DNA from: Phycisphaerales bacterium | Lineage (GTDB): Bacteria > Planctomycetota > Phycisphaerae > Phycisphaerales > UBA1924 | Reading direction: 5' to 3' | DNA: 64,000 nucleotides | NCBI GenBank assembly: GCA_029260395.1 | Contig: JAJDDJ010000001.1 | Location: 496,001 to 560,000, forward strand | In this document: one piece after another, positions 1-64,000 of the stretch | Position numbering within the stretch: the stretch's first letter is position 1 | Layout of the letters: each line of letters opens with the position of its first letter | Position numbers and translations under genes: made by a program | Notes under the pieces: model-generated | Database searches by the model: none | What the model saw: the letters and a program-made list of their open reading frames with translations, nothing else | What the model was told of the DNA's origin: nothing

Positions 1-79
1 CTCGACGTCACACGTCTTCCACGCAGCCACGGTGCGCTGCGATCCTTGTTCGAACGCAGCCCGCAACGAGCCCCAGGTC

Positions 80-1555
80 ATGACCGAATCCACGAGCCAA
101 TCTGAGTCCGCCGCGAACGAGCCCACCAACCAGTCCGAAGCCGCTCCGCAGCCGGACGCGCCCAAGGCATCCGCTGAGCCCGTGCTCGATGCGCAGACAC
201 GCGCCGAGATCGACGCCGCGATGGACGAGCTCAACGCGATCCCCGAGGACCACAAGGCCAAGCCACCGCTGGGCGCCGCCCCGGCCAAGCTGCGCGGGCC
301 CAGAGTGGTGCAGGCTGGCCGCGAACACCGCACGGGCAAGATCGTCAGCGTTGGCCCGTCCGACATTTTCGTCGAGTTCGGCCCCAAAGAGCTGGGCGTG
401 ATGGAACGCTCACAGTTCAAAGACGACGAGCTTCCGACGCCCGGCGACGCGATGGAAGTCGTCATCACGCGCTACGAGGCGCAGGAGTCGCTCTACATCT
501 GCATCCGTCCCGGCTCGGTCGAGAAGGCGGACTGGGAGATGCTCGAGCAGGGCCAGATCGTTCAGGCCGATGTCACCGGCGTGAACAAGGGCGGGCTCGA
601 GCTTGAGGTCGCCAAACGGCGTGCGTTCATGCCCGCCAGCCAGGTTTCGTTCGAACGCATCGCCGATCTGTCCTCGTTCGTGGGCCAGCGGCTTGAGTGC
701 AAGGTCAGCCGAATCGACCGCAGCGGCAAGGGCAACATCGTCCTCAGCCGTCGCGACCTGCTCGGCGCCGAACGCAAGGTCAAGGCCGCAGAGCTTCGCG
801 AGACACTCAAAGAAGGCGACAAGGTCGAGGGCACGGTTCGCAAGATCATGCCCTTTGGCGCCTTCGTCGATCTCGGCGGCATCGACGGGCTCGTGCACAT
901 CACCGACCTCAGCCACGACCGCGTGGGCATGGGCGAGAAAGCCGTCGAGCGGTTCATCAAAGAGGGCGAGCACGTCCGCGTGCAGATTCTCAAGCTCGAC
1001 TGGGAGAACGACCGCATCAGCCTGGGGCTCAAGCAGCTTCAGGACGATCCGTTCCAGAGCGCGGGCGGCGAGTTGACCGAGGGCGAGATCGTCACCGGCC
1101 GCGTCACCAAGCTGCTCGACTTTGGCTGCTTTGTCGAGGTCGCCCCGGGCGTCGAGGGCCTGGTGCACATCTCAGAGCTCGAGTGGCGTAGGGTCGAGAA
1201 GGTCGAAGACGTCGTCAAGGTGGACGAGGTCGTCACCGTCAAGGTGCTCAAGATCGATCCCGCCGAGCGGAAGGTCTCGCTGAGCATCAAGCAGGCCAAG
1301 GAACGCCCCGAGCGGGCTGAGGGCAAGCAGGAAGCCGCAGCACCCGGCAAGACACCCAAGGGCATTCGCCCGCGCGAGGGCCGCAACGACGGCCGAAACA
1401 TCCGCGACACGCGAGCCCCCGAGGAAATTCTCAAGGAGACCCCGGCCCTGCGCCGCCTCCGCGAGCAGGGCAAGCAGAAAGAAAAGAAGACCACCGGCAG
1501 CGGCCTCGGCAGCGCCGGAGGGCTCGGCATCGGATTGGGCGACCTCAAGCTCTAG
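80..1555 (+). CDS. S1-domain RNA-binding protein (ribosomal protein S1-like)
   Basis: Four S1 OB-fold RNA-binding repeats can be read at about residues 83-150, 160-230, 250-320 and 340-410. The last two are most canonical (IMPFGAFVDLGGIDGLVHI and LLDFGCFVEVAPGVEGLVHI). An acidic, Ala/Glu/Pro-rich N-terminus of about 80 residues and a basic Lys/Arg/Gly-rich C-terminal tail flank them. At 491 aa with four repeats it is shorter than E. coli S1 (six repeats, about 557 aa). It is probably the organism's S1 or an S1 paralogue that binds mRNA on the 30S subunit. The frame opens at GTG 32, but the ATG at 80 is chosen because the acidic N-terminus begins there and the upstream 16 codons look like leader. 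It converges on dut with a 16-bp gap. Confidence 0.88.
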   Translation: MTESTSQSESAANEPTNQSEAAPQPDAPKASAEPVLDAQTRAEIDAAMDELNAIPEDHKAKPPLGAAPAKLRGPRVVQAGREHRTGKIVSVGPSDIFVEFGPKELGVMERSQFKDDELPTPGDAMEVVITRYEAQESLYICIRPGSVEKADWEMLEQGQIVQADVTGVNKGGLELEVAKRRAFMPASQVSFERIADLSSFVGQRLECKVSRIDRSGKGNIVLSRRDLLGAERKVKAAELRETLKEGDKVEGTVRKIMPFGAFVDLGGIDGLVHITDLSHDRVGMGEKAVERFIKEGEHVRVQILKLDWENDRISLGLKQLQDDPFQSAGGELTEGEIVTGRVTKLLDFGCFVEVAPGVEGLVHISELEWRRVEKVEDVVKVDEVVTVKVLKIDPAERKVSLSIKQAKERPERAEGKQEAAAPGKTPKGIRPREGRNDGRNIRDTRAPEEILKETPALRRLREQGKQKEKKTTGSGLGSAGGLGIGLGDLKL

Positions 1556-1571
1556 GCCGGTAACCGGAGTC

Positions 1572-2081
1572 CTACGCCAGGCCCGTGCTGCCAAACCCGC
1601 CCGTGCCGCGAGCGGTCTCGTCCAGTGTTTCGACCTGTTCGATGCGCACATGCGCGACCGGTGCGATCACCAGCTGCGCGATGCGCAGACCGTGGTGGAT
1701 CTCGATCGCTTCGCCGCCGAGGTTGATCAGCGCGACCATCAGCTCGCCGCGATAGTCAGCGTCGATGGTGCCCGGCGCGTTGGGCACCGTCACGCCGTGC
1801 TTGGTCGAGAGACCCGACCGGGGCCTGACCTGCCCCTCGTAGCCCGCGGGGATCGCCATAGCCAAGCCTGTGGGAACGAGAGCAATGCGGTCGGGTTCGA
1901 GCGTGAAGCGGTCGCTCTCGAACTTGCCGCGTGGCAGGCACGCCGAGACATCAAGACCCGACGCAAGCTCGGAGTGGTACTTGGGCAGCGTCGCCCGGTC
2001 ATCGAGCAGCCGAATCCGCAGCGGCTCGCTCAGTGCCCTGTTCGCCGCGTCATTTCTGATTGCCGACTGGTGTTCACTCAT
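1572..2081 (-). CDS. dut: dUTP diphosphatase
   Basis: Hydrolyses dUTP to dUMP and pyrophosphate, keeping uracil out of DNA and supplying dUMP for dTMP synthesis. All five trimeric dUTPase motifs are visible in order: ELASGLDVSA (I), RPRSGLSTKHG (II), GTIDADYRGELMVALIN (III, with the catalytic Asp and uracil-binding Tyr), GLRIAQLVIAP (IV) and the C-terminal RGTGGFGSTG (V). The 169 residues include a short N-terminal extension of about 20 residues over the usual 150. ATG at 2081. It lies head to tail with pdxH, 45 bp downstream of that gene's stop, so the two are probably co-transcribed. Confidence 0.96.
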   Translation of the reverse strand: MSEHQSAIRNDAANRALSEPLRIRLLDDRATLPKYHSELASGLDVSACLPRGKFESDRFTLEPDRIALVPTGLAMAIPAGYEGQVRPRSGLSTKHGVTVPNAPGTIDADYRGELMVALINLGGEAIEIHHGLRIAQLVIAPVAHVRIEQVETLDETARGTGGFGSTGLA

Positions 2082-2126
2082 GTGCCGAGCATAGGGGCTG
2101 GCTGTGTGCGCACCGCTCGGTGCGCA

Positions 2127-2837
2127 TCATGGATTGAGCCGCGTCGCCGACCAAGTGCCGCACACGCGCACGCCGTCCGTGCATTCGCGGGAAACGTCTC
2201 GCGTCCATTCGGCCCGGTCGTGGATTCGGCCCGTGCCGCCCATCCAAAGCTCGACCCGCTGCGCCCAGAGCCGGTACCCGCCCCAGAAGGGCGGACGCAG
2301 GACGACCACGTCTTCGCCTCGCATAAGCGCCCCAAGGTCGAGGTCCAGCTTGATGATGGTCTCAGTGATCTGCTCGAACAGCGCCTCGCGGCTGGCCAGC
2401 GGCTCGGACTGCTGGCTCGACCACGCCCCAACCCGCCGTTCCCAGCTGCGCGTCGCGAAGTACGCGTCGCTCTCGGCCTCGCTCACCCGCTCGACGGGGC
2501 CCTCGACGCGGACCTGCCGATCCAGCGTGTCCCAATGGAACACCGCAGCGGCTCGCCCACGGGCCAGTTCGCGGCCCTTTCGGCTGTGGTAGTTGCTGTG
2601 GAAGACCACTGAGCCCCGATCGGCCTCCAGGCTCTTGCAGAGCACGATTCGGGCCGAGGGCGTCCCCGCCTCGTCGGCTGTGGCGAGAGTCATGGCGTTG
2701 GGGTTGGGCTGCACGTTCTCGGCGCGAGCTTGGGTAAACCATTGCTCGAACAGGCTCATGGGCTCCGCGGGCAGCGGGTCCGGCAGGCCGCCATCCACCG
2801 AAAAACAATCCTCAAGGCTCATGGGTTCGGGTGCCAT
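2127..2837 (-). CDS. pdxH: Pyridoxamine 5'-phosphate oxidase
   Basis: FMN-dependent oxidase that makes pyridoxal 5'-phosphate from PNP or PMP. The PNPOx pattern is clear: NAMTLATADEAGTPSARIVLCK (substrate and FMN region), VFHSNYHSRKGRELARGRAAAVFHW (the usual fFTNYxSrKgxeLaxNpxAalxFyW), VRVEGPVERV, and SWERRVGAWSSQQSEPL. The C-terminus ends RLNP, close to the family's terminal RLxP that contacts PLP. 236 aa, slightly longer than E. coli PdxH (218) because of an N-terminal extension. It is the upstream partner of dut on the minus strand and divergent from dnaB, with only 99 bp between the two starts to hold both promoters. Confidence 0.95.
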   Translation of the reverse strand: MAPEPMSLEDCFSVDGGLPDPLPAEPMSLFEQWFTQARAENVQPNPNAMTLATADEAGTPSARIVLCKSLEADRGSVVFHSNYHSRKGRELARGRAAAVFHWDTLDRQVRVEGPVERVSEAESDAYFATRSWERRVGAWSSQQSEPLASREALFEQITETIIKLDLDLGALMRGEDVVVLRPPFWGGYRLWAQRVELWMGGTGRIHDRAEWTRDVSRECTDGVRVCGTWSATRLNP

Positions 2838-2936
2838 GCGAAAGGCTAGCCCGGTGGCTCACCGTGTGGAGATCGCCGGGGTACGCTGACAAGTGCGCTC
2901 GGCCTTACCCGAGAGCCGAGACACTGCGGGGAGACG

Positions 2937-4742
2937 ATGGACGAACGCACGCACGACAACGAGTTCGGCGGCCGCAGGCAGCGCCGTGGCCCCACACCAC
3001 CGGCCGAGATCGGCAAGCTTTTTGAGAAGCTGCCCCCCCACAGCCCCGAGGCCGAGATGGCGCTCCTGGGCTCGATGCTGCTCGACCCCTCGGTCATCCC
3101 GCTTGTGCTTGACTGGGTCAAGGGCCCGGAAGCGTTTTACAGCGAGGCACATGGTGCGATCTACCGCGCCATTGTGGAGCTCTACGACCGGCACGCTTCG
3201 CTCGACCTTGTGCAGACACTCGAACGGCTGCGCGACGGCAAGATTCTCGACCGCGTAGGCGGGCCTGATTACCTCGTCGAACTCGTCGAAGGCGTGCCGT
3301 CTGCGGTGAACGCTCCCCACTTTGCTCGTCTGGTGGCCGAGAAGCACCGCCTGCGCGCGCTTATCAACGCGGCTGGCGAGATGCTGTACGAGTCGTACCA
3401 CGCGGGCGAGCTCGGACCCGACGGCGTGCGTGAGGTGCTCGACAGGGCCCAGACCGCGCTGTTCAGCCTCGCCGATGATCCCGGCCAGAACGACGTGCAG
3501 AAACTCGCCGAGTTGCTGTTCGAAGAACAGGAACGCCTCGAAAACGCCGACGGCAAAGATGTCACGGGCGTGGCCACGGGCTACATCGACCTCGACAAGA
3601 TCACCAGCGGCCTGCAAGAGGGCGAGATGTTTATCCTCGCGGCCCGCCCCTCTATGGGGAAGACCGCGCTCGCGCTCAACCTCGCCGAGCAGATCGCCAT
3701 GGGCGGCGACGCGTTCGCGGGACCCAACTCGGCCCGCGTGCCCGTGGCGATCTTCAGCCTTGAGATGTCGAAGAACGCGCTCACCCAGCGGCTGCTCAGC
3801 GCTCGCTCGGGGGTCGACCTACAGAAGATCCGTTCGGGCAACATCGGGGCCGACTGGCAGGCGATCAACCGTGCTTGCGGCGAGCTGCACGACACACCCA
3901 TCTTCATCGACGACACGCCGGGCCTGACCATTCTGCAGCTTCGCGCGCGCTCACGCAGGCTCTCCCAGCAGCATGGCATCAAGTGCATCATCATCGACTA
4001 CCTCCAGCTGCTCACGTCCCCCGGCGCAGCACGTGAGAGCAGGCAGGTCGAGGTCAGCACCATCAGCCGGGGCATCAAGGCGCTCGCGCGTGAGATGAGC
4101 GTGCCGGTGATCTGTCTGGCGCAGCTCAATCGCGGCACCGAGCAGCGCGAGGGCAACCGCCCGCGCATGAGCGACCTTCGCGAATCAGGCTCGATCGAGC
4201 AGGACGCCGACGTAGTGGCGCTCTTGCACCGCGAGGAGTACTACCACCGAAACGACCCCGACTGGGCCGATGAGAATCCCGACAAGATCGGGCTCAGCGA
4301 GCTGATCATCGCCAAGCAGCGCAACGGCCCGACGGGCATCGTCAAGATGACGTGGGACACCAAGACCACGCGTTTCAAGAACCACGACCCGTTCCACGAC
4401 CACAACGACGGCGGTGGATACGGGGGCGGCCACGCCGGCTCGCATGCCGGCGGACAGGTCGGGAGCGACCCGTTCGCCGAGACCAAGCCGCGCATCGCCA
4501 CCGATGCAGCGCCGCGTCAAGCTTTCGCGCCCGGCAAGAAGACCGGCCCCGTGGCCGACTTCCGCGATGGGGGCGGGCCGACCGATTCGAACGACACCCA
4601 CTCCGACAGCCACTCCGATACCTATGCCGACCCGTGGACGGACGACACATGGAGCGACGACGAGCCCCCGCCGCCGCTGCCCATGACGCCGCCTGCTGAG
4701 GCGCCCTCGACCGAGGCGGACGACGACGAACCGCCGTTTTGA
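2937..4742 (+). CDS. dnaB: Replicative DNA helicase DnaB with long acidic C-terminal tail
   Basis: Hexameric RecA-fold helicase that unwinds DNA at the replication fork. The DnaB N-terminal collar domain (PPHSPEAEMALLGSMLLDPSVI) lies at about residues 30-130. The motor domain follows, with Walker A at about 235-243 (ARPSMGKTALALN), Walker B (CIIIDYLQLL), the H3 strand (VICLAQLNRGTEQR) and the arginine-finger region (RPRMSDLRESGSIEQDADVV). 601 aa against about 470 in E. coli. The extra 120 residues form a low-complexity Gly/His/Asp/Pro-rich tail ending DDDEPPF, which resembles the acidic tip of SSB proteins. A GGGGAG ribosome-binding site precedes ATG 2937. No intein is seen in the motor domain. 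Confidence 0.96.
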   Translation: MDERTHDNEFGGRRQRRGPTPPAEIGKLFEKLPPHSPEAEMALLGSMLLDPSVIPLVLDWVKGPEAFYSEAHGAIYRAIVELYDRHASLDLVQTLERLRDGKILDRVGGPDYLVELVEGVPSAVNAPHFARLVAEKHRLRALINAAGEMLYESYHAGELGPDGVREVLDRAQTALFSLADDPGQNDVQKLAELLFEEQERLENADGKDVTGVATGYIDLDKITSGLQEGEMFILAARPSMGKTALALNLAEQIAMGGDAFAGPNSARVPVAIFSLEMSKNALTQRLLSARSGVDLQKIRSGNIGADWQAINRACGELHDTPIFIDDTPGLTILQLRARSRRLSQQHGIKCIIIDYLQLLTSPGAARESRQVEVSTISRGIKALAREMSVPVICLAQLNRGTEQREGNRPRMSDLRESGSIEQDADVVALLHREEYYHRNDPDWADENPDKIGLSELIIAKQRNGPTGIVKMTWDTKTTRFKNHDPFHDHNDGGGYGGGHAGSHAGGQVGSDPFAETKPRIATDAAPRQAFAPGKKTGPVADFRDGGGPTDSNDTHSDSHSDTYADPWTDDTWSDDEPPPPLPMTPPAEAPSTEADDDEPPF

Positions 4743-4771
4743 CCACTCGCTGAGGCTGATACCCTTGTGCC

Positions 4772-5938
4772 ATGCGCACCCAAGCCATCGCTCTCGCCGC
4801 TCTTGTTGTTCTGGTCTTCACGCTGCCCGCCTGCGGCCAAGCGGACCTCTCCAAGCCGCTTGAAGGCCCCGTGCCTCCGTCGGGCGCGGCCCCTCTGGCG
4901 ACGGGCTGGAAGGCGGTCCAGGTCGTCGACGGCCTGGAACACCCGTGGTCGATCGCTTGGTTGCCTGATGGCCAAGCCCTCATCACCGAGCGGCCAGGCC
5001 AGCTCCGCGTGCTCAGGGCCGACGGCTCGCTCGATCCCCAGCCCATCGCGGGCGTGCCCGAGGTGCTCAACAACCGCCAGGGCGGGCTGCTGGATGTCGT
5101 GCTGCACCCCGAATTCGGCGAGGACGAAAATCGCTGGGTGTACCTCTCGTACGCGCACGGCACAGCCAATGCCAACCACACGCGCATTGCACGGGGCCGA
5201 CTCGTCGACCACGGTTTGCAGGATGTGGAAGTGCTGTTTCGCGCATCGCCCGACAAGACGCAGGGCTTCCACTTCGGCTGCCGAATGGTGTTCCTGCCTG
5301 ACGGCACCCTGCTCGCCACCATCGGCGAGGGCAACAAGATGCAGCCCGCCCAAGACATGGGCACGCACCTGGGCAAGGTCGTGCGCATCCGCGACGACGG
5401 CACACCCGCCACCGACAACCCATTCCACGCTCGCGTCGATGCCCTGCAGGAGATTTACTCCTACGGCCATCGCAACCCCCAAGGCATGGCGATCCACCCG
5501 GTGACTGACAAGGTCTACGCCACCGAGCACGGCCCGCGCGGCGGCGATGAACTGAACCTCGTCGAGCCCGGCAACAACTACGGCTGGCCGCTAGCGACGT
5601 ACGGCTACCACTACCACGGCCCGCGCGTCAGCGAGCACACCGAATTGCCGGGCATGGTCGATCCGCTCATCAACTGGACACCCGTTATCGCCGCCAGCGG
5701 GCTCGCGTTCTACACCGGCGACAAGTTTCCGCATTGGACGGGTGACCTCTTCGCGGGCGGGCTCGCAATCAAGCAGGTTCGGCGCATCGATTTCGCCGAC
5801 GACCACGAGACCATCCTCGGTCAGGAAACCCTGGAGTTCGACCACCGGATCCGCGATGTGCGCATGGGCCCGGATGGGTACCTGTACGTGCTCACCGATG
5901 AGCCCAACGGCAAGCTGCTGCGCATCGAGCCGAGGTAA
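4772..5938 (+). CDS. PQQ-dependent aldose sugar dehydrogenase-like lipoprotein
   Basis: Soluble glucose dehydrogenase-type six-bladed beta-propeller (GSDH/YliI family), which oxidises aldoses with pyrroloquinoline quinone. Family signatures are WSIAWLPDGQALITERPGQL (blade 1), GGLLDVVLHPEF, FHFGCRMVFLPDGTLLATIGEG, YSYGHRNPQGMAIHP and EHGPRGGDELNLVEPGNNYGWP, where the last two carry PQQ and calcium contacts. A lipobox (TLPAC) near residues 16-20 suggests export and lipid anchoring. 388 aa is normal for the family. Whether PQQ is made cannot be judged here because no pqq genes lie in the window. It follows dnaB by 29 bp and may share its transcript. Confidence 0.9.
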   Translation: MRTQAIALAALVVLVFTLPACGQADLSKPLEGPVPPSGAAPLATGWKAVQVVDGLEHPWSIAWLPDGQALITERPGQLRVLRADGSLDPQPIAGVPEVLNNRQGGLLDVVLHPEFGEDENRWVYLSYAHGTANANHTRIARGRLVDHGLQDVEVLFRASPDKTQGFHFGCRMVFLPDGTLLATIGEGNKMQPAQDMGTHLGKVVRIRDDGTPATDNPFHARVDALQEIYSYGHRNPQGMAIHPVTDKVYATEHGPRGGDELNLVEPGNNYGWPLATYGYHYHGPRVSEHTELPGMVDPLINWTPVIAASGLAFYTGDKFPHWTGDLFAGGLAIKQVRRIDFADDHETILGQETLEFDHRIRDVRMGPDGYLYVLTDEPNGKLLRIEPR

Positions 5939-5986
5939 GCGATCACAGCTCCCAACAACGAATACTGATTACGGAGAGGATACTCC

Positions 5987-6463
5987 ATGTTCTTCGGTTC
6001 AAAGAAGAAGCTACAGGCTCAACTCGCGACCTTTGACAAAGCCAAGACTGCCGCTCTGAAACTCACGGCGGACATCGAAGAGTACATCGGTGGTGCCACC
6101 ACGACTGAAGCTTGGAAAGACGAAGATTCTGATCGTGCCAAACGGCTCTTTTTCGTGTACCGCCGCGCGAGCCTCAGCATGGCGCACTTTCATGGGCTGA
6201 AGGATAAGCAACTACTCGGTGGGCTTGTAATATCCGTGCTGGAAGCTCGCGGATTCAGCACAGAGGATGCAATCCTCTTTCTTCAAAGTCTGACACCAGA
6301 GGGCAAAATCGCACAGATGGTGATTGAAAGGACCGTCGAAGACTATCTGAGCGGCCGACTCTCAACTGACCTGACGGGAATGTCATTGGCCGAAGACTTA
6401 TCATCGCAAGCAATACTCCCGCAAAACGTCAACGCCGACAAGCTGCGACTGGGAATGCTGTAG
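5987..6463 (+). CDS. Hypothetical protein, 158 aa, base composition unlike neighbours
   Basis: I do not recognise this protein. It is soluble, with no signal peptide or membrane segment. It starts with a Lys-rich helix (residues 1-35) and continues with mixed helices (AKRLFFVYRRASLSMAHFHG, EDAILFLQSLTPEGKIAQMV). The coding sequence is visibly richer in A/T than the neighbours, with codons such as AAA, GAA, ACT and TCA that they rarely use, which suggests recent acquisition or weak codon selection. The start follows a GGAGAGGATACTCC leader containing GGAGAGG about 8 bases before ATG 5987, a good ribosome-binding site. It ends 20 bp before the stop of the convergent gene. Confidence 0.75.
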   Translation: MFFGSKKKLQAQLATFDKAKTAALKLTADIEEYIGGATTTEAWKDEDSDRAKRLFFVYRRASLSMAHFHGLKDKQLLGGLVISVLEARGFSTEDAILFLQSLTPEGKIAQMVIERTVEDYLSGRLSTDLTGMSLAEDLSSQAILPQNVNADKLRLGML

Positions 6464-6483
6464 CGTTCGGAAGTGCTCATCAT

Positions 6484-7293
6484 CTACGGCTCTCTGACCA
6501 ACTGCACGAGCATGTAGTCAAACAGCTTCGTGCGCGCGGGCTCATCGAGCACCTCGTACATCGCGCGGTAGGCATCGCGGCGCTCTTCGATGGTGGGGCT
6601 CAGGCGTGTGCTCTTGATGTGCTCGATCACGATTGAGCGGATCGCCTGCCGCTGCTCGGGCGTGGGTTCGACCGCCCCGTAGATTCCCTCAAGGGCCTGG
6701 CGGTAGCGGGTGAGCGATGCGTCGTACGCCTCCCGCACTTCATTCTGAAACAGCCGGAAGCTAAGCGTCCGCTCGGCTTCTTGCCGTTCGGCAGCGTCGA
6801 GCGCTCGGCCCGCCTCGGCGTTCGCCCATGCCGACCAGTACTCATCGAGCAACGTTCGCATCTCGGCTACCTGCTCGGCGCTCAGCACCGTTGATAGCGC
6901 AGGCATCAGCGGATCGCGTGGCAAGCCCGGATCGAGCTGCGCGTGCAGGTGGTGCATCAGTTCGCGCGCCTCGGCCGCATTGCCCTGCGTCATCTCGTCG
7001 GTCATCGCGCGGACGGTGTCGATGCCGTCGACCAGCAGCATCACCAGCGCTCGGCTGCGGTCGTCGGCGATCTGCTGCACCGCCTCCCGCTGCTCGTCGC
7101 TGAGATCGAGCAGCCCGGCCGCCGCGATCTCGGGCCGCTGTTCGAGCACGGCGAAGCCACCCGTCATCGTTGACTGCACCAGCGTGCGCTGCGCCGCGAC
7201 GTCGACCTCAGGGCCGCTGAGCGGTTGCTGGCTGCTCGCAGTCGCGGTCACAACTGCCATCAACACACTTACAGCGCCGGATCGGTTCCGCAT
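6484..7293 (-). CDS. Secreted helical protein, family shared with the gene at 45528
   Basis: Function unknown. A signal peptide covers roughly residues 1-22 (MRNRSGAVSVLMAVVTATASS). The mature protein is almost wholly helical and rich in Glu, Gln, Arg and Ala, with repeated PTPEQRQAIRS-like and LSAEQVAEMRTLL-like helices recalling Spy/CpxP-type periplasmic proteins. Residues about 35-65 (RTLVQSTMTGGFAVLEQRPE followed by IAA and LLDL) match the N-terminal part of the secreted protein encoded at 45528-46358, so the two are probably paralogues. AGGAG lies 8 bases before ATG 7293. The next gene upstream (7350-7640) is on the same strand 56 bp away. Confidence 0.78.
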   Translation of the reverse strand: MRNRSGAVSVLMAVVTATASSQQPLSGPEVDVAAQRTLVQSTMTGGFAVLEQRPEIAAAGLLDLSDEQREAVQQIADDRSRALVMLLVDGIDTVRAMTDEMTQGNAAEARELMHHLHAQLDPGLPRDPLMPALSTVLSAEQVAEMRTLLDEYWSAWANAEAGRALDAAERQEAERTLSFRLFQNEVREAYDASLTRYRQALEGIYGAVEPTPEQRQAIRSIVIEHIKSTRLSPTIEERRDAYRAMYEVLDEPARTKLFDYMLVQLVREP

Positions 7294-7349
7294 GGCTTTG
7301 CTCCTCTTTGATTCCCGGCCGCTCGCTTGGTGACTAGGAGGGCGGGCGT

Positions 7350-7640
7350 TCAGCCCCGGTCGAGCATCGCCAGGTCGTCGTCGGTCAGTTCAAGGTGCAG
7401 GCGTTGCAGCGTGCGGTCGAGCGTCTCGATCATGCGGTGCGTTGATTCGATGGCGTTGTCGATCGCGCTCTTGCCGGTGACGCGCTTGAGCAGGTCTTGG
7501 CGCTGCTGATCGGCGAGTTCGCGCTCGGTGGCCAGCTTGGCCTGCTTGAGCCCTTCGAGCAACGCCTTGGCCTTGTCGCGTGCGACCACGGTCTCGCTGA
7601 GGATTCGCTCGTGCTGGGCCGTGTTGGTCATGGTCGTCAT
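7350..7640 (-). CDS. Small coiled-coil hypothetical protein, 96 aa
   Basis: No known family recognised. The chain is predicted to be helical throughout: residues 8-50 (ARDKAKALLEGLKQAKLATE and on) and 60-90 (IDNAIESTHRMIETLDRTLQ) show heptad spacing of Leu/Ala/Ile, so a two-helix coiled-coil hairpin is likely. No signal peptide or membrane segment. The start could be codon 1 (ATG 7640) or codon 4. It precedes the secreted helical protein by 56 bp and may be co-transcribed with it. About 220 bp without any feature I can name separate it from the CapD-type gene. Confidence 0.7.
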   Translation of the reverse strand: MTTMTNTAQHERILSETVVARDKAKALLEGLKQAKLATERELADQQRQDLLKRVTGKSAIDNAIESTHRMIETLDRTLQRLHLELTDDDLAMLDRG

Positions 7641-7863
7641 CGCGTCTCCAGCGATTCATTGGGCAAGCCGCGATTGCGGTTGCTCTCGGGCGGACTCACT
7701 CCGAGCCGCCTGCTGCATCGCCCGTGATTGTCTGCCGGTGGAAGCACGGTTGCAACCCCATGCAAACACGATCTGAACATCCGCGGACCCATGGCACCAG
7801 AATTCGGCCAAAACTGCCGATGCCGCGACCGAGAACCCGTTTCGTTGAGCACCACTTGCGGCC

Positions 7864-9540
7864 TCAGCCCGCAGCCTTCCGCAGCTCGACCGCCTTGGCC
7901 AGATCGGGCAGGTACCGCCCGAGAGCCGCAACGACCGCTGCTCTGGGCGGCCGAGGGGCCATCGCATCGAGCTCCGCGATGGCTGCATTGATGTCGGTCG
8001 TCACCGGTTCGAGCCCCGCGCTCGGCCGCCACGCCCCGATGCCCGGGTGGCTGGTCTTGCCCAGGTGCTCGGCGGCGTAGGCCAGCTCCTCATGGAGCTT
8101 CTCGCCGGGCCTAGCGCCGGTGCACACGATCTCGACCGCTGCGCCATCGTCGGGCAGCACGCCCGTCGGCAAGCGCTCGATGCCCGCATCGTTCGAGGCG
8201 GGCCCGACGGTGACGGGCGTGAAGCCGTGCGCGCGCACGAAGCGCCGCGCGAGGTCGATGATCTTCACGGGCTCGCCCATGTCCAGCACGTTGACCGCCG
8301 CCGAGGCTGCGCCCGCCTGCGCCATCGCGCCGGCCTGCACAACCAGCGTCGCCGCCTCGTGGATGGTCATGAAGTACCGGGTCATGCGCGGATCGGTCAC
8401 GGTGATCGGCCCGCCGTCGGCGAGCTGCGCAGACCAGATTTGCAGCACGCTTGCCGCCGAGCCCAGCACGTTTCCGAACCGAACCAAACTGCACAACATG
8501 GGTCGGTCTGTTCCCGCGTGCTGCGCGTGCAGATCTTGCACAAAGAGCTCGGCGAGCCGTTTGGTCGCGCCCATCACGCTGCTCGGTCGCACGGCCTTGT
8601 CCGTTGAGATCAGCACAAACCGCTCGGCGCCCGCAGCGGCAGCGGCCTCGGCGACGGCCTTGGTGCCGAACAGGTTGTTGCGCACCGCGTGGTACGGGTG
8701 GTCCTCCATCAGCGGAACGTGCTTGTGCGCCGCCGCATGGAACACCACATCGGGCCGAAGCTGTTCGAGCAGCTCGCGCGTCCCGCCGTCTTCGGTCACA
8801 TCGTGCAGCACGGCCTTGAGCTTGAGCGCAGGGTGCCGCTCGCGGAGCTGACGGTCGATCTCGAACACCGCGTTCTCCGATCGGTCCATCACCGCCAGCT
8901 CAGCGGGCTCGAAGGCGGCAACGATTCTCGCCAGCTCCGAACCGATCGACCCGCCAGCGCCCGTGATGAGCACACGCCGGCTGCGGAGCATCGGACCGAC
9001 CTGCTCGGGATCGAGCGTGTACGGCTCGCGGCCGATCAGTGTCGAGAGATCGAGCCTCGGCCTTACGGACGAGGGCACGCTGCCTGCATGGCTGGCCGCG
9101 CGGCTCGTCGTGCTATCGGCTGAAGCGTTCGTTAGTTTGGCCGTCGTCAGTTCGGTTGGCATCGCGAGCAGGTCCGCCATCGGCGGCGCCTCCCGCAGGA
9201 GCATGCCCGAGGCCATCGCCGCGGCGTTCACCCGCGCGCGCAGCGCACCTTCACTCGCGGGCACACTTACCAGCGCGATCGGCGCCAGGTGCTCAGCCGC
9301 CAGCGTGCCCAGCACCTCCAGCCCGCCCAGCACCGGGCACCCCGCGATCCGCTCGGGTACCCGCGAGTCCCCCACTACCACAGCCCCCACCACCGCGCGC
9401 CCAAGCTCCACCGATTCGATCTGCGCGAGCAGCCCCGGCAGCGAGCCGGTCGTCCCGATCAGGATCACAGACCGGTCGTGCACCGCTTCCTCCAGGACCT
9501 CGCGGGACGCATCGACAGCGGTATTCGTGAGCGGTTCCAT
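7864..9540 (-). CDS. CapD/FlaA1-type UDP-sugar 4,6-dehydratase or epimerase
   Basis: Extended SDR acting on nucleotide sugars for surface polysaccharide. An N-terminal Rossmann-like region (SVILIGTTGSLPGLLAQIES) is followed by the NAD-binding motif VLITGAGGSIGSELARIV at about residue 190. The active site STDKAVRPSSVMGATKRLAE at about 310-323 has Met in place of the usual Tyr of YxxxK, a hallmark of the PglF/WbpM/CapD group. The membrane helices usual in WbpM are absent, so this is a soluble short form of 558 aa. The ATG at 9540 is preferred over the longer frame, whose upstream 83 codons overlap ruvA. It is divergent from ruvA with 51 bp between starts. Confidence 0.88.
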   Translation of the reverse strand: MEPLTNTAVDASREVLEEAVHDRSVILIGTTGSLPGLLAQIESVELGRAVVGAVVVGDSRVPERIAGCPVLGGLEVLGTLAAEHLAPIALVSVPASEGALRARVNAAAMASGMLLREAPPMADLLAMPTELTTAKLTNASADSTTSRAASHAGSVPSSVRPRLDLSTLIGREPYTLDPEQVGPMLRSRRVLITGAGGSIGSELARIVAAFEPAELAVMDRSENAVFEIDRQLRERHPALKLKAVLHDVTEDGGTRELLEQLRPDVVFHAAAHKHVPLMEDHPYHAVRNNLFGTKAVAEAAAAAGAERFVLISTDKAVRPSSVMGATKRLAELFVQDLHAQHAGTDRPMLCSLVRFGNVLGSAASVLQIWSAQLADGGPITVTDPRMTRYFMTIHEAATLVVQAGAMAQAGAASAAVNVLDMGEPVKIIDLARRFVRAHGFTPVTVGPASNDAGIERLPTGVLPDDGAAVEIVCTGARPGEKLHEELAYAAEHLGKTSHPGIGAWRPSAGLEPVTTDINAAIAELDAMAPRPPRAAVVAALGRYLPDLAKAVELRKAAG

Positions 9541-9591
9541 ACCCCTGCTATCGGCCCCAGAGGCCCGCCAGCCCAAAAGGCCGTACGCTTG

Positions 9592-10284
9592 ATGCGCATG
9601 ATCCGCTCGATCTCCGGCATTCTTGTTGAACTCGATCTGCCTTTGGGTAGTGGGCGGTCGGCCGCCAACACCGCGGCCCTCATCGAGCCCGCCGGTTCGG
9701 CCACGGGCTACGAGGTGCTGCTGCCCGCGTTTCTTGGCCCGAGCCTCGAGCCCAAGATCGGCCACAGCGTCCGCCTCCGCACGCTGCACTACCTCGAATC
9801 ACAGGGCCAGGGCACCAGCTTCATCCCCCGGCTCATCGGGTTCACCCACGATCACCAGCGGAGGTTCTTCGAGGCCTTCACCACCGTCAAGGGTCTTGGC
9901 TACCGCCGGGCGTTGCGGGCGCTGGCCATCGAGCCCGCCGACATCGCCGAGCTGATCGTGACCAAGAACGCCAAAGGCCTGATAGCGCTGCCCGAGGTCG
10001 GCAAGCGCCTCGCCGAGACGATCATCGCCGAGCTCACCGGTAAGGTCGATGGCTTTCTCGATCTCGGCGCGACCGACGGCATCGGCCGAGTGGAGCCGCG
10101 CCCCCCTTACACCGCCAAACGGCCGGGCTCTAACCTGCCGCCCGTGGCCGCCGACGCGGTCGAGGCGCTCATCTCCCTCGGCGAGACGCGCTCCGAGGCC
10201 GAGCGCCGCATCGAGATCATCCTCGGACGCGACAACGCGGGCGACAGCGTCGAAGCCCTCCTCCAGCAAGCGCTGGGGGGATGA
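9592..10284 (+). CDS. ruvA: Holliday junction branch migration protein RuvA
   Basis: DNA-binding subunit of the RuvAB branch-migration complex. The N-terminal OB-fold (residues 1-80, ISGILVELD) is followed by two helix-hairpin-helix motifs at about 98-110 (TVKGLGYRRALRAL) and 131-150 (LPEVGKRLAETIIAELTGK, the usual LPGIGKKTAERLVxELK). A C-terminal RuvB-binding domain III (DAVEALISLGETRSEAERRI) ends the chain. 230 aa against about 200 in E. coli, with a longer linker before domain III. Two starts are close together, ATG 9592 and ATG 9598; the second gives MIRSISG, which resembles the usual RuvA N-terminus. No ruvB or ruvC is adjacent. Confidence 0.9.
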   Translation: MRMIRSISGILVELDLPLGSGRSAANTAALIEPAGSATGYEVLLPAFLGPSLEPKIGHSVRLRTLHYLESQGQGTSFIPRLIGFTHDHQRRFFEAFTTVKGLGYRRALRALAIEPADIAELIVTKNAKGLIALPEVGKRLAETIIAELTGKVDGFLDLGATDGIGRVEPRPPYTAKRPGSNLPPVAADAVEALISLGETRSEAERRIEIILGRDNAGDSVEALLQQALGG

Positions 10285-10317
10285 CGGCGCAAGGCGGCGA
10301 GCCTTGAACGCAGCGGC

Positions 10318-10447
10318 GCAGAGCCAAGACGCGGAGATCGCTGAGGAGCGGTGCTTCCTTTCGAGCCCGGGGCGGAAGCCCCGTGGCCGGTTCTAAAGAA
10401 GAGCATTTACCACAGAGATAGGGGGGGGCACAGAGGGCACAGAGAAG
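10318..10447 (+). repeat. Dispersed intergenic repeat, copy A
   Basis: This non-coding stretch matches, in opposite orientation, the one at 11686-11825. Shared blocks in order are GCAGAGCCAAGACGC, a GGTGC(T/C)T(T/C)CTTTCGAGCCC block, a hairpin, GTGGCC, GCATT(T/C)ACCACAGAG and a purine-rich run of GCACAGAG-like words. The hairpin at 10368-10383 has stem CGGGGC/GCCCCG closed by a GGAA (GNRA) tetraloop. It begins 34 bp after the ruvA stop. ACCACAGAG/GACGCAGAG-like words recall intergenic repeats I have seen in many environmental bacterial genomes, but I cannot name the family. Confidence 0.8.
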
Positions 10448-10487
10448 CGGTCGTGGAGAAGGCTTCTCATGCTGGTAAGCTGATCTC

Positions 10488-11267
10488 ATGCGTAAAGTCC
10501 TGTTCATCGGCCGCATGGTGCTCGTCTACCTGCTGCTCGGGTTTGTGACCACGTGGGCCGTCGCGTGGGCTATCGCGCTAATACCCGTCTCCAACGAGTC
10601 GTTTGGGCACAGTGAGTTTTCCCAAGTTGGCTCTTCGACTTTCGAGTCCGTTCGGTGCTCTGTCGACCGTGGCCCCGGCTCCTTGCGGATTGCATTCGTG
10701 GGCTGGCGGGGAGAACTTGATGATGTTTCGCACGCTCTGTTTGAGCAGACCAGCTTTGTTGGTTCGAATGCGGACGATCATGATCGTTGGCTGAATCCAA
10801 ACTTCTCTTGGAGCGTCCAAGGCTTTAGAGGCTGGGGACAGAGGCAGAAAGCCGCACAGCGCAAGCCGACAGACGAATGGAGCCGGGGTTTCGACGATGG
10901 CCGAGGCTTCCCGGCCCTCGCCCTCTGGTGCTCTTGGAGAGCAAAGGAACACAATCAAATGCTCGCCATCGATTCCGATCGTCCCGTGTTTGGCGGCATC
11001 TCTATCTCGAATCTTCCAGGTGTGCCGGGTCCACCCATCCCTCGCGCCCTGCCTTACTACCCCATCTGGTCGGGGCTGGCTTTGAACACTGCGTTCTACG
11101 CGCTGCTGTTCTTCGTGTGCGTTCGCCTGTTCAAGGGAACCCGGCATCTGCTGCGGTTCCGCAAGGGCCGATGCCCACGGTGCGGCTACAACCTTGTCAT
11201 GAACTTCAGCCAGCCGTGCTCCGAATGCGGACACGAGGCGTGCAAGCGCACCGTCAGCACGGCCTGA
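10488..11267 (+). CDS. Membrane protein with C-terminal zinc ribbon
   Basis: 259 aa of unknown function. An N-terminal membrane helix (residues about 5-31, VLFIGRMVLVYLLLGFVTTW), an extracytoplasmic region of about 160 residues without known domain, and a second helix (about 198-216, ALNTAFYALLFFVCVRLF) precede a short cytoplasmic tail. The tail carries a C4 zinc ribbon, CPRCGYNL then CSECG. That tail motif is common at the ends of otherwise unrelated proteins in Planctomycetota. The gene is isolated: it sits between the two inverted copies of the dispersed repeat, with 203 bp upstream and 602 bp downstream non-coding. Its codon use is less GC-biased than that of ruvA or the manC-type gene. 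Confidence 0.75.
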   Translation: MRKVLFIGRMVLVYLLLGFVTTWAVAWAIALIPVSNESFGHSEFSQVGSSTFESVRCSVDRGPGSLRIAFVGWRGELDDVSHALFEQTSFVGSNADDHDRWLNPNFSWSVQGFRGWGQRQKAAQRKPTDEWSRGFDDGRGFPALALWCSWRAKEHNQMLAIDSDRPVFGGISISNLPGVPGPPIPRALPYYPIWSGLALNTAFYALLFFVCVRLFKGTRHLLRFRKGRCPRCGYNLVMNFSQPCSECGHEACKRTVSTA

Positions 11268-11288
11268 AGGCCGAGCATCGCTGTCTGA

Positions 11289-11561
11289 TGCCCTGTTGCG
11301 GCTCGGTACGGCTCTCAAATCGCTCGAAGTCGCTCCATCTGATGGCCGTAACGCTCCATCGCAGCCCTGCGCTGCCCGTGCGCAGGGCTGCAAAGCCCCG
11401 GCGCAGGCGTGCAGAATGATTCTGCATGCTTGCGCAGTGGTTCTGCACGCCAGTGATGGTGCTGAACCGGCCTGCAAATCGGCATCGCAGCCATGCGATG
11501 GGGCGGCGCGTGCCTTGGATGGAGAGGTGCGTAAAGCCAGCCGAGCATGATCGCGATAGAG
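11289..11561 (+). repeat. Degenerate 21-nt tandem repeat array, about 11-13 units
   Basis: Setting the sequence in rows of 21 bases (rows starting 11310, 11331, 11352, 11373, 11394, 11415, 11436, 11457, 11478, 11499, 11520) aligns CGCTCCATC in the first rows and GCAG/GCATG/GCACG-like and TGC words in the later ones. The strand that reads through without stops gives a heptapeptide series: NAPSQPC, AARAQGC, KAPAQAC, RMILHAC, AVVLHAS, DGAEPAC, KSASQPC, DGAARAL. The opposite strand is also open in heptads (LRRGFAA, LRTGSAG, LRWSVTA). No convincing start or ribosome-binding site opens either frame, so I call it a repeat, not a gene. Confidence 0.75.
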
Positions 11562-11588
11562 GAAGGCTTGTGAGGCCCTTTCAGACAG

Positions 11589-11635
11589 GCGGGACGCCCG
11601 TGCCGCTGGAAGAACACGGGCGGGACGCCCGTGCC
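11589..11635 (+). repeat. Paired GCGGGACGCCCGTGCC repeats with hairpin
   Basis: The 16-base word GCGGGACGCCCGTGCC occurs at 11589-11604 and again at 11620-11635, 31 bases apart. Around the second copy the sequence forms a hairpin with an 8-bp stem (CACGGGCG at 11615-11622 and CGCCCGTG at 11626-11633) and a GGA loop. No T-run follows on either strand, so it does not look like an intrinsic terminator. It lies between the 21-nt array and copy B of the dispersed repeat. Confidence 0.7.
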
Positions 11636-11685
11636 ACAAGAGAAGCTCCGTCACTTACGTTCCGGGGGCTTTCTTCCCCACCCAT

Positions 11686-11825
11686 TCTTCTCTCTTCTAT
11701 GTGCTCTCGGTGTGCTCTGTGGTGAATGCCTTGCTTTCACCTGGCCACAGGGCTTCCGCCCTGGGCTCGAAAGAAGGCACCTCTTCTCCGCGCCCTCTGC
11801 GTCTTGGCTCTGCGTCTTGGCGTTC
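11686..11825 (-). repeat. Dispersed intergenic repeat, copy B (inverted)
   Basis: Reverse-complement counterpart of the repeat at 10318-10447. Read on the minus strand it runs GACGCAGAGCCAAGACGCAGAG, a GGTGCCTTCTTTCGAGCCC block, the hairpin, GTGGCCAGG, GCATTCACCACAGAG and GAGAGCACA. The hairpin (plus-strand 11748-11763) has stem CAGGGC/GCCCTG around the same GGAA loop. Compared with copy A one G-C pair has become A-T on both sides of the stem, a compensatory change. The remaining 44 bp up to the manC-type start show only a short C-rich leader. Confidence 0.8.
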
Positions 11826-11869
11826 GGTTCGGCGTTCACCTCCCCGGCCGCTGCCCCTACCCTCCGCCC

Positions 11870-12985
11870 ATGCGACACGCGATGATCATGGCCGGTGGCG
11901 CTGGCACACGGCTCTGGCCCCTGAGCCGACAGCACTTGCCCAAGCAGCTCATCGAGTTCATCCAGGTCTCCGGCCAGAGCACACCGGCGAGCCTGCTCGA
12001 ACTCTCGGCCAGACGCCTCGAAGGCATCGTGCCGCCCGAACGCCGGTGCATCTGCACGGGTGAACGCTACCGGCAGGTGATCGAGGCCCAGCTCCCGAGC
12101 TTCGCGGGCGACCGCCTGCTGGGCGAGCCCGCGGCCCGCGACACGGTCAACGCGGTGGGCTTTGCCGCGGCGGTCTTTGAGACCATCGACCCCGATGCCG
12201 TCTTTGCCGTGCTGACCGCCGACCAGCTCATCGAGCCGCAATCGGCGTTCGCAGAGTCGATGGACCTCGGCTTTCGGCTGGTCGAGGACGACCCTTCCAG
12301 ACTCGTCACGTTCAGCATCACGCCCACCCACCCCGCGACGGGCTACGGCTACATCCAGCGGGGCGAACCGGTCCCCGGCTTCGAGCAAGACAAGCCGGGT
12401 GCGTTCAGCGTCCGCGAGTTCAAGGAAAAACCCGATCTCACCACCGCCACCAGCTACGTCACCAGCGGCGAATACGGCTGGAACGCGGGCATGTTTGTCT
12501 TCAGCGCGCGCACGTTCATGGACTGCCTCAAGCGCTTCGTGCCCGAGAGCCACGCGGGCCTGACCAAGATCGCCAAGGCCTGGAACACGCCCCAGCGGCA
12601 AGCCGTGCTCGATGCGGTATACCCGACGCTGCCCAAGACAAGCGTGGACTACGCCGTGATGGAGCCAGCGAGCAAGGACGACAAGGTCAGCATCTGCGGC
12701 GTGGACATGCGCATCCAGTGGCTCGATGTCGGAAGCTGGCCCAGCTACGCCCAGACCCTCGAACCCGACGCCGACGGCAACCAGCACAGCGGCCCAGGCT
12801 CGGTCGTGAGCACCGCAGGCAAGAACAACCTCGTCATCACCAGCACGCCCGGGCACACCGTGGGCCTGCTCGGCTGCGAGGACCTGATCGTCGTGCAGAC
12901 CAAAGACGCCACGCTGGTCATGCCCAAGGACCGGGCCGAGGCGCTCAAGGACCTGCACAAGCTGGTGCCGGACGACCTGAAGTGA
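11870..12985 (+). CDS. manC: Mannose-1-phosphate guanylyltransferase
   Basis: Makes GDP-mannose from GTP and mannose 1-phosphate for surface polysaccharides. The nucleotidyltransferase signature stands at the N-terminus (MIMAGGAGTRLWPLSRQHLPKQ), followed by VLTADQLIE, the substrate loop GYGYIQRGE, VREFKEKPD and WNAGMFVF. At 371 aa it is the single-domain form, without the C-terminal mannose-6-phosphate isomerase cupin of bifunctional ManC/AlgA. The frame is open 48 codons further upstream, but that part lies in the dispersed repeat, and the motif requires ATG 11870. It is followed 12 bp later by ruvX, so the two are probably co-transcribed. Confidence 0.92.
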   Translation: MRHAMIMAGGAGTRLWPLSRQHLPKQLIEFIQVSGQSTPASLLELSARRLEGIVPPERRCICTGERYRQVIEAQLPSFAGDRLLGEPAARDTVNAVGFAAAVFETIDPDAVFAVLTADQLIEPQSAFAESMDLGFRLVEDDPSRLVTFSITPTHPATGYGYIQRGEPVPGFEQDKPGAFSVREFKEKPDLTTATSYVTSGEYGWNAGMFVFSARTFMDCLKRFVPESHAGLTKIAKAWNTPQRQAVLDAVYPTLPKTSVDYAVMEPASKDDKVSICGVDMRIQWLDVGSWPSYAQTLEPDADGNQHSGPGSVVSTAGKNNLVITSTPGHTVGLLGCEDLIVVQTKDATLVMPKDRAEALKDLHKLVPDDLK

Positions 12986-12997
12986 TGCCCCGCTGCT

Positions 12998-13429
12998 ATG
13001 CCTAGGTACCTGGCCATCGATCTCGGCGATAAACGCACCGGCCTGGCGGTCGGTGACGACGTGACCATGCTCGTGACCCCCGCGGGCCAGCTCGAAGTAC
13101 CCGTCACGAATGACAACGGCAACGCCCTGCTCGATGCCATCGCCAAGGCGTGCGAAGAGCACCTCGGCCCGAGCGATGAACTGGTGCTAGGCATCCCGCT
13201 CAACATGGACGGCACCGAAGGCCCACGGGCCAAGCTCGTGCGCACGTGGGCAGCCCGCATCGGTGAACGCACCGGCCGAACGGTCCATCTGACCGACGAA
13301 CGGCAGACCAGCGAGCACGCCGACGAACGCATGGCCCGCACCGGCCTGACCCACGGCCAGAAGAAGCAGCGCCGCGATGCGCTGGCCGCTGCGGAGATTC
13401 TCCGCCGGTTCCTCGCCGCTGAGGCCTAG
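12998..13429 (+). CDS. ruvX: Holliday junction resolvase-like RuvX/YqgF
   Basis: RNase H-fold nuclease of the YqgF family, with a role proposed in 16S rRNA 5'-end processing and possibly in Holliday junction cleavage. The first catalytic Asp is in AIDLGDKRTGLAV (residues 6-18). LVLGIPLNMDG gives the second strand, the Glu lies in LTDERQTSEHAD, and the last acidic residue in KKQRRDALAAAEILRRF. 143 aa is the normal size. ATG 12998, 12 bp after the manC-type stop, suggests one transcript. Confidence 0.93.
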   Translation: MPRYLAIDLGDKRTGLAVGDDVTMLVTPAGQLEVPVTNDNGNALLDAIAKACEEHLGPSDELVLGIPLNMDGTEGPRAKLVRTWAARIGERTGRTVHLTDERQTSEHADERMARTGLTHGQKKQRRDALAAAEILRRFLAAEA

Positions 13430-13561
13430 AAACTTGCCCAGCCGACTTTGAGTGACTGGGCAGGGGGTCAGGGACGGAGGGAATCCTCCCGCTCCCGGGC
13501 CGGTACGCTTGGAAGACAAGAGGGGCAACAGGATTCTGCGCCCCGAGGAAGGAAACCGAGG

Positions 13562-14494
13562 ATGCAGCGACCCAACGGATGGTTCTTGAGCGTGGTCATC
13601 GGGCTGGGCGCTTCGATCGGCTTGGCGCAGGGCCAGCCCTCGATCGGCACCGTCGACGACCTGCTCGATGCGCTCGAGACCGCCGATGCACAGCTTGAAC
13701 GTGTCAGTTCGAGCGTGTTCCTCATCAAGGACTTCGCACTCGCCGGTGACCAGGAGGTGCGATCGGGCTCGCTGTGGTACCGGCGCCTGAAGGTAGAACC
13801 CGGGCAAGGCGAAGCGCAGGAGGCAGAGCCCAAGAGCGTCAAGCAGTTCAAGGTGCGCTTCGACCAGACTAACACCGCGGGAGTAGTCGACCAGAACCCA
13901 AGGGAGTACATCTTTGACGGCGAATGGCTGGTCGAGAAGTTCATCAATGACAAGCAGTTCATCAAGCGACAGATGGTCGCCCCGGGCGAGCACTGGGACC
14001 CGCTGCGCCTGGGCGAAGGCCCGTTCCCTGTGCCCATCGGCCAGCGGCGGGCCGACATCCTCCGCGAGTTTGTCGCCGAGCTTTCCGCTGATCCCGCCGA
14101 GGGCTTGGATCACCCGCGCCTGATCGAGCAGGCCCAGCAGTCTCACCAGCTTGTGCTGCGCCCGAGGCCGGAGCTCGAAGCCACCGCCGACTACGAGATC
14201 GTGCGCATCTGGTACGACCGGCAGACGCTGCTGCCCAGGATGATCCGGGCGCTGGATTTCACGGGCGATGTGTCAACGGTCGTGCTGCGAGACATGCTAA
14301 TCAATGCCGACGTGCAGGTATCCATCGCTGAACTCGACGTGAAGTTCGACGACCAGTTTGACACCACACCCCCGCCCGTGGGTTCGGGTTGGGATGTCAG
14401 CGTCGAGCCCTGGCGCAGCAGCCTGCCTTCGACGAACACGGTCGAGGGCGCTGCACGAATCGAGCACCAGATCAAGGTCGAGGCCGGCCCGTGA
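13562..14494 (+). CDS. Secreted LolA-like-fold hypothetical protein
   Basis: 310 aa starting with a clear signal peptide (MQRPNGWFLSVVIGLGASIG, cleavage near AQG). The mature part alternates beta-strand segments with short helices: SLWYRRLKVEPG, QFKVRFDQTN, REYIFDGEWLVEKFINDKQF, HQLVLRPR, and YEIVRIWYDRQTLLPRMI. This order resembles outer-membrane lipoprotein carrier (LolA/LolB) folds, where an unclosed barrel binds lipid, but no family-specific residue proves it. ATG 13562 is chosen over the longer frame because the signal peptide begins there; GAGGAAGGAAACCGAGG lies just upstream. It is translationally coupled to the next gene by a GTGA overlap at 14491-14494. Confidence 0.75.
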   Translation: MQRPNGWFLSVVIGLGASIGLAQGQPSIGTVDDLLDALETADAQLERVSSSVFLIKDFALAGDQEVRSGSLWYRRLKVEPGQGEAQEAEPKSVKQFKVRFDQTNTAGVVDQNPREYIFDGEWLVEKFINDKQFIKRQMVAPGEHWDPLRLGEGPFPVPIGQRRADILREFVAELSADPAEGLDHPRLIEQAQQSHQLVLRPRPELEATADYEIVRIWYDRQTLLPRMIRALDFTGDVSTVVLRDMLINADVQVSIAELDVKFDDQFDTTPPPVGSGWDVSVEPWRSSLPSTNTVEGAARIEHQIKVEAGP

Positions 14495-17157
14495 GATTTT
14501 TGTCCTTGCGGTCTGCAGTCGTCCTGTCGCTGCTGATCGGTAGCGCCGCATGCGCGCAGGTCGTGCGGGACGCTGACCCATCGGGTGAACTGGCACCGGC
14601 GCGACCCGAGCCCGCAGCCGACCTGCTCAGCTATGTGGACGCCGGGTATTGGTCGCCCGAGGAGCGCACCCAACTCCGCGTCGAGCACGGCTTATGGGAG
14701 CCCGAAGAACTCACCACGCCGGCGCTGACCGCGCGGGCCATGCTGCTCGCAGGAAGGCCCAGCCACGGCTCCTTGAGCGTGCCGCTCGCGGAGCCCCTCG
14801 ACCGGGCCGAGGCGATGATCGAGCGCGGCGAGCTTCGCGATGCGCTCAAGATGCTCGATGGCATCGATACCATTCGTGCGCACCGCATGCGCGCTGAGGC
14901 ACTTGAGCTGCAGGGCGATTACGAGCAGGCCGACCAAGCAGTCGACCCCGTGGTCGATGCCCTGCTGGCCGACACGCTCGAAGATGCCGACGAACTGGTC
15001 GACGGGGTGCTCGCGCTGATGGTTCGCAGCAGGCTGCGCGGGCCGAGCAAGCCGGGCGACCCGGGCAGCGCCGCCGCGGACTTCCGGACGCTCATGCAAC
15101 TGCTGGCGCGCGCACGCGATGAGCTGGACCGCCAGTCGTGGCGAGCCCATGCGGTCGAGGCAGAGCTGCTGTACGAGCGTGGCAACCTGCCCCAAGCCAC
15201 CGAGGCGGCGCGTGATGCCCTCATCCGCAACCCGCGCGCCGCTCGCGTCTGGCGGCTGATGGGCACGATGACGGTCGACCGCTTCAACTTCGACAAGGCG
15301 ATGGCCATCGCAGACGTAATGGATGGCCTGGCAGACGGGCCGAGCCCGGACGCGGGGCTCCTCCGCGCGCGCGCGGCACTCAGGCAGAACGACGTCGCGG
15401 GCGCGCTCGAACAAGTCGAACAAGTGCTGAGGGAGCTTCCAACCCACCCGCGCGGGCTTGCGCTACACGCAGCAGCGGTCGCTTCGACCTTCGATGAGGC
15501 GGCTTTGAGAGCGGCGCTTGCAGCGTTCGACGCGCGCACAGGCACCCCATCGCTTGCCCCCCACCACGCGCAGCTGGCGGTTGGTATGCGTCTCGGCGAG
15601 GCCCGCCAGTACGAGCCCGCCGCGGCATACCTGCGAGAGGCTATCAAGCGCCAGCCCAACCTTGCCCAGTCCTGGAGCGAACTGGGTTTGCTCTCGATGC
15701 AGGCTGGCAAGGATGACGAAGCGCTCGATGCGCTGCGCGAAGCAGCAAGGCTCGACCCGTTCCACACGCAGGCGGTCAACTCGCTCGCGTTGATCGAGGG
15801 CCTGGTCGACTGGCCCACGCTCGAGAGCGAGCACTTCATCGTGCGGTACCGCGCGGGCATCGATGAGCTGCTCGCGCGCGAGATGCTGCCGGTGCTGGAG
15901 GCCATCCACGCCCGCGTCACCGGTCCAGAGGGCTTCGACCACGAGCCGGGGCAGCCGACCATCATCGAACTGATGCCCGACCACGCGACGTTCGCTGTGC
16001 GCATCACGGGCATGCCCGCGCTGCACACCGTTGCCGCCGCCACCGGCCCGGCCATCGCGATGGAGAGCCCGCAGGAAGGCCCCGGCTTCACCACCGGCAC
16101 CTATGACTGGCCCCGCGTGCTCGAGCACGAATACGCGCACACCGTCACGCTCAGCCGAACCCGCAACCGCATCCCGCACTGGTTCACAGAAGCCGCCGCC
16201 GTTTGGATGGAGAACAGCCCACGCCCTTGGGGCTGGTGGCAGCTGCTCGCTGCCGCGTACGAGAGCGGGACGCTGTTCAAGATGGACGAGATCAGCCTGC
16301 GGTTTGTCCGGCCGATCAAGCCGAGCGACCGCACGCAGGCGTACGCGCAGGGCCACTGGATGTACGAGTACATGGTGCATGCGCACGGCGGCCGCGCGCC
16401 GCTCGAACTGATGGACCTGTACGCCGAGGGCGTGGCGCAAGATGAAGCGATGCAGCGTGTGCTCGGGATCGGCGAAGACGAGTTCTTTGCAAACTTCATC
16501 GAATGGGCGGGCGATGAGCTGCTCGCTGCGGGGCTGCACCAAGCGGACGATGAGCCCACGCTCGAAGAGCTGGCCTCCAAGGCGGGCATCGATCTCGGCG
16601 AGCCCCCTTCCACGTGGGAGCCGGGCGTGCTGGCCACATGGCTTGATGAATACCCCGAGCACCCGGAGGTGCTAAAGGCCGCGGTGGTCGCGGCCCTCGC
16701 TGACAAGGGCGATGAGCCGCTTGCGCTTAGTCCCGAGCTGGTCCCGCTGCTGGAGCGTTTGGCGCGCGCGCGGCCCGTCGATCCGCTGGCCCACCGCGAG
16801 CTTGCAAGGCTGGCGCTGACGGGCGAACTTGAGGGCGCTCGCGCCGACGCCATCGCGATCGAGCATCTGGAGTTTCTCGACCTGAGCCAGACCAACACGC
16901 CGGTGTACGCGCGGGCGCTGGTCGAGCGGTACGCCAAGCTCGGCGATCTTGATCAGGCGTGGGCCAAGGCGGACCGCGCGGTGAATATCGCGCCGTTTGA
17001 TCCAGCCCTGCGCGAGGTCGCGGCGACGGTCGCGGTGCAGGCCAAGCGGTGGGAAGAGGCGGAGCGGATGCTCGCAGCACTCGCCGAGCTCGAACCGGAT
17101 CGACCGATCCATGCGCGCAGGCTCGAAGCGCTCCGCAAGCTGCGCGCGGCTGAATAA
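14491..17157 (+). CDS. TPR-repeat protein with peptidase MA-type metalloprotease domain
   Basis: 888 aa beginning at a GTG that overlaps the previous stop. The signal peptide (RFLSLRSAVVLSLLIGSAAC) may end in a lipobox. TPR-type helical pairs fill about residues 100-440 (LAQSWSELGLLSMQAGKDDE, ALDALREAARLDPF). A gluzincin-type catalytic domain follows: HEYAH at 546-550 (HExxH) with the downstream Glu in HWFTEAAAVWMEN, the pattern of the peptidase MA family. More TPR-like helices end the chain. It is probably an exported protease or scaffold. The coupling with the LolA-like gene suggests the two products work together at the envelope. Substrate unknown. Confidence 0.82.
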   Translation: MRFLSLRSAVVLSLLIGSAACAQVVRDADPSGELAPARPEPAADLLSYVDAGYWSPEERTQLRVEHGLWEPEELTTPALTARAMLLAGRPSHGSLSVPLAEPLDRAEAMIERGELRDALKMLDGIDTIRAHRMRAEALELQGDYEQADQAVDPVVDALLADTLEDADELVDGVLALMVRSRLRGPSKPGDPGSAAADFRTLMQLLARARDELDRQSWRAHAVEAELLYERGNLPQATEAARDALIRNPRAARVWRLMGTMTVDRFNFDKAMAIADVMDGLADGPSPDAGLLRARAALRQNDVAGALEQVEQVLRELPTHPRGLALHAAAVASTFDEAALRAALAAFDARTGTPSLAPHHAQLAVGMRLGEARQYEPAAAYLREAIKRQPNLAQSWSELGLLSMQAGKDDEALDALREAARLDPFHTQAVNSLALIEGLVDWPTLESEHFIVRYRAGIDELLAREMLPVLEAIHARVTGPEGFDHEPGQPTIIELMPDHATFAVRITGMPALHTVAAATGPAIAMESPQEGPGFTTGTYDWPRVLEHEYAHTVTLSRTRNRIPHWFTEAAAVWMENSPRPWGWWQLLAAAYESGTLFKMDEISLRFVRPIKPSDRTQAYAQGHWMYEYMVHAHGGRAPLELMDLYAEGVAQDEAMQRVLGIGEDEFFANFIEWAGDELLAAGLHQADDEPTLEELASKAGIDLGEPPSTWEPGVLATWLDEYPEHPEVLKAAVVAALADKGDEPLALSPELVPLLERLARARPVDPLAHRELARLALTGELEGARADAIAIEHLEFLDLSQTNTPVYARALVERYAKLGDLDQAWAKADRAVNIAPFDPALREVAATVAVQAKRWEEAERMLAALAELEPDRPIHARRLEALRKLRAAE

Positions 17158-17183
17158 GCAAGCTTCAATATGACGACAGGCAT

Positions 17184-17957
17184 TCAGGCGACGGCTTTGG
17201 GCGCATGCATGCGTGCGCCCTTGGCCTTGCCGCCGGGCAGTTCCGGCGGCGGGTGGTCGTTGAGCGGCCAGCTGGTCCACTCGCCGAATCGACGGCGGAG
17301 GTCCTCTGCGATCGCGCCCGAGCGCAAGTCCGTATCCCCGTAATCGACGACAGGCAGAATCCGAAGCGTGCTTCGGCTGGTCCGCCACAGGCTCGACCAC
17401 GCGGGATCAACCTGGGGAGTGCCCTCGATGATGATCGGCAGCACCGGAGCTTTAGCCCTGTGGACGATCAGCCCCACCCCGCCGACGAAGGGCATGATCT
17501 GGCGGGCTGGTCTTTCGAGCATGCCCTCGGGGAAAATGCCGATCACGCCCCCGAGTTCAAGGTGACGGATCGCCTCGCGGGCGCCTGTGATCTCCCGCTG
17601 GGTGCGGTCCACCGAGATCACCTGGGCCCATTGCCAGAACAGTTCGAGACCGGATAGCCGCATGTCGCGGGCCATCATCCAGCGGACAAAGAACGGGCAG
17701 ATCGCCTGAATGAGCAGCGGATCAATGCCTGCGGTGTGGTTGGCCACCACGACCAGCTTGCCCGGGCAGTTGCTTTTGGGCAGATGCTCGAGCCCCTCGA
17801 CGCGTAAGTTGTGAAACACCAAGGCATAAAGCCTGGCGAAACGACTGGCGAGCCAGGTCAGCACATCACCCCTTGGGCCACCCGAGGCCATATGCGTGAG
17901 CACGGCCCAGCCGACCCAAAGCGCAGCGACAAAGATGATCCAGCCGAGATCGTTCAC
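17184..17957 (-). CDS. 1-acylglycerol-3-phosphate acyltransferase family protein
   Basis: PlsC-type membrane acyltransferase that places the second acyl chain in phosphatidic acid, or a relative acting on another glycerolipid. A membrane helix at residues 4-24 (LGWIIFVAALWVGWAVL) precedes the catalytic HX4D box NHTAGID, then WMMARDM, and the acceptor-binding FPEG box (GVIGIFPEGMLERP). 257 aa is usual for the family. It is convergent with the TPR-protease gene, 26 bp away. The start at ATG 17957 faces rarA, and the gap to that gene's start is about 150 bp. Confidence 0.9.
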   Translation of the reverse strand: MNDLGWIIFVAALWVGWAVLTHMASGGPRGDVLTWLASRFARLYALVFHNLRVEGLEHLPKSNCPGKLVVVANHTAGIDPLLIQAICPFFVRWMMARDMRLSGLELFWQWAQVISVDRTQREITGAREAIRHLELGGVIGIFPEGMLERPARQIMPFVGGVGLIVHRAKAPVLPIIIEGTPQVDPAWSSLWRTSRSTLRILPVVDYGDTDLRSGAIAEDLRRRFGEWTSWPLNDHPPPELPGGKAKGARMHAPKAVA

Positions 17958-18107
17958 CCGTCATGTTAGCAAACACTCAGTTGAGGTCCAATCGCAGGTA
18001 GAGTGCGAGGCGTGTTTTTGGGGCTCTGCGTGGTTGTGCCGGGGTCGGTCGAAGGAGCCGACGCGAAAGTTGCGCTGATGCCTCTACCCGAACACTACCA
18101 TGACGGC

Positions 18108-19484
18108 ATGACGGATCTGTGGGCCCCCAAACGCGAAGCAGCCCGCGCCACGGTCGAGCCGCTCGCCGCGAGGATGCGGCCGCGGAGCCTCGACGAACTC
18201 GCGGGCCAGCGGCACCTGCTTGCGCCGGGCAAGCTGCTCCGCCGGATGCTCGAAGCCGACGCGATTACGTCGCTCATCCTCCACGGCCCGCCGGGCACGG
18301 GCAAGACGACGCTCGCTGAACTGATCGCGGTCCATACCAAGCGGGTGTTCGTGCGGGAGCACGCCGCGAGCGTGGGCGTGGGCCGAATCCGCGAGGTGCT
18401 CACAGAGGCGGCCCGACGGGTGGAGCTTGGCCAGGGGCGGACGATTCTGTTTCTTGATGAGATCCACCGGTTCAACAAGGCCCAGCAGGATGTGCTGCTT
18501 GGCGACGTGGAGCGGGGCCTGATTACGCTGGTTGGCGCGACAACGGAAAACCCGCTGTTCGCGTGCAACGCGGCGCTGGTGAGCCGATCGACGCTGTTTC
18601 GGCTTGAGCAACTGACGATCGAAGACATCGAGGCGGTGCTGAAGCGTGCGCTCAGCGATGGCCCGCGCGGGTATGGCGGGCAAGGCATCTCGGCCACGGC
18701 TGAGGCGCTGCGGCACTGGGCGATCCAGAGCGATGGCGATGCCCGCCGAGCGCTGACGGCGCTGGAAGTCGCGGTTCGGTCGTGCAGGGCTAGGGAAACT
18801 GGCGAGGACGAGATCGTCATCACGCTTGAAATAGCGGAAGATTCGATCCAGGGCAAGGCTGCGGTTTATGGCGATGACGGGCACTACGACACGGTGAGTG
18901 CGCTGATCAAGTCGGTTCGCGGCAGCGACCCCGATGCTGGGCTGTACTGGCTGGCGCGGATGCTCGAAGCAGGCGAGGACCCTCGGTTCATTGCGCGCAG
19001 GCTGGCGATTCTGGCGAGTGAGGACGTGGGCAACGCGGACCCGCAGGCGGTGGTGATCGCGCAAGCGTGCTGGTCGCTTTTGGAGCGCATCGGGATGCCC
19101 GAGGGGCGGATCACGCTGGCGCAGTGCGTGACGTATCTGGCGCTCGCGCCCAAGAGCAACGCGAGCTACACCGCGATCGAGGCGGCTCTGGAAGATGTGC
19201 GCGAGGGTCGGACGCTGCCGGTGCCGCTGCACCTGCGGGACCCGAACTCGTCGCCGGTATCGAATGCGGGAGGCGAGTCGGGCGACGGCCGGGGGGTTCG
19301 GCTGAGGGACCGCAAGGGCGAGGCCTACGAGTACAGCCACCTGACCAAGGACGGCGTAACGGGTCAGGACTACCTGGGGGTTGAGAAGCGCTACTACGAG
19401 CCGGGTGAGCACGGGGCGGAGGCCAAGATGCGGGCGAGGCTCGAAGAAGTGCGCACGCAGCGGCAGCGGCGGAGGCGCCAGTGA
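18108..19484 (+). CDS. rarA: Replication-associated recombination protein RarA/MgsA
   Basis: AAA+ ATPase related to clamp loaders and RuvB that acts at stalled forks. MRPRSLDELAGQRHLL opens the fold. Walker A is GPPGTGKTTLAE, Walker B is ILFLDEIHRFNKAQQD, and sensor 1 is GATTENPLFACN, all very close to the family consensus. The C-terminal tetramerisation region contains KSVRGSDPDAGLYWLARML and ASEDVGNADPQA. About 458 aa. The start is uncertain: ATG 18108 gives a usual N-terminus, ATG 18078 adds ten residues, and the frame is open from GTG 18003. It is followed 58 bp later by the cyclo-ligase gene. Confidence 0.93.
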   Translation: MTDLWAPKREAARATVEPLAARMRPRSLDELAGQRHLLAPGKLLRRMLEADAITSLILHGPPGTGKTTLAELIAVHTKRVFVREHAASVGVGRIREVLTEAARRVELGQGRTILFLDEIHRFNKAQQDVLLGDVERGLITLVGATTENPLFACNAALVSRSTLFRLEQLTIEDIEAVLKRALSDGPRGYGGQGISATAEALRHWAIQSDGDARRALTALEVAVRSCRARETGEDEIVITLEIAEDSIQGKAAVYGDDGHYDTVSALIKSVRGSDPDAGLYWLARMLEAGEDPRFIARRLAILASEDVGNADPQAVVIAQACWSLLERIGMPEGRITLAQCVTYLALAPKSNASYTAIEAALEDVREGRTLPVPLHLRDPNSSPVSNAGGESGDGRGVRLRDRKGEAYEYSHLTKDGVTGQDYLGVEKRYYEPGEHGAEAKMRARLEEVRTQRQRRRRQ

Positions 19485-19542
19485 GAAGTCCCGTCATGAC
19501 CCGATTGATGGGAGCAGCGGCGATGTGTCGATGGAGGTGGCT

Positions 19543-20175
19543 ATGACCCCCATCAGCGGAGAGAAGGAAGCCCTGCGCGCCGAGATGCGACAGCGTGCAG
19601 GCAGCCAGAGCCTCGAGGACCACAAGGCGGAGTCGGACGCGGTGTGCGCGCGCATCGTGGGCCTGCTGGGGTCGTGCAGGCGGGTGCTGCTTTACGCGCC
19701 GCTCGCCGACGAGGTGGACGTATGGCCGCTGGCGGCTTGGATGCTGGCCCGTGATATCGAGGTGGCGCTTCCGATGGTGGATTGGGAGCGCGAGCAGATG
19801 GTCGCGGCGTCTTACTGGGGCGATGAATCCGAGCTTGAGACGACGGGCCCGGGCATCCGCCAGCCGAAAGCGAGCGAGGAACTGGATGTGTACGAGTCGG
19901 CTTCGCTGGACGCGGTGATCGTGCCGGGAGTGGCGTTTGACGCGACGGGCGGTCGCCTGGGACGCGGCGGCGGGTACTACGACCGGTACCTGTCCGGGCC
20001 GATCGGGTCCGTTCGGGCGATCGGCGCCGGGTTTACGCACCAGGTGGTGGACAACGTGCCGCGCGAGCCGCACGATCGGATGGTGGATGTGCTTGTGACC
20101 CCTGCCGGCGTTTTGATGCCTGGGGCTGCGGGCGTTGTAGACAGCGACCAAGCCCAAGCCGGAGAAGCCAGATGA
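19543..20175 (+). CDS. 5-formyltetrahydrofolate cyclo-ligase
   Basis: Converts 5-formyl-THF to 5,10-methenyl-THF with ATP. The family hallmark PGVAFDATGGRLGRGGGYYDRYL is intact at about residues 125-147, preceded by KEALRAEMRQR (N-terminal Lys/Arg for ATP phosphate) and VLLYAPLADEVDVWPL. 210 aa. The start is decided by GGAGG at 19533-19537, five bases before ATG 19543; the ATG at 19531 overlaps that ribosome-binding site. The stop overlaps the ATG of the L,D-transpeptidase gene (ATGA at 20172-20175), so the two are translationally coupled. Confidence 0.93.
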   Translation: MTPISGEKEALRAEMRQRAGSQSLEDHKAESDAVCARIVGLLGSCRRVLLYAPLADEVDVWPLAAWMLARDIEVALPMVDWEREQMVAASYWGDESELETTGPGIRQPKASEELDVYESASLDAVIVPGVAFDATGGRLGRGGGYYDRYLSGPIGSVRAIGAGFTHQVVDNVPREPHDRMVDVLVTPAGVLMPGAAGVVDSDQAQAGEAR

Positions 20176-21521
20176 CCCTGCCCTCGCAGACCGCGCGTTC
20201 CTCGAACACCGCTCGCACGTTCACACGTTCGCGACGGCGCCGGCGTGGCAAGTCACGAGGCCCGGCGGCGCTGCTGGTGCTGGTCGTCGTGGTGCTGGCG
20301 GTTGGCAGCTGGGTGCTGGTCGGACCGGGCTGGGGCGCGCTCTCGTTTGGCAGCGATGGTGATGAGGGCAGCGGCTCGGAGAACGCTGTGGCGATCGGTG
20401 AACCGACCGATGCGCTGAGCACTCCAGTGGCCGGGTCCAACAATCGGTCGTGGGGCGAGCGCGGACTCGCGCCTGTTGAGCCTGAACGAGGGGGGGCGGA
20501 CAGCAGGCCCGTCACGGGCAACCCACCCGCGGGCGACGGGCGAAACCTAAGCGAAGCCCGGCGTAATCGCCAGACGAACGCGGCTCCCTCGCCGCTTGCT
20601 GCGGCGTTGCAGGCGGAAAACGGCGAACCAGAGCAAGAGCCCAACCGAACCAACAGCTCGCAGCCAGCGCCGGTCGGGCAGGCACCGAATCAGCCAGTCG
20701 TGGGCTCGCCTGCGAATACCGCACCGACGCAGCCCGCGGCTGGACCCAACGACGAGGCCATCGTGCAAGCCATGCGAGCCGCCGATGCCGAGGTGCAGCG
20801 CGGTAACCCGTCGGCGGCGCGGAGAATCCTCGAAGGCGTGGTCGGCATGGCCCAAGGTTCAAACGCTCCTGCGCGCGATGCGCTGAGCGCGCTGAACCGC
20901 GCGCTGCTCTTTGGCCCCAAGCTCTACGAGGGCGAGCCGATTACGCGGGCGTACGTCGTGCAGCCCGGCGATTCGCTGAGCAAAATCGCGCCTAAAGAAA
21001 ATCTGAACGTGGACTGGCGGCTGATTCAGCGGATTAACGGCATCGACGACCCAAGCAAGATCCGTCTCGGGCAAACAATCAAGCTATTGCAGGGGCCGTT
21101 CCACGGGGTCGTTCACAAGGGCGAGTACCGGCTGGACATCTTCCACGGGCCAGCAGCCAACCGCTCAGCTTGGCGGTACGTGATGAGCGCGCCGGTCGGG
21201 CTTGGCGAAGCAGGCTCGACTCCGACGGGCGAGTTCACGGTCAAGCCCAACAGCAGGCTCGTGAACCCGTACTGGGTGAACCCGCGAACGGGCGAACGTT
21301 TCGACAAGGACGACAAGAACAACCCGATCGGCGAACGCTGGATCGGGCTTGAGGGCCTTGGCGCGGATGCGATCAAGACGGGGTACGGGCTGCACGGGAC
21401 GATCGATCCCAGCTCAATTGGCGCTCAGCGGTCGATGGGCTGCATCCGGCTGGGGACCGAGGACGTGGAGTTGGTGTACGAGCTGCTGCTTCCGGGGTCT
21501 TTGGTCTCGATCGTGGACTGA
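20172..21521 (+). CDS. LysM and YkuD-domain L,D-transpeptidase
   Basis: Envelope enzyme forming 3-3 peptidoglycan crosslinks or attaching proteins to the wall. A basic N-terminus and one membrane helix (about residues 33-52, LLVLVVVVLAVGSWVLV) anchor it. A disordered linker of about 170 residues rich in Pro, Asn, Ala and Gln follows, then a short helical region, a LysM domain (AYVVQPGDSLSKIAPKENLN) and the YkuD catalytic domain. The last has HGTIDP then SMGCIRLGTEDVELVYELL, the HX(n)SxGCxR motif with nucleophilic Cys. 449 aa. It is coupled to the upstream cyclo-ligase by an ATGA overlap, an odd functional pairing. Confidence 0.92.
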   Translation: MTLPSQTARSSNTARTFTRSRRRRRGKSRGPAALLVLVVVVLAVGSWVLVGPGWGALSFGSDGDEGSGSENAVAIGEPTDALSTPVAGSNNRSWGERGLAPVEPERGGADSRPVTGNPPAGDGRNLSEARRNRQTNAAPSPLAAALQAENGEPEQEPNRTNSSQPAPVGQAPNQPVVGSPANTAPTQPAAGPNDEAIVQAMRAADAEVQRGNPSAARRILEGVVGMAQGSNAPARDALSALNRALLFGPKLYEGEPITRAYVVQPGDSLSKIAPKENLNVDWRLIQRINGIDDPSKIRLGQTIKLLQGPFHGVVHKGEYRLDIFHGPAANRSAWRYVMSAPVGLGEAGSTPTGEFTVKPNSRLVNPYWVNPRTGERFDKDDKNNPIGERWIGLEGLGADAIKTGYGLHGTIDPSSIGAQRSMGCIRLGTEDVELVYELLLPGSLVSIVD

Positions 21522-21640
21522 GCCATCGGCCCCCTCAGTGCCTTTGGAAACCGTGCTTTGAGGGCTCTAACGGGGGTACTCCGTAGCCGCTGCGCTGAGA
21601 CTTTGCCGGGTTTGGTTCCTATGATTTGGGCCGCGCCTGA

Positions 21641-21660
21641 GAGGGGCTTTCTGGCCCCTC
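21641..21660 (+). promoter_or_regulatory. Stem-loop in gyrB leader
   Basis: A hairpin with a 7-bp stem (GAGGGGC at 21641-21647, GCCCCTC at 21654-21660) and a TTTCTG loop lies 53 bp before the gyrB start. A TATGAT -10-like hexamer at 21620-21625, without a good -35, would place it in the 5' leader. There is no T-run, so it is not an intrinsic terminator for the upstream gene. Any role in gyrB control is a guess. Confidence 0.35.
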
Positions 21661-21713
21661 GAACGCACCCGAACCGGCCGCCCTTTGCGCGACTGAAATG
21701 AGCCCCCTTGCCC

Positions 21714-24401
<2,688 letters not shown>

Positions 24402-24626
24402 AGCCTGTCTGCTGTGATGATTGCGATCGGCCGCTGGAAGGCCATCGGGTCCCGAACAGAGCAGCATGCGAGGACCGAGAACGTCGCTCGCCATGGCCCG
24501 TCAGGCATGTTGATGGTCCCCCGCAACAGTCTGCGATCCCAAACGCCGATGCTGGCATCAGCCGGAGGCGGTGGCTGCGAATGGACGCGGCCGAGCACTG
24601 CCGGATCGCTGCTACGGGAATCGTTG

Positions 24627-25757
24627 ATGCCATCAGCAGACCACGGATCAAGCACGGGCCGACGCAACTCGCTGGGTCTCTCGCAGAAAGAGATCGAAGT
24701 GCTGCTCGATCGCTTTGATGCATCGGGCGGCGGGGCCTCGCCCAACCGCGAATTCACGCGATGGAAGTTCCGGCTGGAGCGGGTGATCATGAAAACGTCG
24801 CACCCCGGCGGCAGCGTGGTCGAGATCCCGGTGGTATGCCGGAACTTGTCGAGCGGCGGGGTCGGCGTGCTGCACTGCAACTATGTCCATCCCGGGTCGG
24901 AAGTCACCGTCGCGCTCGAGGTCGCGGGCGCAACTGCTTCCAAGGAGATTCCGGGCGTGGTGCGCCGGTGTGTGCACCGCGAGGGCAAGATTCACGACAT
25001 CGGGATCGAGTTCAAGCAGTCCATCAACGTGCGCGAGGTGCTCGGGCTGGACATCCTGTCGGACTGCTTCAGCCGAGAGACGATCGATAGCGAGCAACTC
25101 ACGGGCAACGTGGTTCACATCGAGCCTTCGACGCTCGATCGCAAAATTTTGCAGCATTACCTTCGCAGCACCAGCATCACACTTCGCCAAGCCGAGACGG
25201 GCGAACAGGGTCTGGAACTGGCGCGCAACCCGACCGACCTGATTATCATCAGCGACGAGCTTGAAGACCCTTCCCCCTTCGACTTTGTGATGCAGCTCCG
25301 TGCCGAGGGGCTGGCGGTGCCGATCGTGCTGGTGGCATCGAATGCCTCGCCGCATACGGCCACGATCGCCTCCTCGCTCAAACTCAGCGCGATGCTGACC
25401 AAGCCCATCGGCCAGGACCTGTTGATGCGAGCACTGGCTGAGTTCCTGATGAGCGGGGCATCCAAGGCCGACGGATCAGAAGCTGGCGCACAAGCCGTGG
25501 CCGCGATGGTCGAGCGATTGAAGGCCCTGGGTCAACAGCTCAACGAGGCGCTGGGCGCCAATGACGCTGAGGCGACCCTAACGGCAGTCGGGCAAATCCG
25601 CAGCGTCGGGCGTCGAGCTGGATTCGAGTCGGTCGCCAATCTCGCGGACAAAGCACACGATGAACTCGACGCGAGTCAGAACGTCGAGGAGTGCATCGGC
25701 GTGCTGCTGGAGCTCTCGACCGCCAGCGAGCAGGCCCGACCCGGCCAGGCGGCTTGA
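24627..25757 (+). CDS. PilZ domain - receiver-like domain - helical bundle fusion
   Basis: A signalling protein in three parts, counted from ATG 24627. A PilZ-like domain at about 45-140 includes NLSSGGVGVLHC, the (D/N)xSxxG motif, and GIEFKQS. A receiver-like domain at about 155-275 keeps the probable phospho-Asp (LIIISDEL) and the Lys (LTKPI), but the acidic pocket is reduced to one Glu (HIEPS) and the Thr is replaced. A C-terminal helical bundle (about 295-376) lacks an obvious phospho-accepting His. It may sense cyclic di-GMP and relay by protein contacts. The frame is open upstream to 24414, and no ribosome-binding site settles the start. Confidence 0.75.
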   Translation: MPSADHGSSTGRRNSLGLSQKEIEVLLDRFDASGGGASPNREFTRWKFRLERVIMKTSHPGGSVVEIPVVCRNLSSGGVGVLHCNYVHPGSEVTVALEVAGATASKEIPGVVRRCVHREGKIHDIGIEFKQSINVREVLGLDILSDCFSRETIDSEQLTGNVVHIEPSTLDRKILQHYLRSTSITLRQAETGEQGLELARNPTDLIIISDELEDPSPFDFVMQLRAEGLAVPIVLVASNASPHTATIASSLKLSAMLTKPIGQDLLMRALAEFLMSGASKADGSEAGAQAVAAMVERLKALGQQLNEALGANDAEATLTAVGQIRSVGRRAGFESVANLADKAHDELDASQNVEECIGVLLELSTASEQARPGQAA

Positions 25758-25801
25758 ACCGTGGATCGGCGCTGGGTTTCTGGAGGGCCGATTCCGGCAA
25801 G

Positions 25802-25876
25802 GGCGACTGACGGGATTCGAACCCGCGACCCCCAGGATCACAACCTGGTGCTCTAACCAACTGAGCTACAATCGCC
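25802..25876 (-). tRNA. tRNA-His (anticodon GTG)
   Basis: Read on the minus strand it forms a full cloverleaf: acceptor GCGATTG paired with CAGTCGC, D-arm GCTCAGTTGGTTAGAGC, anticodon stem CCAGG/CCTGG with loop TTGTGAT (anticodon GTG), and T-arm CGGGTTCGAATCCCG. The extra 5' G at 25876 is the encoded G-1 that pairs with discriminator C73 at 25802, the identity element for histidyl-tRNA synthetase. CCA is not encoded (CTT follows). It stands alone between the PilZ fusion gene and pckA. Confidence 0.96.
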
Positions 25877-26140
25877 ATCGGCACGCTCTGCAGCGTGCGC
25901 ACACGGGGACGATAGTTCCGCTGGCGGGCTCAGGCAACGCTGGCCGGGACCCTGTGGCCGCCAAGAATCGCCAATGCGAGCAAGCCTTTCGTGGCCCTCA
26001 CTCGTGCCTTGAGGCGGATTCGGGCGGTTTGCGGCCCATACCATCCATTGAGAACACACCGACCACGGCGTTGGACCGATTCAGTAGGGGTCCCCGCCGG
26101 TGATTCCTGTACACAAGCCAGCCCTGAAAGCAGACAGACC

Positions 26141-27733
26141 ATGACCACCATTACGACCAATCGTTCGCTCTCCGCCGACCGGATGCACACCAACCTATCC
26201 ACAGCTGAACTGGTCGAACGGGCCCTGCTCCGAGGCGAGGGCAAACTCGCAGACAACGGCGCGATCGTCTGCATGACGGGCGACCGCACGGGCCGTAGCC
26301 CGACCGACAAGTACCTCGAAGACACCCCGGACATCCACGACAAGATCTGGTGGGGCAACGTGAACCGGCCGATCACGCCCGAGCTGTTCGACCGGGCGCT
26401 GGCCATCGCCACCGAGCACCTGGCCGAGCAGGACGAATTGTTCACGTTCGAGGGATTTGCGGGCGCCGACCCCGAGCACCGCCTCGGCGTGAAGGTCATC
26501 ACCGAGCAGGCGTGGCACGCGCTGTTTGCTGAGACGCTGTTCATCAAGCCGGGCTCACCGGCTGCGGGCGGCAGCACGGAGTGGAACCAGGACTGGACCA
26601 TCCTCAACGCGGGCCGGCACAAGCTGACCGAAGCGGAGCAAAAAGAGTTCGGCGTCACCAGCCCGATCCTCATCGCCCAATCGCTCACCAAGAAAACCGT
26701 CGTGATCCTCGGCACCGAGTACGCGGGCGAAATGAAGAAGAGCATCTTCTACGCCATGAACTACGACATGCCAGACCAGAGCGTCTTCCCGATGCACTGC
26801 TCGGCGAACGTCTCCAAGAGCGACCCGTCCAACGTCTCGCTGTTCTTCGGCCTGTCCGGCACGGGCAAGACCACGCTCAGCGCCGACGAGCACCGCGCGC
26901 TGATCGGTGACGACGAGCACGGCTGGGGGCCGCAAGGGGTGTTCAACTTCGAGGGCGGGTGCTACGCCAAGTGCGTCAAACTCACCGAAGAGGGCGAGCC
27001 GCAGATCTGGAACGCCATCAAGTTCGGAAGCGTGCTCGAGAACACCGTCGTCGATGAGCACACCCGCAAGCCCGACTACTTCAACGTCTCGATCACCGAG
27101 AACACCCGCGTGACGTACCCGGTGGATTACATCCCGGGCGCGATCATCCCGAGCATCGGCACGCACCCCAAGAATGTGATCTTCCTGACCGCCGATGCGT
27201 TCGGCGTGCTGCCGCCCGTGGCCCGGCTGAGCCCCGAGCAGGCGATGTACTACTTCATCAACGGGTACACCTCCAAGCTCGCGGGCACCGAGGCCGGGGT
27301 CACCGAGCCTCAGCCCAACTTCAGCCCGTGCTTCGGCGGGCCGTTCCTGCCCCGCAGGCCCACCGAGTACGCGCAGATGCTCGCCGAGCGCATCAAGCGG
27401 TACCGCGTGAACGTCTGGCTGCTCAACACCGGCTGGACGGGCGGGCCGTACGGCGTGGGCAAACGCTTTGACCTTGCGTACACCCGCGCGATGGTCTCGG
27501 CCATCCAGGGCGGCACGCTCGCACGCGAGGAGTACGACGAGGACCCGATCTTCGGGCTGATGATCCCCCGCCACGTTGACGGCGTGCCCGCCGGCGTGCT
27601 GCACCCCGAGTCCACTTGGAAGGACCCGGCCGCGTACGAGAAGACCGCCCGCGAGTTGGCCAAGAAGTTCCGCGCCAACGACGAGAAGTTCCGCATGGAC
27701 GATGCGGTCCGCGCGGCTGGGCCGAGGGTGTAA
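26141..27733 (+). CDS. pckA: Phosphoenolpyruvate carboxykinase (ATP)
   Basis: Converts oxaloacetate and ATP to PEP, CO2 and ADP at the entry to gluconeogenesis. Signatures: VCMTGDRTGRSPTDKY near the N-terminus, MHCSANVS, the kinase-1a P-loop FFGLSGTGKTTLSAD, the metal-binding LIGDDEHGW, FNFEGGCYAKC, and NTGWTGGPYGVGKRF towards the C-terminus. These identify the ATP-dependent form and not the GTP form. 530 aa matches E. coli PckA (540). The frame is open 50 codons upstream, but the family N-terminus fits ATG 26141. The 264 bp between the tRNA and this start show no operator I can name. Confidence 0.96.
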   Translation: MTTITTNRSLSADRMHTNLSTAELVERALLRGEGKLADNGAIVCMTGDRTGRSPTDKYLEDTPDIHDKIWWGNVNRPITPELFDRALAIATEHLAEQDELFTFEGFAGADPEHRLGVKVITEQAWHALFAETLFIKPGSPAAGGSTEWNQDWTILNAGRHKLTEAEQKEFGVTSPILIAQSLTKKTVVILGTEYAGEMKKSIFYAMNYDMPDQSVFPMHCSANVSKSDPSNVSLFFGLSGTGKTTLSADEHRALIGDDEHGWGPQGVFNFEGGCYAKCVKLTEEGEPQIWNAIKFGSVLENTVVDEHTRKPDYFNVSITENTRVTYPVDYIPGAIIPSIGTHPKNVIFLTADAFGVLPPVARLSPEQAMYYFINGYTSKLAGTEAGVTEPQPNFSPCFGGPFLPRRPTEYAQMLAERIKRYRVNVWLLNTGWTGGPYGVGKRFDLAYTRAMVSAIQGGTLAREEYDEDPIFGLMIPRHVDGVPAGVLHPESTWKDPAAYEKTARELAKKFRANDEKFRMDDAVRAAGPRV

Positions 27734-27767
27734 CCTCTTGCCTCTCGCCTTTCGTCAAAACAGACCG

Positions 27768-28742
27768 GTGAGGTTCCTACACATTGCTGGTGTTTGCCTT
27801 GCCTTTCTGAACAGCTTTGCATCTGCCCAGCAGGGGCGGGTGCTGAACTCGCGGGACCATCTCGTGTCCCCCGTCTTGATAGTCGCCGATGAGGACGGAC
27901 GAGTCTGGCGCCGTGAATGGTCTCTACCGCCAGAATGGTCCGCGATACCTGTATCCGAGATTTCGCTCCCAACAGCATCGAAGCCGATCCGTGTGGCCAG
28001 TCAAACATCGGACAGGCGGCTTGCTATTCAAGGCCGCGACCGTTCTGTTCTCGTACATACAGGCGATGCATGGATCTCGCCCCCGTTCGACGGTATCGCT
28101 GGCTCAACGACGTGGTCTCCCGATGGCAGTGTGTTGCTCATCGCCGATCGATCGAATTACAGGAATACCAAACAGATCGACGTTCATCGATTCGACTGGA
28201 AAGACAACGAGCTTGCCGCGGGGCGTGTTCACAGGGCCATCAACGCCTCTCAGGCTCGATGGGTGGACAGTGAGCGGATTTTTGCCGAGGGAGCCGGCCT
28301 GTATCAAGCGACCTGGATCGAGACAAAAAAGAACCACACTCACTCGCTCGATTACAAGGACAATGCCACCAGACGGCGGCCGGGTACCGAGATCGAGTTG
28401 TTTGCTCGAACTGCCTGGGTCGTCGATGGGAAGTCATTGCGGGGCGTCCTAGGGGAGCAGAACGGAGTGAATTGGAATCTTCAATTCGCCACCAAACCCG
28501 CAGACGCAATCATCCGTGTTCGCGAAGCAGGCGGGCTGACTTGGCTCTTTGTGGATAACAACGCAGTGGTTCTCTCGAAGAGTGGCGAGCCCCTGACTCC
28601 GATGCTTGAATTGCCTGATGCTCCATCCATCATCGGCCCAACCTTCTCTTCAGATGACGTCTCGGGTGTGTACATCACTCTGTGGAACGAGGATCAGTTC
28701 TGGCTGGTTCATCAGGACGATGGCCTTGGGCTGAAGCGGTGA
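27768..28742 (+). CDS. Secreted hypothetical protein, possible beta-propeller
   Basis: 324 aa without a family I recognise. From GTG 27768 the product starts with a signal peptide (RFLHIAGVCLAFLNSFASAQ). The mature chain is rich in short beta strands with periodic Trp/Asp turns, such as TTWSPDGSVLLIADRSNYRN, a WD40-like or TolB-like propeller blade, and LTWLFVDNNAVVLSKSGEPL, so a propeller is plausible. The frame is open well into pckA, but the signal peptide fixes the start. Base composition is more moderate than in pckA and tpiA on either side. It lies 34 bp after pckA and 37 bp before tpiA in the same direction. Confidence 0.72.
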   Translation: MRFLHIAGVCLAFLNSFASAQQGRVLNSRDHLVSPVLIVADEDGRVWRREWSLPPEWSAIPVSEISLPTASKPIRVASQTSDRRLAIQGRDRSVLVHTGDAWISPPFDGIAGSTTWSPDGSVLLIADRSNYRNTKQIDVHRFDWKDNELAAGRVHRAINASQARWVDSERIFAEGAGLYQATWIETKKNHTHSLDYKDNATRRRPGTEIELFARTAWVVDGKSLRGVLGEQNGVNWNLQFATKPADAIIRVREAGGLTWLFVDNNAVVLSKSGEPLTPMLELPDAPSIIGPTFSSDDVSGVYITLWNEDQFWLVHQDDGLGLKR

Positions 28743-28779
28743 CTCGTTCGCGCGATCGCCTAAGACCTAGACTGGCCCC

Positions 28780-29535
28780 ATGCGCACCCCCACCGTCGGC
28801 GGCAACTGGAAGATGAACACCACCGCAGCCTCCGCCCGCTCGCTGGCAGCGGAGGTCGCGGCGAGCTGCAAGGGCTCCAAGGCGGAGGTCTCGGTCTTTG
28901 TGCCGTTCCCGTACCTGGCGATCGCCGCCGAGGCGCTAGCGGGCTCAGCGATCAAACTCGGAGCCCAAGACGCGTATCACCAGCCCGATGGCGCCTTCAC
29001 GGGCGAGGTCTCGCTGACCATGCTCAAGGACTGCAGCGTGAGCACGCTGCTGGTGGGCCACTCCGAGCGCCGGCACGTCATCGGCGAGAGCGACAGCCTC
29101 ATCAACGCCAAGGTGCTCGCGGGCCTTGAAGCCGGCCTCGAGGTGGTGCTGTGCGTAGGCGAGACGCTCGATCAGCGGGAGCGAGGCCAGACTGACGCGA
29201 TCAACGCGGGGCAGCTGGCCCTTGGGCTGGCCGGGGTGAGCGCGGAGCAGATGAGCCGGGTGACGGTTGCCTACGAGCCTGTTTGGGCCATCGGCACGGG
29301 CAAGACCGCCAGCGCCCAAGACGCTCAGAACGCCCACAAGGCCATCCGGGCGATGGTCGCGGACGTGCTGTTTGCTGGCCAAGTGGCCCAGGGGCTGCGG
29401 ATCCAGTACGGCGGGTCGGTCAAGCCGGCCAACGCAGCGGAGCTGTTCGGCCAGCCGGACATCGACGGCGGGCTGATCGGCGGTGCGAGCCTGAAGGCAG
29501 CGGACTTCGCAGCGATCGTGGCGGCGGCCAGCTAG
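28780..29535 (+). CDS. tpiA: Triosephosphate isomerase
   Basis: Interconverts dihydroxyacetone phosphate and glyceraldehyde 3-phosphate. All catalytic segments are present: GGNWKMNTT with the catalytic Lys, LLVGHSERRHVIGE with the electrophilic His, AYEPVWAIGTGKTAS with the catalytic Glu and the flexible loop 6, and YGGSVKPANA plus GGLIGGASLK for phosphate binding. 251 aa is the normal TIM-barrel length. Together with pckA and gnd in this window it belongs to central carbon metabolism. secG follows 226 bp later, the tpiA-secG order known from other bacteria. Confidence 0.97.
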   Translation: MRTPTVGGNWKMNTTAASARSLAAEVAASCKGSKAEVSVFVPFPYLAIAAEALAGSAIKLGAQDAYHQPDGAFTGEVSLTMLKDCSVSTLLVGHSERRHVIGESDSLINAKVLAGLEAGLEVVLCVGETLDQRERGQTDAINAGQLALGLAGVSAEQMSRVTVAYEPVWAIGTGKTASAQDAQNAHKAIRAMVADVLFAGQVAQGLRIQYGGSVKPANAAELFGQPDIDGGLIGGASLKAADFAAIVAAAS

Positions 29536-29706
29536 TCGCTCCCTGACGGTCGCGGCTCGTCGGACTCTGATCGGTGCCCTCGCCGAGCCCCAGAGCCGGG
29601 CAGGGTGCGCCTAGAGTCGTGGCCCGCGAGGCTGGCGATCGATTGGCTGGCTTTGGGCCCGTTCCAAGCGAACGAGCATTGGTCGGGCAAGAGTCGGGTT
29701 GGCAAT

Positions 29707-29724
29707 CCGAACGAGCTCGTTCGG
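29707..29724. promoter_or_regulatory. Perfect 18-bp palindrome upstream of secG
   Basis: CCGAACGAGCTCGTTCGG is a perfect inverted repeat of two 9-base arms with no spacer, 37 bp before the secG ATG. A related half-site, CGAACGAGC, occurs about 40 bases earlier. Length and symmetry fit a dimeric repressor operator or an RNA hairpin in the secG leader. The remaining part of this 226-bp intergenic stretch shows nothing else I can name. Confidence 0.4.
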
Positions 29725-29761
29725 TCCGTAAGAGTGAGTTCGGCGGAGCACGGAGCGTCTG

Positions 29762-30307
29762 ATGAGCATGGCGACGTTGGCAATGGCAATGTGGATCCCG
29801 GGTCTAATGATCGGCCTGTTTCTGCTGATCTCGATCGTGCTCATTCTCGTGGTGCTCATCCAACGCCCGCAGGGCGGCGGGCTCGGCGGTGCGTTCGGTG
29901 CTGGCGGCTCGGGCGAGACCACCTTTGGTGCCAAGACAGGCGACGCGCTGACCATCGCGACGGTCACGGTTTTTGTGCTCTGGCTCTGCCTGGCGGTGGG
30001 CCTCGTGTTCGCCACCCGGCCCGATCCCAACTTCGTGGCTCCGACCACGACCGAGGCCGCCGCGCCCGACGGCGCTGAGGGCGAAACCGTGCCTCCGGCC
30101 GAACTGCCGGTGGGCACACCCGCTGGCGTGGTCGAGCCTTCGACCGACGAGCCGCCCGTCGAACAGCCCCCGGCTGAGACGACCCCGGCCCAAGATCCCG
30201 CGGCTGATCCCGCGGCTGATCCCGCGGCTGAGCTGGCAAGTGACCCCGCGGCCGAGCCGGCGACCGATCCCGCAACCGAGCCAGCAGCCCCGCCGCCGGG
30301 GTTCTGA
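29762..30307 (+). CDS. secG: Protein-export membrane protein SecG with long Pro/Ala/Glu tail
   Basis: Small subunit of the SecYEG translocon. Membrane helix 1 (about residues 10-33, GLMIGLFLLISIVLILVVLI) leads into the SecG signature QRPQGGGLGGAFGAGGSG, and helix 2 is at about 60-80 (ATVTVFVLWLCLAVGLVFA). That core ends near residue 85. A further 95 residues are disordered and acidic, rich in Pro, Ala, Glu and Asp, with DPAADPAADPAA repeats encoded by three exact 12-bp units. Most bacterial SecG proteins have 70-120 residues, so 181 is long, though tails of this kind occur. The start at ATG 29762 is supported by GGAG upstream. Confidence 0.9.
   Translation: MSMATLAMAMWIPGLMIGLFLLISIVLILVVLIQRPQGGGLGGAFGAGGSGETTFGAKTGDALTIATVTVFVLWLCLAVGLVFATRPDPNFVAPTTTEAAAPDGAEGETVPPAELPVGTPAGVVEPSTDEPPVEQPPAETTPAQDPAADPAADPAAELASDPAAEPATDPATEPAAPPPGF
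30194..30229 (+). repeat. 12-bp tandem repeat inside secG
   Basis: GATCCCGCGGCT occurs three times in exact succession and is followed by diverged copies (GACCCCGCGGCC, GATCCCGCAACC). It encodes Asp-Pro-Ala-Ala in the SecG tail. Because the unit is a multiple of three, copy-number changes would alter tail length without a frameshift. Confidence 0.85.
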
Positions 30308-30435
30308 GCCCGTCGGCTGGCGAGGCGATCCCATCAGGACGATGACTGCTAGGCCGTGCCCGCGGCTGGCGTGCGCGGTAGACTGCCCGTTCCGGGGTGT
30401 TTCGCTCCGGGTTTCCACTGGCTGAGGATTATCGC

Positions 30436-31326
30436 GTGATTCGTAGCATGACCGGCTTCGGTGAAGCCTCCGCATCTCAAGAGGGCGTTCACTTCTCGGT
30501 CGAGTTGCGGTCGCTTAACAACAAGTACTTCAAGGCCTCGATCCGGCTGCCTGAGCATTTGCAGGTGCTGGAGGCCGAGCTCGAGAGCGCCCTTCGCCGG
30601 CGGATCACGCGGGGGACCGTCACGCTGACGGCGAGTTCGACCGACACCTCGGCGTCGGCGGCGATGGACATCAACCACCACGCGCTGGACCGCTACGTCG
30701 AGCAGCTCCGCAAGGTCGGGGCGGTGGCCAAGGGCGAACTGACGATCGACGTGGGCACACTACTCGAACTGCCGGGCGTGCTTCAGCACCGCGTGGATGA
30801 AGAGGCCCGGTTGCAGCGCGCGCGCGGCGTGCTGAGCCAGCTCACCGAGACCGCCTGCGAGCACCTGCTTTCGATGCGCCGCCGCGAGGGCTCGCTGCTG
30901 GTGGAAGAACTGGAATCGCACCGCGACGCGATCAGCGAACGCCTCGTTAAGATTCAAGAGCTCGCCCCCACCGTCGTCACGCAGTACGAGCGTCGGCTCC
31001 GCGAGCGCATCAAGGCGATGATGATCGAGGCGCAGCTCAAACTCGAACCCGCGGACATGATCCGCGAGCTGGCGATTCACGCCGAGAAGACGGATATCGC
31101 CGAGGAGGTCTCGCGCTTGCGCGGGCATATCGACCAGTTCACCGATCTCATCTCCAACGGGGATGGCCAGCCCGTCGGCCGCACGCTGGACTTTCTGGCT
31201 CAGGAGATGCTGCGGGAAGCGAACACGATCGCGAGCAAGAGCCCCGATGAGCAGATTTCTCGGCTGATCGTGGAGGTCAAGGGCGTGATCGACCGGATCA
31301 AGGAACAGGTCCAGAACGTCGAGTGA
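30436..31326 (+). CDS. yicC: YicC family endoribonuclease
   Basis: Member of the YicC/YloC family, stress-linked endoribonucleases that target RNAs such as RyhB in E. coli. The conserved N-terminus IRSMTGFGEAS starts at GTG 30436. VELRSLNNKYFKASIRLPE follows, and the C-terminal half carries the conserved QFTDLISNGDGQPVGRTLDF, LAQEMLREANTIASKS and VEVKGVIDRIKEQVQNVE. 296 aa, normal length. A GAGG sequence precedes the start. The stop overlaps the GTG of the next gene (GTGA at 31323-31326), implying translational coupling. In many genomes yicC is followed by gmk, but not here. Confidence 0.93.
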   Translation: MIRSMTGFGEASASQEGVHFSVELRSLNNKYFKASIRLPEHLQVLEAELESALRRRITRGTVTLTASSTDTSASAAMDINHHALDRYVEQLRKVGAVAKGELTIDVGTLLELPGVLQHRVDEEARLQRARGVLSQLTETACEHLLSMRRREGSLLVEELESHRDAISERLVKIQELAPTVVTQYERRLRERIKAMMIEAQLKLEPADMIRELAIHAEKTDIAEEVSRLRGHIDQFTDLISNGDGQPVGRTLDFLAQEMLREANTIASKSPDEQISRLIVEVKGVIDRIKEQVQNVE

Positions 31327-32369
31327 GGCCGGCCATCAGCTCAGCCGCACCAAAGCACCGCCCCACTGCCACCCCGGCTATCAATAGGCAGGGTGTCTCG
31401 GTCGGCGAAGCGACGGTTGTTGCTTCTCGGTACGAACTCGCTGCGATCAAGGCCGTGCGAGCGTTGCCAGGCGGGCAGGCCGCGAGGCTGGATACCGCAC
31501 ACGGGTCGCTGCTGCTCAAGCGCAGGCCAGCCACCAAACGCGAGAGGCTCACCGCGTGCCACGAGGTGGTCGCTCAGCTCGAAGCTGCGGGCCTGCCCGT
31601 CGCACCACCGGTGGCCGCACGCGACGGAACGACGTTCGTGATCCTCGGCGAGTGGGTGTACGACCTCGCGCCGTGGATCGAGGGCGACCGGTTTGATGAG
31701 AGCACGCAGCAAGCAGCGGACGCGGGCCGAACGCTCGCGAGGCTGCACGCGGCGATGCGCAAGCTCGCCATGCCAACCTCGCTGGATTCGCACGCAGCGC
31801 TTGTACCGACGATGGCGGATGCACTGCGAGCGCACTCGGCAGAAGGCATCGCGGCAGCGGAGCTGTACGAAGCTGCGTGGCGCGAACTCGGTTCGCTAGG
31901 GTTTGAGCAATGGCCGGTTCAGATGGTCCACGGCGACTGGCACCGTGGCAACGTGCTGTTCGGCTCAGACGGCAGCGCAAAGGCGATGCTGGATTTCGAT
32001 GAGCTCGGCCTCGCACCGGTCGTCGCCGAGATGGCGGCAGGCAGCGTGCAGTTCGCCACCTGCACCACCGGCGGGCCCGCGAGCGGCTGGCCGACCGAGA
32101 CGGACCTCGACCGGTTGGGGGCGTTCTTCGACGGGTACCGCCAGCACAATCAGGGCCGGGGCGTGCTGGCGAGGCGTTACAGGTTGGCCGCGGGGCAGGC
32201 GAGTGCGCTCGCTCCCTTGATGGCCCAGTCTCTGCTGGCTCAGGGGGCCCAACTGGCACTTCCCACAGGCCCATCGGCGGCGAGCACGGACCTGCTGGCG
32301 ATGGTGGCCCGAAAGGCCCGCTGGCTGAGCGATCGGCGGCAAGAAATCGCGGCCCTTGCCAAGTCCTGA
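31323..32369 (+). CDS. Phosphotransferase of the APH / homoserine kinase-like fold
   Basis: Small-molecule kinase with a protein-kinase-like fold. The Brenner-type catalytic loop is VHGDWHRGNVLF (about residue 202) and the metal-binding segment is AMLDFDELG (about 222). An N-lobe Lys candidate lies in SLLLKRRPATKRERL. LGEWVYDLAPWIEGDRF resembles homoserine kinase ThrB2 and CotS-type proteins more than antibiotic phosphotransferases, so the substrate cannot be stated. 348 aa from a GTG that overlaps the yicC stop. The coupling to yicC is unusual for this family. Confidence 0.82.
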   Translation: MRPAISSAAPKHRPTATPAINRQGVSVGEATVVASRYELAAIKAVRALPGGQAARLDTAHGSLLLKRRPATKRERLTACHEVVAQLEAAGLPVAPPVAARDGTTFVILGEWVYDLAPWIEGDRFDESTQQAADAGRTLARLHAAMRKLAMPTSLDSHAALVPTMADALRAHSAEGIAAAELYEAAWRELGSLGFEQWPVQMVHGDWHRGNVLFGSDGSAKAMLDFDELGLAPVVAEMAAGSVQFATCTTGGPASGWPTETDLDRLGAFFDGYRQHNQGRGVLARRYRLAAGQASALAPLMAQSLLAQGAQLALPTGPSAASTDLLAMVARKARWLSDRRQEIAALAKS

Positions 32370-32407
32370 GCCTGTCCTGAGCCGATCCTGAGCCGATCCT
32401 GACGGCC
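32364..32407 (+). repeat. 11-bp tandem repeat spanning the kinase stop codon
   Basis: Four successive 11-base units: TCCTGAGCCTG, TCCTGAGCCGA, TCCTGAGCCGA, TCCTGACGGCC. The first contains the TGA stop of the upstream kinase-like gene. The unit length is about one helical turn. No protein is encoded beyond the stop. Confidence 0.8.
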
Positions 32408-32450
32408 CATGGGGAGTGCTTGGGGATTGGTTCTTGATTCGTAACGCCAA

Positions 32451-33491
32451 ATGATGAACACTGTTGGCATGGCCCATCCACGGATCCTGCTCGCTGCGGC
32501 CGCCTCGCTTGCCCTGTTCTCCGCACCCGCTGATGCTCAGAGCGAGCAGGAAGCAACCGTGCGAACGCTTGTCGACAAGCTCGATTCCGACGACTACGCC
32601 CAGCGAAAGCTCGCGACGACGCAGCTTGGCAACATGCAGGGCTTCGACCGTGCGGCGCTGGCGGAGGTGCTGGCTGGCGACGATTTGTCGTTCGAGCAGC
32701 GAGAGCGGCTCGAGGGCATCGCGTTGACGATGTTTCAACGGGAGCCGAGGGCTGGCCTCGGCGTGCAGTTCGATCTGCAGCGCGAGGTGATGGGTGCCGC
32801 CATTTCACGAGCCATAGATGGGTTTGACGCGGCCAATGTGCTTAAGCCGCTGGACGTGGTGGTCGCGGTCGACGGACAGCGCATCGGCGGGCCCAACGAC
32901 CTGCGATTTGCCATCATCTCTCGCGGTCCGGGCGAGACGCTGCCCATGACGATCGTGCGCGATGGAGAACAGCTAGAGGTCGCCCCCGTTCTGGGCGCGT
33001 ACAGCGAGCTTGGCAGCGCCGCGCCGATTCGGCTGACAGACCTCCTGCTCGCTTGGCGACTTTGGCTCGATCGGCTGGGTGCGACCGACGGCGGAGAGCA
33101 AGCGATCGAGGCCCGAACAGACACCCGCTCGGTATGGGCTGGCAGGCCACCCGAGCCAGCGCGGGCCACGCTCGGCGGCAGCGTGCGTGACTTATCGAGT
33201 CACGCGGGCGTGCGCCGCGCTGACACCTCCAACCTCAACGTGCAGGTCCGCGTGTTCCAGAACGGGATCGAGATCGATCCGCGGCAGGGCCAGATCCGCG
33301 ACCCGGCTCGCATCCGCGCAGAACTCATCGACGAGCGTATGGCGATGCTTCACATGAGGATCGATCTCATCGGTGCCGCGATGCCGACCGCAGAACCCGA
33401 CCGCAAGGCCGAACTCGAATCGGAACTCACCAAACTCAAGACAGAGCTTGAGGGTTGGGAGCGTCAGCGGGTTGAGATCGCCAAGCCCTGA
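32451..33491 (+). CDS. Secreted PDZ-domain protein
   Basis: 346 aa with a signal peptide (about residues 8-30, HPRILLAAAASLALFSAPAD, cleavage after ADA). An N-terminal helical region (30-95) resembles a HEAT or armadillo pair (LVDKLDSDDYAQRKLATTQL). A PDZ domain spans about 100-180 (GLGVQFDLQR, LDVVVAVDGQRIGGPNDLRF, and LPMTIVRDGEQLEV). The C-terminal part is disordered and ends in a charged coiled coil (KAELESELTKLKTELEGWER). No trypsin-like protease domain is present, so it may bind envelope substrates or act as an adaptor. Function unknown. Confidence 0.78.
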   Translation: MMNTVGMAHPRILLAAAASLALFSAPADAQSEQEATVRTLVDKLDSDDYAQRKLATTQLGNMQGFDRAALAEVLAGDDLSFEQRERLEGIALTMFQREPRAGLGVQFDLQREVMGAAISRAIDGFDAANVLKPLDVVVAVDGQRIGGPNDLRFAIISRGPGETLPMTIVRDGEQLEVAPVLGAYSELGSAAPIRLTDLLLAWRLWLDRLGATDGGEQAIEARTDTRSVWAGRPPEPARATLGGSVRDLSSHAGVRRADTSNLNVQVRVFQNGIEIDPRQGQIRDPARIRAELIDERMAMLHMRIDLIGAAMPTAEPDRKAELESELTKLKTELEGWERQRVEIAKP

Positions 33492-33561
33492 GTCCCACGG
33501 AGCCCCGCTCCACCGCGGTCCCTCCGCTGGCCCAGTCTGGATCAGCTTGACGCAGCCTCGA

Positions 33562-36312
33562 TCAGCGAACCCCGAGCGGGTGCTCGCCGAACACTACTTT
33601 CACCTTGGACGGGCTTCCGCCGTGCTCATCGAAGAGCGTGAGCTCATTGAGCTTGGCGCGGTCGAGCCACGGCTCGGGCAGGTAGTAAAGGGTCTGCGGT
33701 GGGACCGGTGTGCCGTCGGCTGTCGCAACCCAGTACCGGCCCACGTTATGCCCATTGAGCAGGATCTGCCCCTTGGTCATACCGGTGAGATCGATGAACA
33801 TGGCGCGCGAGGTTTCGGGCGCAGCGAACTTCGTGCGCCACCACACGGGTGAGGACGGATGCTCCTTGAGCTCGGCTTGCGCTTGGCTCTCCGGCTTGAA
33901 GGACGTGGCCGCGGGCGGCTCCCACTTCGCGAACGCCCAGTCGGCCTTCTCGCTGATGGCGTTGGTGCCCTCATCGATGGTCATCGAAGCCGACAGCTGT
34001 GAGAGTGCGTCCTTGACCTGGTCCTCGGCGATGGTGTCCGCTGCGAACGCGATCTGCAGCGTGTTGTTGCCGCGATTGAGTTCTTCCTGGTCAAGCACGA
34101 TCCGGTCGAATCCCGAGCGGTCGAACACTCGGATGATCTTGCCGTTGAGGATCAGCACCGCCGGCGCGATGAACTCGTTGACCGTGATGATCAGCGGCGA
34201 CTTCTTGCGGTGAATAAAGCTCCACGTCGCACGCACCGGGTGGGTTACGTCGCCCTCGCGGGTCTCCCACATCGGCTCGTAGCCCGCGAGCAGATCGAGC
34301 GGTGCTTCTTCGACCAGACTCATACGGCCAGCTTTGAACGCGGCCCGCTCGAACAAGTGCCCGTAAAGGCCCTTGCGATCGCCCAGGTGCGCGCCGCTCG
34401 AATACCGGCCCAGGTTGTCGACTAAGAGAACGAGATTGGTCGAGGTCTTCTTGAACGGCACGGTGAGCCCATCATCCGCTCCCGGACCATGACCCGAAAC
34501 GCCCACGGGTTCGCCGTCGAGGTACCCGGTGAGCCTGTCGCCCGAATGCGGGGCCAGCAGCTTGGGCCGTTTGGCTGCCGGGTTCTTGAACGCGAGCCGG
34601 TACCACCCGTAGCCGTACGCGGCGCCCAGTTCGGTAAGCGTGGCCGGCCCGTTGATTCGAGCGAAGCGCGGGCTCTCGCCCGTCACGTGGGGCATCGCAT
34701 GAGCGGCCTTCCACTCGCCTAGTTCGGCCTTCGGGGCGGCGGCGGGCAGCTTGCGTTTGAGCCTCGAGACCGTGCCATCTGGCGCCACGCACACCGCGTC
34801 TTTGCTTGCTGCGATCGGCTCGCCATCGGCATCAACGCCGTGTACATGGACGTACACCTTGTCGCCGAACGGGTAGGTGCGCTCGAACTGGGCCTCGTTA
34901 CAGAGCACCACGGTGACGCCTTCATGGCGCAGCACGGTGGGCTGCTTGTCCTTGGCAGCGGGAGCCTGAAGATCGATCGGCGAGCTGTTGACCGAGAGCG
35001 TGCCCCAAGCGCCTTCCGGACCCACCACCAGCAGCATCTCGCCCTGCCCCGCGACCACGCTAAAGGTTGAGTAATCGAGCCGTGATCGGCCGTTGAGGTG
35101 CGTGTTCATCAGCACCCACGACACCGGGCATTTGCCCGCTGGCACAAGCAGCGGCTGGCCGTCTGGCAGCAGCAGTTCGGCATCGTTCCAAGTGCCCTTC
35201 TTGCCCTCCGCGTGGAACACGAACGCGACGCTCCCTTGCGTGCCGCTCAGGTGCACGACCGAGCTGGTCGAGGGATGAGGCCGGGTGACCACGTGCGCGT
35301 TGTCGGGCTCAGCGTTGGCCACCACACGAGCGAAGGTGTTGGCGAAAGACGCGATGCGGCGCACGGCGGCGAACCGGTCGCCTGCGGTCCCGCCCTCCGT
35401 GAGCGGCGCGCCCTGGTCATTGGACGTGGTGACGAACGATCGACCGTCGAAGGGCGCACGCCCGCCGAAGAACTCGAAATTGGTCCCGCCACAGAAGGGC
35501 GTAACGACGAACTGCCCGCCGCCCGCGAGCACCTCGGCCATGGTCCGCGTCACCAACCCGGGCTCAATGGGGTCGGGGCGAGGCTGGTTCCAGACATCGG
35601 GCTGACCGAGTCGCAGATCGGCGACGATGCGCGGGTGCTTCGGGGCGACCTGCCCGAGCTGGCGCATGATCGCGAGCATGTCCTCGCTGCCGCTCCAGGC
35701 CTCGATCTCGCCCTCGACGCTCTGCCACAGGTTGTTGATGTTGATGACGGGCACGGTCAGGCCCGACTCGCGGAAGTACCGGCTGATCTCGCCGAGGTAC
35801 CGCTTGGCGAGATCGGGCTTGCCGCAGGTCCAGTGGTGCTCGTTCTGGATGAGCACGATCGGCCCGCCGCCCGAGCTGACGGCCTGCAGGTCTTTGACCT
35901 GACCGGCGACGGCTGAGATGAACTTGCTGGTCGCTTCGAGGAACGGCGCGTTGGCGGTACGCAGCTCAACGCCCGGCGTGAGCTGGAGCCAAGCCGGGAT
36001 GCCGCCAAGGTCCCACGAACTCCCCACGAACGGGCCCATACGCAGGATGCAGCGCATGCCGGCCTGGTGGATGAGCTTGATGAAGTGCCGAAGGTCGTAC
36101 TCGCCCTCGAATTCGAAGTGGCCCGGCCGGGGTTCGTGGCAGTTCCAGAACACGGGGGTCTCGATGGTGTTGAGCCCGGCGAGCTTGGCTGCGTGGATAC
36201 GCTGGGCCCACAGCTCGCGCGGGACCCGGGCGTAGTGCAGCGAACCACCAACGATCCAGATCCGCTTGCCATCGACCAGGACGCTTCGACCATCAAATGT
36301 GACTGCGGGCAT
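33562..36312 (-). CDS. Glycoside hydrolase family 35-like protein (beta-galactosidase-like)
   Basis: GH35-type (beta/alpha)8 barrel followed by beta-sandwich domains, 916 aa. The N-terminus has the family pattern WIVGGSLHYARVPRELW, GLNTIETPVFWNCHEPRPG and FVGSSWDLGGIPAWL. The acid/base region reads VLIQNEHHW (about residue 152) where the family has QxENEYG; the Glu is kept. In the nucleophile region, where ExWxGW is usual, it reads ADLRLGQPDVWN (about 232), so Asp or nothing replaces Glu. GGTNFEFFGGRAPFDG (about 277) is recognisable. ATG 36312 fits the fold; 39 extra codons upstream do not. No signal peptide is seen. It could be an altered or inactive enzyme. Confidence 0.82.
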   Translation of the reverse strand: MPAVTFDGRSVLVDGKRIWIVGGSLHYARVPRELWAQRIHAAKLAGLNTIETPVFWNCHEPRPGHFEFEGEYDLRHFIKLIHQAGMRCILRMGPFVGSSWDLGGIPAWLQLTPGVELRTANAPFLEATSKFISAVAGQVKDLQAVSSGGGPIVLIQNEHHWTCGKPDLAKRYLGEISRYFRESGLTVPVININNLWQSVEGEIEAWSGSEDMLAIMRQLGQVAPKHPRIVADLRLGQPDVWNQPRPDPIEPGLVTRTMAEVLAGGGQFVVTPFCGGTNFEFFGGRAPFDGRSFVTTSNDQGAPLTEGGTAGDRFAAVRRIASFANTFARVVANAEPDNAHVVTRPHPSTSSVVHLSGTQGSVAFVFHAEGKKGTWNDAELLLPDGQPLLVPAGKCPVSWVLMNTHLNGRSRLDYSTFSVVAGQGEMLLVVGPEGAWGTLSVNSSPIDLQAPAAKDKQPTVLRHEGVTVVLCNEAQFERTYPFGDKVYVHVHGVDADGEPIAASKDAVCVAPDGTVSRLKRKLPAAAPKAELGEWKAAHAMPHVTGESPRFARINGPATLTELGAAYGYGWYRLAFKNPAAKRPKLLAPHSGDRLTGYLDGEPVGVSGHGPGADDGLTVPFKKTSTNLVLLVDNLGRYSSGAHLGDRKGLYGHLFERAAFKAGRMSLVEEAPLDLLAGYEPMWETREGDVTHPVRATWSFIHRKKSPLIITVNEFIAPAVLILNGKIIRVFDRSGFDRIVLDQEELNRGNNTLQIAFAADTIAEDQVKDALSQLSASMTIDEGTNAISEKADWAFAKWEPPAATSFKPESQAQAELKEHPSSPVWWRTKFAAPETSRAMFIDLTGMTKGQILLNGHNVGRYWVATADGTPVPPQTLYYLPEPWLDRAKLNELTLFDEHGGSPSKVKVVFGEHPLGVR

Positions 36313-36531
36313 CAAGACTCCAGCGGTTGGGGTGCGAGCAGCCGACGTGCGCACACGACAGCCCTTCTCGCTCTGAAAGGCACCTGCGAGGAAAGCCTCA
36401 ACGTTAGGTCGGCATGCCCAAAATGGCAACGTCAGGCGCCTTGGCTCGTATACCCTGCCGCCCTGTTATCGCCCGCTCGCGCGGCCCGGTCACGAACGAT
36501 CCGCAGGCCCCCATCTGGACCACCGCCGACC

Positions 36532-38430
36532 ATGCTTCTACGTCTTGCTTTGCCGCATCGCCGCTCGGATGCCTCAATCGCCGGTCTTGGCCGTCCGAGG
36601 CTCCGTTCCCTCGTGCTCACGTTTGCGAACGGGCTGGTCGTGCTCGCGCTGGCTGGCTGCGCGAATCCGATGGCCGCGATTGATAAAAAAATCAACCGAA
36701 CCGCCGAATCTCGGGCTGAGGCCATCGGTTCCAACCGATCGCCCACGCTCCAGCCCTTCGAGACCAAACGCTCGCGGGGGGCCAAGACCGACAAGAACCC
36801 CGAAACCCGAAACCCCTCTGCGACCGAACTCGACTACACCGGCCGGGCCCCCGATGGACGAACGCCCGCAGAAGTTGCGCGGTCACTGAGCAACACGCTG
36901 GAGGGCTACGGCGAGCGGGCGGTCGGGCTCAATGACGCCGAGGTCAGGACCATCTCGCTCGCGGACGCCTTCTCCATCGCCCAGCGGCAGTCGCGCGAGT
37001 ACCGCACCGCGGAGGAGGACTACCTGATCTCGGCGATTCGGCTGCTCATCGAGCGCCACCTGTTCGACCCGCGCCTGTTCAACGACACGTTGCTCACGGT
37101 CGATTCCAACGGCTCCGACGGCCGGTTCGACAGCGCGCTGCGCGTCATCAACACGATGCGGCTGACCAAGCAGCTTCCCTACGGCGGGAGCGTCGAGGCC
37201 CGATGGGTGTGGAACGCCGCCGAGCAGCTCCGTTCGAGCGTCGAGGGTCAGTACGTGCAGTCCTCGCAGCTCGTGCTCAGCGGCAACATCCCGCTGCTGC
37301 GCGGCGCCGGGTACATCGCACAAGAATCGCTCATCCAGTCCGAGCGCGATCTCGTGTACGCCGCCCGCGAGTACGAACGGTTCCGCCGAACGTTCTACGT
37401 GGCGATCGCCATCGACTACTTCGGCCTGCTGCAAACGCTCGCGGAGATCCGCAACCAGATCAGCCAGCTCGCGAGCCTGCGTCTCTTCGAGCAGCAGCGC
37501 CGTGAGCTGTACGAAGCGGGCCGCATCAGCGAGTTCGACGTCAACGACGCGGCCAACAGGGTGCTGTCTGCCGAATCATCGCTCGCGTCGCGACGAGAGG
37601 CCTACGCGCTGTCACTCGATCGGTTCAAGATCCGCCTCGGCATACCGGTCACCGAGCCATTGCAGCTGTTTGGCGTGAAGGTGCTGCTCGACCCGCCCGC
37701 GGCCACGCTCGACGAGGCTACCGAATCCGCGCTGCTCTACCGTCTCGATCTGCAGACCAGCGCCGACCGCGTATTGGATTCGTCGCGGTCGCTCGACAAC
37801 GCACGCAACCAGCTGCTGCCCGAACTGAACATCGGGGGCTCGGCCCGGCTGCCCACCGACCCCGACACCAACGAGGGTGGCGTTGCGTTCGACCCCGACG
37901 AAGCGGACCTTTCGGCGAGCCTCGATCTCTCGCTGCCGCTCGACCGACGCATCGAACGTCTCAGGATGCGTGAATCGCAGATCCGTGTGCAGCGCGCGGA
38001 ACGCTCCTACGAGCAGGACCGCGACCAAGTAATTCTTGAGGTGCGCCAGCGGCTGCGTGCGATCGACCTTGCTCGGTTCAGGCTCGAACTCGCGCAGCGG
38101 CAGGTCGAGATCAACGAACGCCGGCAAGAAGAGCAGCGCATCAAAGCCGACGAGGTCGACACCAACCGCCGGCTCGATACCGAGTCTGACCTGCTCAACT
38201 CCAAGAACGCACGGGACCAAGCCGCCACCGATCTCCGCGTCGCGATCCTCACCTATTTGCTCTCGGCGGGACGGCTTCGCGTCGCCGACACCGGTCATCT
38301 TGCGCCGCTGGATGGCATGACCATCGACTACACCGATACGCCAGTGAGTTTCCTCGAGCTGTTCGGGCGCAGGGACCTGTTCGAACAACTGCAGCCATCG
38401 CCCGATGATGCTGCGAACAACGGCGACTGA
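36532..38430 (+). CDS. TolC-family outer membrane efflux lipoprotein
   Basis: 632 aa. A signal with lipobox (LVVLALAGCANP, about residues 35-45) indicates lipidation. After a disordered charged segment the TolC pattern begins: long amphipathic helices SLADAFSIAQRQSREYRTAE, LTKQLPYGGSVEARWVW, LVLSGNIPLLRGAGYIAQES, then a second structural repeat with LDLQTSADRVLDSSRSLDNA, RNQLLPELNIGGSA and LDLSLPLDRRIERLRMRESQ. It should trimerise into an outer-membrane channel with a periplasmic tunnel. No inner-membrane pump or adaptor gene is adjacent, so its partner lies elsewhere. The 219 bp between it and the divergent GH35-like gene hold both promoters; a TATACC -10-like word is the only hint. Confidence 0.87.
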   Translation: MLLRLALPHRRSDASIAGLGRPRLRSLVLTFANGLVVLALAGCANPMAAIDKKINRTAESRAEAIGSNRSPTLQPFETKRSRGAKTDKNPETRNPSATELDYTGRAPDGRTPAEVARSLSNTLEGYGERAVGLNDAEVRTISLADAFSIAQRQSREYRTAEEDYLISAIRLLIERHLFDPRLFNDTLLTVDSNGSDGRFDSALRVINTMRLTKQLPYGGSVEARWVWNAAEQLRSSVEGQYVQSSQLVLSGNIPLLRGAGYIAQESLIQSERDLVYAAREYERFRRTFYVAIAIDYFGLLQTLAEIRNQISQLASLRLFEQQRRELYEAGRISEFDVNDAANRVLSAESSLASRREAYALSLDRFKIRLGIPVTEPLQLFGVKVLLDPPAATLDEATESALLYRLDLQTSADRVLDSSRSLDNARNQLLPELNIGGSARLPTDPDTNEGGVAFDPDEADLSASLDLSLPLDRRIERLRMRESQIRVQRAERSYEQDRDQVILEVRQRLRAIDLARFRLELAQRQVEINERRQEEQRIKADEVDTNRRLDTESDLLNSKNARDQAATDLRVAILTYLLSAGRLRVADTGHLAPLDGMTIDYTDTPVSFLELFGRRDLFEQLQPSPDDAANNGD

Positions 38431-38444
38431 TCCTCAGTTTCGGT

Positions 38445-39113
38445 TTAGGCGCAGACGGGCAGAATGGAATAGAGATCATGCGAGGCCCACTCGCCGCCTG
38501 CGCATCGCATGGTGTCGCCCCGCGCGCTGATGGGATCGAACCCGACACGGCTCGCCAATCGGGCGCTGCGGTCGTGTCCGGGCTTAATCGAAGCCGTCAG
38601 CCGATGCAGGCCGAGCCCCGCTGGCATGTCGAGAAACGCGTAGTCCACCGCGGCGCCAACAGCCTCCGTGGCCAAGCCAATGCCCTGATGCTCGATGCCG
38701 ACCCACCAGTTGATGTCGCCGATTGATTCAAGCCCGCGCTCGATCGCGTTGACGTTGAAGCCACCGATCAGGTCTCCGTCGTCGAGCACGGCCACCCGGC
38801 GCCAGTGTCGGCCGGTTGTCTCCCCCTGCTCGGTCAGCGCGAGCTGGCGTTCGAACAATTCTGAGTCGCTCTCGTCCGGCGCGTGCAGCGGGGCGTAGCG
38901 GTCGAGGTCGGCCCGGCTTGACTGCACAAGGGCGATCCACTGCTCACGGTCGCTTGCGCGAAGTGGGCGGAGGACGAGCCGGCTGGTGCGGAGCACACTT
39001 CCGCTCTCGATCTCGATCGGTCCATGAGCCAGCATCTCGGCGAGCGGCTGGCCTGCATCGGCAGCGAGCTCGTGGGCGGACACCGTTCTGAGGGCGATCG
39101 CGGGCTTGGGCAT
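38445..39113 (-). CDS. GNAT-family N-acetyltransferase (RimJ/RimL type)
   Basis: Acetyl-CoA-dependent transferase. LRTSRLVLRPLRASDREQW is the usual RimJ/RimL opening, followed by the acceptor strand RVAVLDDGDLIGGFNVNAI, WWVGIEHQGIGLATEAVGAA with the acetyl-CoA loop Q/GxGxA, and the C-terminal HRLTASIKPGHDRSARLASR. Possible targets are a protein N-terminus, an aminoglycoside or a polyamine; sequence alone does not decide. 222 aa. It is convergent with the TolC-like gene (14 bp) and downstream of gnd on the same strand by 115 bp. Confidence 0.85.
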   Translation of the reverse strand: MPKPAIALRTVSAHELAADAGQPLAEMLAHGPIEIESGSVLRTSRLVLRPLRASDREQWIALVQSSRADLDRYAPLHAPDESDSELFERQLALTEQGETTGRHWRRVAVLDDGDLIGGFNVNAIERGLESIGDINWWVGIEHQGIGLATEAVGAAVDYAFLDMPAGLGLHRLTASIKPGHDRSARLASRVGFDPISARGDTMRCAGGEWASHDLYSILPVCA

Positions 39114-39228
39114 GGCCCCAACTTCGGCTTACCGGGCGTGGGACTTGACTCTCGGACGTAGATTGCGGCGCATTCAATATGCAACGCTGCGCAACGTCCG
39201 AGAAAAACCGCCTCTGCGCCCACGACGA

Positions 39229-40785
39229 TTAGGCTTGCACTTCGGGGCGTTCCTTCTCAGGCCAATCGAGGTGGAAGAACTCGCCGCGCGGTGCATCGAC
39301 CCGTTCGTAGGTGTGGGCGCCGAAGTAGTCCCGCTGGGCTTGAAGCAGGCTCGCGGGCAGGCGGGCCGAGCGGAGCGAGTCGTAGTACGCCAGCGCGCTG
39401 GAGAACGCGGGCGTGGGCACGCCCTGCAGCGCGGAAGTCGCGACCACACGCCTCCACGCATCCTGGGCGTTGTCCACCGCCTCGACAAACGCGGGTGCCA
39501 TGAGCAGGTTGGGAAGGTCCGCTCGTTCGCGGTAGGCGAGCGTGATCTCGTGGAGCAGAGCCGCCCGGATGATGCACCCGCCCCGCCAGATCTGGGCGAT
39601 CTCTGCGAAGTCGAGGTCCCAGTTGTTCTCTTTGGAAGCCTCGGCCATCAGCCCAAAGCCCTGGGCGTACGCGCAGATCTTTGAGCAGTACAGCGCCTGA
39701 CGCACGTCCTCGACGAACTGGGCGCGGTCGCCCTCGAACTCGGGCGACTCTGGCCCGTCGAGCACCTCAGAGGCCGAGACGCGAAGGTCCTTGAACGAGC
39801 TGATCGCGCGCGCAAACACCGCTTCGGCGATGGTCGGGGCTGGCACGCCCATGTCGAGCGACGCCACCGAGGTCCACTTGCCGGTGCCCTTCTGGCCGGC
39901 GCGATCGAGCACGATGTCAACGAACGGCTTCGAAGTCTTCGAGTCCACCTGCCCCAGAATGTCCGCTGTAATCTCGATCAGGAACGAGTCAAGCTCCGTG
40001 TCGTCCCACGCCTTGAACACGTCCGAAAGCTCCGCGGGCGACAACTCGAGCACGGTGCGGAGCAGGTCGTACGCCTCGCAGATGAGCTGCATGTCGGCGT
40101 ACTCGATGCCGTTGTGCACCATCTTGACATAGTGACCCGCTGAGCCCGGCCCGATGAACGCGGTGCACGCCTCGGCGTTCTCGTCATCGACGGTCTTGCC
40201 CGGCGCAGCGCCCTCGATGGGCTTACCCGTGCGGGCATCAACCTTGGCAGCGATGGCCTGCCAGATCGGTTCGAGCACGGGCCAGGCCTCGCGGTCGCCG
40301 CCGGGCATCAGGCTCGGCCCGAACCGGGCGCCGGTCTCCCCGCCGCTGACACCCGAGCCGATGAACCGAAGGCCTTTGGCTGACAGTGCCTCGGCCCTGC
40401 GAGAGGTGTCGTCCCAGTGGGCGTTGCCGCCGTCGACGATCACGTCGCCCGGCTCCATGTGCTCAGCAAGCGAGTCGATCACCGCGTCGGTCGCCTTGCC
40501 TGCCTTGATAAGGATGATGGCGACCCGTGGCCGCTTGAGGGCGCTGACAAAGTCCGCCACGCTCTCGCACCCGACAAGCCCGCCCGGCCCCTTGCCGCGG
40601 TAGCCCGGCCCAAAGGTGCCCGCGGGGTGCTCCGCGAGCATGGCCTCGGTGACGGAGGTCGTGCGGTTGTGGACCGCGACCGAAAAGCCGTGGTCGGCGA
40701 TGTTGAGGGCGAGGTTCTGGCCCATGACGGCCAGTCCGACGACGCCCGCGTCGGCGGAGGCGGGCTTGGGGGATTCGAGCGTCAT
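39229..40785 (-). CDS. gnd: 6-phosphogluconate dehydrogenase (decarboxylating)
   Basis: Oxidises 6-phosphogluconate to ribulose 5-phosphate and CO2, yielding NADPH. The Rossmann motif is [18 protein letters not shown] with VHNRT after the second strand, where the Arg favours NADP. The catalytic signature is [20 protein letters not shown] (the usual GxGVSGGxxGAxxGPSxMPGG), and substrate contacts are in [16 protein letters not shown] with the catalytic Lys. 518 aa, longer than E. coli Gnd (468), partly through extra segments around [20 protein letters not shown]. It is divergent from the candidate small RNA at 41002, about 215 bp between starts. Confidence 0.96.
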
Positions 40786-40966
40786 AGGTCAGCAACTCCT
40801 GGAAACTGGTTTCGGAACCCACCAAGCGTATCCGATCGCCCGATCAAACGCCTGCTAGGAGGTCTATCGGCATCATTCGGATCGATTCTCATCGGCTCTG
40901 TGTGGGGAATTCACCGGGTCAACCACATTTTTCCGCGTTTTGTTGGCAAGTTCACGAATTAGGCTC

Positions 40967-40995
40967 TTGGCAAAGCTGCCGGACCGAGTTATCGT
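40967..40995 (+). promoter_or_regulatory. Sigma70-like promoter of the candidate small RNA
   Basis: TTGGCA at 40967-40972 and TATCGT at 40990-40995 are separated by exactly 17 bases and match TTGACA/TATAAT at five and four positions respectively. Transcription would start near 41001-41003 and run towards the strong terminator at 41154. No open reading frame with plausible coding character begins downstream. Confidence 0.55.
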
Positions 40996-41001
40996 CCCGT
41001 C

Positions 41002-41190
41002 AGAGAGACTTGGACCCAGCCGGGTCATCGGAGGAGAGAACAGATTTCGCCCCGCCATCTCAGGCAGCGAGGTCATAGAGGAGAGCACCGAACAAAATCG
41101 GTCGCCACCGCCGTCGACGTTACGGCTACCCAGACCACTCACCCTCTCTTCTCGCCCCGTTGGTGAAAACCAACGGGGCGGTTTGTTTTT
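41002..41190 (+). ncRNA. Candidate small RNA, about 190 nt (possibly 6S-like)
   Basis: Free-standing unit of promoter, about 150 nt of structured sequence and an intrinsic terminator, with no protein gene on this strand nearby. Local hairpins include GACCC/GGGTC (from 41013), ACCGA/TCGGT (41087-41102, loop ACAAAA) and GCCG/CGGC (41110-41126). Alternatively the ends pair: AGAGAG with CTCTCT, TGG with CCA, and AGCCG with CGGCT, giving a long interrupted rod as in 6S RNA. Size and isolation suit 6S, but I cannot identify the family. It lacks signature sequences of tmRNA, RNase P RNA and SRP RNA. The 5' end is inferred from the promoter. Confidence 0.5.
41154..41190 (+). terminator. Strong intrinsic terminator
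   Basis: An 11-bp perfect stem (GCCCCGTTGGT at 41154-41164, ACCAACGGGGC at 41169-41179) with a GAAA loop is followed by GGTTTGTTTTT. The T-run lies only on the plus-strand side; in the other direction GCGAGAAGAGAGG follows, so it does not terminate the minus-strand genes. It is the clearest Rho-independent terminator in the window. Confidence 0.93.
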
Positions 41191-41214
41191 GCACTCCGCG
41201 AGGTCCCCAGCCTC

Positions 41215-41616
41215 TCAGGGCAGCATCCGTGCCCGGTCAGCCTCACTCGGAATCTCGCACCGTTCCACCCGGCCAGCAATCTTGTACCGGTTGGCCGCGA
41301 CCAGCCGGTAGCCCCAGTCCCGGATCGGCCTGGGCACCGCCCAGAGCTTGATGCCGAATATCGCGGGCCATCCACCCATCGCCATCAGCATCTGCGCGAC
41401 CGCTTCGCTGCGGGTGTAGAGCTTGCCCTGACGCACGAACACCATCGAGCTCATGTCTGCCGGCTTGTCCTCGCGGTCGAGCGCGGCAAACGTCTCGCCC
41501 TGCAGCGGCGCAAAGCGGAGCACCGCCTTGCGGTCGTGCTTGAGCATCCAGCGGACCGACCACGAGCACATGCCGCACGTGCCGTCGAAGAACACGATCG
41601 GGTCTTCGTCGTTCAT
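41215..41616 (-). CDS. DCC-family thiol-disulfide oxidoreductase-like protein (DUF393)
   Basis: 133 aa. The N-terminus has the family motif VFFDGTCGMCSWSVRWML, the DGxCxxC thioredoxin-like active site. RFAPLQGETF and SMVFVRQGKLYTRSEAVAQM follow, then the hydrophobic C-terminal segment IRDWGYRLVAANRYKIAG, typical of DUF393. The biochemical role is not established. It is 10 bp downstream of the DUF2071 gene on the same strand, so the two are very likely one operon. Confidence 0.88.
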   Translation of the reverse strand: MNDEDPIVFFDGTCGMCSWSVRWMLKHDRKAVLRFAPLQGETFAALDREDKPADMSSMVFVRQGKLYTRSEAVAQMLMAMGGWPAIFGIKLWAVPRPIRDWGYRLVAANRYKIAGRVERCEIPSEADRARMLP

Positions 41617-41626
41617 GCCCGTCTTC

Positions 41627-42361
41627 TCATGACAACTCCGTGCGCACAGCGCTCATCGCCTTCAGCTTCCAGCCGTCGACCTTGAGGGTGTCCGCGTGCA
41701 GCGCCATCGGTTCGACGCCAGCCTTGAACGCAGTCTCAAAGCCTGCGCTTGCGATCAGCGTGTCGTCGAGGTGCTCGACCTTCGCCGTGCGCAGCGGCCA
41801 AGGCTCATGGAACACCCGTCCCCCCATGATCCGGCCCCGGCGCTTGCTGAACAGCCAGTACCGCTCGGTCAGAAAGTGCTCGATCGAACCGGGCTCGGCG
41901 ATGGGCAGTTCCTCGCCGCGATGCCACATCACATGCGTGCGCTGCTGCGGATTCGCCCGGCGGTGCAGCGAGTAGTCGTTCACGCCGTCCATGCTCGTCA
42001 CCGTGAACGTGCTGTGGAGGTAGTTCAGGCTCCACATCCAGCGTGCGCCCAGCACGGGCAGCAGGTGCTCGGCATCCAGGCTAAAGAACCACACGCCCGA
42101 AACCAAGTCGCCATCGGCGTTGCGAGCACGCACGTACGTGCGCACGTTGCACTCGTAGAACGTGCTCATGCCCGGCAGCTTTGGCACGCCGCGGAAGCTG
42201 GTGTCTTCCATCAAGAACGGTACGAGCGCGATCCAAGCGGTGCCGTCGAAGGTGTCTATCTCGAGCTCGCTCGGGACCGCTGCGCGCATCGCCTCCACCG
42301 GCACCGGCCAGTGAAGGAAGAGCAAGTTGCTCCACCGCATGAAGACGTCAGGAGGGGGCAT
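41627..42361 (-). CDS. DUF2071 family protein (YqjF-like)
   Basis: 244 aa belonging to the YqjF/DUF2071 family, whose activity is unknown to me. Family patterns: LLFLHWPVPVEAMRAAVPSE near the start, GTAWIALVPFLMED, ECNVRTYVRARNADG, GVWFFSLDAEHLLPVLGARW, and the later HFLTERYWLFSK and EPWPLRTAKVEHLDD. It is a soluble single domain. GGAGGGGG sits directly upstream of the start on the opposite strand only, so no ribosome-binding site is evident. Operon partner of the DCC-family gene and 15 bp downstream of the gene at 42377-43390. Confidence 0.87.
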   Translation of the reverse strand: MPPPDVFMRWSNLLFLHWPVPVEAMRAAVPSELEIDTFDGTAWIALVPFLMEDTSFRGVPKLPGMSTFYECNVRTYVRARNADGDLVSGVWFFSLDAEHLLPVLGARWMWSLNYLHSTFTVTSMDGVNDYSLHRRANPQQRTHVMWHRGEELPIAEPGSIEHFLTERYWLFSKRRGRIMGGRVFHEPWPLRTAKVEHLDDTLIASAGFETAFKAGVEPMALHADTLKVDGWKLKAMSAVRTELS

Positions 42362-42376
42362 GCAACAGCGTATCGT

Positions 42377-43390
42377 TCAATCCGGCTTCGCCCACGGATC
42401 TTCTACGTCCTTGACGAGCTTGCTCAGATACTCGCGAAGGTCACCCTTTGGGAGCCATTCTGCCGTGCGCAAAACCCACAGCCGGTCGTGGCCTTGATTG
42501 GCCTCGACAACATCCTCGATCTCGTCGAGCATCAGGTCAACCAGTCCTTCGAGCTCCGGCGTAGCGCCGACCTCGCGACCCTCATGATCGAGCCCAGCGG
42601 GCTCGATCGCCCAATCGCTGATGGCCGGGTCGAACACCAGCCGCCTCGCCTCAGCATCCCACCGGTAACGCTGGGTCCACTCAAAACGCTCAAGGCTGCG
42701 GGGCATGTCCACGCGCGGTCCGTCTCGCCACTCGAAGTCGGCCGCGCGGAGCCCGGTGTACGAGAGTGGGTCAGCTCCATATCCAAGTTGGAACGTCGCG
42801 GCGACCGCAAATGATCTATCGCTGAGTCGCTCGGCCTTGACGCTGCGTGGGGTCAATGTAGACGACTGGTGACCACCTCCCGAGGGAAGTCCAATCGTTC
42901 CACACAGCACCGCATCATGCTCACGGAGCTCATAGAACTCCACCACCGTGTAGCTCCACAGGCAACTGGCGAATCCAGTCCAATGAACCAGCAACGTCGT
43001 GTCGCCAACTCGAACGATCTCGGGGTTGAGCGGGTATGGTTGCCCCATCGGCGCGATGCGTCCCCCGAGCGCCACCAGCACTGAGGCCTCGGTGTCGACG
43101 TCACGCACGACATAAGCGAGCATCCCGGCAACCCGTCCGGGCCAAGAGACGATCGCGTCGTCGGGGCCATCACCGTCAAGGTCAACGGTGATGAAGTTCT
43201 CCGTCCCGCGCGCTGCTTCGATGATCTTGGATGGGTCAAACTCCTTGACAGTCTCGGCCGTATCCACCGAGTACGCGCGTTCCGGATCAGTCGCCTCGAA
43301 AGTCGATCCGGTCGGCAACAGGCCCGCAGCTCCCAAGGGCAGGCCGATCGTCAACACAACTGACGTGGTGTTCAGTAATAACACCGGCAT
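42377..43390 (-). CDS. Membrane-anchored hypothetical protein with DLDGDG calcium-type motif
   Basis: 337 aa, family not recognised. The N-terminus is hydrophobic (PVLLLNTTSVVLTIGLPLGA), a signal peptide or anchor. TVDLDGDGPDDAIVSWPG at about residues 68-85 is an FG-GAP/EF-hand-like DxDGDGxxD segment as found in propeller repeats, here in a single copy. The rest alternates beta strands and turns, with a helical acidic C-terminus (LVDLMLDEIEDVVEANQGHD). It leads the DUF2071/DCC gene pair with a 15-bp gap, so the three may form one transcript. Codon use is less GC-rich than in glmS upstream. Confidence 0.68.
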   Translation of the reverse strand: MPVLLLNTTSVVLTIGLPLGAAGLLPTGSTFEATDPERAYSVDTAETVKEFDPSKIIEAARGTENFITVDLDGDGPDDAIVSWPGRVAGMLAYVVRDVDTEASVLVALGGRIAPMGQPYPLNPEIVRVGDTTLLVHWTGFASCLWSYTVVEFYELREHDAVLCGTIGLPSGGGHQSSTLTPRSVKAERLSDRSFAVAATFQLGYGADPLSYTGLRAADFEWRDGPRVDMPRSLERFEWTQRYRWDAEARRLVFDPAISDWAIEPAGLDHEGREVGATPELEGLVDLMLDEIEDVVEANQGHDRLWVLRTAEWLPKGDLREYLSKLVKDVEDPWAKPD

Positions 43391-43427
43391 GAATCCTCGC
43401 TGAATCTGGTGGCGCTCGGCACCTGTA

Positions 43428-45272
43428 CTATTCGACCGTCACGCTCTTGGCTAGGTTCCGCGGCTTGTCCACATCATGCCCGCGCAGGATTGCCGCGTGG
43501 TACGCGAGCAGTTGCAGCGGCACCACGGTCACCAGCGGGCTGAGCGCCTCGGGCACATCCGGCACGTACAGCACATCCTCGGCCAGCGACTCGATCTGCT
43601 TGTCGCCCTCGGTCGCGACGGCGATGACATGCCCGCCGCGGCTGCGGACTTCCTCGATGTTGTTGAGCACCTTGTCGTACTGCGGGCCCTGGTTGGCGAT
43701 GAACACCACGGGCATGCCGTCATCGATCAGGGCGATCGGGCCGTGCTTCATCTCGGCTGCGGGCATGCCCTCGGCGTGGATGTAACTGATTTCCTTGAGC
43801 TTGAGCGCGCCTTCCAGTGCGGTCGGGTAGTTGTAACCGCGGCCGAGGAACAGCCAGTTGTCGCGCTCGACGTGCTTCTCGGTGACCTTGCGGATCTGGT
43901 CGTTGGTATCGAGCACGCGCTCGATGAGATCGGGGATCTGCTCGAGCTGGGCCATGACGCGGGCGGAGGCCTCGGGGCTCATGAACCGCCGGCGAGCCAT
44001 GAACAGGGCGATCATGGTCAGCACCATGACCTGGCCCGTAAAGGCCTTGGTCGAGGCGACGCCGATCTCGGGGCCGACGCGCAGGTACACGCCGGCATCG
44101 GTATCGCGCGCGATGGTCGAGCCGACCACATTGATCACGCCGAGCGACAGCGCGCCCCGGCTCTTGGCCTCGCGGAGTGCTGCGAGCGTGTCGGCAGTCT
44201 CGCCCGATTGGCTGACGGCGAGCACGACGCTGCCCTCTTCGATGATCGGGTTGCGGTAGCGGAACTCGCTTGCGTACTCGCACTCGCAGGGGATCTTGGC
44301 GAAGTCTTCGAGCAGGTACTCCCCGATCATGGCGGCGTGCAGCGCGGTGCCTTGGGCCGTGAGGATGACCCGCTTGGAGCGGACGAGTTCCTTGGAGAAC
44401 TCTTCGAGCCCGCCGAGCACAACCGTGCCCTCGCGCTTGTCGAGCCGGCCCTTCATGCAGAGCCGAAGCGAGTTGGGCTGCTCGTAGATCTCCTTGAGCA
44501 TGTAGTGGCTGAACGCGCCGAGTTCGATCTCGCCGAGCTCGAGTTCGAGCTTCATCACCTTGGGGCTGAGTTCGACATCATCAACGGTCGAGGTACGGAA
44601 GCCTTCACGCGTGATCTTGACGACGTTGTAGTCATCGAGCGTGATGGCCTGGGTGGCGTGAGCGATGATCGCGCTGGCGTCCGACGCCACGATGTACTCG
44701 CCCGCGCCGATGCCGATGAGCAGCGGGCTGCCCTTGCGCGCGCACACCATCACACCCGGCTCGCGCTCGCACGTCACCACGATCGCGTAAGCGCCCGTGA
44801 CCTCGCGCAGGGCTGCCTGCACGGCCTTCTCAAGATCGACGCCCTGCTCGGGGTCGTAGAGCTCGCCGATGAGCATGGCGAGCACCTCGGTGTCGGTCTC
44901 GCTGGTGAACACGTGGCCCTGCTCTTTCAGATAAGTGCGGAGCGACGCGTAGTTCTCGATGATGCCGTTGTGGACGAGCGCGATGCCGAGTTGGTCGTCG
45001 GTGTGAGGATGGGCGTTGGCCTCGGTGACCCCGCCATGGGTCGCCCACCGCGTATGGGCGATGCCCACGGATCCCTTGAACCCGCCAGCGGCCTCGAGCT
45101 TGGATTCGAGATTGGCGACCCGGCCCACGGCTCGGCAGACGTGCTGATGCCCGTCGGGCTCGATGACCGCGACCCCCGCCGAGTCGTAACCCCGGTACTC
45201 CAGCCGCTTGAGGCCTTCGAGTAGGATGCTCTCCGCCCGCTTGGAGCCGATGTACGCGATAATGCCACACAT
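43428..45272 (-). CDS. glmS: Glutamine-fructose-6-phosphate aminotransferase (isomerizing)
   Basis: Makes glucosamine 6-phosphate from fructose 6-phosphate and glutamine, the first step to UDP-GlcNAc for wall and outer-membrane sugars. The N-terminal Ntn-hydrolase glutaminase starts CGIIAYIG with Cys1 as nucleophile after Met removal, then RLEYRGYDSAG and HTRWATHG. Two SIS domains follow (SQSGETADTLAALREAK, GRGYNYPTALEGALKLKEIS), and the C-terminus DKPRNLAKSVTVE is the family hallmark. 614 aa. The frame continues 21 codons upstream, but Cys1 fixes ATG 45272. I see no glmS ribozyme-like sequence in the leader. Confidence 0.97.
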   Translation of the reverse strand: MCGIIAYIGSKRAESILLEGLKRLEYRGYDSAGVAVIEPDGHQHVCRAVGRVANLESKLEAAGGFKGSVGIAHTRWATHGGVTEANAHPHTDDQLGIALVHNGIIENYASLRTYLKEQGHVFTSETDTEVLAMLIGELYDPEQGVDLEKAVQAALREVTGAYAIVVTCEREPGVMVCARKGSPLLIGIGAGEYIVASDASAIIAHATQAITLDDYNVVKITREGFRTSTVDDVELSPKVMKLELELGEIELGAFSHYMLKEIYEQPNSLRLCMKGRLDKREGTVVLGGLEEFSKELVRSKRVILTAQGTALHAAMIGEYLLEDFAKIPCECEYASEFRYRNPIIEEGSVVLAVSQSGETADTLAALREAKSRGALSLGVINVVGSTIARDTDAGVYLRVGPEIGVASTKAFTGQVMVLTMIALFMARRRFMSPEASARVMAQLEQIPDLIERVLDTNDQIRKVTEKHVERDNWLFLGRGYNYPTALEGALKLKEISYIHAEGMPAAEMKHGPIALIDDGMPVVFIANQGPQYDKVLNNIEEVRSRGGHVIAVATEGDKQIESLAEDVLYVPDVPEALSPLVTVVPLQLLAYHAAILRGHDVDKPRNLAKSVTVE

Positions 45273-45376
45273 GATCGGACCTTCCTGGCGAGCCCGCACC
45301 GGGACCGGCCTGCACGCTCGGTGCCCCGGGGTCATCGGCCCATCAGGAGAGCGGATTGACCCTGGGGCCAGCGATA

Positions 45377-45417
45377 CCCTGACGGTACGACCCTCGAATA
45401 GACAAAGATCGTCAGGG
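45377..45417. promoter_or_regulatory. 8-bp inverted repeat between glmS and the 45528 gene
   Basis: CCCTGACG at 45377-45384 and its exact reverse complement CGTCAGGG at 45410-45417 are separated by 25 bases. The centre-to-centre distance of 33 bp is about three helical turns. It lies in the 255-bp divergent region holding promoters for glmS (minus) and the secreted protein (plus). It could be a looped operator pair or chance. Confidence 0.3.
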
Positions 45418-45527
45418 GATAGCCCCCAGCCGTGAAATCACTGATCCCGCAATGGGAACCATGGGTGGACGTTGACCGCCCAAGACTGTCCAGCCTGAGC
45501 TGGAACAGGCCAGTAAGTGAGCCACCC

Positions 45528-46358
45528 GTGATCAAGACGATACAAACCACGCTCGCCCTATCGCTCATCCTCGTAAGCACTTCGATCGCGTGCGCACAGG
45601 ACGAGGCCCCGCTCCGCGGCCCGAGCGTCGAGCCCGTCGAACGCCGATCGCTCGTGCCCTCGGGCATGATGGGTGGCATGACCGATGCGGTCGGCGAACT
45701 GAACCAGCGGCCAGAGATCGCAGCCATCGACCTGCTTGAGTTGGACGAGGAGGCCCGTGAGCGGGTCAATGGGGTGCTGCTCGAGCACATCAGCGCGACC
45801 GACACGTTCTTCATGGACCACCTCGGCCAAATTCAGGGCTGGGTGGCAGCGGTGCAGGCGGGCACCCTGCGCGAGCGGCTTGGCGCACTCCGCGAGATCA
45901 AGGTCGCCTACGAGCCGGTTGAGGCACTCGGGCCTATCGCTGACCGCATCAAGGCAGCAATTCCGAGCGAGCAAGCCGAACGGTACGAAGCGCTGATTGC
46001 GGAGTACGAGCAGGCCCGCGAATCGGAGGCCAGGCGCAAGGCCGAGGCATCGGGCGTGAAGTTCGAGCCCATCGGCTACAAGATCACCCGGCACTTCGAG
46101 AAGCTGGGCCAAGATATTGCGGCCTCCTACGAGCGCACGCTGGTCAGCGGCGGCGAGGACTTTGAGGCGTTCCTGTCATCGGCCCAGCTGAGCAACCAGG
46201 GCGAGGCCAAGGTCAGGCGGGCCGTGATGGATTTGGTCGAGCGCACGGGCTTCAAGCCCACGCCCGAGCAGCGTCTCGAGGCGTTCATGCAGGTCATGGG
46301 GGAGCTGGACCCCGATGATCGGGGCAAGCTGCTTCGGGCTGTGCTGAAAGACTCCTGA
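45528..46358 (+). CDS. Secreted helical protein, family shared with the gene at 6484
   Basis: 276 aa from GTG 45528, which opens a signal peptide (IKTIQTTLALSLILVSTSIA, cleavage near CAQ). Mature residues about 35-75 (RSLVPSGMMGGMTDAVGELN, QRPEIAAIDLLELDEEARER) align with the protein at 6484-7293 through RxLVxSxMxGG, QRPEIAA and LLxL. Both also carry TPEQR-type helices near the C-terminus. The rest is charged and helical, including a likely coiled coil at EQAERYEALIAEYEQARESE. Function unknown. The frame is open 32 codons further upstream, but the signal peptide settles the start. carB follows about 100 bp later. Confidence 0.77.
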   Translation: MIKTIQTTLALSLILVSTSIACAQDEAPLRGPSVEPVERRSLVPSGMMGGMTDAVGELNQRPEIAAIDLLELDEEARERVNGVLLEHISATDTFFMDHLGQIQGWVAAVQAGTLRERLGALREIKVAYEPVEALGPIADRIKAAIPSEQAERYEALIAEYEQARESEARRKAEASGVKFEPIGYKITRHFEKLGQDIAASYERTLVSGGEDFEAFLSSAQLSNQGEAKVRRAVMDLVERTGFKPTPEQRLEAFMQVMGELDPDDRGKLLRAVLKDS

Positions 46359-46459
46359 AAGATCTGCCATCGGCAAGGCAGCGGGTCTATGCTCCTTGAG
46401 TTTGCGCGCGGACGGGCCTGGTGCGGGTCCGGCTGGGCGCACGCGCGGAGACAGCGCCC

Positions 46460-49990
<3,531 letters not shown>

Positions 49991-50022
49991 CGGTACTTAA
50001 TCCTGCTCTTGGATAGAACGTT

Positions 50023-50955
50023 TCAGTCGACGCGGAGCATGGACTGGAACGCTCGCACGCGGTCGTTCAGCTCGGCTCTCGTCAGCTTGGTGAGCCGATC
50101 GAGGCTGAAGTCCTCGATCGTGAAGCTCGCGATCACGGTGCCCTGCACGCACGCACGCCTGAGCGCTTCGAAGCTGCCCGGGTCCATCGACGGATCGGCC
50201 TCTAGGCCCGCTGCGATCGAGCCCATGAGCCCGGCGGCAAAGCTGTCGCCCGCCCCGGTCGGATCGACCACGTCCTCGGCAGGGAACGCGGGCAGGGCCG
50301 CGATGCCGTCGCGGTGCACCAGGATGCAGCCGTGCTCGCCCTTCTTGATGATCACAAACCTCGGGCCGGCTTCGAGCATCATTCGGCCCGCGGTCACCGG
50401 GTTGCGTTTGCCCGTGAACTGCTCGGCCTCGTCGAAATTCAGCACGAGCCCGTCGACCTTGCTGATGAGCGCATCAAGCTCGGGCCGGGCGCCGTCGATC
50501 CAGAAATCCATCGTGTCCGCGACCGCGAGCTTGCGATTGGGAAACTCGCCGAGCATGTCGGCCTGCACGCTCGGGTGGCTGTTGGCGAGGAACAGCACCT
50601 TGGCATCGCGGTAGTCGGCGGGCACCTTGGGCGGTGCTTCAGCGAGCACACCAAGCTCGGTGAACGTGGTATCGCGTTCGTCCATGTTCTCGTGGTACTT
50701 GCCGCCCCAGCGGAAGGTCTTGGAACCTGCACGGCGTTCGAGGCCGCGCGTGTCCACGCCTTTGAAGCGCTTGACCTGCGCCTCGAATTCCGCTGGGAAG
50801 TCCTCGCCGACCGCTGCGACGAGTCGCACCGGGGTGAAGAACGAGGCCGCCGCCGCGAAGTAGGTACACGACCCGCCGAGGATGCCCTCGCGGACGACCC
50901 CGCCGGGCGTTTCAATGGTGTCGATGCAGATGGTTCCGAAGACTGTAAGGCTCAT
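50023..50955 (-). CDS. PfkB-family sugar kinase
   Basis: Ribokinase-fold kinase, 310 aa. The N-terminus VFGTICIDTIETP and GGSCTYFAAAASFFTPVRLV are the substrate-facing strand and first PfkB signature. The second signature is DPTGAGDSFAAGLMGSIAAG at about residue 235, with the catalytic Asp in GAGD and the anion hole. VNFDEAEQFTGK is the usual NxxE segment. The substrate could be a sugar or nucleoside; adenosine-kinase-like members have this GGxxxNxA variation, here without the Asn. It is downstream of the glnS cluster on the same strand, 82 bp after the orphan gene. Confidence 0.88.
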   Translation of the reverse strand: MSLTVFGTICIDTIETPGGVVREGILGGSCTYFAAAASFFTPVRLVAAVGEDFPAEFEAQVKRFKGVDTRGLERRAGSKTFRWGGKYHENMDERDTTFTELGVLAEAPPKVPADYRDAKVLFLANSHPSVQADMLGEFPNRKLAVADTMDFWIDGARPELDALISKVDGLVLNFDEAEQFTGKRNPVTAGRMMLEAGPRFVIIKKGEHGCILVHRDGIAALPAFPAEDVVDPTGAGDSFAAGLMGSIAAGLEADPSMDPGSFEALRRACVQGTVIASFTIEDFSLDRLTKLTRAELNDRVRAFQSMLRVD

Positions 50956-51037
50956 ACGCGAGTGTAGAACCCCGAACGACGCTCGGGCGGCGACCCGTCA
51001 AATCGAGAGCTAGGGGCGGCACGCTTGCTGGCGCGGC

Positions 51038-52114
51038 TCACACGGGCTTGTCGCGCGGATGCCGAACCGGGACTGCCTGTATCGCCTCGATCAGCCCAGG
51101 TAACAGCTCTGCGTCTTCTCTGTCTGCAATCTCTCGCCACTCCGGCACCGTGCCCTCGGTCGGCACGCTGTAGTGGTCGTGATAAATCGTCTGGTATCGA
51201 GGCTCCGCGATCTGCGCCATCGGAATGTCTGACCGAAGATCCTGCACTGTCCGTGCCGCGAGCCCTCCGTCGGAAACAGCAACGACGAAGTCAACCGACT
51301 CGATCGCGTGTCGGAGCCTTCGCTCCAAGTGAAACTCACCGAGTGAAATCGTTGTGAATCCGACCCCAGGAAGTCCGCGATGCAGCCCTCCGTTGATTCT
51401 CTTGGATGCAACTTTGCCATCCGAGACAATCACAACCCACTTGCGTCCGCTGTGCTGTCCAAGGAAGGGCTGATGTCGCAGCAGACTCGTTCTGTCGATC
51501 TTTGGAATCCTGTTCCATCGCCCGAGCATCCATCGGTAGAGGCGTTCCACTTCGTGACACCGCTCGATAAACACATCCAGGAAGCAGCAGTAGGTCGTTA
51601 TCTGCGTCTTGTCTGCGCCTGTAATCGGCCATTGTCTCCTGCGCAAGATCGCCGACCGCACATAGTCGGCGAACAAGTGAACTTCTGGCTCGTCGCCAAC
51701 TCCCAGCAACCACTCGCGTGCCGCGGTCCGAACATGGTTGTTCGGTTCACCCAGAAACTCGCGGTAGCGCATCGCTGACTCATCGCGTAGTGGCGAGTCG
51801 CAGTAACGGTATAGGGCGGTCCTCCATACGTCCACTGATGGAAACCGCACCAGTTCTTTCAGTCGTTCCCTGACAGAGCGTTGGGCCGAACTCTGTTGAT
51901 CCACCAGCGTTATGCACGTGGATAAGATGTGCGGCGATTCAGATTCAAAGAGCGCTTTGATCACGGATTCTTGAAGCGTTGAGTCGTACCCAGCTGCCTC
52001 GACGCGCCCGATCTGATTTGCGCGTTCCTTGGCTTGCCGAGCTTCCTCCCATTCGATCATCTCAGGACCGGTTCGGATGGCCAGCGGTTCCTTGTTGTCA
52101 CCTTGAAGCGCCAC
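51038..52114 (-). CDS. Hypothetical protein coupled to glnS
   Basis: 358 aa, not recognised. Residues about 30-150 form short helical pairs (QESVIKALFESESPHILSTC, VRTAAREWLLGVGDEPEVHL) that resemble HEAT-type repeats. The C-terminal half begins with a Rossmann-like beta-alpha unit (KWVVIVSDGKVASKRINGGL) and has VDFVVAVSDGGLAARTVQDL, so it may bind a nucleotide or sugar phosphate. It starts at GTG 52114, four bases after the glnS stop, which suggests translational coupling. Its base composition is clearly less GC-rich than that of glnS, and CAA, AGA and TCA codons are frequent; the gene may have been acquired. Confidence 0.72.
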   Translation of the reverse strand: MALQGDNKEPLAIRTGPEMIEWEEARQAKERANQIGRVEAAGYDSTLQESVIKALFESESPHILSTCITLVDQQSSAQRSVRERLKELVRFPSVDVWRTALYRYCDSPLRDESAMRYREFLGEPNNHVRTAAREWLLGVGDEPEVHLFADYVRSAILRRRQWPITGADKTQITTYCCFLDVFIERCHEVERLYRWMLGRWNRIPKIDRTSLLRHQPFLGQHSGRKWVVIVSDGKVASKRINGGLHRGLPGVGFTTISLGEFHLERRLRHAIESVDFVVAVSDGGLAARTVQDLRSDIPMAQIAEPRYQTIYHDHYSVPTEGTVPEWREIADREDAELLPGLIEAIQAVPVRHPRDKPV

Positions 52115-52118
52115 TGCC

Positions 52119-53903
52119 TCAGCCCCTCGCGGCGTTCTTACCCCACGAGTCCTTGAGCCCCACGGCCCGGTTGAACACGAGGCTCGCGCCCTCCTGCTCG
52201 ACGCAGAAGTACCCCTGCCGCTCGAACTGGTATCGGCGGATGCCGTCGCCCCACACGGGCTCGTCCACCAGCGCCGATTGCAGGCTCGATTCCGCCTTGC
52301 AGCCTGTGAGCACCGTCAGTGAGTCCGGGTTCAGATCATCGAGGAAGTTGCCCGTGGCCTTGCCCGGCTCTTCAACCGTGAACAAGCGGTCGAACAGCCG
52401 CACTTCCACATCCAGGCAGTCGTCCGCGCTCACCCAGTGCAGCGTGCCCTTGACCTTGCGCACGTTGCCCTCGGCGTCGGGTGGTGGCGAATCCCCGCCT
52501 CGTGTCTGCGGGTCGTAGGTGCACTTAAGTTCAACGATGTTGCCATCGCCGTCCTTGATGACTTCGTGGCAGGTGATCCAGTACGCATAGCGCAGCCGCA
52601 CCTCGCCGCCGGGTTTGAGGCGGAAGAACTTGCGTGGCGCATCCTCCATAAAGTCCTCGCGCTCGATGTAGATCGTCTTGCCGAACTTCACCGTGCGTTT
52701 GCCCGCCGATGCGTCCTCCGGGTTGTTCACCGCTTCAAGGTCTTCCAGCCGGCCCGCATCGCCGTGCTCGCCCCAGTTGGTGATGGTCACCTTGAGCGGA
52801 TCGAGCACGACCATCCGGCGGGGCGCGCGCTCGTTGAGATCCTCTCGCAGCGCGTTCTCAAGCAGCGTGATGTCGTGCAGCGCGTTGAACTTCGTGATGC
52901 CAACCGATGTGTTGAACGCCCAGATCGCTTCGGGCGTGTAGCCACGCCTGCGGATGCCCGCGATGGTCGGGAACCGAGGGTCGTCCCAGCCGTCCACAAC
53001 CCCGTCCTCGACCATCGCCCGCATGTTGCGCTTGCTGAGCACCACATAGGTCGGCTTGAGCTTGGCGAACTCGATCTGCTGGGCGTGGTGAATCGCGGGC
53101 TTCCCATCGACCTTGAGCGCCTCGTTGATGGCCCGGATGTACCAGTCGTACAGCGGGCGGTGGTCCTCGAACTCAAGCGTGCAAAGCGAGTGCGTGATGC
53201 CCTCGACCGAATCCTCAAGCCCGTGCGCCCAGTCGTACATCGGGTAGATGCACCAGGTGTCGCCCGTGTTGTGGTGGGGCTTGCGGAGAATGCGGTACAT
53301 GACCGGATCGCGCAGGTTGAAGTTCGGGCTTGCGAGGTCGATCTTTGCGCGCAGCGTCATCGAGCCGTCGGCGTGCTTGCCGTCACGCATTTCCTCTATG
53401 AGGCGAAGGCTCTCCTCGGTGGGCCGGTCGCGCCACGGGCTGGTCGCGGGCTTCGAGGGCGAGCCCCGGCGCTCTGAGACCTCGGCCGCCGACAGCTCAC
53501 AGACATACGCCTTTCCGTGCCGGACCAGCAGCAGCGCCCACTCGTACATCTTGTCGAAGATGTCAGACGCGTAAAACAGCCCGCCGCCGTGCGCACCGCC
53601 GTCGTCGGGGGCATGCCAGTTGGCACCCAGCCACAGCAGGTCGTGCTTGATGGAATCGACGAAGGCCTGTTCCTCCATGGCGGGGTTGGTGTCGTCGAAG
53701 CGCAGGTTGAACGCCCCGTCGTACTCGCGGGCCAAGCCGTAGCTGAGGCAGATGGCCTTGGTGTGCCCGATGTGCAGGAAGCCGTTGGGCTCGGGCGGGA
53801 ACCGCGTGCGCACGACCGTGGGGTCGCCCACCACACCCCACTTACCGCTGGCGATGTCGGCGTCGATGATCTGCTGAATGAAATGCCGGGGCGTGTCGCT
53901 CAT
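52119..53903 (-). CDS. glnS: Glutaminyl-tRNA synthetase
   Basis: Class I synthetase charging tRNA-Gln directly. RFPPEPNGFLHIGHTKAICL holds the HIGH motif, NLRFDDTNPAMEEQAFVDSI is the GlnRS-type acceptor segment, and VVLSKRNM is the KMSKS equivalent. The two-barrel anticodon-binding domain ends with YFCVEQEGASLVFNRAVGLK, characteristic of GlnRS and not GluRS. 594 aa from ATG 53903. Bacteria with GlnRS usually dispense with the GatCAB route for Gln-tRNA; gat genes are not in the window. It lies between the epimerase (50 bp upstream) and the orphan (4 bp downstream). Confidence 0.96.
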   Translation of the reverse strand: MSDTPRHFIQQIIDADIASGKWGVVGDPTVVRTRFPPEPNGFLHIGHTKAICLSYGLAREYDGAFNLRFDDTNPAMEEQAFVDSIKHDLLWLGANWHAPDDGGAHGGGLFYASDIFDKMYEWALLLVRHGKAYVCELSAAEVSERRGSPSKPATSPWRDRPTEESLRLIEEMRDGKHADGSMTLRAKIDLASPNFNLRDPVMYRILRKPHHNTGDTWCIYPMYDWAHGLEDSVEGITHSLCTLEFEDHRPLYDWYIRAINEALKVDGKPAIHHAQQIEFAKLKPTYVVLSKRNMRAMVEDGVVDGWDDPRFPTIAGIRRRGYTPEAIWAFNTSVGITKFNALHDITLLENALREDLNERAPRRMVVLDPLKVTITNWGEHGDAGRLEDLEAVNNPEDASAGKRTVKFGKTIYIEREDFMEDAPRKFFRLKPGGEVRLRYAYWITCHEVIKDGDGNIVELKCTYDPQTRGGDSPPPDAEGNVRKVKGTLHWVSADDCLDVEVRLFDRLFTVEEPGKATGNFLDDLNPDSLTVLTGCKAESSLQSALVDEPVWGDGIRRYQFERQGYFCVEQEGASLVFNRAVGLKDSWGKNAARG

Positions 53904-53953
53904 GCAGCGATTATAGAACGCCCGCTCCCCCCTCCCCCCCTTGCTGCCCGAGT

Positions 53954-54868
53954 TCATGCACGTTTCAGCAGGTCCGCCAGCGCCTCGGCTAGGTCCGCGT
54001 GCCCGAACTCGAAGCCTTCCTCAGCGAGCCTCTTGGAAACCACGTATCGCCCGTACAGCGCCAGCTCCGGATCGGTCCGCAGCACCAGTGGCGCTCCGAG
54101 TTTGACCATCCACCCCGCGGCGGGAAGCCCGAAGGGCGCTCCTATCGCGCGTCTCAGTTCCCGCATGAACACCCGGTTGCTCACCGCGTTTGGTGCGCTG
54201 GCGATGTACGCCCCCTGCATCGCATCGTCCGTGATGGCCTTCTCGAATAGGCGGTTCATGTCCGTCTCATGGATCCAGCTCATGCCCTGTGTGCCGCGCG
54301 CGATCGTCCCGCCGAGCCCCCACCTCGCCAGACCAGCGAGCCTGCTGAGCGCCCCGCCGAAACGCCCGAGCACAAAGCTCGTTCGCAGGACCACCCGCCG
54401 AATGCCCTTTGGGCAGCCCTCATCGAATGCCTGTTCCCACGCGGCCCCGACCGTCGGCGCGAGCCCGTAGCCGAAGGCAGAATCCTCATCGCACATCAGT
54501 TCGGAATCGCCGTAGCGGTGAGCCGTCGACATCTGCACCCATACGCGCGGAAGGTGCTTCGCCGTGCGCACAGCCTCGCCGACAGCCCTCGTCGCCTCCA
54601 CCCGTGACCGCAAGATCTGATCGCAGTGCAACGGCGTCTTGATGCAATCCACGCTGCGCCCCGCGAGGTTCACCACCGCGCCCGCGCCATCGATGGCCTT
54701 CGCCCAGGCGCCCTGCGAGCGCGCATCCCAGGGCTCGTGCTGCCAAGGCCCAGCGGGCGGCTTCGACCGCGACAGAACAACCACTTCGCCAGCGCCACGC
54801 TCGGCAAGCCACCGCGCGAGGTTCAGGCCCAGAAACCCCGAGCCCCCGGCGATCACGACCCGGCCCAT
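53954..54868 (-). CDS. TIGR01777-family NAD-dependent epimerase/SDR
   Basis: Atypical extended SDR of the YfcH/TIGR01777 group. The N-terminal dinucleotide motif [20 protein letters not shown] is followed by [27 protein letters not shown] and NLAGRSV, and the later [15 protein letters not shown] and [16 protein letters not shown] are typical for the group. The C-terminal DUF1731-like part reads [20 protein letters not shown]. Function is unproven in most species. ATG 54868 gives the usual start; an in-frame ATG at 54886 would add six residues. It is first in a likely minus-strand operon with glnS. Confidence 0.9.
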
Positions 54869-54951
54869 ATCGGCGAGCGATGGCATGGGCCATCCTAGGA
54901 GCGGGTGCCCCAAGCGAGGCTGCTAATCCGAGCAGCGAGTAGACTGAAGCC

Positions 54952-55257
54952 ATGCACGAATTCGAGTTGCATCTTCGGCTTCGCGTGCCCCAAGGCGGCG
55001 AGCCATCGCTGTGCGCGTTCCTCAAGGATGCCATCCCGTTCTACGAGAAGCCCGGCGGCATCCGCGTTCGGCTGGTCCGCCGGCATGACGACCCGCTCGC
55101 GTTCATCGAGATCGTCGAGTACGCCACCCGCGCCGACTACGAGGCCGACCAACACCGCGTCGAGCGAGACCCGGAGATGAAGCGCTACCTCGAACGCTGG
55201 CACTCGCTGCTTGATGGCCCGCCGACAGTTGAGGTGTGGGCGATGTGCGATTGCTAG
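54952..55257 (+). CDS. Small hypothetical protein, possible dimeric alpha-beta barrel
   Basis: 101 aa. The strand-helix-strand-strand-helix-strand order (FELHLRLRVPQGG, LCAFLKDAIPFYEKPGGIRV, RLVRRHDDPLAFIEIVEYAT, helix YEADQHRVERDPEMKRYLER, VEVWAM) resembles the ferredoxin-like dimeric barrel of antibiotic-biosynthesis monooxygenase/NIPSNAP proteins. That is a structural guess. Its stop overlaps the convergent gltX stop by four bases (CTAG). ATG 54952 faces the epimerase gene across 83 bp. Confidence 0.72.
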   Translation: MHEFELHLRLRVPQGGEPSLCAFLKDAIPFYEKPGGIRVRLVRRHDDPLAFIEIVEYATRADYEADQHRVERDPEMKRYLERWHSLLDGPPTVEVWAMCDC

Positions 55258-56927
55258 CTGTGAGCTTTGACGCACCGCTCGATTCGCGCAAGCGTGCTGG
55301 TCTTGCCGAGCAGGCCCAGCGTGTGGCCCAGGCCCGGGCTGACCGCGGCGCCCGTTAGCGCGACGCGGATGGGCTGGGCGACCTTGCCCATGCCCAGGCC
55401 CTGCGACTCGGCGAAGTCGTTGATCGCGCCCTCAATCGAAGCGGGCGACCAGTCGGCGAGCCCGCCGAGCATGACGGCTGCGTCCCGCAGCACACAGAGG
55501 CCCTCGCCTTCGTTCTTGGTGAGGTTTTTGGCCACGGCCTTGTCGTCGTACACGATCTCATCATCGGCGATAAACACAAACCCGAGCGGCGCGCGCAGGT
55601 CGCGCAGCGTCTTGGCCCTTTGACGCGCCGCCTCGGCGGCCATCGCCATGCGCTCGCCCAGCACCTGGGGCACCTGCGGGTCGTACCGCTCGCACCACGC
55701 CCGCCAGCGCTCGGCGAGCAGAGCCGGGTCCATGTGCTGAACCGTGTCGAAGTTGAACGCCTGCAGCTTCTCGCGGTCGAACTTGGCGGCGGTCTTGCCG
55801 ATGCGTTCGAGCGTGAACCGCCGGCTGAACTCGTCCATGTCGAACCGCTCGATGTCATCGCCCTTGGACCACCCCAGCAGTGCGAGGTAGTTGCACACGA
55901 CCTCCGGCAGGTAGCCCGCTGAACGGAAGTCCTCGACCTCGATCTCCGGCAGCTCAAGCGTCAGCACGCCCGCGAGCACGCCGAGCTGGTCGCTGCCAAG
56001 CTGAGCCGTCTTGTCGCCGAGCCACGCGTTCAGGCTGTCAGCGGTCTGCGAGAAGCCATCGACGCTACCTGCACTTGCCAGCGCGCTCTCCACGCCGACC
56101 ACCTTGACGGCTTTCTTCGCGGCCTTGTCCTTGTCGCGCTTGCTCATCTTCGAGCCGTCGGGGTTGAAGATCAGCGGCAGGTGGGCGAACACCGGCGTGC
56201 GGTAGCCCAGCGCCTGTTGCAGCGCGACGTGCCGGGGCGTGTTGTTCAGGTGCTCCTGGCCCCGCAGCACATGGGTCACGCCCATCAGCTCGTCATCGAC
56301 GACGACGGCCAGATGGTACGTTGGCATACCGTCCGCCTTGCGGATGACCAGATCGTCCAGCTCGGCAAACGGGAACTCGACCGCGCCAAGCACGGCGTCG
56401 TGTACGACCACCGCCTGCTCGGGCATCGCGAAGCGCAGCACGTGCTCTTCGGTCTGCATCCGTGCGCACGCTGCGGCGTGGTCGTAGCCCTCGGGCCTGC
56501 GGTATATGAACGTGCGCTTGTCGGCCCGTGCCCGGTCGCGCATGGCAGCGAGCTCGTCGGCGGTATCAAACGCTGGGTAGGCCATGCCGCTGGCGAGGAG
56601 TTGCTGGAAGGCCCGGTCATAGAAGGCTTGGCGCTGGCTCTGGTGGAAGGGCCCCACCTTCCGCGGGTCGCCGCCAAAGGTGACCGAACCATCCGCGAAC
56701 TCGGGGCCTTCGTCCCACCCGATGCCCAGCCACGCGAGGTCCTCAAGTATCCCCGCCGCCGCCGAGGCGCTCGACCGCTTGAGGTCGGTGTCCTCGATCC
56801 GCAGCAGGAACGTGCCGTTGGCGCCCGCATCGCGGGCCAGGGCCCAGCAGAACAGCGCGGTGCGCGCCCCGCCGATGTGCAGGTGACCGGTCGGCGAGGG
56901 CGCAAAGCGTGTGACCATCGTGCTCAT
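55254..56927 (-). CDS. gltX: Glutamyl-tRNA synthetase
   Basis: Charges tRNA-Glu. VTRFAPSPTGHLHIGGARTA contains the HIGH motif at residues 15-18, FLLRIEDTDLKRS follows, and GSKMSKRDKDKA is the KMSKS loop (about residue 259). The helical anticodon-binding domain fills the C-terminus. 557 aa, longer than E. coli GluRS (471), with an extra segment after the KMSKS loop around KKAVKVVGVESALASAGSVD. With glnS 1.3 kb away, the organism has separate Glu and Gln enzymes. Convergent four-base overlap with the small gene at 54952. Confidence 0.96.
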   Translation of the reverse strand: MSTMVTRFAPSPTGHLHIGGARTALFCWALARDAGANGTFLLRIEDTDLKRSSASAAAGILEDLAWLGIGWDEGPEFADGSVTFGGDPRKVGPFHQSQRQAFYDRAFQQLLASGMAYPAFDTADELAAMRDRARADKRTFIYRRPEGYDHAAACARMQTEEHVLRFAMPEQAVVVHDAVLGAVEFPFAELDDLVIRKADGMPTYHLAVVVDDELMGVTHVLRGQEHLNNTPRHVALQQALGYRTPVFAHLPLIFNPDGSKMSKRDKDKAAKKAVKVVGVESALASAGSVDGFSQTADSLNAWLGDKTAQLGSDQLGVLAGVLTLELPEIEVEDFRSAGYLPEVVCNYLALLGWSKGDDIERFDMDEFSRRFTLERIGKTAAKFDREKLQAFNFDTVQHMDPALLAERWRAWCERYDPQVPQVLGERMAMAAEAARQRAKTLRDLRAPLGFVFIADDEIVYDDKAVAKNLTKNEGEGLCVLRDAAVMLGGLADWSPASIEGAINDFAESQGLGMGKVAQPIRVALTGAAVSPGLGHTLGLLGKTSTLARIERCVKAHS

Positions 56928-57002
56928 GGGCCAAGCGTAGGGGCGGGGTTCGTTCGTATGAACGGGCGCAAAATCATCAAAATCTGGGTCTCTCGAAATA
57001 CT

Positions 57003-57023
57003 TTGAAGTTCAATCTATATACT
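57003..57023 (+). promoter_or_regulatory. Probable operator and -10 region of the marR gene
   Basis: TTGAAGTTCAA (57003-57013) is a perfect 11-bp inverted repeat around a central G, and TATACT (57018-57023) just after it looks like a -10 hexamer. The start codon of the MarR-type gene lies nine bases further, so the leader is very short. A regulator bound at the palindrome would cover the promoter spacer, as expected for autorepression. This stretch is visibly AT-richer than the rest of the window. No convincing -35 is seen. Confidence 0.5.
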
Positions 57024-57031
57024 CAGCGACC

Positions 57032-57703
57032 ATGAGCCCCATGCCGATCAAGCCACCGCAAGACGACCCGAGCCCACCCGGTCAACGGATTACCGAAGGC
57101 CTCGCCAAGCTCGCGCTGGTCATGCGCCATGAGAACTGGCGGGCCTCCGGCCAGCGTGGCCTGACTCCGACACAAACCCAGGCGTTGCTGGCGGTCGTTG
57201 CGTCGACGGAACCCATCGGGGTCTCAGGGGTCGCCGAGCGGCTCGCGCTGACTAGAGGCAGCGCCAGCGTGGCGGTCGCATCCCTCGTAGAGAAGGGTCT
57301 GATTGAGAAGCGCGAGTGCGTTAAGGACGGCCGGGCTTCCACGCTGCACGCGACGCGTCGCGGGCGGGCCGAGGCGAAGGCCGCCGGCCAGTGCTCGTCG
57401 GGCCTAAAGGCTGCCGCCTCGGCGATGCCGACCTCGGATCAAGCCGGGCTGCTCAGAGGCCTTATCGCGCTGATCCATGAGCTGCATGAACGTGGCGACA
57501 TCCCGACAAGCCGCATGTGCGTGGAGTGTGTCCACTTCCGCCCCCGCGCTCACGGCCGCGCTGATAAGCCCCATCACTGCGCGTACATCGACGCGCCCAT
57601 CGGAGACGCCGATTTACGCATCGACTGCCCGGACATGCAGCGAGCTTCAGTCCAGGAGCAAAATCGACTCTGGCAGGTGTTTGTAGGAGGCGAGCCGCTC
57701 TGA
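57032..57703 (+). CDS. MarR-family regulator with C-terminal Cys/His cluster
   Basis: 223 aa. The winged helix-turn-helix occupies about residues 40-115: LTPTQTQALLAVVASTEPIG, VAERLALTRGSASVAVASLV as recognition helix, and KGLIEKRECVKDGRASTLHA as wing. The C-terminal 65 residues carry MCVECVHF, KPHHCAYIDAPIGDADLRID and CP, in all four Cys and two or more His in a metal- or redox-sensing arrangement not found in classical MarR. It probably represses itself and the thioredoxin-like gene 85 bp downstream in response to metal or oxidant. A similar CxxCxxF extension occurs in other MarR regulators, as far as I recall. Confidence 0.87.
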   Translation: MSPMPIKPPQDDPSPPGQRITEGLAKLALVMRHENWRASGQRGLTPTQTQALLAVVASTEPIGVSGVAERLALTRGSASVAVASLVEKGLIEKRECVKDGRASTLHATRRGRAEAKAAGQCSSGLKAAASAMPTSDQAGLLRGLIALIHELHERGDIPTSRMCVECVHFRPRAHGRADKPHHCAYIDAPIGDADLRIDCPDMQRASVQEQNRLWQVFVGGEPL

Positions 57704-57788
57704 TACCGCGGGGCCCGCGCGGGCTCCAAGCGAATCGCTTCAAGATATCGCCTCGGCATGTCGCCGCAGGCAAGAAAGGATCACAGCC

Positions 57789-58025
57789 ATGACCACCAAA
57801 GCAACGTTCTTCCACGCCGGCTGCCCCGTTTGCGTCGCAGCCGAGCGGTCGGTCGCGGAAGCCCTCGACCCGAAGAAGTACGACGTGGAAATCGTTCACT
57901 TGGGCAATCAGGGCGGCCGAATCGCTGAGGCCGAGACGGCGGGCGTGAAGTCCGTGCCCGCTCTCGTCATCGCGGGCCACGCGTTCCACATCAACCACGG
58001 TGCCGACCTGGCAGCGCTCAAGTAA
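57789..58025 (+). CDS. Small thioredoxin-like protein with CPVC motif
   Basis: 78 aa, glutaredoxin or thioredoxin fold: ATFFHAGCPVCVAAERSVAE has the active-site CPVC on the first helix, KYDVEIVHLG the second strand, and GVKSVPALVIAGHAFHINHG contains the cis-Pro loop VPA. It is close in size to glutaredoxin-like families that pair with MarR-type regulators. AAGAAAGGATCACAGCC places AGAAAGGA about 11 bases before ATG 57789. The pairing with the Cys-rich MarR upstream suggests a redox-response unit. Confidence 0.85.
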   Translation: MTTKATFFHAGCPVCVAAERSVAEALDPKKYDVEIVHLGNQGGRIAEAETAGVKSVPALVIAGHAFHINHGADLAALK

Positions 58026-58105
58026 GCACCCACAGACCCCGGGCTCTCAACGGGAGAATGCCCCGTTGAAGCCATTGGACTCGTTCACCCAGGAGCGAAC
58101 GCCCG

Positions 58106-58222
58106 CTAGGGCTTGGGTGCCGGTTTCTTGGCCGGAGCCGGACGCGGCGTCGCGGGCTTGACAGCGACCTCTTTGGGGACGGGACGCCCGGATGGGGTTC
58201 GAGACATGGGAAATGGTCTCAT
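58106..58222 (-). CDS. Short Pro/Lys/Ala-rich ORF, 38 codons
   Basis: A reading frame on the minus strand starts with MRPFPMSRTP and continues with alternating Pro, Lys and Ala (ending AKKPAPKP, stop TAG). An AGGAG box lies about eight bases before ATG 58222. The composition resembles Lys/Pro/Ala-rich tails of histone H1-like or ribosome-associated proteins. It is the only ribosome-binding-site-preceded frame in this 548-bp gap. It could be a real small protein or chance in GC-rich sequence. Confidence 0.35.
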   Translation of the reverse strand: MRPFPMSRTPSGRPVPKEVAVKPATPRPAPAKKPAPKP

Positions 58223-58573
58223 CGCTCGGCTCCTGCCATAGGCCCCCGTGCTTCGTACCCATCCGCATCGAACAACCCGACGCGTGGGCCTGAGGGTGCC
58301 ACCCTTTTAAGTACGCATTGGAGAGGCCCCACCGCACACGGATACCTGAGACTTTTTGCGCTCACACCGTTGAGTACCTGTACTTTTTTCTCGCTCGGCG
58401 TCGGCATCGTCCCATACGCCCGCTCGTGCAGGCGGCCCGCCTCCATCTAGCGGCCCGGAGGGCTTGGACGACTCGGACCTCGGCGGTAGACTCTGGGGCG
58501 GTCCCCAGCTGGCTACTACCCATTGGCTGGGCCAGATAACCAACGCCCGCCCCTTGGCGCTAAGGAGACCTCT
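58223..58573 (+). other. Leader region of the EF-G-like gene
   Basis: About 350 bp without a gene I can support. It holds a weak promoter candidate, TTGCGC (58356-58361) and TGTACT (58379-58384) with 17-base spacing, which would give a leader of about 180 nt. The leader contains GGCGGCCCGCC and CTGGGGCGGTCCCCAG as possible hairpins. It ends in AAGGAG, a strong ribosome-binding site seven bases before ATG 58574. No known riboswitch consensus is recognised. Confidence 0.35.
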
Positions 58574-60670
58574 ATGGCTGTTCACAAGACCGAAGACATC
58601 CGCAACATCCTCTTCGTCGGCCAGACCGGGTCGGGCAAGACGACGCTGAGCGAGCGGCTGCTCTTGGAGAGCGGCGAGATCGGCCGCATGGGCAGCGTCG
58701 AAGAAGGCACCACCGTCAGCGACTGGACCGAGGAAGAGAAGCAGCACAAGCACTCGCTGCGCGTCAGTGTGATGCACTTCGAGCACGACAACCACCTCGT
58801 CAACTTCATCGACGCGCCCGGGCTGTCCGACTTTGTGGGCCACGCCATCGCGGCGTTCCCGGCGATCGAGACGGTCGCGGTCGTCATCGATGCGTCCAAA
58901 GGCATCGAGCCCATGACCCGCCGCATGATGCAGCTCAGTAAGCAGCGCAACCTTCCGAGGATGATTGTCATCAACAAGATCGATGGCTCGCAAGACGGCC
59001 TCGAAGAACTCGTCGAGCAGATCCGCGAGGTCTTCGGCTCCGAGTGCCTGCCAATCAACCTGCCCGCGGGCGGCGCCAGCAAGGTCATCAATGTCTTTGA
59101 GCACGACGGCACCGACAAGGAAGGCGACGCGACGGACTTCTCCTCCGTCAAGGCGGCCCACGAGCAGATCGTCGAACAGATCGTTGAGGTGCAGGACGAC
59201 CTGATGACCACCTACCTCGAAGCCGGAGAAGAGGGCTTCGAGGGCGGCGTGACCGGCAAGCAGGTGCACGATGCCTTCGAGCAGGCGCTACGCGAGGCGC
59301 ACCTCGTGCCGATCTGCTTTGTGTCTGCAACGACCGGTGCGGGTGTCAAGGACCTGATGCACGTCATGGCGAGCCTGCTTCCTAACCCGCTGGAGGGCAA
59401 CCCTCGGCCGTTCTTGCAGCGCACTGAAGAGGGCGACACCGAGACCCAGTTCCATGCCGAGCCCGATGCCACCAAGCCCGTGCTCGCGCACGTGTTCAAG
59501 GTCGTCACCGACAAGCACGTCGGCAAGCTCGGCGTGTTCCGCGTCCACCAGGGCACGCTCAAGGCCAAGAGCGAGATCATCATCGACGACCACAAAAAAG
59601 CGGTGCGTGTGGGGCACCTGCTCAAACGTCAGGGCAAGGAGAGCCAAGAGGTCCACGAGCTGGGCCCGGGCGATATAGGAGCGGTCACCAAGATCGACGA
59701 GATCCACTTTGATGCGGTGCTCCACGAGAGCCACGACCTCGACTCGGTCCACCTCAAACCACTGCCCATGCCCAAGCCCATGTACGGCCTGGCTGTCGAG
59801 ATCAAGGACCACGCGGACGACACCAAGTTCTCGACCGCGATGCACAAGCTGACCGCCGAAGACCCGAGCCTGCGGGTCGAACAGATCGCCGCCACCAAGC
59901 AGACCGTGATGCGGGGCCTGGGCGAGCTGCACCTTCGCATCACGCTCGAACGCCTCAAAGAGGAGTTTGGGATCGAGCTCCTCACCAGCCCACCCAAGAT
60001 CGCGTACAAGGAAACCATTACCGGCAAGGGCGAGGGCCACCACCGCCACAAGAAGCAGACCGGCGGTTCGGGCCAGTTCGGCGAGGTCTACCTTCGGGTC
60101 GCCCCGCTCTCGCCCGACGCAGCCGATGGCGACGCGCTCGAGTTCGTCAACGCCACCGTCGGCGGCAGCATCCCCAAGAACTTCATGCCCGCGATCGAAA
60201 AAGGCATCCGCCAGGTCCTATCCACCGGGGCCGTCGCGGGCTACCCGCTCACCGGCGTCCGCGTTGAGGTCTACGACGGCAAGTTCCACGCCGTGGACAG
60301 CAAGGAAATCGCCTTCATGACCGCTGGCAAGAAGGCGTTCATCCAGGCCGTGGCAAACGCCAAACCCGCGCTGCTCGAACCCTTCGTCACCCTCGAGATC
60401 ACTGCCCCCTCGCACTACATGGGTGACATCACAGGCATGGTCGCCAACAAGCGTGGCCGGGTCAGCGACACCGTCGTGCTGCCGGGCGATCAGTGCATGA
60501 TCGCCGCCGAAGCGCCCGCGAGCGAGTTGCAGAACTTCTCGACCGAGCTCAAGAGCCTGACCCACGGGGCAGGTAGCTACACCATGGACTACAGCCACGA
60601 CGAGCAGACTCCGCCGCAGGTCCAGCAGGAAGTGCTCGCCTCATTCGAGGGTCACGGCGATGACGACTGA
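58574..60670 (+). CDS. Elongation factor G-like translational GTPase
   Basis: 698 aa with the full EF-G domain order. G1 is GQTGSGKTTLSERLLLES, G2 lies in EEGTTVSDWT, G3 is DAPGLSDF and G4 is NKID. Domains II-V follow, with domain IV KQTGGSGQFGEVYLRVAPLS and domain V ITGMVANKRGRVSDTVV. It differs from canonical FusA: G3 has Leu where the catalytic His of DTPGHVDF should be, and the GTPase domain matches the EF-G-like paralogue group (HSGSGKTTLxE type). It probably has a specialised role and coexists with a true EF-G elsewhere. AAGGAG precedes ATG 58574. The stop overlaps the RidA start by 11 bp. Confidence 0.9.
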   Translation: MAVHKTEDIRNILFVGQTGSGKTTLSERLLLESGEIGRMGSVEEGTTVSDWTEEEKQHKHSLRVSVMHFEHDNHLVNFIDAPGLSDFVGHAIAAFPAIETVAVVIDASKGIEPMTRRMMQLSKQRNLPRMIVINKIDGSQDGLEELVEQIREVFGSECLPINLPAGGASKVINVFEHDGTDKEGDATDFSSVKAAHEQIVEQIVEVQDDLMTTYLEAGEEGFEGGVTGKQVHDAFEQALREAHLVPICFVSATTGAGVKDLMHVMASLLPNPLEGNPRPFLQRTEEGDTETQFHAEPDATKPVLAHVFKVVTDKHVGKLGVFRVHQGTLKAKSEIIIDDHKKAVRVGHLLKRQGKESQEVHELGPGDIGAVTKIDEIHFDAVLHESHDLDSVHLKPLPMPKPMYGLAVEIKDHADDTKFSTAMHKLTAEDPSLRVEQIAATKQTVMRGLGELHLRITLERLKEEFGIELLTSPPKIAYKETITGKGEGHHRHKKQTGGSGQFGEVYLRVAPLSPDAADGDALEFVNATVGGSIPKNFMPAIEKGIRQVLSTGAVAGYPLTGVRVEVYDGKFHAVDSKEIAFMTAGKKAFIQAVANAKPALLEPFVTLEITAPSHYMGDITGMVANKRGRVSDTVVLPGDQCMIAAEAPASELQNFSTELKSLTHGAGSYTMDYSHDEQTPPQVQQEVLASFEGHGDDD

Positions 60671-61088
60671 TGCCAGCCGTGTGCGGGCGTCCTCGGGCAG
60701 ACCATGGGAAAGCGCCAACGGCTACAGCCGGGCGGTGCGTGTCGGAGCATTCGTTGCCGTCGCGGGAACGGTCGCTGCAGATCCCGATGGCCAGCCCATG
60801 CACCCTGGCGATGCGCACGCTCAGACCCTTGCGGTGTTCGAGCGGATCGCCAGTGATCTCGAGCAGGTTGGCGGTTCGATGGCGGATGTCGTGCGAACGC
60901 GGGCGTTCATTACCCGCATCGAGGACGCGGACGCCGTGGGCCGGGCTCATGGCGAGGTCATGGGCAGCACCCGGCCCGCGTTGACGCTGGTGCAAGTTGC
61001 TGGTCTTATCGCGCCCGAGTTCCTCGTGGAGATCGAGGCCGATGCGATCGTTGGCAGTCCGTGTTCGTGCACGAGCGACCCGGGCTAG
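60660..61088 (+). CDS. RidA family protein
   Basis: 142 aa of the YjgF/YER057c/UK114 family. Classical RidA members hydrolyse reactive 2-aminoacrylate and other imines released by PLP enzymes. YSRAVRVGAFVAVAGTVAAD, HAQTLAVFERIASDLEQVGG, VVRTRAFITRIEDADAVGRA, RPALTLVQVAGLIAPEFLVE and IEADAIV follow the family strand-helix order. The usual catalytic Arg and Glu positions correspond to the Arg of RPALTLV and the Glu of IEADA. This looks like an Rid subfamily with an extra start, not archetypal RidA. It overlaps the EF-G-like gene by 11 bp, so translation is coupled. Confidence 0.88.
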   Translation: MTTDASRVRASSGRPWESANGYSRAVRVGAFVAVAGTVAADPDGQPMHPGDAHAQTLAVFERIASDLEQVGGSMADVVRTRAFITRIEDADAVGRAHGEVMGSTRPALTLVQVAGLIAPEFLVEIEADAIVGSPCSCTSDPG

Positions 61089-61096
61089 CCTGCAGC

Positions 61097-61450
61097 ATGG
61101 CATCCGATCTCGAACGCGCCATCCGGGCTTCCAAACGCTACGAGGCAATCCTGTCCAAGCGGTACAGCGCCAAGGGCAGGGGCCTGCACGAGAAGACCGA
61201 CAGCGTCGAACGCAAGCTCGATCAACAGCTGGTCCGGGACCTGCGACTCATCGCGACCGTTCGCAACAAGCTCGTCCACCAAGACGGCTACGACGACATC
61301 CAGGACGAAGCCTCGTTCGAGGCTGCCCGAAAGCGCGCCGACAAGGCCCTCAAGACCCGTACCGGCGGACGCCCTCTCTGGCCGATCGTCGTGGTTCTGG
61401 TGCTTTTGGGGGTGATTGCCCTAGTTGCTTTCGCGTTCTTGCGACCATGA
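61097..61450 (+). CDS. HEPN-like small protein with C-terminal membrane helix
   Basis: 117 aa from ATG 61097. A Lys/Arg-rich helical part (ERAIRASKRYEAILSKRYSA, VERKLDQQLVRDLRLIATVR) leads to RNKLVHQDGY, which fits the RNx3H (Rx4H) motif of HEPN RNase-like and DUF4145-type proteins. The C-terminus is a single membrane helix (LWPIVVVLVLLGVIALVAFAF). A single-helix HEPN-like protein could be a membrane-bound nuclease, a toxin or simply a look-alike. It follows the RidA gene by eight bases and appears to be in its operon. No antitoxin-like neighbour is seen. Confidence 0.72.
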   Translation: MASDLERAIRASKRYEAILSKRYSAKGRGLHEKTDSVERKLDQQLVRDLRLIATVRNKLVHQDGYDDIQDEASFEAARKRADKALKTRTGGRPLWPIVVVLVLLGVIALVAFAFLRP

Positions 61451-61559
61451 ACGCCTGCTCGTAAGAGCTCCCGGGGCAACGCCCGGTGGTGCAGATGCCC
61501 ACAATGGGGTAGAACATGCTGGGGAATGAACCCAGGCGTCGCGTCACAGGAGACCGCCC

Positions 61560-62138
61560 ATGCCCGCCGGCCGAACCAACCCCACGCTATGGCTCACGCT
61601 GCTCTTTGCCGCCGCGCTGATCGGCTTCGTGCTGCTGCTCGGCCAGTGGCAGAAGGCTGGCCCGACCAACCAGCCCGAGCAAGGCCCTGCTCAGCCCGCG
61701 CAAGCCGAGCCGGTGCAGGAGCCAATCGCCGAACCAGCCGCACAGCCCGAGCCGGAGCCCCCGGTCGAGCTCGTCCAAGGACGTGCTGGAGGTGGCGAAG
61801 CCGGCTCGCCCGTAATCGAGACCCCGCCCGCCGAGCCGCCCCGCCTGCTCACGCTGGTCGAAGCCGCCGACCAGGGCGACGTGGCCCGGCTGCGCGCGAT
61901 CCTGTCGGCGGGGGCCAACGTGAACGCGCCCGATGCGCAGGGCATGACGCTGCTCATGCGCACCGCGAGCCGGGGCCACCTCGAAGCGGTCTTTGTGCTG
62001 CTCGACTTCGGCGCTGACCCCGCGATGAAGGACGCCCAAGGCAAGACCGCCGCCGACCACGCAGCAAACCATCCACAGATTGTCCAGATTCTCAGCGGAG
62101 CCTCCGCCCCACCCACCAAACCCGACCCGACCAAGTGA
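61560..62138 (+). CDS. Ankyrin-repeat protein with N-terminal membrane helix
   Basis: 192 aa. A membrane or signal helix (LWLTLLFAAALIGFVLLLGQ, about residues 9-28) precedes a disordered Pro/Glu/Ala/Gln-rich linker (30-90). Two to three ankyrin repeats follow: LVEAADQGDVARLRAILSAG then ANVNAPD; QGMTLLMRTASRGHLEAVFV then LLDFGADPAMKD; and a partial KTAADHAANHPQIVQIL. It is probably a periplasmic protein-binding module. Independent start at ATG 61560 with GGAGACC upstream; 109 bp after the HEPN-like gene. Confidence 0.85.
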   Translation: MPAGRTNPTLWLTLLFAAALIGFVLLLGQWQKAGPTNQPEQGPAQPAQAEPVQEPIAEPAAQPEPEPPVELVQGRAGGGEAGSPVIETPPAEPPRLLTLVEAADQGDVARLRAILSAGANVNAPDAQGMTLLMRTASRGHLEAVFVLLDFGADPAMKDAQGKTAADHAANHPQIVQILSGASAPPTKPDPTK

Positions 62139-62183
62139 CCGATCGCGCCCCAGCCGTACACATGGCGATATGGTGGCCCACCC

Positions 62184-62501
62184 ATGAACACCGGCCCGAC
62201 CGAATCAACCCTCCCGCTGCACATTGCTCGCGCGTACCAGCTCGCGCCCAAGGCTCGTGTTCAGATCGCTGAGCCGGCCAGCCGCGTCTCTCGCGCGACC
62301 CGTGACGATGCCTCAGCCGATGCCGCCGAACTTGCAGCGGGCCGCGTGCGCGGATCGGTCTCGTTCGATCAGCCCGCGGGCTCATTCGCGCCGGGCACCG
62401 GCGTGCTTCCGATGTACACCAACCCGGCGCACCGCAACGCCGCAGCAACGGGTGTTCAGCTCGGCGTTCAACTGGGCAAGCTCATCGATGCCGAGGGCTG
62501 A
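62184..62501 (+). CDS. Small hypothetical protein, 105 aa
   Basis: No family recognised. The N-terminal third is helical (LHIARAYQLAPKARVQIAEP), the middle Ala/Asp-rich (RDDASADAAELAAGRVRGSV), and the C-terminus has LPMYTNPAHRNAAATGVQLG. The clean frame, the ATG with PVHEHRP-type leader before it and the 14-bp overlap with the aminotransferase start make it likely to be real and coupled. No signal peptide. Role unknown. Confidence 0.65.
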   Translation: MNTGPTESTLPLHIARAYQLAPKARVQIAEPASRVSRATRDDASADAAELAAGRVRGSVSFDQPAGSFAPGTGVLPMYTNPAHRNAAATGVQLGVQLGKLIDAEG

Positions 62502-63828
62502 ACCGCTGAGCGCCCCCCAGCCAACCCTGCCAAAGCCCTCGCCGTTGTTTGATCATTGGGCGATGGACCCGTCGATCGTTCACCTCAACCACGGCTCGTT
62601 CGGGGCGTGCCCGAGGGTGGTGCTCGAGGCCCAGCAGGAGCACCGCGCCCGCATGGAGCGTGACGCGGTCAGCTTCTTCGCCGCCGACCTGAGCAAGCTG
62701 CTCGATCCATCCCGCGAAGCCGTTGCCCCGCTGCTGGGCGCACAGCCCGAGTCGATCGTTTTTGTGCGCAACGCGACCCAAGGCGTGCTCACCGCGCTCA
62801 CCCACGCGGCCCGCGTCGGCATCGGCGGCTCGCCACTCGGCGCGGACGACGAGATCCTCATCGCCGACCACGAGTACCCCGCGTGCAAGAACAACGCCGA
62901 GGCCATCGCGAGCCGCTGCGGCACTCGCATCAGGTATGTCTCGCTCGCCACCCCAACCGCGCCGATCGACTCGGTCAGCCAGCGCATCACCGCGGACATG
63001 CTGTTTGACCGCATCATGGCGGGCGTCACCGAGCGCACCCGCGTCTGCCTGCTGAGCCTCATCACAAGCCCGAGCGGCGTGCGGCTGCCCGTCGAGCGTT
63101 TGATCCCAGCGCTTCGCGCGCGCGGCGTCGAAACCATCCTCGATGCGGCCCACGGCATCGGGTGTGTGCCGATCGATCTTGAAGCCTGGCAGCCCGCGTT
63201 CTTCACCACCAACGCGCACAAGTGGCTCTGTGCGCCCAAGGGCGCTGCGATTCTTTGGGCGCGCGACGACATCCGCCCTAAAGTCCGCCCCCTGACCCTG
63301 TCTAACGAGGCGCATCTGCCCGAGTCATCGCTCAAGCGAAGCCGGTGGCAGACCGAGTTCGACTACGTCGGGACCGACGACGTTACCGCGTGGATTTGCA
63401 TCGCCGATGCTGCCCGCGAGGTGCCCAAGATCGCTGGCACCGACTGGGCTGGCGTCATGCGTGCCAACCACGAGCTGGTGCTCGCGGGCCGCGACACTTT
63501 GTGCGAGGCCCTGGGCGTGCTGCCGCCGATCGAAGACGACCTGCTCGGCCCGATGGCGATGGTCCCGTTGCCATCCGCCACCGACCCCGAGCGTGCAAAG
63601 CGGCTCGCGGCCAGGCCCGCGCGGTTCGGAGAGGCCCTGGTCGACACGCTGCTTGACCGCTACCGAATCTCCGTGCCGTTGCCAAGGGCGCTTCGCGCTG
63701 ATGGTTCACCCGCGCCGGTGGGTCAGCGGGTTACTCGCATCAGCGCGCAGGTCTACAACGCGCCCGAGCAGTACGGGTACCTCGCACGCTGCCTGCTTGA
63801 AGCGCTTGCGGACGAAGCCAAGCTCTGA
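62488..63828 (+). CDS. Class V aminotransferase, isopenicillin-N epimerase-like
   Basis: PLP-dependent fold type I enzyme, 446 aa. VHLNHGSFGACPRVVLEAQQ near residue 30 is typical of the isopenicillin-N epimerase-like and cysteine-desulfurase group. ILIADHEYPACKNN, TILDAAHGIGCVPIDL (cofactor Asp) and TTNAHKWLCAPKGAA with the Schiff-base Lys follow. It lacks a desulfurase active-site Cys loop, so a role in amino acid racemisation or C-S lyase chemistry is possible but not certain. ATG 62488 lies inside the end of the preceding small gene (14-bp overlap), which suggests coupling. The frame is open well upstream but without family similarity. Confidence 0.87.
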   Translation: MPRAEPLSAPQPTLPKPSPLFDHWAMDPSIVHLNHGSFGACPRVVLEAQQEHRARMERDAVSFFAADLSKLLDPSREAVAPLLGAQPESIVFVRNATQGVLTALTHAARVGIGGSPLGADDEILIADHEYPACKNNAEAIASRCGTRIRYVSLATPTAPIDSVSQRITADMLFDRIMAGVTERTRVCLLSLITSPSGVRLPVERLIPALRARGVETILDAAHGIGCVPIDLEAWQPAFFTTNAHKWLCAPKGAAILWARDDIRPKVRPLTLSNEAHLPESSLKRSRWQTEFDYVGTDDVTAWICIADAAREVPKIAGTDWAGVMRANHELVLAGRDTLCEALGVLPPIEDDLLGPMAMVPLPSATDPERAKRLAARPARFGEALVDTLLDRYRISVPLPRALRADGSPAPVGQRVTRISAQVYNAPEQYGYLARCLLEALADEAKL

Positions 63829-63842
63829 TAGGGGCGTAGCGT

Positions 63843-64000
63843 TTACGCCATCGAATGGCTGAGGCCGTAGAGAGGCCTGAGCTTGGTGCGCAGGTAGTCC
63901 ATCAGCGGCTCGGGGCCAAGGGGTCTGCCGGTCATGCGCTCGCACAACTCGCCCGCGGTCCACCTCCGACCCTGGGTGTGGATGCCCTCGCGGAGCCAGC
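63843..64000 (-). CDS. M32-family carboxypeptidase, C-terminal fragment at the window edge
   Basis: Reverse reading from 64000 gives 51 codons without a stop until TAA at 63843-63845, beginning WLREGIHTQGRRWTAGELCE and continuing with RMTGRPLGPEPLMDYLRTKL, then RPLYGL. This is the C-terminal pattern of thermostable carboxypeptidase 1 / carboxypeptidase Taq (WLRExIHxxGxxxxxxELxxxxTGxxLxPxxxxxYLxxKxxxxYGL). Its start and the HExxH active site lie beyond the window. It is convergent with the class V aminotransferase gene, only 14 bp apart. Confidence 0.82.
   Translation of the reverse strand, partial: WLREGIHTQGRRWTAGELCERMTGRPLGPEPLMDYLRTKLRPLYGLSHSMA

Follow-up and report, generated by a model that had tools for sequence, protein, structure and literature searches.

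The candidate RNA lies on the plus strand of a 429 bp gap, with minus-strand genes on its two sides: gnd, encoding 6-phosphogluconate dehydrogenase, and a gene for a DCC1-like thiol-disulfide oxidoreductase. Next to the latter, on the side away from the gap, is a DUF2071 gene. Coordinates refer to the window, that is, the whole 64,000 nt stretch of DNA that was analysed (positions 496001-560000 of contig C1), unless a contig is named, and the features of the locus are collected in Table 1. Assemblies of Phycisphaerales and Phycisphaerae are among the relatives picked up through gnd, and the source is probably a planctomycete of this group. The source genome comprises 3.22 Mb in 23 contigs, and the contig statistics given below are based on C1 only (660 kb, about one fifth of the genome), which has a G+C content of 65%. 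Genes on C1 were called with a simple, home-made codon-usage script, and this counts as a weakness of the analysis. Co-directional gaps as long as that between the DCC1-like gene and gnd, or longer, make up 21 of the 362 on C1. Elsewhere in the window, a plus-strand frame of 787 aa (36067-38430) probably represents a shorter outer-membrane efflux protein (PF02321), for which the codon-usage start call is at 36613.

Table 1. Genes, transcription signals and predicted RNA structure at the locus (window coordinates).
Feature	Position	Strand	Details
gnd, 6-phosphogluconate dehydrogenase, divergent neighbour	39229..40785	-	PF00393, E 5e-131; PF03446, E 1e-44
Sigma70-type promoter, TTGGCA-17-TATCGT	40967..40995	+	9/12 consensus
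Predicted small noncoding RNA	41002..41190	+	no ATG/GTG ahead of the terminator; MFE -80.4 kcal/mol, z -4.86; no Rfam match
5' hairpin GACCC/GGGUC, alternative register exists	41013..41026	+	pair probability ~0.7
Predicted domain closed by a 9 bp stem, GGAGGAGAG (41030-41038) with CUCUCUUCU (41144-41152)	41030..41152	+	pair probability 0.65-0.84
Internal hairpin A	41043..41074	+	pair probability 0.98-1.0
Internal hairpin B, loop around AACAAAA	41080..41109	+	pair probability 0.77-1.0
Internal hairpin C	41110..41126	+	pair probability 0.91-0.99
C-rich stretch ACCCAGACCACUCACCC, unpaired for the most part, may be an interaction region	41127..41143	+	unpaired probability 0.64-1.0
Intrinsic terminator with a 13-pair stem (41152-41181) capped by GAAA, then a U-tract	41152..41190	+	-26.2 kcal/mol
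DCC1-like thiol-disulfide oxidoreductase, convergent neighbour	41215..41616	-	PF04134, E 7e-25

Promoters were called by consensus scans. The promoter proposed in a preliminary description of this DNA was recovered as the sole sigma70-like site (at least 9/12 matches to the consensus) across 3 kb, with 0.2 expected from shuffled sequences, and the predicted start is the A at 41002, 7 nt past the -10 hexamer. Across C1, the density of sigma70-like sites is about six-fold higher in intergenic than in genic DNA (0.110 vs 0.018 per kb and strand).

At the other end of the locus, the GAAA-loop stem is followed by the tail TTTGTTTTT, and a U-tract is found on the plus strand only. A GAAA-capped terminator with a U-tract had been described here before; it is present and strong, but its stem has 13 pairs rather than 11 bp. 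The 3 kb scan found this one terminator-like site where 1.7 were expected, so the count by itself is unremarkable, and the strength and isolation of the site were examined instead. By stem energy it ranks 13th among the 703 hairpin-plus-U sites of the 660 kb contig, and among the intergenic terminators of C1 that have no same-strand gene stop in the adjoining 300 nt it is the strongest. The closest upstream plus-strand gene stop is 2722 nt away, and there is no other gene upstream that the terminator could serve. That strong intergenic sites do serve as terminators in this genome is indicated by their placement, 38 of 55 on C1 being within 100 nt past gene ends. Two more strong hairpins on the plus strand, at C1:102532-102560 and C1:120244-120267, have their nearest upstream same-strand stops at 294 and 1009 nt, respectively, and may mark RNA genes or missed genes.

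Units consisting of a sigma70-like promoter and then a strong intergenic terminator within 40-400 nt, with no gene between them, were searched for along the 660 kb of C1. Only three were found: tRNA-Ala, tRNA-Ser and the locus described here. The comparison with tRNAs was an unplanned control, and since two of the three gene-free units are tRNA genes, the signature picks out real stable-RNA genes on this contig. The anatomy of the complete RNA transcription unit claimed in the preliminary description thereby appears to be borne out, the promoter and terminator being significant and in the correct order.

The predicted fold of 41002-41190 is more stable than that of shuffled sequence, and when the terminator is removed the body retains a z-score of -2.72, with 1 of 200 shuffles folding as well, in agreement with the roughly 150 nt of hairpin-forming sequence predicted earlier. 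The minus strand of the locus also folds well (z -2.91), so folding alone cannot set the strand; the promoter, the U-tract and the isolation of the terminator do so. No ATG or GTG occurs within 41002-41151, which is also the case for 16 of 568 intergenic 150-mers, and the longest frames of the 429 bp gap gave no match in a Pfam search. Both results uphold the earlier statement that there is no protein gene on the plus strand.

A BLAST search of the locus against 60 relatives returned no homologue, just chance matches of 16-49 nt. Similarly, a single-sequence covariance model found no homologue in 163 family genomes (the source genome being the one member of its genus among them); the best non-self match scored 20.5 bits, and the matches that were inspected are coding-like, are not followed by a terminator and have many pairs broken. 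The nearest gnd relative is 74% identical, and at a distance of this kind many sRNAs are no longer alignable. In 37 related loci, where about 1.5 kb of upstream DNA was covered in most, the DCC1-like and DUF2071 genes were not found beside gnd, nor was a comparable divergent terminator found near the gnd genes of relatives. None of the named sRNA families in Rfam 15 gave a match. Judging by these searches, the RNA appears to be confined to the genus or to a few close relatives, a range within which 'conserved in the genus' and 'unique' are not separable.

The significance of the promoter and terminator, the tRNA-like signature, the orphan terminator, the fold of the body and the lack of ATG and GTG together argue that 41002-41190 is probably a genuine gene for a noncoding RNA. 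The new lineage-specific sRNA put forward in the preliminary description gains support from the same anatomy, in which a putative promoter and start, a structured body and an orphan terminator occur with no protein gene. Promoter-like and terminator-like sequences could also have come together by chance in an untranscribed gap. The signals rest on consensus scans, gaps of this length or more occur elsewhere on the contig between co-directional genes, and conservation was found neither among the 60 relatives by BLAST nor in the 163 family genomes by covariance model. Such a coincidence would, however, have produced the strongest intergenic terminator on C1 lacking a nearby same-strand stop, in a unit whose signature is otherwise shared by tRNA genes only, and we regard it as rather unlikely.

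If the locus is a noncoding RNA gene, the TTGGCA-17-TATCGT promoter would direct RNA polymerase to begin at about 41002, and transcription would stop at the hairpin ending at 41181 and its U-tract; the product would be a stable RNA some 185-190 nt long. This is predicted to consist of a 5' hairpin, a domain of three hairpins with a 9 bp closing stem, the unpaired C-rich stretch and the terminator. The RNA would then most likely act in trans, pairing with mRNAs by way of exposed loops or the C-rich stretch, and would do so without Hfq; a search of the source genome (93% complete) found no Hfq. A trans-acting, Hfq-independent, base-pairing role is the likeliest by default, as suggested by the class of RNA. 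The CU-rich tail was considered as an anti-Shine-Dalgarno sequence, and this role was not supported, the mean duplex energy being -11.3 at 522 translation starts and -11.9 at gene-internal controls. The CU-rich tail paired with translation starts no better than shuffled tails did, and the C-rich stretch likewise showed no preference for them over shuffles. Given the lack of preference for translation starts, base pairing is without positive support; that the candidate RNA works as a base-pairing regulator is given somewhat less than even odds. The explanation as a whole, a free-standing noncoding RNA gene that most likely specifies a lineage-specific, Hfq-independent, trans-acting regulatory sRNA, is held with about even confidence.

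A regulatory RNA could also act in cis. Transcripts of gnd that originate on the DCC1-like/DUF2071 side would cross the locus on the opposite strand, and the sRNA would pair over its full length with this long gnd leader. The DCC1-like gene and gnd are co-directional across the gap, in which no minus-strand sigma70-like promoter (at least 8/12) was found, and as the hairpin is also without a U-tract on the minus strand, read-through into gnd is possible. Nevertheless, a promoter of gnd may escape a consensus scan, and in none of the 37 related loci were the DCC1-like and DUF2071 genes found next to gnd (again over about 1.5 kb upstream in most). The antisense arrangement is considered unlikely.

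Alternatively, the RNA might titrate a protein, for example as a CsrA sponge. The source genome has two CsrA-like genes (C18:109726-109881 and C13:423818-423985), and the RNA body contains several GGA triplets, but these sit in predicted stems and not in hairpin loops, and by our own estimate their number, about four per 150 nt, is that expected from base composition. Protein titration is accordingly considered quite improbable. The same degree of doubt attaches to a short-peptide mRNA read from a non-standard start codon, or to the remains of a decayed gene: a frame of 22 codons begins with a TTG at 41010, but no ATG or GTG precedes the terminator, the longest frames are without a Pfam match, and the covariance model found no homologue among the 163 family genomes.

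The least probable reading is 6S RNA (ssrS), and this identity was rejected. 6S RNA forms a rod whose central bubble resembles an open promoter, and in this way ties up the housekeeping RNA polymerase. The 6S reading had been raised in the preliminary description, where an interrupted rod was drawn. The length (about 189 nt) and the free-standing position would be suitable, and the complementarities AGAGAG/CTCTCT and AGCCG/CGGCT on which the rod was based are indeed present; when imposed, however, the rod has an energy of -72.3 kcal/mol against -80.4 kcal/mol for the best fold, 8.1 kcal/mol worse, with a pair probability of about 0.001. The best fold is a 5' hairpin with a three-hairpin domain and not a rod with a central bubble. 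An Rfam covariance search for 6S, as suggested in that description, was run over the gap and gave no match to RF00013 even at E-values up to 10 (family cut-off 46.4 bits). A class-level planctomycete 6S model, built from seven 6S matches in other families, scored at most 2.8 bits at the window locus and 39.4 bits (E 2.1e-6) at another site of the same genome, C9:165509-165672, which belongs to a syntenic and covarying family.

The C9 site, on the minus strand, gives a full-length RF00013 match of 27.2 bits (E 0.0017), which is below the 46.4-bit cut-off, and it lies upstream of clpB, in the gap that separates this gene from a small ORF. The class-level model gives similar matches in many family genomes, including that of the nearest relative by gnd. 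A relative of the 120-residue neighbour is found beside most of the 6S-like loci of the family, and clpB beside several. When ten of these loci were aligned, 91.6% of cells pair, and 20 of 32 pairs are changed on both sides; the structure of this alignment is far above that of slid versions, although fitting the alignment to the model biases it towards such a result. C9:165509-165672 is a divergent 6S candidate and, on score and synteny, a better one than the window locus. Across the phylum, RF00013 matches were found in 89 of 199 planctomycete genomes, 52 of them above the curated cut-off. This contrasts with the absences given in PMC5673643, where no 6S was found in Thermogutta and where Wehner et al. 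(2014) are cited for its absence from Pirellula staleyi and Rhodopirellula baltica.

The incidental result on 6S is the more solid gain of this work, pointing to divergent 6S RNAs in Phycisphaerales-type genomes that fall below the cut-off yet are syntenic and covarying. The window locus itself probably represents an ordinary type of noncoding RNA gene. Very few sRNAs have been catalogued for the whole PVC group (eight distinct ones in the table of PMC9029176), and a candidate whose promoter and terminator are clear, from a genome in which no Hfq was found, offers a practical way into the study of Hfq-independent regulation in this group. A more far-reaching reading, that of an undescribed, abundant structured RNA, divergent from gnd, which regulates central carbon metabolism in Hfq-less planctomycetes through a protein partner or a mechanism that model bacteria are not known to have, is highly improbable.

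Among known systems, 6S RNA (RF00013) shares with the candidate its size class and a free-standing gene, but the fold, sequence and covariance-model score all differ. The CsrA-binding RNAs of the CsrB/RsmZ type resemble it in that GGA triplets are present and the genome has CsrA; in the candidate, however, GGA is not enriched and does not lie in hairpin loops, and there is no Rfam match. Trans-acting intergenic sRNAs of bacteria differ from the candidate in that its genome has no Hfq match and it matches no named Rfam 15 sRNA family, but they share with it an individual promoter, hairpins, a C-rich unpaired stretch, a strong terminator with a U-tail and the lack of an ORF.
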